Source of the DNA: Bondarzewia mesenterica | Taxonomy: Eukaryota > Basidiomycota > Agaricomycetes > Russulales > Bondarzewiaceae | NCBI GenBank assembly: GCA_004802705.1 | Contig: SGPL01000435.1 | Span: 1-28,213, forward strand | DNA: 28,213 bases | Direction: 5' to 3' | Shown here: positions 1-28,213 of the stretch, one piece after another | Numbering within the stretch: the first letter of the stretch is position 1 | How the letters are laid out: every line of letters starts with the position of its first letter | The notes under the pieces: generated by a model | Seen by the model: only the letters and a program-made list of their open reading frames with translations | Databases searched by the model: none | Told to the model about the DNA's origin: nothing | Translations under genes and position numbers: made by a program

Positions 1-900
1 TTAGATCTTTAGCTTGATCTCCTAAAACCTAGCCTAGCAACTAGGGTACTAGACCACCTGAACCCTTGGGATATACTTTGTTCTTAACCAGAACCCCTGA
101 TAAGACTAAGACGACTGGGCCACCTGGGCTAGATGCCTGGGTGGTCCCGCCCTGATCAACCTTAAGCACCAGGCAACGGCATACGCGAGCTACCCATTAG
201 GCCTCCGCGTCCCTGCCCAAGCATGGTCTTAACACTGTGCAGGGCGAGAGTCACCGAGGGCACCTGGGAGGGTAAAGTTGAAGGTGCGATTGCGAGAGGT
301 GGAGGGGGCACCTACAGCGGTGGAGGTGAGGGAACTGACGCTGGGGGACGTGAAGGTGCAGCTGAGGGTGTCAAAGGAGAAGCAGCTGCGGTCGTTGGTG
401 AAAGAGGGTTTGCTGCTGTCATCAAAGGAAGGGCAGGAGGGGTTTGGGAGCTCAGAGCCACCGGGGGTGGACGGGGTGCGGGGGTGGTCGTAGAGCGTGA
501 GCAGGTGGAGTATGACAGTCCATACTGGACAAAAATACCTTTCTACAGACCCAATTATGCTCATTAATTCAGATCTAGCCATATCTTCATATATATAGCC
601 AGATATATGTCAATCTAGCACTATCTACCAAAATCTAGCTACATCTAACTAGATGTAGCACAATCTTGCAATATATAGCACTTTCCCAACAGCTTTGAGC
701 AAGATCTTGCAAGATCTTGCAAGATTTCACCTCCTATATCTTGCAAGATATACACCTTATATTGACCACAGTGTCATTGTTCACATTTCCGAAACACTAG
801 GTATGCCGGCCATCTATCCTAGAATATGCTCTACTCAGCTCCATCTCGGAAGATCGAGCGGATAGAATATGCTCTATTTCACACTATGCGCAAGCATCAG
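1..900. other. Repeat-rich stretch without a firm gene
   Basis: I see no gene I can name. An open stretch at about 278-493 (+) has a plausible amino-acid mix (it includes VEVRELTLGDVKVQL) and ends in a TAG, so it may be the end of a gene or transposon fragment, but I do not recognise it. The opposite strand is open across the same bases. From about 570 the DNA turns AT-rich and is made of short related words (ATCTAGC, ATATATAGC, ATCTTGCAAGAT). Confidence 0.4.
570..770. repeat. Cluster of short palindromic/AT-rich repeats
   Basis: Copies of ATCTAGC and close variants recur between 570 and 660. They are followed by overlapping copies of the palindrome ATCTTGCAAGAT at about 703-750. The tract is AT-rich, unlike the GC-rich flank on its right. 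It could be remains of a transposon end or a local satellite; no ORF crosses it. Confidence 0.5.
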
Positions 901-914
901 CCCGTGACAGGGAT

Positions 915-1989
915 GTGACGAGACCATGTTTTGCGGCGACAGGTCACGGCAGCCTCACAACCACCAACCCTTCCTCTTTACCCCCACTTCGTCCCCCTCC
1001 ACTCTCAAACGCAGATACCCACAACATCATCGACATCATCGAAGTCGGCCTCCGCGACGGCCTCCAAAATGAACCCGGCATCACTCTCAAGTCGTCACCC
1101 GCCTCCCCAAACATCGCGGCATCACCTACCAAGCTCTCGTCCCCAATGACCGCGGCCTCTTCACCGCCCTTTCCCTCCTCTCCTCTCCCATCCCTCCCCG
1201 AAATCGCCGTCTTCACCTCCGCCACCGACGCCTTCTCCCAAGTCAACACCAACACCCACACCTCCCTCCCCCACTCCCTCGCCCTCCTCTCCCACGGCAC
1301 CGCCCGCGCCCTCGCCGCCGGCATCCCCGTCTGCGGCTACATCTCCGTCGCCATCGCCTGCCCCTATACCGGCCCCGTCCCCTCGCGTGCCATCGCCGAC
1401 GTCGCACGCGCCCTCCTCAACATGGGCTGTTACCAAGTCAGCCTCGGTGATACCACCAGTGCGGGCACGCCCTCCACTGTCAGCGCCATGCTCAACGCCG
1501 TCCTCGCTCAATGCCCCATCTCCCAACTCGCCGTACGTCCCCCCCTCCCTCAAATTCACTCACCACTCACACACCCTTTCTTCCCATCCAAAAGGGCCAC
1601 GTAAGTCCCCTCCCTCCAATATGACCTGACCTAAAACCCCCCTCTTACAGAACAAGTTCCACGACACCTACGGTACCGGCCCCAACACCCTCACCGCCCT
1701 CTCCCACGGCATCCGCGCCCTCGACACCGCCGTCGCTGGCCTCGGCAGATGCCCCTACTCCCCCGGCNCCACCGGAAACCTCGCCACCGAAGACCTCCTC
1801 TACGCCGTCCGCGACGACCCCACCTACACCGTCCGAGGAGAACCCGACCTCGAATGGGTCGCCCANGTCGGCACGTGGATCTCGNAGNNGCTGGGCAGGG
1901 AGAACGCGAGTCGCGTGGGGAGGGCGTTGCAGGCGCGAGAGCGCCGCCGTCGAGAATCAGAAACTCGGGCGGAGGGGCCGACGTCCTGA
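915..1989 (+). CDS. Hydroxymethylglutaryl-CoA lyase, reading frame damaged
   Basis: HMG-CoA lyase splits HMG-CoA into acetoacetate and acetyl-CoA in leucine breakdown, usually in mitochondria. Visible family blocks: EVGLRDGLQNEPG (catalytic Arg-Asp; the family normally has GPRDG, here Leu replaces Pro), EIAVFTSATDAF, GYISVAIACPYTGPV, MGCYQVSLGDT, GH+FHDTYGTG (HxH metal ligands), CPYSPG (catalytic Cys) and TGNLATEDLLYA. The second half splices cleanly: exon to 1532, intron 1533-1594, a 6-nt exon 1595-1600, intron 1601-1656, last exon 1657-1989. The first half is damaged. About 35-40 residues after the first block (the region around the usual SFVSP..VPQ motif) are absent, bases about 1091-1190 read in a different frame, and there is no in-frame ATG upstream. 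Position 915 is a GTG, so the true start is unknown. Ns in the last exon show poor sequence. It may be a pseudogene or an assembly fault; the family assignment is secure. Confidence 0.85.
1595..1600 (+). other. 6-nt micro-exon (GGCCAC) of HMG-CoA lyase
   Basis: GGCCAC encodes Gly-His between two introns with good borders (GTACGT...AAAG and GTAAGT...AACAAG). Using it gives the family string LA-GH-FHDTYG; skipping it removes the first His of the HxH metal site. All junctions are phase 0. If the second intron ended at CTTACAG (1650), two extra residues (NK) would be inserted into the motif, so the AAG at 1656 is preferred. Confidence 0.7.
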
Positions 1990-2477
1990 GAGGTGGGCGG
2001 CTGAGCGCTGGTCTTGTGCCAAGGTTCACCCTGATTTTTTGCGTCCGTTGGGACGATGAAACGATCGCGTAGCAAATGTGCTCTTGTATACCAATATGTA
2101 TCGTGTATTTTTCCTTGGCCACGCAGAGCGCAACATGTCCGCCCCCTACTTGCGGGGATACAGTACAACTAGGCACGCTCCGTCCACAACATTGCAAAAC
2201 GTAGAAAGTGTGTGCGCGATTCCGCATCATCCTAGCGTACAAGCAACCAAACTGCACCGTCCGGCCAACTAGCAGAGGTCATGCATAAATACGTAGACGA
2301 AACCACCGAGTGTCCGCCAACCCAACTCGCGGTGGAGAGAGAGAAACAAAGAAGCGACAAACGGCGTGTGTGCAGATGGACAAAGAAAGAAAGAAAAGGA
2401 AAAAGAACAATGAACTAGGAAAAATGATGAAAAACGAACGTCGGGAATCTCTCAAAGATGAAGAAACGATGGGGAAA
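1990..2477. other. Convergent intergenic region
   Basis: This lies between the 3' ends of the HMG-CoA lyase gene (+) and the copper-fist gene (-). It probably holds both 3' UTRs. I see no coding signal or repeat. Confidence 0.5.
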
Positions 2478-4642
2478 TTAGAAAAGGAAAGGGGGTAAGA
2501 TGGGACCCGGCGGCGGCGCCTGCGCGTTGCCGTACGCGGCAGGTCGGAAGTACAACGACGAAGGCGATGACGGCGATGGCGATGACATCGGGACGTCGGA
2601 CTGTAGCTGCTGCTGATCTTGTTCCATAGCATCGAAGCCCACGCCAAATCCGATATCGCTGCCGTGCTGCAGCGTCATGGAGCTGGAGGATATGTCCGGA
2701 GAAGATCCGGAGCAGCACGAGCGCGTGGTCGCCGAGATTGGGGCAGACAGGGAAGGGAGGGAGAGGGAGAGCGGGAGAGAGATGGTAGATGACGATTTGG
2801 GAAGGATGGAACGGGGGTGCGCGGAACCTGGAATAATGGCACTCGACGAAGAAAGCATGCCAACGGAATAGCGCCGGCTGCTCCCCGACGAAGTCGATGA
2901 CGTCCTGCTGAACGACACAGCATCCACCGCTTCCTCCAAACTCCCCAATCCAGCAGGAATACCCGAAGAGACGCCATTCACATGAGCAGGGTGCATGTGC
3001 TTTCCAGCGCAGCAGGGCGTCCGTTCTCCTGACACTGCATACGTCATGAGCCCACGTTCGTCCCCGAAATCGAATCCTGAGGGTGTCGCGTCGTGCTTGT
3101 GGTCCTCGCACTGGCATCCCTGGCAACATCCACAGCAATCTCCCGGACAAGTGCATTGCCCTGGCGAGCACTGACAACGTCCACCGCAACATTCAGAAAC
3201 GGTCGTGTGTCTGGCAATAGACGCCCTCCCTTGATCCGATTGTACGAGTTGGGAAATATCTCCAAATGGATCGTAAGGATACGGCTGCATGTCGGGCTCG
3301 GGTGGGTAGAATGTAGGGACGGCGGGTAGGGTGGAAGGAAGATTACGAATCCATTCGTCAAGCGTTTCGAACTGGGATGGCACGTAACCTCCAAGCGGCG
3401 TAGTAGGCGGTGTGGGAGCTGAAAGGGTGGGGATGGAACAAGTCAGACACATAGTACAGACCCTAGGTTCAGCGCAAACACCATGAGTCCAGGCGTCCGC
3501 GCCCCGGTGTTGGACGCAGCCTGGACAGGCACACGCGTCACCACAACCACAGAATGCTTTGAGGTCAGGAGAGGGCCCATCAGAACGGGACCAAGATGCG
3601 AGGCTCTGCGCCACGAATTGTGCTGTGTCTGTGGGAGCAGCCAGTGGTGACCGATCGTCGCCTAAATTCAACGCATCACCATTTAGCTGTGTGGTCATGC
3701 TCTGCGAGTCGTTCCCGGAAGGAACACCATCCACAGTAAAGAAGTGTTCTTCGTAAGCGCGACTGTAGGGGCTGTAATATGTAGAGCCATGGGTAGGTCG
3801 GTAATGAGGATGAGGTGCGTGTAGGTCAATGTTATCCGTCTGTTGAGGAGGTCGAGGAAGCACGGGCCGGAAATGCGTGATAGTGGAGTTTATGTCGCGA
3901 GTAACTCCGGCAAGTGCAGGTGCGCCAGTGCCAGCATCAGACTGTCCACCTCCCTTCGGATGAGATGACCTGGAGGTACAACAATGACAATCCCCGCCGT
4001 CCTTGCAATCACAAGAGGCATTCGCAGACACATGACCTATGCATCATGGGTCATTGTCATGAACGTCGGATAGAACTAATCAGCTCACCTCCGCTATCCG
4101 AGTCCGACAATGACGCATCTGAAGACGTATGCGGTGCAACCGACGCCCCTAAGACTTCCGGTAAGCCGTTAGGAAACGCGGCGCTCGCCAACATCTTCTT
4201 GAGGCTCCCTGGAAGCGAAGATAAAGCCCTTACGGCTTAACTCACCTGCGCTGGATACGACGGATGGTCTGGCTCACCTTTGCTACCCGACTTCGGTGGC
4301 TTCTCACTAGTACCCTCCTTAGTCTCGCATATACATTTCACGTGGACTTGCTTCGTCTTTCGCAGCTCCCGACAATGTTCACACTGGGTGATTGGACGAC
4401 CTTTCTTCTTGATTTCAAATAGTGGGCGATCGGTGTGTTTGCACGAGGATGAGCGATGGCCCTTGATACACGCCTCACTGCAAAGATCGTAATGATCCCT
4501 CAGTCGCTGAGGCTCAAATAAAATGACTGATCGTTCGCTCACCACGCATACTTCCTATCGTCGACGAGAACCTTTTAGAATATGATAGATAAGCTTAATA
4601 CCATCACATCCAACACTGATAGTGACGACGAGGACGTACCAT
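2478..4642 (-). CDS. Copper-fist transcription factor (CUF1/ACE1/MAC1 type)
   Basis: Copper-fist proteins bind DNA through an N-terminal zinc/copper module and control copper uptake or detoxification genes; this one should act in the nucleus. Exons: 4640-4642 (ATG only), 4543-4571, 4246-4477, about 4089-4197, 2478-4036; about 643 aa. Residues 1-65 give MVLVDDRKYACEACIKGHR, then SSSCKHTDRPLFEIKKKGRP, QCEHCRELRKTKQVHVKC: the classic fist with its GRP core and zinc ligands. Later Cys clusters: CDCKDGGDCHCC (about 133), CGCGDACACPGCVQH (about 286; fits the CxCx3CxCx2Cx2H copper-sensing pattern) and a dense cluster of about 15 Cys at about 405-435. The rest is Ser/Pro-rich and disordered. The acceptor of exon 4 is uncertain: 4198 or 4195, both in phase. 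Whether it is an activator of uptake or of detoxification cannot be told from sequence. Confidence 0.92.
4572..4639 (-). other. First intron directly after the start codon
   Basis: The sequence ACA-ATG is followed at once by GTACGT, and the intron ends at TTCTAAAAG. Joining gives ATG|GTT CTC GTC, the expected MVLV start of copper-fist proteins. The coding part of exon 1 is therefore only the three bases of the start codon. Confidence 0.8.
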
Positions 4643-4989
4643 TGTTATAGAAAATTTGTAGGACGTCTCGGACGGCGGTCGCTCGAAAGCCGACACCGTC
4701 CACGACGCTCACTGAGCGTGTGTTATTGGAAAAGAGACACCAACGGGCGCGCGATCTGCTTGCTATAAACAATGAACATGGGCAAGGGCAGAGGTGCAGT
4801 CGACTCTCCTCGAGTCTTACTTGCATCATATACTCTTCCCCCACCACAATACCACCAAATATCCGTCAATAATAAATACTGGACGCTAAGCCAAATTAAT
4901 TACTTAATTGCTTATCACACTTGCCAATCTCGGAGCGCGAATTGAGCCGGATCACAATTTTGAATGAGCGCTGGATTCGAGGAAAGCGG
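4643..4989. other. Upstream region of the copper-fist gene
   Basis: Presumed promoter and 5' UTR of the minus-strand copper-fist gene, ending at the break-containing tract to its right. I see no confident TATA box or coding segment. Confidence 0.35.
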
Positions 4990-5480
4990 GCTCAGGACCT
5001 AGGTACTGCAGTATTTGTACCACCATAGGTACCAATACAGCACCAATCGTCGTCTGAAGTGTTGGCGGGCTTGCTTAAGAATTGGCCATGAGGATCTGAG
5101 ACAGTCGTGAACTGCATAGGATCTGCACCATATCTCGCGATCCACTTAGTCTCCTCAAAGTGCTCGACAGTGTCAAACAGTAGTATTCACATCATCGCAG
5201 CGCTTGTGCGTCGGAATGAAGACCCAAGGCTCGGCCTTCCACTCGGCAGAGTCGCATGGATGGTAAGCGATCAAGACCTCATGTTATATTGTCCTTGCTT
5301 TCCAGCCACGCATTGAATGGCTTGAATAAGTAGTCGCGCTCGTAAGCAGAGCCACAGGCTTGGGCAATCGTGAGGGACTCCTCATGCGTTAAAAGATACC
5401 CGCACATGACTAGCTTAATTGCGTCGGGTGCAGACATCTGGGAGAGAGATAGCAGCTCAAGATTCAGATAAAATTCCAAG
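4990..5480 (-). pseudogene. Broken coding fragment, family not recognised
   Basis: Three stretches on the minus strand look like real protein but lie in different frames. About 5285-5445 includes MSAPDAIKLVMCGYLLTHEE. About 5185-5275 includes AYHPCDSAEWKAEPWVFIP. About 4994-5190 includes HFEETKWIARYGADPMQF and ends at a stop. Amino-acid composition suggests a conserved fungal protein, but I cannot name it. No set of canonical introns joins all three. The next remnant to the right is also decayed, which fits a pseudogene tract. Confidence 0.4.
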
Positions 5481-6114
5481 GACTGAAGAAAATGACATTG
5501 ATACTTTCAAGGAAGCAAAGGTATCAGAAATAGTATACGACCTAGTGGAGATCTGCGAAATCGAAGGATCGTGGCGTCAGAATCTCGGAGTCGGAATATC
5601 ATACGAGTGCTGGCAGAACATCTGTAGTGCTGAGCAGACCCGAATCAATACTGGGTGGACTCGAAATTGAAAAAAGTCCTAGACGGACATTCACACCTGT
5701 GGGGTCAGCTTATTGCTTGAGAGAACTGAGGAGCGTGGCGGCTAGAATTCTGCAGCAAAGACGAGGGTGAAGGCGATAGTAGATCAGAAAGCATTCAAGA
5801 AAAGAACAGCAGTTAATAAAATTGCATACCTGTAGTGAATATGCTCGAATCTCCGTGCGATGACTTCCAAAGGGGTTTAAGTCAGGGTTTAAGTGTACCC
5901 CTATATCCTATACGTACGCTTCACATATGATCGCATTCCGTCACACGCGACAAGATGTGCCTTACCGTTTGCTTGGTCTGCACCAGCCTTCTAAGGTTCA
6001 AACAAGACAATATATCCAAGAAGATATCGAACACTTGAACTAAGACCACGAATATACAGAAAGTGGCAGTAAAAGTAGAAGAGCATATGACGATCACCAG
6101 ATGAGTGGAAATGA

Positions 6115-6600
6115 CACTTACTCAGATCTGATACCTGAAAAGGATGCATTGTATGCACTCTCGGTTGCATCGTCAAACCGAATTCTGTCTCTCCGTACTC
6201 TGACCCAATCCCCAAGACATGAACGGCATGACCTCCGAGAAAGACATGCAACTGCCAAGTCTTCGGCAACCAGTAGGAATCCTCCCAATCGATGATGCCG
6301 CGTTTCGGACGAGAATATTTTGCAGCTGCAAGTCTGTATGAACAGATCATTTGACAGTGCGTCCCGCAAAGTTACATATTTCGTCGCATTAAATCCCCAA
6401 AGAGAGTCCGGGCAGGGCCATCGTAGTAGCCCGCGAGATAGGAATAGCAGTGTGCCGTGCTCGCGAAGAGTCCACACAAAAAAACTCGAAAAAGGAGCAA
6501 GGATCAGGCAGCCCATGATGCATTGAGAGCCGGCGCTCATCATGACCTTTCCTGTATTGTGGGCAGGCTGCGGCAGAACTCCGATGGACGGCAAAAACGT
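6115..6600 (-). pseudogene. Decayed APH-like (aminoglycoside phosphotransferase fold) kinase
   Basis: On the minus strand the catalytic core of the fungal APH-like kinase family is visible in pieces: YYDGPARTLFGDL, then HTDLQLQNILVRN (catalytic loop, Asp after His-Thr, Asn five residues on), then GIIDWEDSYWLPKTWQLHVF (the metal-binding DWE motif), then RFDDATESAYNAS. These sit in at least three frames with stops between them. About 10-12 bases seem lost between the catalytic loop and GIIDWED. In fungi this family is often expanded, with unknown small-molecule substrates. The upstream part (6600-7480, minus) has open stretches that I cannot align to the family. Confidence 0.65.
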
Positions 6601-8001
6601 CTTCGATGATTATGGCCGCGTCATCCTCGGAGAACTCTGGAGTCATGACGTCCATCCGTTGGGTCCGGGAAGTTTGGCCATAAGAGTACAGGCAGTTCCA
6701 TGGTGGACGATAATGTCGCTTAGTCTAGGGATGCAGAGGTTTGGGACGGATCGAAGAGGAAGCGCAATGCGTCCGATTCCGTGCTGACGACTCGCTCTGT
6801 CTTTTCAAGACAAGAGGAATGCCAAAACGAAAGAAACGCACGTTTAAAGTTGGGATTATATATCCGATCCCAGCATGAAACTCCCTGTCTGGCTTACTGA
6901 GCAAGAGGTATGCTCTCAGTCCATGACGGGCGAAGGAGTCCCACGAAACGGGATAACAGAGACGTTTAAGAATATCTGACCAGAGAGAGTGGCATTTTGC
7001 ACTAATGTATTCCGTGAGCGGCAAGCAATGTTTGGAATATCGCAGAGAAGGCTCACCTTTTTGAAACGAGCCGGCGATGTACTTCAACCCGGCGCAGAAG
7101 CAACCTCCGAGTTCAAACGTCCGGTCAGCATCGATATCGGGAGAGATTCGCTCAAGGAAGTATGTCTCAAAAGCTCAGATTCTGAGCCGACTGTCGGCCA
7201 CAAAGACAATGATCTGAACGAAACACGAGGAAGGCAGATATCCGCTGACTCCGCCAAAATTTTGAAACTCCGTCTTTGCGTGATGGGGCCCGGAGCGTTG
7301 GTAGTTGAAGTGACAGATTCTACACGTCCTCCATGCTGTACATACTGAAATTTCTGATCAAGAGTTGATCGATCTACATAACGTAAGGTCGGACGTAGCT
7401 GGCAGGGCTTTGCTAGTCGACAAGCGATCCAGCGCTTGCCGCGTGTCTTCGTATGCCCAATCCTTAGAAATCTCTCAGACAATAACCAGCATCTCGATCT
7501 TTCATAGATCTCTTTTCTTGGTCTGCATCTGTCTACATGCTTAAAATCAGTCTTCCGATCGCGCTACAGCTGGCAGCCTTGAGCGATTGAAGGAGGACGC
7601 GCGTGGTGCGCCGGTGGGCGTTTTGTCCCAACCGTGTACCTCGGAATCCGAATCAAAGACCCGTACCTCTCGCAACGCCCATCAAATCACTTACTTATAA
7701 GAAAGCTATGAGGTCTTCCTGGTTGTCTGCTCATCGCCTTCTTTCGACCTGCTTGCATAGACATAGACTGGTGCGGAACAAACTTCTCAATTCCTGTTTC
7801 AGAAATTCAGCCCTGGACCGGCATACTAGCCCTTACTAGCTCTTGCCATCAAGTAAGTAACATCAATCTACGCACAATACAAGTCATCAGCGAAGCGATT
7901 CTGACCTGCATGTCTTGAGCAAAGAACTTATAGCTGCTTTTGGCCTCGACCAACATTCTAATTTGGTTTACGCAGGACGAACACATATCTACTCCTGCGC
8001 C
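6601..8001. other. Gene-poor stretch; possible 5' remains of the decayed kinase
   Basis: Open stretches occur on the minus strand at 6725-7087 and 7084-7482, but they show no motif I recognise, and no ATG/intron model links them to the kinase core. From 7500 to 8001 I see nothing coding; the last 150 bases are the likely promoter/5' UTR of the plus-strand gene at 8002. Confidence 0.3.
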
Positions 8002-9644
8002 ATGTCTAAACTCGATGTCAATTTTCCAGCAGAGCTGAATGATGTCTTTCTCCAATGCATCATCTCAAATCCCACCATTTATGACCTGATATTTGCTCAC
8101 TCTTCACCGGCGACGATCATTCGTTTCTCTTGGACATGTACAGATGCTCTCACCGCTGTTCACTCATACTATCGAAGAGCGTACAACATAAATCGCCACC
8201 TGTCGCATTTCTTTCGCGACCCTGAAGCATTTCGTGTCCTGCAAGCACGGACTAACACTCTTATTTCCGGTTCGAATGCGCTCCAATTCATTGACCGTAC
8301 GTTCTACCCTGAATCTGACCTGGACATCTATGTGCCCCTCCGTCATTCTCACGAGGTCGCGGACTGGTTGCTTGGCGTCGGATACGTGTTTCGTCCACAT
8401 GCTACGCAGTCAGAGGATCTTGCGGCTGCCATCCGACATATGCAAGTCGCTGATGCAGCGTTGGAGGGTGGCTTTGCTTCAGGGTATCGCATGAGGGGCG
8501 TTGTCGGCGTGTGTGACTTCTTGAAACGCAGGGACGAGGAATCTGCAGTTGATGCCCAGCCCTTGAAGATTCAGGTAATCGTGGCGGCCCGTACTCCGGC
8601 CGAGGTCGTCATCAACTTCCACTCCAGTATGTGTTCTTTGCATCTTCTCCAGAATTCTGATGGATCCCAACCTGAGCTTCTATCTAGCATGCGTGATGAA
8701 CGTCATCAGCCATGATACGGCATATTCATTCTATCCTCATGCGACATTTGAATCGCGCCTTTCCCTTGTATGTCCTACGGAGGGCCCTGCACAGGAAGGC
8801 GCGCTCCAGAAGTATACTGAGAGGGGCTGGCGCCTTATCTGTGAGCGCCCTGAGGTCGAGGATACCCTTATTGAAGATGTGCGGGAAGCCAACTCCAAAA
8901 TTCTCGCTCTCGCCGCCCATGAACCCTCATTCCTCCCCGGTTCTCGCTGGCTCAATGACAGCACGAGTTGGGCTCTTCCTCTCCATCCCATCCTTCCTAC
9001 ACATGCCTCAGAGAACTCAAAGAATAGCCCTATCGCGAGCACAAACTGGCAGCTTGCATATCAGCTGGACGATGACGATTCCCCTAGCCCGAAAATGCGA
9101 TACTGCCTCATTCGCTCGCCGTTTCTGAAGCATGTTTACCTACTCACGGATGAGCTCCTATTGCTGGCAATATGGAGCGCTCTAAAGGGTATTAGATCAG
9201 GGCGTACCGTGATGCAACGTGTTCTAGATCGTGCGAAGCACAGGAAAGCAGCTGACTTTCCAAGGTGAGTGCGGTGTATTTTGTTTCTGTCATTTTTCCT
9301 TCCTTGTCGTAAGAGCGCTCTTACTGACAAACGTCCCAGACACGATGATGTTCTCCGCACCGAGTGTGAAGCATATCGCGAAGCTGTCAGGACCCAGAGT
9401 CTCCCGCAAACCCTTTGGAAGAAAGGACCTCCGGGGGACCTTGTAAGTAGTTTTAATTTCCCTTTGCCGTGCTCTCGCACACTCATCTTCGACACAGATA
9501 TATTCTCTATAGACTTGGAATGGCCTTGACATTCGGGATTTGGACTATGAGATCGGACGTATATTAACTCTGAATATGAATGTGGTCCCCCTTTTGATTT
9601 GCTCCCGTCGAGTTCCTATTGCCTCGTGTCACCTACTAACATAG
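8002..9644 (+). CDS. F-box-like/nucleotidyltransferase-like protein, unknown role
   Basis: Start chosen as the first in-frame ATG. Exons 8002-8626, 8688-9264, 9340-9442, 9513-9644; about 478 aa. Residues about 20-75 (IIRFSWTCTDALTAVHSYY) resemble a degenerate F-box. Residues 88-112 hold GSNALQF...SDLDIYV, the Gly-Ser then Asp-x-Asp pattern of nucleotidyltransferase-fold proteins. Activity is not established. The family, in my reading, is expanded in Agaricomycetes. The 3' end is uncertain: the exon ending in a TAG at 9642-9644 gives TWNGLDIRDLDYEIG. A possible further intron (9582-9644, with CTACTAAC just before its AG) would extend the protein in frame to a stop at 10002-10004. The first two introns are well supported by phase and continuity. 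Confidence 0.75.
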
Positions 9645-10043
9645 CATTCCACTCCATTCTTAGCTATCTCGCACCGCGCAATCACCTATTCGATGGATTC
9701 GGTGCACGACGTATGTAACGCATATCGACTAGTCAATATTGTACATATACATAGAACCACGCCATGTGGTGACAGATGTCTTCGAGGGGGACTTCATTTC
9801 TTAAATTTTCAATCTGCACCGCATGATATGTACTTTATAACTGACTCAATTTCCAGAAGTAGGCCAAACGTTCAGAATACACGGATTGTATTTGGATCGT
9901 ATGCACTATGTGCATTATATAGCAGTTGTCGGAGCAGGCTTAGACAGTATATCCAAGTACAGATTGTTTCACCTGGCAAATCGCAGTATAATTTTATCAA
10001 GTAACCGCACGGTACATACAATACATGCCTTGCCCAGCCATGG
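9645..10043. other. Convergent 3' region
   Basis: This lies between the ends of the plus-strand F-box-like gene and the minus-strand KPWE gene. Frame 9645-10004 (+) is open and could be an extra last exon of the upstream gene, but its composition is not convincingly protein-like. Confidence 0.35.
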
Positions 10044-10767
10044 CTAAACGTGAACGCTTTCTCCCGTCGATGCGGTCGCCATTTCCCAGGGTTTTTTCTT
10101 CTGTGGCGCAATTGATTCGCTGGGTGCCGAATCCTATACTCCAGAGATGAGACGTCAGGTCAATTACTGAACACTCGGGACAGCAGTTTAATAAAAAAAT
10201 CAACTGACATTGAGTTTGTCTGGTATTTGCTTGTTGTTGGGAATGTGGTCAGTTTCCCCCTTTTCAATGAGTTCCTTGAGCTCCGCAAACGAAAGCTGCC
10301 GAGGTTCTTCTACGGCAGACGCATCCTGATACGAGCTTGTAGATGCAGCATTTCCACTTGAATTGGATTTGGAATACAACTCTGTTGGGCTTTGTTCAGC
10401 AAACGTCGGCAAACGGGGATCCGACCATACCTTCTGCCACCTTGGCATCATCTTCCGAAATAGTAATGCCCTTCGTTCTATGTATTATGATGAGAATAAT
10501 GAACGGTTGGACGTCAGGATCGAACACTGCCTTTGAAAATAGAAGATTCTTGTCCTCCTCAAGATCATCTCCTTTTCTTCATCAGATGCACCATTCACGA
10601 CGCCAGTGGATATGATGCTCTCGAGACCTTGCTTGCAGAAAAGCTCTAGCTCAGATCGGGCATCTTTTTCACCATTAGCGCAAGCAATGTACCTGGTATA
10701 CTTCATCGGTGTCATAAGGGTGTGTTGCAAAGAGCCGGCGAACGTCATCAGTTGGGATCGTGGCCAT
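10044..10767 (-). CDS. KPWE-domain protein, PEX39-like (peroxisomal import)
   Basis: Exons 10693-10767, 10528-10649, 10431-10477, 10209-10381, 10044-10133 close into one frame of 168 aa with phases matching at each junction. The C-terminal third has SFAELKELIEKGETDHIP, NNKQIPDKLN and then KKKPWEM. This is the helix plus KPWE signature found in PEX14-related fungal proteins and in PEX39 (human C6orf226, yeast YJR012C), described as a helper in PTS2 cargo import. The N-terminal 65 residues (MATIPTDDVRRLFATHPYD; KQGLESIISTGVVNGASDEE) are an extra, probably helical region. Introns are short (43, 50, 49, 75 nt); the 43- and 50-nt ones are less certain. The neighbouring ArfGAP is transcribed divergently from 282 bp away. 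The KPWE assignment is firm; the peroxisomal role is inferred from the family. Confidence 0.78.
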
Positions 10768-11049
10768 GTCTTGTTGTACGAAAAGATGAACAACGGCAAA
10801 GTGTCAAGCTGTTGAAGAACTCTGCGATGTCGAATAACGAAAGTTGAAACAGCGGTGGTTTGGAGTGATGTAATTGTCGTGGTAGTGGGGAAAGAGAGAT
10901 AAGATAAGATCTCGGCCAGTATTCAGGCTCATCTTACACTAAAACGCCTTCTGGTTGCCCTGACACACAGAGCTACAACACTCTTCCTCATCTCATATCG
11001 AGCATCCCTTAAGCTTTCACCGTCCGGACTTCCACCTTCTTCAAGTGCC
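10768..11049. promoter_or_regulatory. Shared divergent promoter with tandem GATA sites
   Basis: This 282-bp region separates the start codons of the KPWE gene (-) and the ArfGAP gene (+). AGATAAGATAAGAT at about 10898-10911 contains two adjacent GATA-factor type sites. No clear TATA box is seen. Which gene the GATA sites serve is unknown. Confidence 0.35.
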
Positions 11050-13024
11050 ATGTCTGGCATGAACAGAATCGCAGCGGAACGGAACGGGAAAGCCGTACTC
11101 GAGTTGGTCACGAAGCCGGGGAATGGTGAGCAATGCTGTCTCAAAAGAGCATACTGGCAACTGGGGTTTTGTCGTTGCTGGGAAAGATCTCAGAGCTATA
11201 TACGTTCTCTGACTGGCATGTAGCAGCCTCGCCATCTGCGAAGTCGTCATCGAGCCGTTGATTAGACCACCGGGCAGTGACAACGAAGGGCATGAGCTTT
11301 CCGAAGTTACCTGTCCCTCCAACTCTTTCGACTGGTCCTGATGCGGCAAATCATGATACTGTTGAACAGAGCTTCTTCAGAGATCTAGGTTGGTTGCAGC
11401 ATACTGAATGTATATATTTTCCCTTCCAGATACTTGTGCGGACTGCAAGGCCAGGAATCCGCGATGGACATCTCACAATCTAGGCATTTTCCTATGGTAC
11501 GATATTCACATAAGAGATATGGTTTTCTTCAATATTATAATCCTCAATAATTCAGTGTCAACTGTGCCAGCATTCATCGGAAAATTGGTACACACATTAC
11601 GAAAGTGTATGCCGCCCTCTCGTCCCAGCATACAGCAGCGGAGCTGATGCGATTACCTTCAGAAAGAGCTTGACGCTGGACTCGTGGACAAAGGAACAAG
11701 TAGAAGTTGGTCAATCTGCTGGCGTCTCTTTCGGTCGATTTCCTGACCGATCACTCTTCCAGAACATGCGCCAAATGGGTAACATCAGATCCAATCAGAT
11801 CTACAACCCAGATGAAGTCCGTAATCCCCCACCGACGAATATGGTTGACTCAGAAAGAGATAGTGAACTGGAGAAATTTATTCGTGGTACGCACATTGTT
11901 CACCTGCGTGGATCTCGGTCGCCCACAATTCCACCCTAGACAAGTACGAATTCAAGAAGTTTATGTCACGCTCTGCAGTTGTCGCTGCACATTTGGGACC
12001 GTCAAGGTCAGCGGCATCTGTGAAGGCAACTTCCTCTGCAACATCGGCGCCACAGCGTTCGCAGACAGTACCAAATCTCTCACAACCGTCCAGCGCTCGT
12101 CCATTCANCTCCAGCCAGACTCAGCCGCAGTTTCCATCATCGACAGCTAATTTGCCCTCGACGGCACAACAACAACCTGCACGCTCAGTTTCTCATCCCT
12201 TCCTTGCGACCCAGAATGTTCAACAGCCGCAGCAGCCAGCGGGTGGTGTTTGGTCCGATCTCGCAGCCCTGCAGACTCCGACTCAGAACTCGTCGCTACC
12301 TCTGCAATACCAGAATTCTCAGTCGATATCCATCCCGAATAATACACTTTCCCCAAACAACCCCTTCCCAACAGGTGGAGTATCTTCATTCGGAGCTGGA
12401 ATGAGTACTGGTATCAGTCCCGGGATGGGGCTATCTCCCATGATGGGCACATCGCCTTTCCAAAGGCAAACCCAGATGCAGATGCAACTCCAACCTACGC
12501 ACTTCGGCACTCAGAATGCATTTAGCGTCGGGACTGGTCAACACAATCCCTTCGGACAGATGTCAGCTGCACAACCCCAACCTCAGCCGCAATTGCAGAT
12601 GCAGATGCAGATGCAGCAGCCGTTCAACCCCTCGACTGTATTTGCTCCCCAGCAAACATCGTTTTCGCCGTCGCCGTCTCCATTCTCGCAACAGTCACAA
12701 CCGACCTCATTCACACCTCAACCATCCGCGTTCTCGCAGCCACAACAGCCCTTCGCTCCTCAATCTCAAGTCAACCCGTTCTACAATTCAGGACAAGGGA
12801 TGATGGCGCAGCCACAGGTTCCCTTTCGCGCGACTCCATCGCCGTTCGGCGGGATGCAGGCGGGATCGCCGTTCCAGCAGCAGCAGATGTTCCCTGGCCA
12901 GGGCACCCAACCGCAGCCTCAAGCTCAAGCGCAAAGCTCCAATCCGTTCACCGGGTGGATGCAGCAGTCGGCACCTGCGCAAGGGGAATACAGGGGACAG
13001 GCTGGGCAGTGGGGAACTATGTGA
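11050..13024 (+). CDS. ArfGAP-domain protein with Gln-rich NPF tail (SMAP/AGE2-like)
   Basis: ArfGAPs stimulate GTP hydrolysis on Arf GTPases in Golgi/endosomal traffic. Exons 11050-11125, 11430-11496, 11556-11606, 11663-11705, 11763-11886, 11940-13024 form one frame of 481 aa. The start MSGMNRIAAERNGKAVLELV is the first in-frame ATG (a second at 11059 is possible). The zinc finger has the exact family spacing: C28-x2-C31-x16-C48-x2-C51-x4-R56, with RNPRWTSHNLGIFLC and CASIHRKIG; R56 is the catalytic arginine. SLTLDSWTKEQVE, MGNIRSNQIYNPDEVRNPPP and KYEFKKFM complete the domain by about residue 130. The rest is disordered and rich in Gln/Pro/Ser/Phe, with four NPF motifs that could bind EH-domain endocytic proteins. 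The first intron (304 nt) is much longer than the others (53-59 nt). One N lies in the last exon at 12108. Confidence 0.93.
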
Positions 13025-13646
13025 TGACGGCACAGTGTATGGCGCGTTCGGGCAACGCCATGATTTGTTCTAGGGAAAACAATGGGAGTTGGATGGTGTC
13101 GGTCAAAGCGCATGCAAATGGAAGCAGGATAGTTATCGTACGTCCAGTTGGGTGTTCAACATCTAATTCTCGGTTCAGTATCTCTCGACTTCTATTCATG
13201 GTTACTACATATGTGAAATTCGCTGGTATGGATCTGGACGTGAAATGTTTTTATCTTTATTTAAAGTTGCAAGAGTTTCTGCTTGTATCACGGCCCCTAG
13301 GTCAAGACTCGAGAATTTATCAAAGCCAATGGCGCGCAGAAGCCTGGTGATGGCCTTTATTATTGACCGTCGCTCCCGGTGACCAACAATGACAAATTTT
13401 GCTTCTGTGCACTACTGTCCATACGAGGCTACCAGTATTGACAAATGTCACAAAGCGTCTTCGACGGCGGAGTGCCACAGAGCAGGCCCCGTTTCTCTAT
13501 AAATGCGCGCCGCGCTATCAGTATCAGTATCAGCATCATCAGCACAGAGAGATTATTAACTTACCCTACACTCATTCCGATCCAGACACTCACCAACGCA
13601 TTCCCAAAGTAACCCCAAATTGCTGCGTACATCAGCCCTCAAACAG
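13025..13646. other. Intergenic region, 3' UTR then promoter
   Basis: The left part should be the ArfGAP 3' UTR. The right part holds a TATA box and a short ATCAGT repeat ahead of the gene at 13647. I see no other gene. Confidence 0.45.
13498..13504 (+). promoter_or_regulatory. TATA box
   Basis: TATAAAT in the context CTCTATAAATGCGC lies about 150 bp before the ATG at 13647. It is followed by ATCAGTATCAGTATCAG at about 13517-13533, which would fall in the 5' UTR. Confidence 0.5.
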
Positions 13647-14288
13647 ATGGAAGCACCCACTCTATCCAATGTCTATCCTTCCTCCTCGCTGCGCGCATCG
13701 AACACGCAGGTACCCACGATTTCGGAGTCCGATACTGAGAAGCCCTCATGGTCGAACCAGATTTCCGTCGCCCGCCACGGGGAACAGCGCCGCTCGAACA
13801 ACAAAGCATCTCGCATGCTCGATGTCCCCATCGTGCATGCCGACACCGCGTCCGAATACGAAAGGCTGAACAATGGAGAAGGTGACGGCACAATGCACGA
13901 AGATGGCAAACACGACCATGGCCTCAACTTGGGGAGGAATATCTCCCATAGCTTCAATGCCCTCATGTCGCAGGGGTCTTTGAAGCAACGGCTGTGCCTC
14001 AAGGTGACGGGGATAGACAAGGGGAAGAAGGCGGTCCTCCGTCCGCTTACAGAAGTAGTCCGATTGCCCACTGTGGCAGATGAGATTGGGGTTTGTCGAG
14101 AGAGGCAGGCGAAGGAGCGGGATAATGCATCACTCAGTAATTCGACCGCCGGGTCAAGCGGAGCTGAAGGCAGCGGAGAAACTTCGTCAGACTCCAATGA
14201 TGAGTTAAAAAATGAGGACCTAGTGTCCTCAACGAAGATCGGCGCGGGTTCGGGCAGCACCAGTCGACTAGCTGCTGAAAAGCAGTGA
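13647..14288 (+). CDS. Hypothetical disordered protein
   Basis: A single-exon frame of 213 aa beginning MEAPTLSNVYPSS. I recognise no domain. It is rich in Ser, Glu, Asp and Asn. A slightly more ordered block lies near residue 65 (MLDVPIVHADT) and another at about 125-150 (RPLTEVVRLPTVADEIG). The C-terminal 60 residues are low-complexity Ser/Gly/Glu. Support comes from the upstream TATA box and ATG-to-stop integrity. The opposite strand is open for longer (13673-14530), so the strand is not certain. Confidence 0.5.
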   Translation: MEAPTLSNVYPSSSLRASNTQVPTISESDTEKPSWSNQISVARHGEQRRSNNKASRMLDVPIVHADTASEYERLNNGEGDGTMHEDGKHDHGLNLGRNISHSFNALMSQGSLKQRLCLKVTGIDKGKKAVLRPLTEVVRLPTVADEIGVCRERQAKERDNASLSNSTAGSSGAEGSGETSSDSNDELKNEDLVSSTKIGAGSGSTSRLAAEKQ

Positions 14289-14932
14289 ATCATTACCCTT
14301 CCAAAAGTTGTTAGGTTATGTAGTACCTCAGGCTCAGGTATTAAGCTGAAATACAAGGTTCGAGCCTCAGAGATACCTATACGACTGCATGCCAGCGTAA
14401 TGACAGACGGAATGTCGGCGTCCAGGGACTCGATGAAACGGTAAACCCACCTTTCAGACGTAGTCCAAGACGACGAGGGAAATGGAGCAATGAAAGCGAG
14501 TCGAGGACACCTTCGGGACCACCGGAACACTTCGAATGAGCACAGTTTAAGGCTAGCGGTTCAATTCAAGATCTATTCAACGAGAATACCTTTGCGACAT
14601 TGATAGCTCCGGGCTTATGCTCGTTTATTTAGAAAGGAAACCTTGAATTTTGGCATGATGGAGGAAGAACGGAAAGAGCTGGAAAGAGACTAGATAGTAA
14701 CAACGTGAGAAATTGACAAAACGGTACTGCAATAAGTTGGCTCAGACCTGACTCGAGTCAACCTCAACATACGATAGACGCTCGTAGACGCCTGCTTGTA
14801 AAGCAAAGTTGTCTTTACTGACGACACAGGTATAGAGCAGTCGCTCAGCAGAAACAGGCAGAAACCTCGCGCTTCAGGATATTCCGCTCACTGATACCCA
14901 ATTTAACCTCATATTCTCGGCTGAAAACTACC
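14289..14932. other. Intergenic region upstream of TYR1
   Basis: No coding signal that I can support. The right-hand part is the likely promoter and 5' UTR of the gene at 14933. Confidence 0.4.
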
Positions 14933-16599
14933 ATGGTTCGCCCAGACGTTACACCAGATGCACCGGTCGAAGAACAGCCAACAATCGGGCTCATAGGCAT
15001 GGGTGCCATGGGGAAAATATACGCGAAATATTTGTTAGATGGAGGCTGGAAGAAGTGAGTGTTTGAACTTTGGAGTGAGATTCCGTATAGATGAGATCCC
15101 AGGATTCATGTTTGTGACCAGATGTCAAAGTACGAAGCCCTGAAGGACACGTACAAAGGTATGTTCATAGATCTGCGCTAGTTATAGGGTGTGATCCGAA
15201 GTCAATTTTCTAGGGGTTGAAGGTATCACTGTCCTCAAAGACGGGCATTATGTATCGAGAACTTCAGACTTCATCGTCTATTCTGTAGAAGCGGAGTACA
15301 TCGACAGAGTGACTGCAGAATATGGCCCTTGTGAGTATCTAAACCATCCCACGTTTTCTTGCACACTGATGTCTGTTGGAAGCGACAAAGGTGGGAGCAA
15401 TTGTAGCTGGGCAGACATCGGTGAAGGCACCAGAGCGGGCGGCGTTTGAGAAGTACTTGCCCGACGATGTGCATATTGTATCCTGCCATTCATTGCATGG
15501 GCCGACAGTAAATCCTCGGAATCAGCCGCTGGTAAGTCCCCCTCATCCTGTTGACTTTGTAGCAGCTCATCGGACCTATTGCAGGTGTTAATTAAACATC
15601 GCGCAACAGACGAAGCTCTCACTTTAGTTGAGAGCATCCTGAGACCGTTGCAATCCCGATATGTGTACATGACGTACGATGAGCACGACCTTGTCACGGC
15701 AAATACACAGGCGGTTACACACGCTGCTTTTTTGAGGTGGGTATGATCTCGCTCCTGTCATGTTCTTTTGTAACACATCCTATAGCATGGGCACCGCGTG
15801 GGCGAGCGCGTCGTCTTACCCCTGGGAGCACGGGTATTACGTCGGCGGCATCGAGACAGTCAAAGTCAACATCATGCTACGCATCTTTTCAAACCAATGG
15901 CACGTCTACGCCGGACTAGCCATCCTGAACCCATCCGCCCGCATTCAGATCAGACAGTACGCGCAGAGCACGACAGACATATTCAAACTCATGCTCGCCG
16001 CGGACGAGGCAGGGCTTCGAACGCGGATGTACGAGGCGCGTCGGCGAGTATTTGGAGAGGGCAGTGACTTGGCGCGAGCTCCCATCTTGCTTTCCGAAGA
16101 CATATTGGATGCATTTAGTCTCGGAAAGAAGCCGCCCAAGAACGGACAAGCAGGGGCTGCACATACGCCGGGAGGCGGGTGCAACGGGGGCGGGGATCGC
16201 CCGCCGGCTAACTCGCATCTCTCGTTGCTCGCTATGGTGGACTGCTGGGCCCGCCTCGACATCAATCCCTTCGTGCATCTTGACGTGGCCGCCACTCCCG
16301 TGTTCCGCATGTGGATGGGCGTTGCCGAATACCTGTTCCACTCGGAGGAACGCTTGGACGCGGCTATCCATGCGGCATTGTACAATGTCTCGCATCGGTA
16401 CGATGATGTCGAGTTTGTCGTGGCGTCGCGGGGGTGGAGTCAGTGCGTCTCGTTTGGAAACTTTGATCTGTTCAAGCAGCGGTTTGAGGAGACAGCGGAG
16501 TTTTTCCGACCGCGGTTTGAAGAGGCAGCGAAGGTGGGTTCGGAGATGCTGAAGGCTATCATGGACAGTTCTCCTCCGAAGGCGAGGTACGGTTCATAG
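14933..16599 (+). CDS. TYR1: Prephenate dehydrogenase (NADP+)
   Basis: Oxidatively decarboxylates prephenate to 4-hydroxyphenylpyruvate in tyrosine synthesis; cytosolic in fungi. Exons 14933-15054, 15103-15158, 15214-15330, 15383-15531, 15585-15736, 15786-16599 give 469 aa, close to the usual fungal length of about 450. The dinucleotide-binding GxGxxG is GLIGMGAMG at residues 19-27, after MVRPDVTPDAPVEEQPTI. Other family blocks: VGAIVAGQTSVKAPE, IVSCHSLHGP (active-site His), NTQAVTHAAFLSMGTAW, NIMLRIFSNQWHVYAGLAI, and RGWSQCVSFGNFDLF near the end. A Gly/Pro-rich insert (about residues 315-340) lies in the C-terminal helical part and is probably a flexible loop. All introns are 48-55 nt with consistent phases. 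Confidence 0.95.
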
Positions 16600-17035
16600 G
16601 GGAGATGGTGAGATGGAGTGGACATCGTGATTTCTTACACTCGGGCAGGGAAACGTAAGATCCCGGTAGAATATCTGTTTTGCGCTTAATGCATTTTTGA
16701 TTCAGATTGAGCAATTGAGCACTGCCTATGGGACTCCCGAACTAGCGCATCAAACAGTTGGGAATTTGAAGGCGTGCGAGACAAGATTGGTGAATACAGG
16801 TTCATACCGGTCGTATTGGACTTGTCCTATATCTACAACCTTCTGCATACGCCCTCTCTCAGGGGGCACGGGCCTGGACGGGGATGTGAAGTGACCCTGA
16901 TGAATTTACAGAATGACGCGGCTAACTATGATTCAAGATACACGAGTCGTTGAACTAAAAGGACAAACGATAAAACCAATACAATGGATATAGAAAAATA
17001 GAACGACATGCAACGTCACTGAACAAACCAACGCA
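16600..17035. other. Convergent intergenic region
   Basis: This lies between the TYR1 stop and the annotated end of the minus-strand oxygenase gene. It probably holds both 3' UTRs. No gene or repeat seen. Confidence 0.45.
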
Positions 17036-20000
17036 TTAGAAAGGCATGAACGTAAAGCTCAGAAATTTTGTGCTCACTAGCGTACAGAAAGCTTTGGGGG
17101 GAGTATTGATCGTCACAGGTCTCAGTCGGTCAAATCTATGATATCGGCAGCGTCCGCAGGTATGTACTTTTTTTCTCTTCGCCCCTGCAACAGTGGTCGA
17201 CGTACTCGCAGATGGAGGGCCAGAGGGGATCGCGTCACTTGAGGACGACAGAGGTGGCTCAGGTTGGATACCACTGCCAGAGCCCACTGCCGATGCCGCA
17301 GGAGCCGTCAAGACATACCTCTTTCGCCCGTCAACAGCCATCACGACGTCGTTGTACCTGGGGCCCATGATGGCAGAGATCTCAGCACTGGTGCCAAGCT
17401 TGACCAGGAAAGACTTTGCAGCGGCCTGACGAGCTTTCCACAAGCCCGCGTCGATGACATGCTGATGCTTCGTTACTTGCAACGTGTAGGGGCTACCATG
17501 CGTGATGGTGGTCCACTGAACCAGGTCTCGTGCAGAGGCCAACGTAAGCTCCAGATGACTCCGTCTTTTTTGAATGGCGCGGAAGTCATGTTTTGAGGAA
17601 GCGGAGAGAAGGAAGTTGTCCAATGTACGGCAGTCATCGCATCCACAGCCAACTTTGCGCAGGTCGGGATGCTGCGTCGTCGTGCTTTTATCGCGAAGAA
17701 TTTCTTGAAGGTAAGAACCGACCAAGAGTTTGGAAAACTCTTGGAACGGTTTCGACGACATTGATATTTTATGCTTGAGCAGAACATCACGGAGTTTGGG
17801 GATGAGAGGTTCGTAGAGATTTTGGAATCGCTTGTGCAGTTCGCCCTTTTGTCGAAGCAAGAGAGCAAGGAGATTGGCACAGGCATGCATCTGTCCTGTT
17901 ACGATGCAAAGATTTACGAGATACGTGACTCGCGTAATCTTTGCTTCGTCCGCTAGGGAATCGTGTGCATTCTGCTGCTGCCCGCTGTAGTACGGGTATG
18001 ATGAAAACGGCTTGGGCGGTTCCGCGACAACAGCCGGGAACTGCTGAATGGCGGACATAAGGGATTTTTCCACCGCCTTCTCAAACGTGCTGGTCGCGTC
18101 AGCTGAAATACAGAAGGATGCCTTTTGGTTGTGCAAAGTTACGACGAGCTCTGCCCAGAAATCGTAGTCGGGAGGAACTGCAACGAATTGGGGGAAAACA
18201 CTGCGAGACAGCACAGATCATTCAGCCGTCATATAGCTGAACATGAGTAAGGGAATTTTACTTGTCAAGAAGAAAAGCAAGCCCCTTTGTGTGCAAAGCG
18301 CGCAGGAGCACAGGGACGTCTACTTTACTAGGGTTCTTCAGGGCGGCCAGGGCTTGACCATACTCTATGTCGCACCAGGCAACAATGGCATCCTGGTCTT
18401 CGACTGCAAGAGGGGAGAGGCTCTCAATAAACTCAATGCGATCCTTGATGCTGACGCATTGTGATAAACATTTATGAAACCTGAATATGACATCGACTGA
18501 ACATCACTTGGACTGGATATTGGAACGATATGAAGGACGTACAATTCCTTTACGCGCTCGAAGGAAAACTTCTTCCACGCATCCATGAAATTTTGGCGAC
18601 CAAGGACATTCATATTTTTCTCTGCGCCGCTAAAAGTGACAACCTGGTGCCACTTATCTAGATCGTTCCACTGCACTGCTAAATTTGCCATCACTTTCGC
18701 TGCGGTGACATCTTTTGAAGGCGGCATTTTCTCCATGATCCAAGCTGCAATCCGCGACGCCTCGGCAGATGGGTTTTCGCTATTCCCAACCTGCTGTATC
18801 TTTTTCAGAGCATAAGACATTCCACCCTCGTTTAAAAGTATCTCTGTCTCGTCATCCTCATGAAATAGGATGAGGACTGTGCGCCGGTACCCTTCATCTG
18901 GACATTAGTAAACTCAGGGTGTCACGATGGCATTCACTCACAGTATTCAACTGAGCCCGCTTCCTGCACGAAGTGAGTGAGTGACCGTCCATCGGAAACA
19001 TCATATATACTTACATTACCCGCATAACCTTCATAATCTGCGTCATCAGGCCCTTGACCTTGGAACGGCCGTTCAGGGATCAAATCTTCGTCGGATAGAG
19101 AAATTTTGCTTGAGCTCAAGACAGGATCTCCATTCAGGTCGACAAGATTCTCCAGAGTGAGAGAACTATCGGACTCCTCCAACATAGCTGGTGTATCACT
19201 ACCTCCCCCGTGCTCATACCCCCATCTGCCTCGTTTGTAGTAGTCTTCGCCATAATCGTCCGCGCATCCGGAGACCCAGTACTCCAAGTTCGCAAGACAG
19301 ACCACGAATCCCAATTTCTCAGCAACGTCACGCACATGCGCGATGCGGTGTGCATCCATACCCTTCAATGCAGAAGAGCGAAGATTCACCTCGCTATATT
19401 CGTGTTCTAGAAGAAACGCAATTAGCTTGCTGTCCGGGGTGGTCCGGTACTTGTCTTGGTGCCACTTGCGGAGGACGTGATGCAGTTGGGTGAGAGCGGT
19501 GTGCATGTTGGGCAAAGAGGGTCGTGGGATGCCAGGAGACGTGTGTATCAGGTTGTAAGAAAGTGCGAGTCGATACCCCGACGTGATAGATTTGACTTCG
19601 TGCATTACATCGGCGTACCATGTGAGCAGCGTCGTAGAGAATGCGGAATCGGACGCAAAGTCGAATACTTGCTTCGAGGTGCCGTGCGACACGTGCACTT
19701 GACCGCCAGCGTATAACGACGGGAGGACAATGATAATTGTTGCAAACATCCCTTCGCTCTTTTCGGTACTAAAGACATCACAGTCCAGCCAAGAGTTCAA
19801 TGATCCAGAAGACACGATAGAGAGAACATTGCCTACTCTTGGTGTGGCAAGAAGCTGTCGGAAGGTTTCAGCACTAAACCATTTGAAATAAGGAAAGGAA
19901 GCACGCACTGCGAGCCTGTTTCATAAAGCAGAAGCTTGTAAAATTCGCATCTAGGGGGCGTTCTAGCAGGTGCAACACCCAGCTCCTTCCACACAATGGG

Positions 20001-20759
20001 GACGATTTTGGATAAGTGTGTGTTCCATGCCGGATTAGTGAACTTAACCTTTTGTGGTTCGACTTCCCAAGTGTGCCGCACATTTGTATCGACGACTGTC
20101 CGTTCCTTATGTCCGAAAGGAGCCTGCTCAGCAATGTCTCGAATTTGTTTCGCGTCACGTTGCTCAAAGGCAATCCAATGAGGCCAAGGCCTTCAATGTA
20201 TAATCCAGGATTGGGTGCATCAGGTAGCACCTGACCATGGGCATATTTCCCTTTAAAATCGAAGTCTCCTGTGAGGGCAGCTTCAAGATCGGCCTAATGT
20301 GAGGTATTGTGAGTGATGGCAACTCATATTAGTCCAGCAGAGATCAAAAATATTCAGGAGTTGGGTCCGGATGCAAGCATCGCGGAGAACAGTAATATGT
20401 AGATATGAAATTGGCAGACATACCCGTAGATCTCCTCCATCTGATACCTCTGACAGGATTTCATCCTCATCTCCATCAGCCTCCCCTTCTTCAAGACCAT
20501 CTTCGTTGGGAACTTCAGATGCAAGAGTGCCGACGGTGACGCCCCGGCTGTTTGGATAATTTGATTCCGTATGATCAGACTCCTGCGCATTCATAGGCGT
20601 GTCTGATCTCTCAGTATGTGGTTCAGGAGGAGTATCCCGGGGTGCGGACTCGCTGGCAACGGCGTCCTCTAGCGACATAATGCCCCCGTCGGTAGGGTGC
20701 TGGAGGATGACCTGAGGTACTGGGGCATTTGAAATGGACAAAATAGTTTCTATATCCAT
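17036..20759 (-). CDS. Long 2OG-Fe(II) oxygenase-like protein, two frame breaks
   Basis: Eight exons: 20424-20759, 19909-20293, 19837-19854, 19015-19768, 18942-18963, 18543-18897, 18262-18450, 17036-18200; about 1,050 aa. Residues 1-112 (MDIETILSISNAPVPQ...) are acidic and disordered. The oxygenase core follows: PGLYIEGLGLIGLPLS, APFGHKERTVVDTNVRHTWE, CEFYKLLLYETGSHFLPHQD (HxD iron ligands, about 246-248), GGQVHVSH, and VMHEVKSITSGYRLALSYN, where His about 304 is the distal ligand and Arg about 314 the 2OG-binding residue. The long C-terminal part is mainly helical, has a GCGCDDC cluster, and is of unknown function. Two breaks: about 4 bases seem lost near 20160 after LPLS, and the T7 run at 17168-17174 (A7 on the coding strand) shifts the frame. 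With one A fewer the protein would end ADIIDLTD at a stop at 17122-17124. The substrate is unknown. Confidence 0.85.
19837..19854 (-). other. 18-nt micro-exon carrying the HxD iron site
   Basis: The exon adds FLPHQ plus two bases of the Asp codon. Borders are GTGCGT...CGACAG (54 nt) before and GTAGGC...CTTTAG (68 nt) after. Both neighbours stay in frame and restore the family string HFLPHQDTEKSEGMFAT. Confidence 0.75.
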
Positions 20760-21329
20760 CTTTTCAGAACAAGAGGAAGAAATATCTCAGTGTAGATTCT
20801 TGTAGAGTCAGATAAAGCAAGGTAGGAGAATAAGTAGTAAACACAGGGCACGCCAACTTAAATAAAGCGCGCCGCCCTGCGCCGCCTTGAAACGACGTAG
20901 AGTGTGACAGACGCGTCCTGTCACAATAAGCCTTCGGCCAATAATCACACGTTTCACGTTTTACCTTGAACTTTCCGTCAGTAGAGTTACACGTGGCCGC
21001 GAGGGTGTTTGGATGTGTAGTAAGTACTGTAGTACTGTAGCACTGATAACATTGAGACCAATCAACAAGCAAGACTAGATCCTCGAACGAGGAGAGCGTT
21101 GTACGGAAAAGGTTCGGAGAATACTTGCAGGGCTTTCCGTGAGAGCTTGGCAGAATTGACGAACTGACTGACGCAATTCCTTAGAATACAAACAATTCAA
21201 AGCTTTCACCGCGTCGGAGGTGCAGGAATATAATTCCAACAATGAAAAGCAGACACACGAGAACATGCCATGTGGCGAGAGATAAGTGAATCACCGTCGT
21301 ACAGACACGAACTGCAGCAGTCATGATGC
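20760..21329. other. Upstream region of the oxygenase gene
   Basis: It contains the presumed promoter of the minus-strand oxygenase gene and the 3' side of zuotin. A short run of GTAGTACTGTAG-like words lies at about 21017-21045. No gene is supported. Confidence 0.4.
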
Positions 21330-22812
21330 TTAGGTACCCGTCTCCTCAGCTGCACGAGCTGCACGTCGTGCCTTTTTCGCGGCATTGGCAGCCGCTGTCT
21401 TAGCCTTTTTCGCTTCTGCTCTTGCGGCCTGAGAGAAAAAAAATATCGTCAGAATCACTCCGCGTGCGTGTTCAAACACCTAGCACGACATACGTTCTCT
21501 TCATCTTCCTTTTTCTTGGCCTCTTCCTCTTTGCGACGCTTCTCCTCCTCGACCTGCGCCGCTGGGGTGTTCCCGCTTGTCTTAATCTTACGTTTTGGCC
21601 TCTCGCGCCTCTTTCTCCTCCTGTTTGATACGCTTGATGCGTGGGTCGACACTCAACGCGAGGTCGACGATATTCCGCAACCGTGCCGTATCCTCCTTCT
21701 TGCGGCGGGCACGCTCTGACTTATTTTTCTTCTCCGTAAAGCGTTTGTCGTCCCGGCTGGATTCGTGGGTTGGGTTCCAGATGTGAGAAAGGGGAGGAAG
21801 GGGAGAGGAATGACCAGATACGCACTTATCACTGCCCTCGTTTACCTCCTTATCCAGATATTCGAAGCTCCGCCAGCTATCGAAATTGTACCAGAAATCG
21901 TAGAATCCCTCAACCTGCTCTTTCGAGTCCTCATATTTGCCCAACAGCGGTACAGGCTCTTTGCGGCTGAAACGGGCTTCGCGCTCAAACACGGGAGAAA
22001 AGAGCTTGAAGAATGCAGCATTTAGATTCTTTGCATTCTTGATTTCCGATGCCGTAGGAACGTCGTCTTCGATAAGTCCGTAGAAAGGATCGACAGAGTC
22101 AAATTGACGGCGCCTCTCCTTATTGGTGAGTACCTCCATCGCCTTTTGGATGCATTTGAAGAACGCGTCGTCATTGGAGTCACCGGCGAAACCAGCCTTT
22201 TTGTCGGGGTGGTGCTTGAGCACCTTTTTACGGTCTGCAAGCAAATCAAGTTCAGTATTGGGCTATCATACAAAAGAGAGTTAAAAGGCATACGCGCTAT
22301 TTTTATTTGCTCGTCAGTCGCGCGATATCTGAGATGAGAAAGACCGAGGACAGCGTAGTGATCTTGTTTCTGAAAAATGCATCAGTCAAGAAAATTGGAT
22401 AGACCCTTGAATGGCGGAAGTCGCTTACCTTCCACTCCTTAGGATCTAGGGTGAGCAGATCTTCGGTTTCCTCCTCGTCACCTACACCAAGATCGTCTTC
22501 TGCATTTTCACCATTTCCGTTCAAAGCCTCGAGCCGCTTCCGCTCCTCCTCAAGATGTTTATCGTGCTCCTCAAAAGACAAGTTATGTACTCCACGGCGC
22601 ACATGTGCTAAGTATGCGGGACCCGCTGGAATGAGCCTACGCTCGACTAATGCTGTAATGAACACAGTTCGCAAGAAAAATCAATTCAGTCATAGAGATC
22701 GGGTAGATATCAAGACACGCGTACGAGAAATGGATTTTCCCGAGGCTGCCGGAGGAGTCCAAGATTTAGGAAGAGGTGGAGGAACCACCGTAAGGGAAAT
22801 AACGTCTGCCAT
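21330..22812 (-). CDS. ZUO1: Zuotin (ribosome-associated J-protein, DNAJC2/MPP11 family)
   Basis: Zuotin forms the ribosome-associated complex with an atypical Hsp70 (Ssz1) and stimulates Ssb at the exit tunnel. Exons 22725-22812, 22429-22652, 22294-22369, 21826-22234, 21494-21756, 21330-21428; about 385 aa. N-terminus MADVISLTVVPPPLPKSW, then RRLIPAGPAYLAH. The J-domain begins KQDHYAVLGLSHLRYRATDE and has HPD at about 138-140. The zuotin-specific part follows: DPFYGLIEDDVP, FYDFWYNFDSWRSFEYLDKE, RDDKRFTEKKNKSERARRKK. The tail is Lys/Ala/Glu-rich and helical, as expected for ribosome binding. One break: in exon 5 the four A bases opposite 21593-21596 give an early stop (EAREAKT), while one A fewer continues AKRKIKTSGN into the charged helix and the last exon. 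Probably a sequencing error; otherwise a truncation. Confidence 0.93.
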
Positions 22813-22977
22813 GATGGAGACGGTAGGAGGAGCACAGCAAGAGCACAGTATGTATGACAGTGTAAAAGCGACCTAGTGTTATTTCTGTGACTGGAAGTCA
22901 CTGGATGTGACGCGTCCTTCGTTCTCCTTCGTTTCCATCCAAGTCGTTTCAACTTTCTAATGAAGGTCTGACTTTTC

Positions 22978-23243
22978 AGCACTCTCTTAGCGGCAATCGT
23001 CAAAGCACTTAGATGCCATGGGTATGTGCCGTTATTCTTGAAAACTGCAAGTCTCGTAATAAACTTCAAAATTTCAAAGCTTTTATGTTTTAACATTGGG
23101 ACTTGGTAGATCGTCTTTGGTATGTCTTAATAGCGATTCGACATTCATCACACTGAACATCGTTGATCCAAGAGACTGCAGATAGCCAAAACAGTTTTGT
23201 ACAAGATAGAGTGGGTCATACAACTCATTGCTTTACACATATT
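22978..23243 (+). repeat. Left inverted-repeat arm
   Basis: From AGCACTCTCTTAGCGG to CTTTACACATATT. It is the reverse complement of 27948-28213 with one mismatch (GTCATAC here, GTCGTAC in the other arm). It starts 165 bp upstream of the zuotin start codon; the true outer edge may lie anywhere between 22813 and 22978. Confidence 0.95.
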
Positions 23244-23575
23244 ACGATTCCCGAATAGGGAACCATTACTTGTGGAAGGACCGTCCTACAAAGAATCGTT
23301 GATTCTAGTGGACTACAAAATCGTGAAAGTCAAAATTCAAATCGCGAAAGCCGGACTTCTAATTGTAAGATTTATTTAGATTCCGAATTCGAATCGTAAG
23401 AGTCATTTAGAGTCCGAATCATGCTCTTTATGCCCACAACAAAGCTGGTAAGAAACAAGTTGTAGTGTCTCTTCACCGACTAACCGGTAACTCAATTTAC
23501 CAGTGACTTCTCTAGTTCTTCGTGTTGTAGTCAAACTGCATTTTGACACGGATCGCTCTCTACTCAAAACATTTA
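23244..23575. other. Subterminal AT-rich sequence with short tandem repeat
   Basis: No coding signal. A tandem pair of about 30 bp lies at 23365-23395 and 23396-23424; both copies start GTAAGA and share ATTTAGA-TCCGAAT. Related GAATCGT words are scattered upstream. Such subterminal repeats are common in TIR transposons. Confidence 0.45.
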
Positions 23576-23870
23576 TCATCCCGACGCCTCCGTGGAAGCT
23601 CTCACAGGAGCCGAAAGCTGGAAGGGTACGATGGGGAGTAAAAACAAGGAAACTGAAAGTAAGTCCGTACATTTTGTTTGTATACTAACAACGTTACATA
23701 GGCATCGTACACACCTCCAGCTCGCTGTTTTAACACAGCGGGCATTCGTTCTCCCCCACTGGCTGCCTTATTCAACCGTGCTTCTGTCGCGCCTCCACCG
23801 CCTCTGACGAGCACACCCTTCTCCAACCTCCCAAACACTGCACCCGCCCATTCCCCTGCAACCAACAAGA
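23575..23870 (+). pseudogene. Captured exon-intron-exon piece, copy 1, family unknown
   Basis: Reads WKLSQEPKAGRVRWGVK up to ...LK, then a 43-nt intron (23659-23701, GTAAGT...CATAG), then ASYTPPARCFNTAGIRSPP followed by a Pro/Ser-rich stretch. The same block recurs in diverged form at 24984-25166 with an intron of equal length. I do not recognise the source gene. Confidence 0.45.
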
Positions 23871-24072
23871 GTGGGGTATGCTCCAAGCCCATCGATCGAT
23901 GACTGTCGAGCTCTGCACAATGCACATTTATCAAGGATGACAAGTGCAAGCTCTAGCGGCATCATCAAAACCCTCGCCTCCATCTCCTCACCTTTTAACT
24001 TTCTAGCCGCAGAGGACGCGGCTGACTCCTCTCCCTCGTCATCGTCATCAGGAGAGATAGGTCATGTGCCGA

Positions 24073-24228
24073 TCATCACTGCGAGCTCGAGAGCGTCAGG
24101 CGCGACGACGGCCAACCACTCCGGTGCATTGGGTGCGGCGTGGATGAGCACGGCGAGCATCGCAAGGAAGTGCGAGAGCACGACGGCGTTGAGAATGAGG
24201 CCCGTGCCCGCACTGTCAACTTAGTTCG
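24073..24228 (-). pseudogene. Possible membrane-protein fragment
   Basis: On the minus strand one frame reads LILNAVVLSHFLAMLAVLI followed by HAAPNAPEWLAVVAPDA and a stop: a hydrophobic helix plus a short tail. It has no start codon. It looks like the end of a captured gene, but I cannot name it. Confidence 0.3.
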
Positions 24229-24559
24229 ACTCGTTGCTTATTTCTCCCCTTCCGCTCTTGCCTCTTCATCTATAATTTCCCCATCTCCTGTCATCTTACA
24301 CAGGTCACCAGACCGCGACTTGTTGCTCACCATGCACAGAACACCCATCAATTCATCTTGTAAGCCCCGTTCCATTTTTTTTTAACGTGACGACTGACAA
24401 CATGGATGGATGGAACCTTGTGTGTCGTGTGCGTTAGGCATATGCACCAGGTGTTTCTAGTGTCGAAGGATACGGACCAGGTGTTGTGGAGGATGGGTGG
24501 AAACAGTATAAACCCCATCTCGCGTCGCTCGCCACTAGTCCTCCTCAGTCAACGCCCTC

Positions 24560-24930
24560 TCTGCCATTTGCGAAGTGACTGACGCGAACACCAACAAAGT
24601 CGTGCACGCCGTCGGCAAGGATTCGTGCGTGGGCCCCAAGTTTCTCAGGGTGTCAGTCGGTCATTTGCGCTCGGCTTTCGATTCAGACGGTGGAGGGAGA
24701 TCTACTCGTGTTTGCTCAAACGAATATAGCGAAGATTCTGGCGATGGCGGATATGGAGGTCAAGTACAAACCCAAGGTCAGTCGTCATTTATACGCCATA
24801 TTTTAGACTCATTGTCTGTATGGACTCCGATGACATACCTCTCGTATAGGTTCCGGTGTCCCAGAAGTGATGCCTTGGCATACGCTCGATGTACCGGGAG
24901 CACCTGCTGTCCATCGAGTACGTGTTCAAT
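24560..24930 (+). pseudogene. Captured coding fragment in shifting frames, family unknown
   Basis: Protein-like text continues across frames: ICEVTDANTNKVVHAVGKD, SCVGPKFLRVSVG, then in another frame VEGDLLVFAQTNIAKILAM and ADMEVKYKPK ending at a possible donor (GTCAGT at about 24776), and after a CGTATAG acceptor MYREHLLSIEYVFNL-like text with an earlier stop. It looks like a disrupted host gene with one intron; I do not recognise it. Confidence 0.35.
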
Positions 24931-24983
24931 CTCTCTAGTCTTCGCTTGTAATTGATCTCCTCTCTCAACTTTCTCTCAACCTC

Positions 24984-25170
24984 GTCATCCCGGCGTGCCC
25001 GTGGAAGCTCTCATAAAGCCGAAAGCTGGAAGGGTACGAAGGAGAGTGAAAAAACGAAATTGAAAGTAAGTTTATACTTTTTATCTGCATACTTACAACA
25101 TTACACAGGCATCATACATGATCCCAGCTCATTGTTTCGACACCGCGGGCATTCATGCTTCCCCCAGCAC
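24984..25170 (+). pseudogene. Captured exon-intron-exon piece, copy 2
   Basis: Diverged copy of the block at 23575. It shares CGTGGAAGCTCTCA, GCCGAAAGCTGGAAGGG, the exon end TTGAAA and a 43-nt intron (25066-25108), then GCATCATACATGATCCCAGC. Its second exon runs directly into the minisatellite at 25178. Confidence 0.5.
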
Positions 25171-25177
25171 ATTACAG

Positions 25178-25448
25178 CCCTGTCGTTTCGACGCGACTTG
25201 GTTTGCACTCATCCACCTCATTTTCAGCCCCACCGTTTCGGCACAATGGGGCTTCGCGCTCGCCCAGCACGTTCCCAGCCTCATCAATGACGGCGGAGCT
25301 CACGCTCATCCAGCATGCCCCCAGCACTATCGTTTCTGTATGACATGGGTTCGCGCTCATCCACCCGATCCTTGGCCCTGTTGTTTTGGTACGATGGAGC
25401 TCCGTGCTCACGCAGCACATTCCCAGCCCTGTTGTTTCGAGACGGGAG
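25178..25448 (+). repeat. 51-bp degenerate minisatellite
   Basis: Units start at about 25178, 25228, 25279, 25325, 25376 and 25427 with lengths 50, 51, 46, 51, 51 and a partial copy. Each starts like CCCTGTCGTTTCG and ends like CAGCACATTCCCAG. In one plus frame three of the units read as a 17-residue repeat around FGTMGLRAHP-type text. The first unit grows out of the exon of the captured block, suggesting local amplification. Confidence 0.7.
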
Positions 25449-25477
25449 TTAGAAACAAGAGACGGCAAGGCGCTTCC

Positions 25478-25753
25478 ACGCACAGCAGTTTAGATGTGAG
25501 ATAAATCTCAATGCACTGTGCACGACCTTTTTGGCATCATCGTTTAGGAAGGTGCCATGTCCTGGCCTCGTGGGCCCCCAGGAAAGAAGCTGCAGCATCT
25601 CCACCATGCAATTCTGCTCTGTCTGCACACGCATAGGGGCACATGTGAATGGGAGATGACGCGGGAGGGTCTGTCAGACACACTCACCTCTGCGATGTGG
25701 AGCGTCACGCCCAGTCCGGTGTCTTTGGTGGCATTGAAGCACTCGGAAAGTCC
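25478..25753 (-). pseudogene. Adenosine-deaminase-like (ADAL type) gene fragment
   Basis: The minus strand reads ECFNATKDTGLGVTLHIAE, a GTGAGT...TGCAG intron (25623-25687), then TEQNCMVEMLQLLSWGPT and RPGHGTFLNDDAKKVVH. After a frame change it gives CIEIYLTSKLLC. These match the family's catalytic-region order (LHxxE, GHGTF, xxLTSN). Upstream and downstream parts are missing. Orientation is opposite to the neighbouring captured pieces. Confidence 0.75.
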
Positions 25754-25878
25754 GTCACGTCGCCTGCTTGAACAAAGTGAAGAGGCTCGGGCCTAGCTCA
25801 GTCAAAAAGCTTGGGTCCCATGACAAGTGTGCACATACGGCTTTTTAGTTGACCATTCATTCCTGATCATTTGTTCAG

Positions 25879-26014
25879 AACATCTCACCCCAAGCAAACA
25901 AGCTGGTCATGGGCATCGTGCAGGACACGCTTTGCGGTATTTGCAAGTTCACTCCGTGATACATTCCTAGACTGGAATCAGGTGCAGAAAATCCTCCTTT
26001 GGGTACCTGATTGT
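25879..26014 (+). pseudogene. RNA polymerase II largest subunit (RPB1) fragment
   Basis: After an acceptor-like TTGTTCAG the sequence reads [25 protein letters not shown], then, after an apparent 2-base loss near 25953 that gives a stop, [19 protein letters not shown]. This is the conserved [18 protein letters not shown]...ILLWVPDW segment of fungal RPB1. It covers about 45 residues of a protein of about 1,750. The following bases (26015-26155) read as other protein-like text that I cannot assign. Confidence 0.85.
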
Positions 26015-26237
26015 GAACAAGTACAACGAGAGAGAAATCTTCGCAAAGCATGCTCCATTGGATGCACCGTTGCGAACCGTTGGGTGCTGACTGGCCGAGT
26101 TTCTTGTCATGAGGCTGTCTTTCGCACCCACATCCTTCCCGTAAGTACCGTTTAAATACTACTTCTCCACACCATGCGAGGCCGAACTATCCCCCACACA
26201 CACGTTGGTCGAAGAGGAAGCACAAACAGATACTGCC

Positions 26238-26700
26238 ATGCCTACCCTCAATGACGATGATCAAGGTGAGCGCAAAATGTCCGACCATCACGAGGCAAAA
26301 GTTGATACGTTTCGCATCGAAGGTGCTAACTGCAATGACGAGGGAGTGTGGATAGTGGATTGGGATGGCCCAGACGATCCTGAAAATCCAAAAAAAGTGT
26401 GTTCGTAATTCGTATCTTTTGTCTCGTTTCCCCCTCCCGGTTGACTTCATGTCAACAGCTGGGCTTATAAGAAAAATGAATGGCAGTTCTCATCGTGTCC
26501 TGCTTCATGTTGATCTCCCCTATTTCCTCTATGATCACACCTGCATCTGAGCAGGTTGCAGTGGAATTTGACATCATAAACACAGTCGAGATAGCTATAA
26601 TCACATCTGTTTTCGTGTTAGCCTACGGTGCGTATGCCGTTCTCGTTCTGACTAACTTCTTCACTTCTCCCTGCACCACTTTTGGTCATTTTGGAATATG
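26238..26700 (+). pseudogene. MFS transporter (DHA1 drug/polyamine type) 5' fragment
   Basis: ATG at 26238 (MPTLNDDDQGERKMSD), then IVDWDGPDDPENPKK, the typical pre-TM1 motif of this family, an intron from 26397 to about 26458, then NWAYKK and, in a shifted frame, AVLIVSCFMLISPISSMITP (TM1) and SEQVAVEFD...IAIITSVFVLAYG (TM2). It stops at a donor-like GTGCGT after VLAYG; the remaining ten or so helices are absent. An extra A in the A7 run at the exon end and a second frame change near 26475 break it. Confidence 0.85.
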
Positions 26701-27128
26701 AGTCTGCATTAGAGACAGGATGCTTTAAGATAGTTCATAAATTGCATAGGTCCTCTATTTTTGTACTATGTTATAAAATGTAAATGGATAAGCTAGGCAT
26801 CCATAGTAAACTACTTAAGTGTGAGATCATTTATTATTAATTTATTTAATAGCTTGATAAAATGTTAACATAAAGTTGTATATTATATAAAATAAAGTTA
26901 AAGAGAGGCAAGAATCATTTATGCCGTGCAACGTAGCGGCCCTCTCCTAACAAGTATTATTACTGTCTGGTGAACATTCTTGCAAATCTGCACGATACGC
27001 TGGAGATAAGTCATGATACGAGCAGCCAGCTGCATAGTTCTAGAGTCTGGGGAACACAGAATTTATGGCCGAACACATAGAAGGTGGTCGCCATCTCATC
27101 TAACCCATTATAAGAGTGACATTCTATC
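26701..27128. other. AT-rich spacer inside the element
   Basis: A strongly AT-rich stretch (about 26750-26920), then mixed sequence. I see no coding signal or clear repeat. Confidence 0.4.
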
Positions 27129-27620
27129 ATGCCTAGTACCATCACGTTTCCTGAGTTTCCAGATGATCTCCTCACAGTGCCCTTATTGGTCATCGACTAC
27201 GCTCTGATCAAAGTAGGTGACAAACAAGAAATTGATATACTGTAGAAGGCTTACACGCAACTTAATTTTTGGTAGTGTGCACTATTCAGTGACCTTGGCA
27301 TGCTCCCTGCAATACCTTGACATATTTTGAATGACATTATTGCTCCTCTAGTTTGAAGAACCATGGAGTTGACTACGAAGTACCAGAGATGTTCAACATG
27401 AGCGCGGAGATGATAGAATTGCCATTCAAGGAGAAGATGAAGTACGAATAAGGGGATGAGGAAAAGTCCTTCAAGTAAGCATCGTAACAAAGTACGCACC
27501 AATCAAATTTCTTAGACCTTGCCTGAATGCCAGTTATAAGTCCTCGGGCGCCACACAGGTGCGCCTGATCACATTGAATCCATCAACTTGCATTCTTCCT
27601 TCGTCCTACGAACACGGTGA
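27129..27620 (+). pseudogene. Isopenicillin-N-synthase-like 2OG oxygenase fragment
   Basis: ATG at 27129 starts MPSTITFPEFPDDLLTVPLL then VIDYALIKVGDKQEIDIL, an in-frame TAG at 27243 where Trp is expected, and KAYTQLNF. After a splice to about 27350 come LKNHGVDYEVPEMFNMSAEM and IELPFKEKMKYE with a second stop at 27449, GDEEKSF, another intron, and YKSSGAT followed by a broken GAPDHIESIN. These are the DIOX_N-domain motifs of the family. The C-terminal catalytic HxD...H half is absent. Confidence 0.8.
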
Positions 27621-27947
27621 AGTTAGTCCCTCTGGTTGAAGACAGTGCCATGATCGCAGAAGCTGTTGTCAAGACACCTGGCAAGTATTATATGGATGCG
27701 ATGGCTGAGGAGTAGTACGATCAAGAACCAGAGGATTGCTAACCGCAAGGTCTGTTCATTTAGTTTCCCTGCAACTGTGATCGTGTGACTCACAGAATAT
27801 CTGATCTTGTAGTCTCTATAGCGACCTACACAGAAGACAGTTGTTCTGTGTTAAGCTGATCTTGCAGGGTCCTGAGACATGGAGAGCTAGTAGGGGAACT
27901 GAGCATCATCTCNAAGCTCTTTAATTGATGAGGATGTTTGAGCAAGA
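27621..27947. other. Unassigned sequence before the right arm
   Basis: No gene supported. Contains one N (27913). Confidence 0.35.
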
Positions 27948-28213
27948 AATATGTGTAAAGCAATGAGTTGTACGACCCACTCTATCTTGTACAAAACTGT
28001 TTTGGCTATCTGCAGTCTCTTGGATCAACGATGTTCAGTGTGATGAATGTCGAATCGCTATTAAGACATACCAAAGACGATCTACCAAGTCCCAATGTTA
28101 AAACATAAAAGCTTTGAAATTTTGAAGTTTATTACGAGACTTGCAGTTTTCAAGAATAACGGCACATACCCATGGCATCTAAGTGCTTTGACGATTGCCG
28201 CTAAGAGAGTGCT
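27948..28213 (-). repeat. Right inverted-repeat arm (runs off the window)
   Basis: Reverse complement of 22978-23243 with one mismatch. It is still matching at the last base, so the repeat may be longer than 266 bp. Confidence 0.95.

Follow-up and report, generated by a model that had tools for sequence, protein, structure and literature searches.

The best-known gene-capturing Helitrons are those of maize, where non-autonomous elements with Helitron1 ends each carry fragments of several unrelated host genes. For fungi, the available sections of a study on Fusarium oxysporum describe FoHeli1, FoHeli2 and other Helitron2-type elements that have an asymmetric terminal inverted repeat, whose 3' arm lies tens of base pairs from the 3' end, a 5' hairpin, a T at the insertion point and no target-site duplication; they count 27 putative capture events, mostly matching Metarhizium hypothetical proteins, and report no evidence for an important role of capture (PMC5148889). 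In the basidiomycete Pleurotus ostreatus, HELPO1 and HELPO2 insert at A^T without target-site duplication, have a subterminal hairpin and end in T[C/G]...CTRR or CTTG; HELPO1 elements carry genes of unknown origin (capA-capF), and, in the available sections of that report, no intact HELPO element bears P. ostreatus gene fragments and Pleurotus helitrons show no tendency to capture host fragments (PMC4289320). Helitron-N1_AN of the ascomycete Aspergillus nidulans is a non-autonomous fungal Helitron with a captured host gene fragment, a single one (from a dioxygenase gene) as far as described there (PMC4289320).

The DNA analyzed here, from Bondarzewia mesenterica, is one whole contig of 28,213 nucleotides (C374; the window). 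An earlier note had seen at its end a Pack-MULE/Pack-TYPE-like element with long inverted repeats. We propose instead, at a probability of roughly 80%, that this region holds a gene-fragment Helitron and that the contig crosses over between two near-identical copies of it at assembly. The features are:

22978..23241, plus strand: left arm, the 5' flank of the Helitron between a zuotin/DnaJ gene and the insertion site; on C223 this DNA directly adjoins a 2OG oxygenase gene
23242..26954, plus strand: predicted non-autonomous Helitron with Helitron2/FoHeli-like ends, 3713 bp (3.71 kb); copies elsewhere in the genome begin at the first position or end at the second
23242..23275, plus strand: 5' terminus, TTACGATTCCC(N5)GGGAA..., with a hairpin, preceded by A or G (copy alignment, pattern matches, folding)
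23754..24211, minus strand: TELO2-like gene fragment (C675, 86%)
24383..24508, strand not given: fragment of an unnamed locus (C31, 90%; no Pfam match)
24523..24664, plus strand: UDP-glucose dehydrogenase central-domain fragment (PF00984, below cut-off in one search and above it in another)
24658..24924, strand not given: fragment of an unnamed locus (C359, 84%; no Pfam match)
24980..25440, plus strand: stretch common to other genome loci at about 69-77%, several of them with Helitron ends; partly duplicated at 23576-23757 and read as Helitron-internal
25446..25770, minus strand: probable ADAL-type deaminase fragment (C737, 79%)
25773..26016, plus strand: RPB1 fragment (parent gene on C759, 90%)
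26014..26738, plus strand: MFS-linked fragment, matching an unbroken genomic stretch on C588 (87%)
26905..26954, plus strand: 3' terminus, comprising the asymmetric inverted repeat's 3' arm, which has decayed in this copy, an imperfect GC-rich hairpin and the end CTAACAAG, then T (copy alignment, pattern matches)
26955..27949, plus strand: decayed copy of a 2OG oxygenase gene, beyond the Helitron end (95.6% to C821, 84-89% to C223)
27950..28213, plus strand: right arm, the left-arm DNA in uninterrupted form, truncated where the contig ends; the empty site lies between 27949 and 27950

The near-perfect inverted arms are real, positions 22978-23243 and 27948-28213 being identical at 265 of 266 positions, with a transition at 23218 as the sole difference. 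Yet they are not the ends of an element, as the earlier note had taken them to be, but flanking DNA on both sides: copies elsewhere start at 23242 and stop at 26954, both inside the proposed arm-to-arm unit. The last two bases of the left arm (TT, 23242-23243) already belong to the Helitron and match the target by chance. As the right arm runs into the last base of the contig (28213 of 28213), the outer boundary of the arm is undefined.

Patterns built on the two termini gave 66 genome matches for the 5' end and 36 for the 3' end, and none in either reversed control. In the left-end alignment (18 rows, the partial row L012 being left out), the preceding base is A in 13 of 17 and G in 4 of 17 rows, the window included and C821 read from its flank; right ends read ACAAGT in 27 of 28 evaluable cases (29 rows, one cut). 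Insertion falls precisely between the two bases of R^T, without target-site duplication at the one empty site restored (below). In family copies, the 5' TTACGATTCCC is matched by GGGAATCGTT some tens of base pairs before the 3' end, giving an asymmetric inverted repeat. The 5' hairpin folds weakly in the window copy (z -1.87) and at z -5.4 in a family copy, while the energy of the imperfect GC-rich 3' stem is no better than that of shuffled sequences (z -0.28 in the window copy, z -0.38 in a family copy). The Helitron1 signature (5' TC, 3' CTRR) is absent, the ends being TTACG...CTAACAAG. By its ends, 23242-26954 appears Helitron-like and of the Helitron2/FoHeli type, a class suggested by insertion at R^T without target-site duplication, the 5' hairpin and the asymmetric inverted repeat. 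The asymmetric repeat, 5' hairpin, T at the insertion point and lack of target-site duplication are shared with the FoHeli elements as described in the available text; the end sequences TTACGATTCCC...CTAACAAG, the basidiomycete host and the several host gene fragments in a single element are not (PMC5148889). HELPO1 and HELPO2 share a basidiomycete host, A^T insertion and absent duplication with the Bondarzewia element, in which their subterminal hairpin has a putative counterpart; they differ from it in their ends (PMC4289320).

The empty site could be restored from another contig. C821 carries the partner 3' junction of the left-arm insertion, and the left flank in the window joined to the right flank on C821 reproduces the right arm over 119 bases, apart from a single transition and an N. 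The insertion site is likewise unoccupied on C223. No target-site duplication, for which the earlier note had advised looking, is present at the restored site. The two near-identical inverted arms enclosing host-gene fragments are what one would expect of a Pack-MULE/Pack-TYPE element whose terminal inverted repeats measured 266 bp. However, the right arm itself is an empty site without duplication, the termini common to the copies fall within the arms, and a genome search scored on its best candidates did not find arm DNA as paired ends or as ends of other copies; the same-arm copies predicted by the earlier note came down to one match beyond the window, a single one on C223 (71%), contiguous with its 2OG gene; arm copies occurring singly were what the note itself had named as refuting its reading. 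We consider a Pack-type origin extremely improbable. Several genome DNA searches scored best candidates only (for example, the best 40 of 126 or the best 40 of 79), and counts from them are lower bounds.

The right end of the Helitron in the window belongs to another insertion: C821 and C223 read CAATTGGAG^TATT where the window has the Helitron end. Among the 17 left ends with flanks read, none is the 5' partner of this second insertion; the left flank of the C441 copy was tried as the missing partner and rejected, as it does not match C821. C773, a 93% copy on an 83-kb contig, was rejected in part as the simple other haplotype of C821, from which it departs at C821:1516 into other DNA. Three kinds of RNA polymerase domain-3 loci are expected, and four were found (C759, C785, C445 and C202), which may or may not hint at two haplotypes. 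The adjoining 2OG oxygenase, which had been counted as cargo, is judged real (DIOX_N, E 0.0012, below cut-off) but lies outside the element. It differs from the C821 copy by 43 substitutions (4.4%), almost purely C-to-T and CpG-biased; set against the 0.4% difference between the arms, this fits two haplotypes only if C-to-T change was confined to part of the repeat.

The same data bear on a real inverted duplication, in which recombination of Helitron copies would have placed DnaJ-arm(-2OG) copies head to head with the Helitron between them. At the 26954|26955 boundary, a Helitron 3' end of good form meets an R^T site, and the 43 substitutions mark the 2OG copy in the window as a genuine second copy. 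Moreover, such layouts can be real, as the available sections on Pleurotus describe a helitron copy in one arm of a 576-bp inverted repeat belonging to a 37.2-kb duplicated region (PMC4289320). However, with the left-junction partner on C821, this explanation needs a further, collapsed arm copy; the right arm ends exactly at the contig end; and genome searches, one scoring best candidates only, turned up no further close match to the sequence beyond the arm. We regard a real duplication as unlikely, and suggest that the arm DNA is probably seen twice owing to the merging of near-identical copies at the end of the assembled sequence.

The Helitron carries seven fragments of apparently different loci (TELO2-like, UDP-glucose dehydrogenase, probable ADAL-type deaminase, RPB1, MFS-linked and two unnamed), in agreement with the earlier view of a mobile element bearing pieces of several host genes copied from genomic DNA. 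The TELO2-like and dehydrogenase pieces and the true termini are additions to that note. Its RPB1 piece is borne out by the clear parent gene on C759 and by a sub-threshold Pfam match to PF04983 (25879-25962, E 6e-4). Its MFS piece has no MFS match in Pfam within the fragment itself; the link to MFS stands through C588: about 450 bp past the matching region there is an MFS_1 match of the same orientation (E 6e-10). The ADAL-type deaminase on the minus strand is kept as probable: 6 of the 11 PDB matches listed are of adenosine-deaminase type, the best, a weak one, being an ADAL protein (E 0.018), the others are ankyrin repeats and one unrelated protein, and Pfam gave no match. One of its two exon peptides recurs on C737; a Pfam search placed three deaminase loci in the genome, none on C737. 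The suggested search for parental loci yielded the RPB1 gene and, by genome DNA match (best candidates scored for ADAL), no intact ADAL or UDP-glucose dehydrogenase parent; a second, Helitron-linked copy of the dehydrogenase fragment lies on C15. C31, C359 and C737 hold either parents or other mobile copies of the fragments.

The fragments are decayed, and several are separated by only 2-14 bp or share 3 bp, as might be expected had nested insertions and deletions gathered them at one locus without Helitron carriage; this is very unlikely, given that C441 (98.6% over 2160 bp, covering 23241-25400) and C409 (97.6%, from 25767 through the right end) keep these fragments in unchanged order beside the corresponding Helitron end, beyond which the DNA is unrelated. 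Partial copies on C441, C658, C409 and C821 share 97.6-99.1% mutual identity and the cargo 79-90% with its matching loci, so that the cargo is older than the last amplification, as had been supposed.

At other loci, these ends are linked to Helitron_like_N domains (PF14214), which lie about 5 kb away on the same strand: a 5' end and a domain occur on the same strand 0.5-9 kb apart in 6 pairs at 5 loci versus about 0.35 expected (controls: wrong side 0, opposite strand 1), and a domain and a 3' end in 3 pairs against an expectation of about 0.19 (again 0 on the wrong side and 1 on the opposite strand). No single record holds all three under these patterns, but C618 does if its 73% left-end match counts.

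We envisage that seven fragments were first joined into an element of this Helitron family, and that the fragment-bearing Helitron then multiplied, presumably mobilized in trans by related elements of this genome that carry a Helitron_like_N domain. One copy would have inserted at A^T beside the 2OG oxygenase gene. Another, near-identical, would have entered at G^T on the gene's opposite side, in what is probably the other haplotype and in any case a second version of the locus. The contig would enter the Helitron from the first locus and leave it through the second copy; such a crossing would make it double back, so that the flank appears two times, as arms in inverted orientation.

On C731, a relative has pieces of RPB1, TELO2-like and the dehydrogenase region arranged differently ahead of a family right end, and on C15 a family left end has dehydrogenase and glycogen synthase pieces close inside. 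Together with the seven-fragment element, these copies lead us to favor, with some reserve, the view that in this mushroom-type fungus Helitron2-like elements serially capture and reshuffle many host gene fragments, and that captured or duplicated pieces decay by CpG-biased C-to-T change. Such multi-fragment cargo resembles that of maize Helitrons, from which the Bondarzewia element differs by its Helitron2-like ends and C-to-T-biased differences. If true, serial capture would contradict the published, Pleurotus-based view that capture of host gene fragments is infrequent in fungal Helitrons. A contig end and near-identical mobile copies can together mimic terminal inverted repeats. Since this example comes with sister copies and matching loci as well as a restored empty site, the mechanism and rate of capture become testable in a small genome.

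Several results place the borders of the element at 23242 and 26954. A search with 22900–23300 returned at least 10 places in the genome: the two arms of the window contig itself (C374), one place on contig C223 (71%, on the arm side) and seven that match solely from about 23241 rightwards. Queries from the inner part gave at least 34 matches in one search and, for a further query, 45 matches among the best 40 of 126 candidates. Among the matches listed, many copies begin at 23241–23242 or finish at 26954–26955. In the alignment, the family's left ends have the form R^TTACGATTCCCGATTAGGGAATCGTTACTT and its right ends the form GGGAATCGTT...GCCGTGCAACGCAGCGGCCCTCTCCTAACAAG^T (^ marking the border), both with variation, and a genome scan with these patterns (up to three mismatches) found 66 left and 36 right ends, while a reversed control pattern found 0. 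From these shared start and stop points and the end-pattern scans, we conclude that the element is 23242–26954. The earlier note had taken the inverted arms (22978–23243 and 27948–28213) as the ends of a Pack-MULE/Pack-TYPE-like element. The arms are real, being identical at 265 of 266 positions with a transition as the sole difference, but they are not element ends, as the shared termini lie inside them. The window is all of contig C374 (28,213 bp in a 33.1-Mb assembly of 844 contigs). The right arm stops at the final base of the contig, so the outer edge of this arm is an assembly limit. Among 102 relatives of a protein encoded nearby, the three with a named organism come from Hydnomerulius and Lentinula, in line with an agaricomycete host.

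The ends of the family resemble those of Helitron2/FoHeli elements, as far as these are described in the accessible text of PMC5148889. When the left flank on C374 is joined to the DNA that borders a Helitron end on another contig (C821:318), the result agrees over 119 bases with the uninterrupted sequence in the right arm, apart from one N and a single transition. C223, at lower identity, likewise has no interruption at the insertion site. This restored empty site shows no target-site duplication. PF14214 (Helitron_like_N) gave 44 matches in the genome, 42 of them above cut-off, and none in 14 control genomes. The distance count took in 41 of the 44 domain places along with the 66 left and 36 right ends. 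Six left-end/domain pairs on one strand lie 5.1–7.5 kb apart (about 0.35 expected), representing five loci, one with two left ends, and three domain/right-end pairs lie about 5.4 kb apart (about 0.19 expected); for each count the wrong-side control gave 0 and the opposite-strand control 1. Left and right ends pair nine times, at seven loci, against an expectation of about 0.53; the corresponding controls gave 2 and 1. Counting against the Helitron class, shuffled sequence folds as well as the 3' hairpin does, and the 5' hairpin of the window copy is modest (z −1.87); that of one family copy is strong (z −5.4).

C821 opens with a Helitron right end whose 318 bp are 99.1% identical to that of the window. 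Next comes the 2OG oxygenase gene in opposite orientation, from the equivalent of 27949 back to 26953, and then DNA homologous to C223. The left part of C374 and C821 thus belong to a single insertion, at A^T. A separate site, G^T, holds the Helitron end at 26954; it lies upstream of the 2OG gene and is empty in C821 and C223. Both flanks cannot belong to one and the same Helitron insertion. The two arms are most simply explained if C374 would cross between two near-identical Helitron copies and then return via an unfilled version of the first insertion site. Among the matches listed, neither the zuotin/DnaJ side nor the DNA beyond the arm had a second close copy, C223 at 71–80% being the sole match, which would fit a collapse of haplotypes or of a recent duplication.

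Two further observations concern this region. Another Helitron left end (L047, C821:2634) lies past the 2OG cluster, with the same junction in contig C773. At 27810–27855, the window carries a 46-bp repeat that lacks evident terminal inverted repeats, lies between copies of the 9-bp direct repeat CTGATCTTG and is not present in C223. Its 35-base core matches 81 places in the genome, 39 in forward and 42 in reverse orientation; 40 of these matches are exact, and the reversed control gave 0. Flanking repeats of 8–9 bp occur at eight of ten inspected copies, one with a mismatch (window and C821 being one common insertion). The repeat is an unusually short mobile element and may be a MITE or introner-like sequence.

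The Helitron contains the following pieces, with matching contigs of the same assembly.

Cargo pieces and recurrent stretch of the Helitron
23754–24211, TELO2-like piece; C675, 86%
24383–24508, unnamed fragment; C31, 90%
24523–24664, UDP-glucose dehydrogenase fragment; PF00984
24658–24924, unnamed fragment; C359, 84%
24980–25440, recurrent stretch, probably Helitron-internal, as it recurs at other loci, several with Helitron ends
25446–25770, probable ADAL-type fragment; C737, 79%
25773–26016, RPB1 fragment; C759, 90%
26014–26738, MFS-linked fragment; C588, 87%

By their coordinates, the seven cargo pieces cover about 61% of the Helitron. They match genomic loci contiguously, which bears out the earlier proposal that genomic DNA was copied. 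For Telomere_reg-2, the C675 open frame matching the TELO2-like piece scores weakly (E 2e-4, below cut-off); the adjoining frame scores better, at E 3e-6, above cut-off. The PF00984 match is below cut-off in a long frame (E 5e-5) and above it as a short peptide (E 5e-7). The ADAL-type assignment comes from a weak PDB match (E 0.018; six adenosine-deaminase-type among the 11 listed sequences), and a Pfam search did not detect the family; one exon peptide matches C737 (76% over 21 residues), a second has no match there. The matching gene on C759 encodes Rpb1 domains 3–6 (open frame of 511 aa); on C588 an MFS_1 match (E 6e-10) lies outside the shared stretch, about 450 bp beyond it.

Related copies share parts of this content. 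C441 holds 23241–25400 (98.6%), where its contig ends. On C409 the shared stretch runs from 25767 through the right end (97.6%), and the left part is unrelated. C658 shares 23519–23817 at 98.7% and diverges beyond. C731 (L027/L042/L059) has dehydrogenase-region, RPB1 and TELO2-like pieces in an order unlike that of the window, then a family right end. On C15 (L038, C15:37602–40729), a Helitron left end has a dehydrogenase piece and a glycogen synthase match (E 3e-54) close inside it, by computed position roughly 0.6–1 kb; as C15 yielded no right end, these pieces are candidate cargo.

In the accessible part of PMC4289320, no intact Helitron of Pleurotus ostreatus carried P. ostreatus gene fragments, HELPO1 elements carry genes of unknown origin, and an Aspergillus nidulans Helitron has a captured gene fragment. 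PMC5148889, likewise in part, gives 27 putative capture events in Fusarium oxysporum, with no evidence of an important role for capture. Apart from PMC4289320, titles and opening lines of abstracts, mostly from non-subscription journals, yielded no basidiomycete Helitron that captured host gene fragments.

The decayed 2OG copies of C374 (26955–27949) and C821 (C821:318–1314) differ at 43 positions, and 42 of these differences are transitions. The outgroup C223 gave a direction for 40 differences and none for three. C>T or G>A accounts for 39 of the 40, with 25 in C374 and 14 in C821; the remaining one is a G>C in C374. The change is biased towards CpG: changed sites amount to 18/70 at CpG, 11/156 at CpA, 7/94 at CpC and 3/139 at CpT. 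The change ends near 27818; the following 131 bp have no substitution and the arm has one. Seven locus comparisons (C675, C248, C31, C359, C737, C759 and C588), read from locus to window without outgroup polarisation, total 149 C>T/G>A, 46 reverse changes and 51 transversions, a stretch of C675 also covered by C248 being counted twice. Helitron-linked comparisons outside this total go the opposite way (C15, 12 versus 16; C731, 10 versus 18). RIP-like change is reported for F. solani copies in the accessible text of PMC5148889. In B. mesenterica, the C-to-T pattern resembles the outcome of RIP or of methylated-CpG decay.
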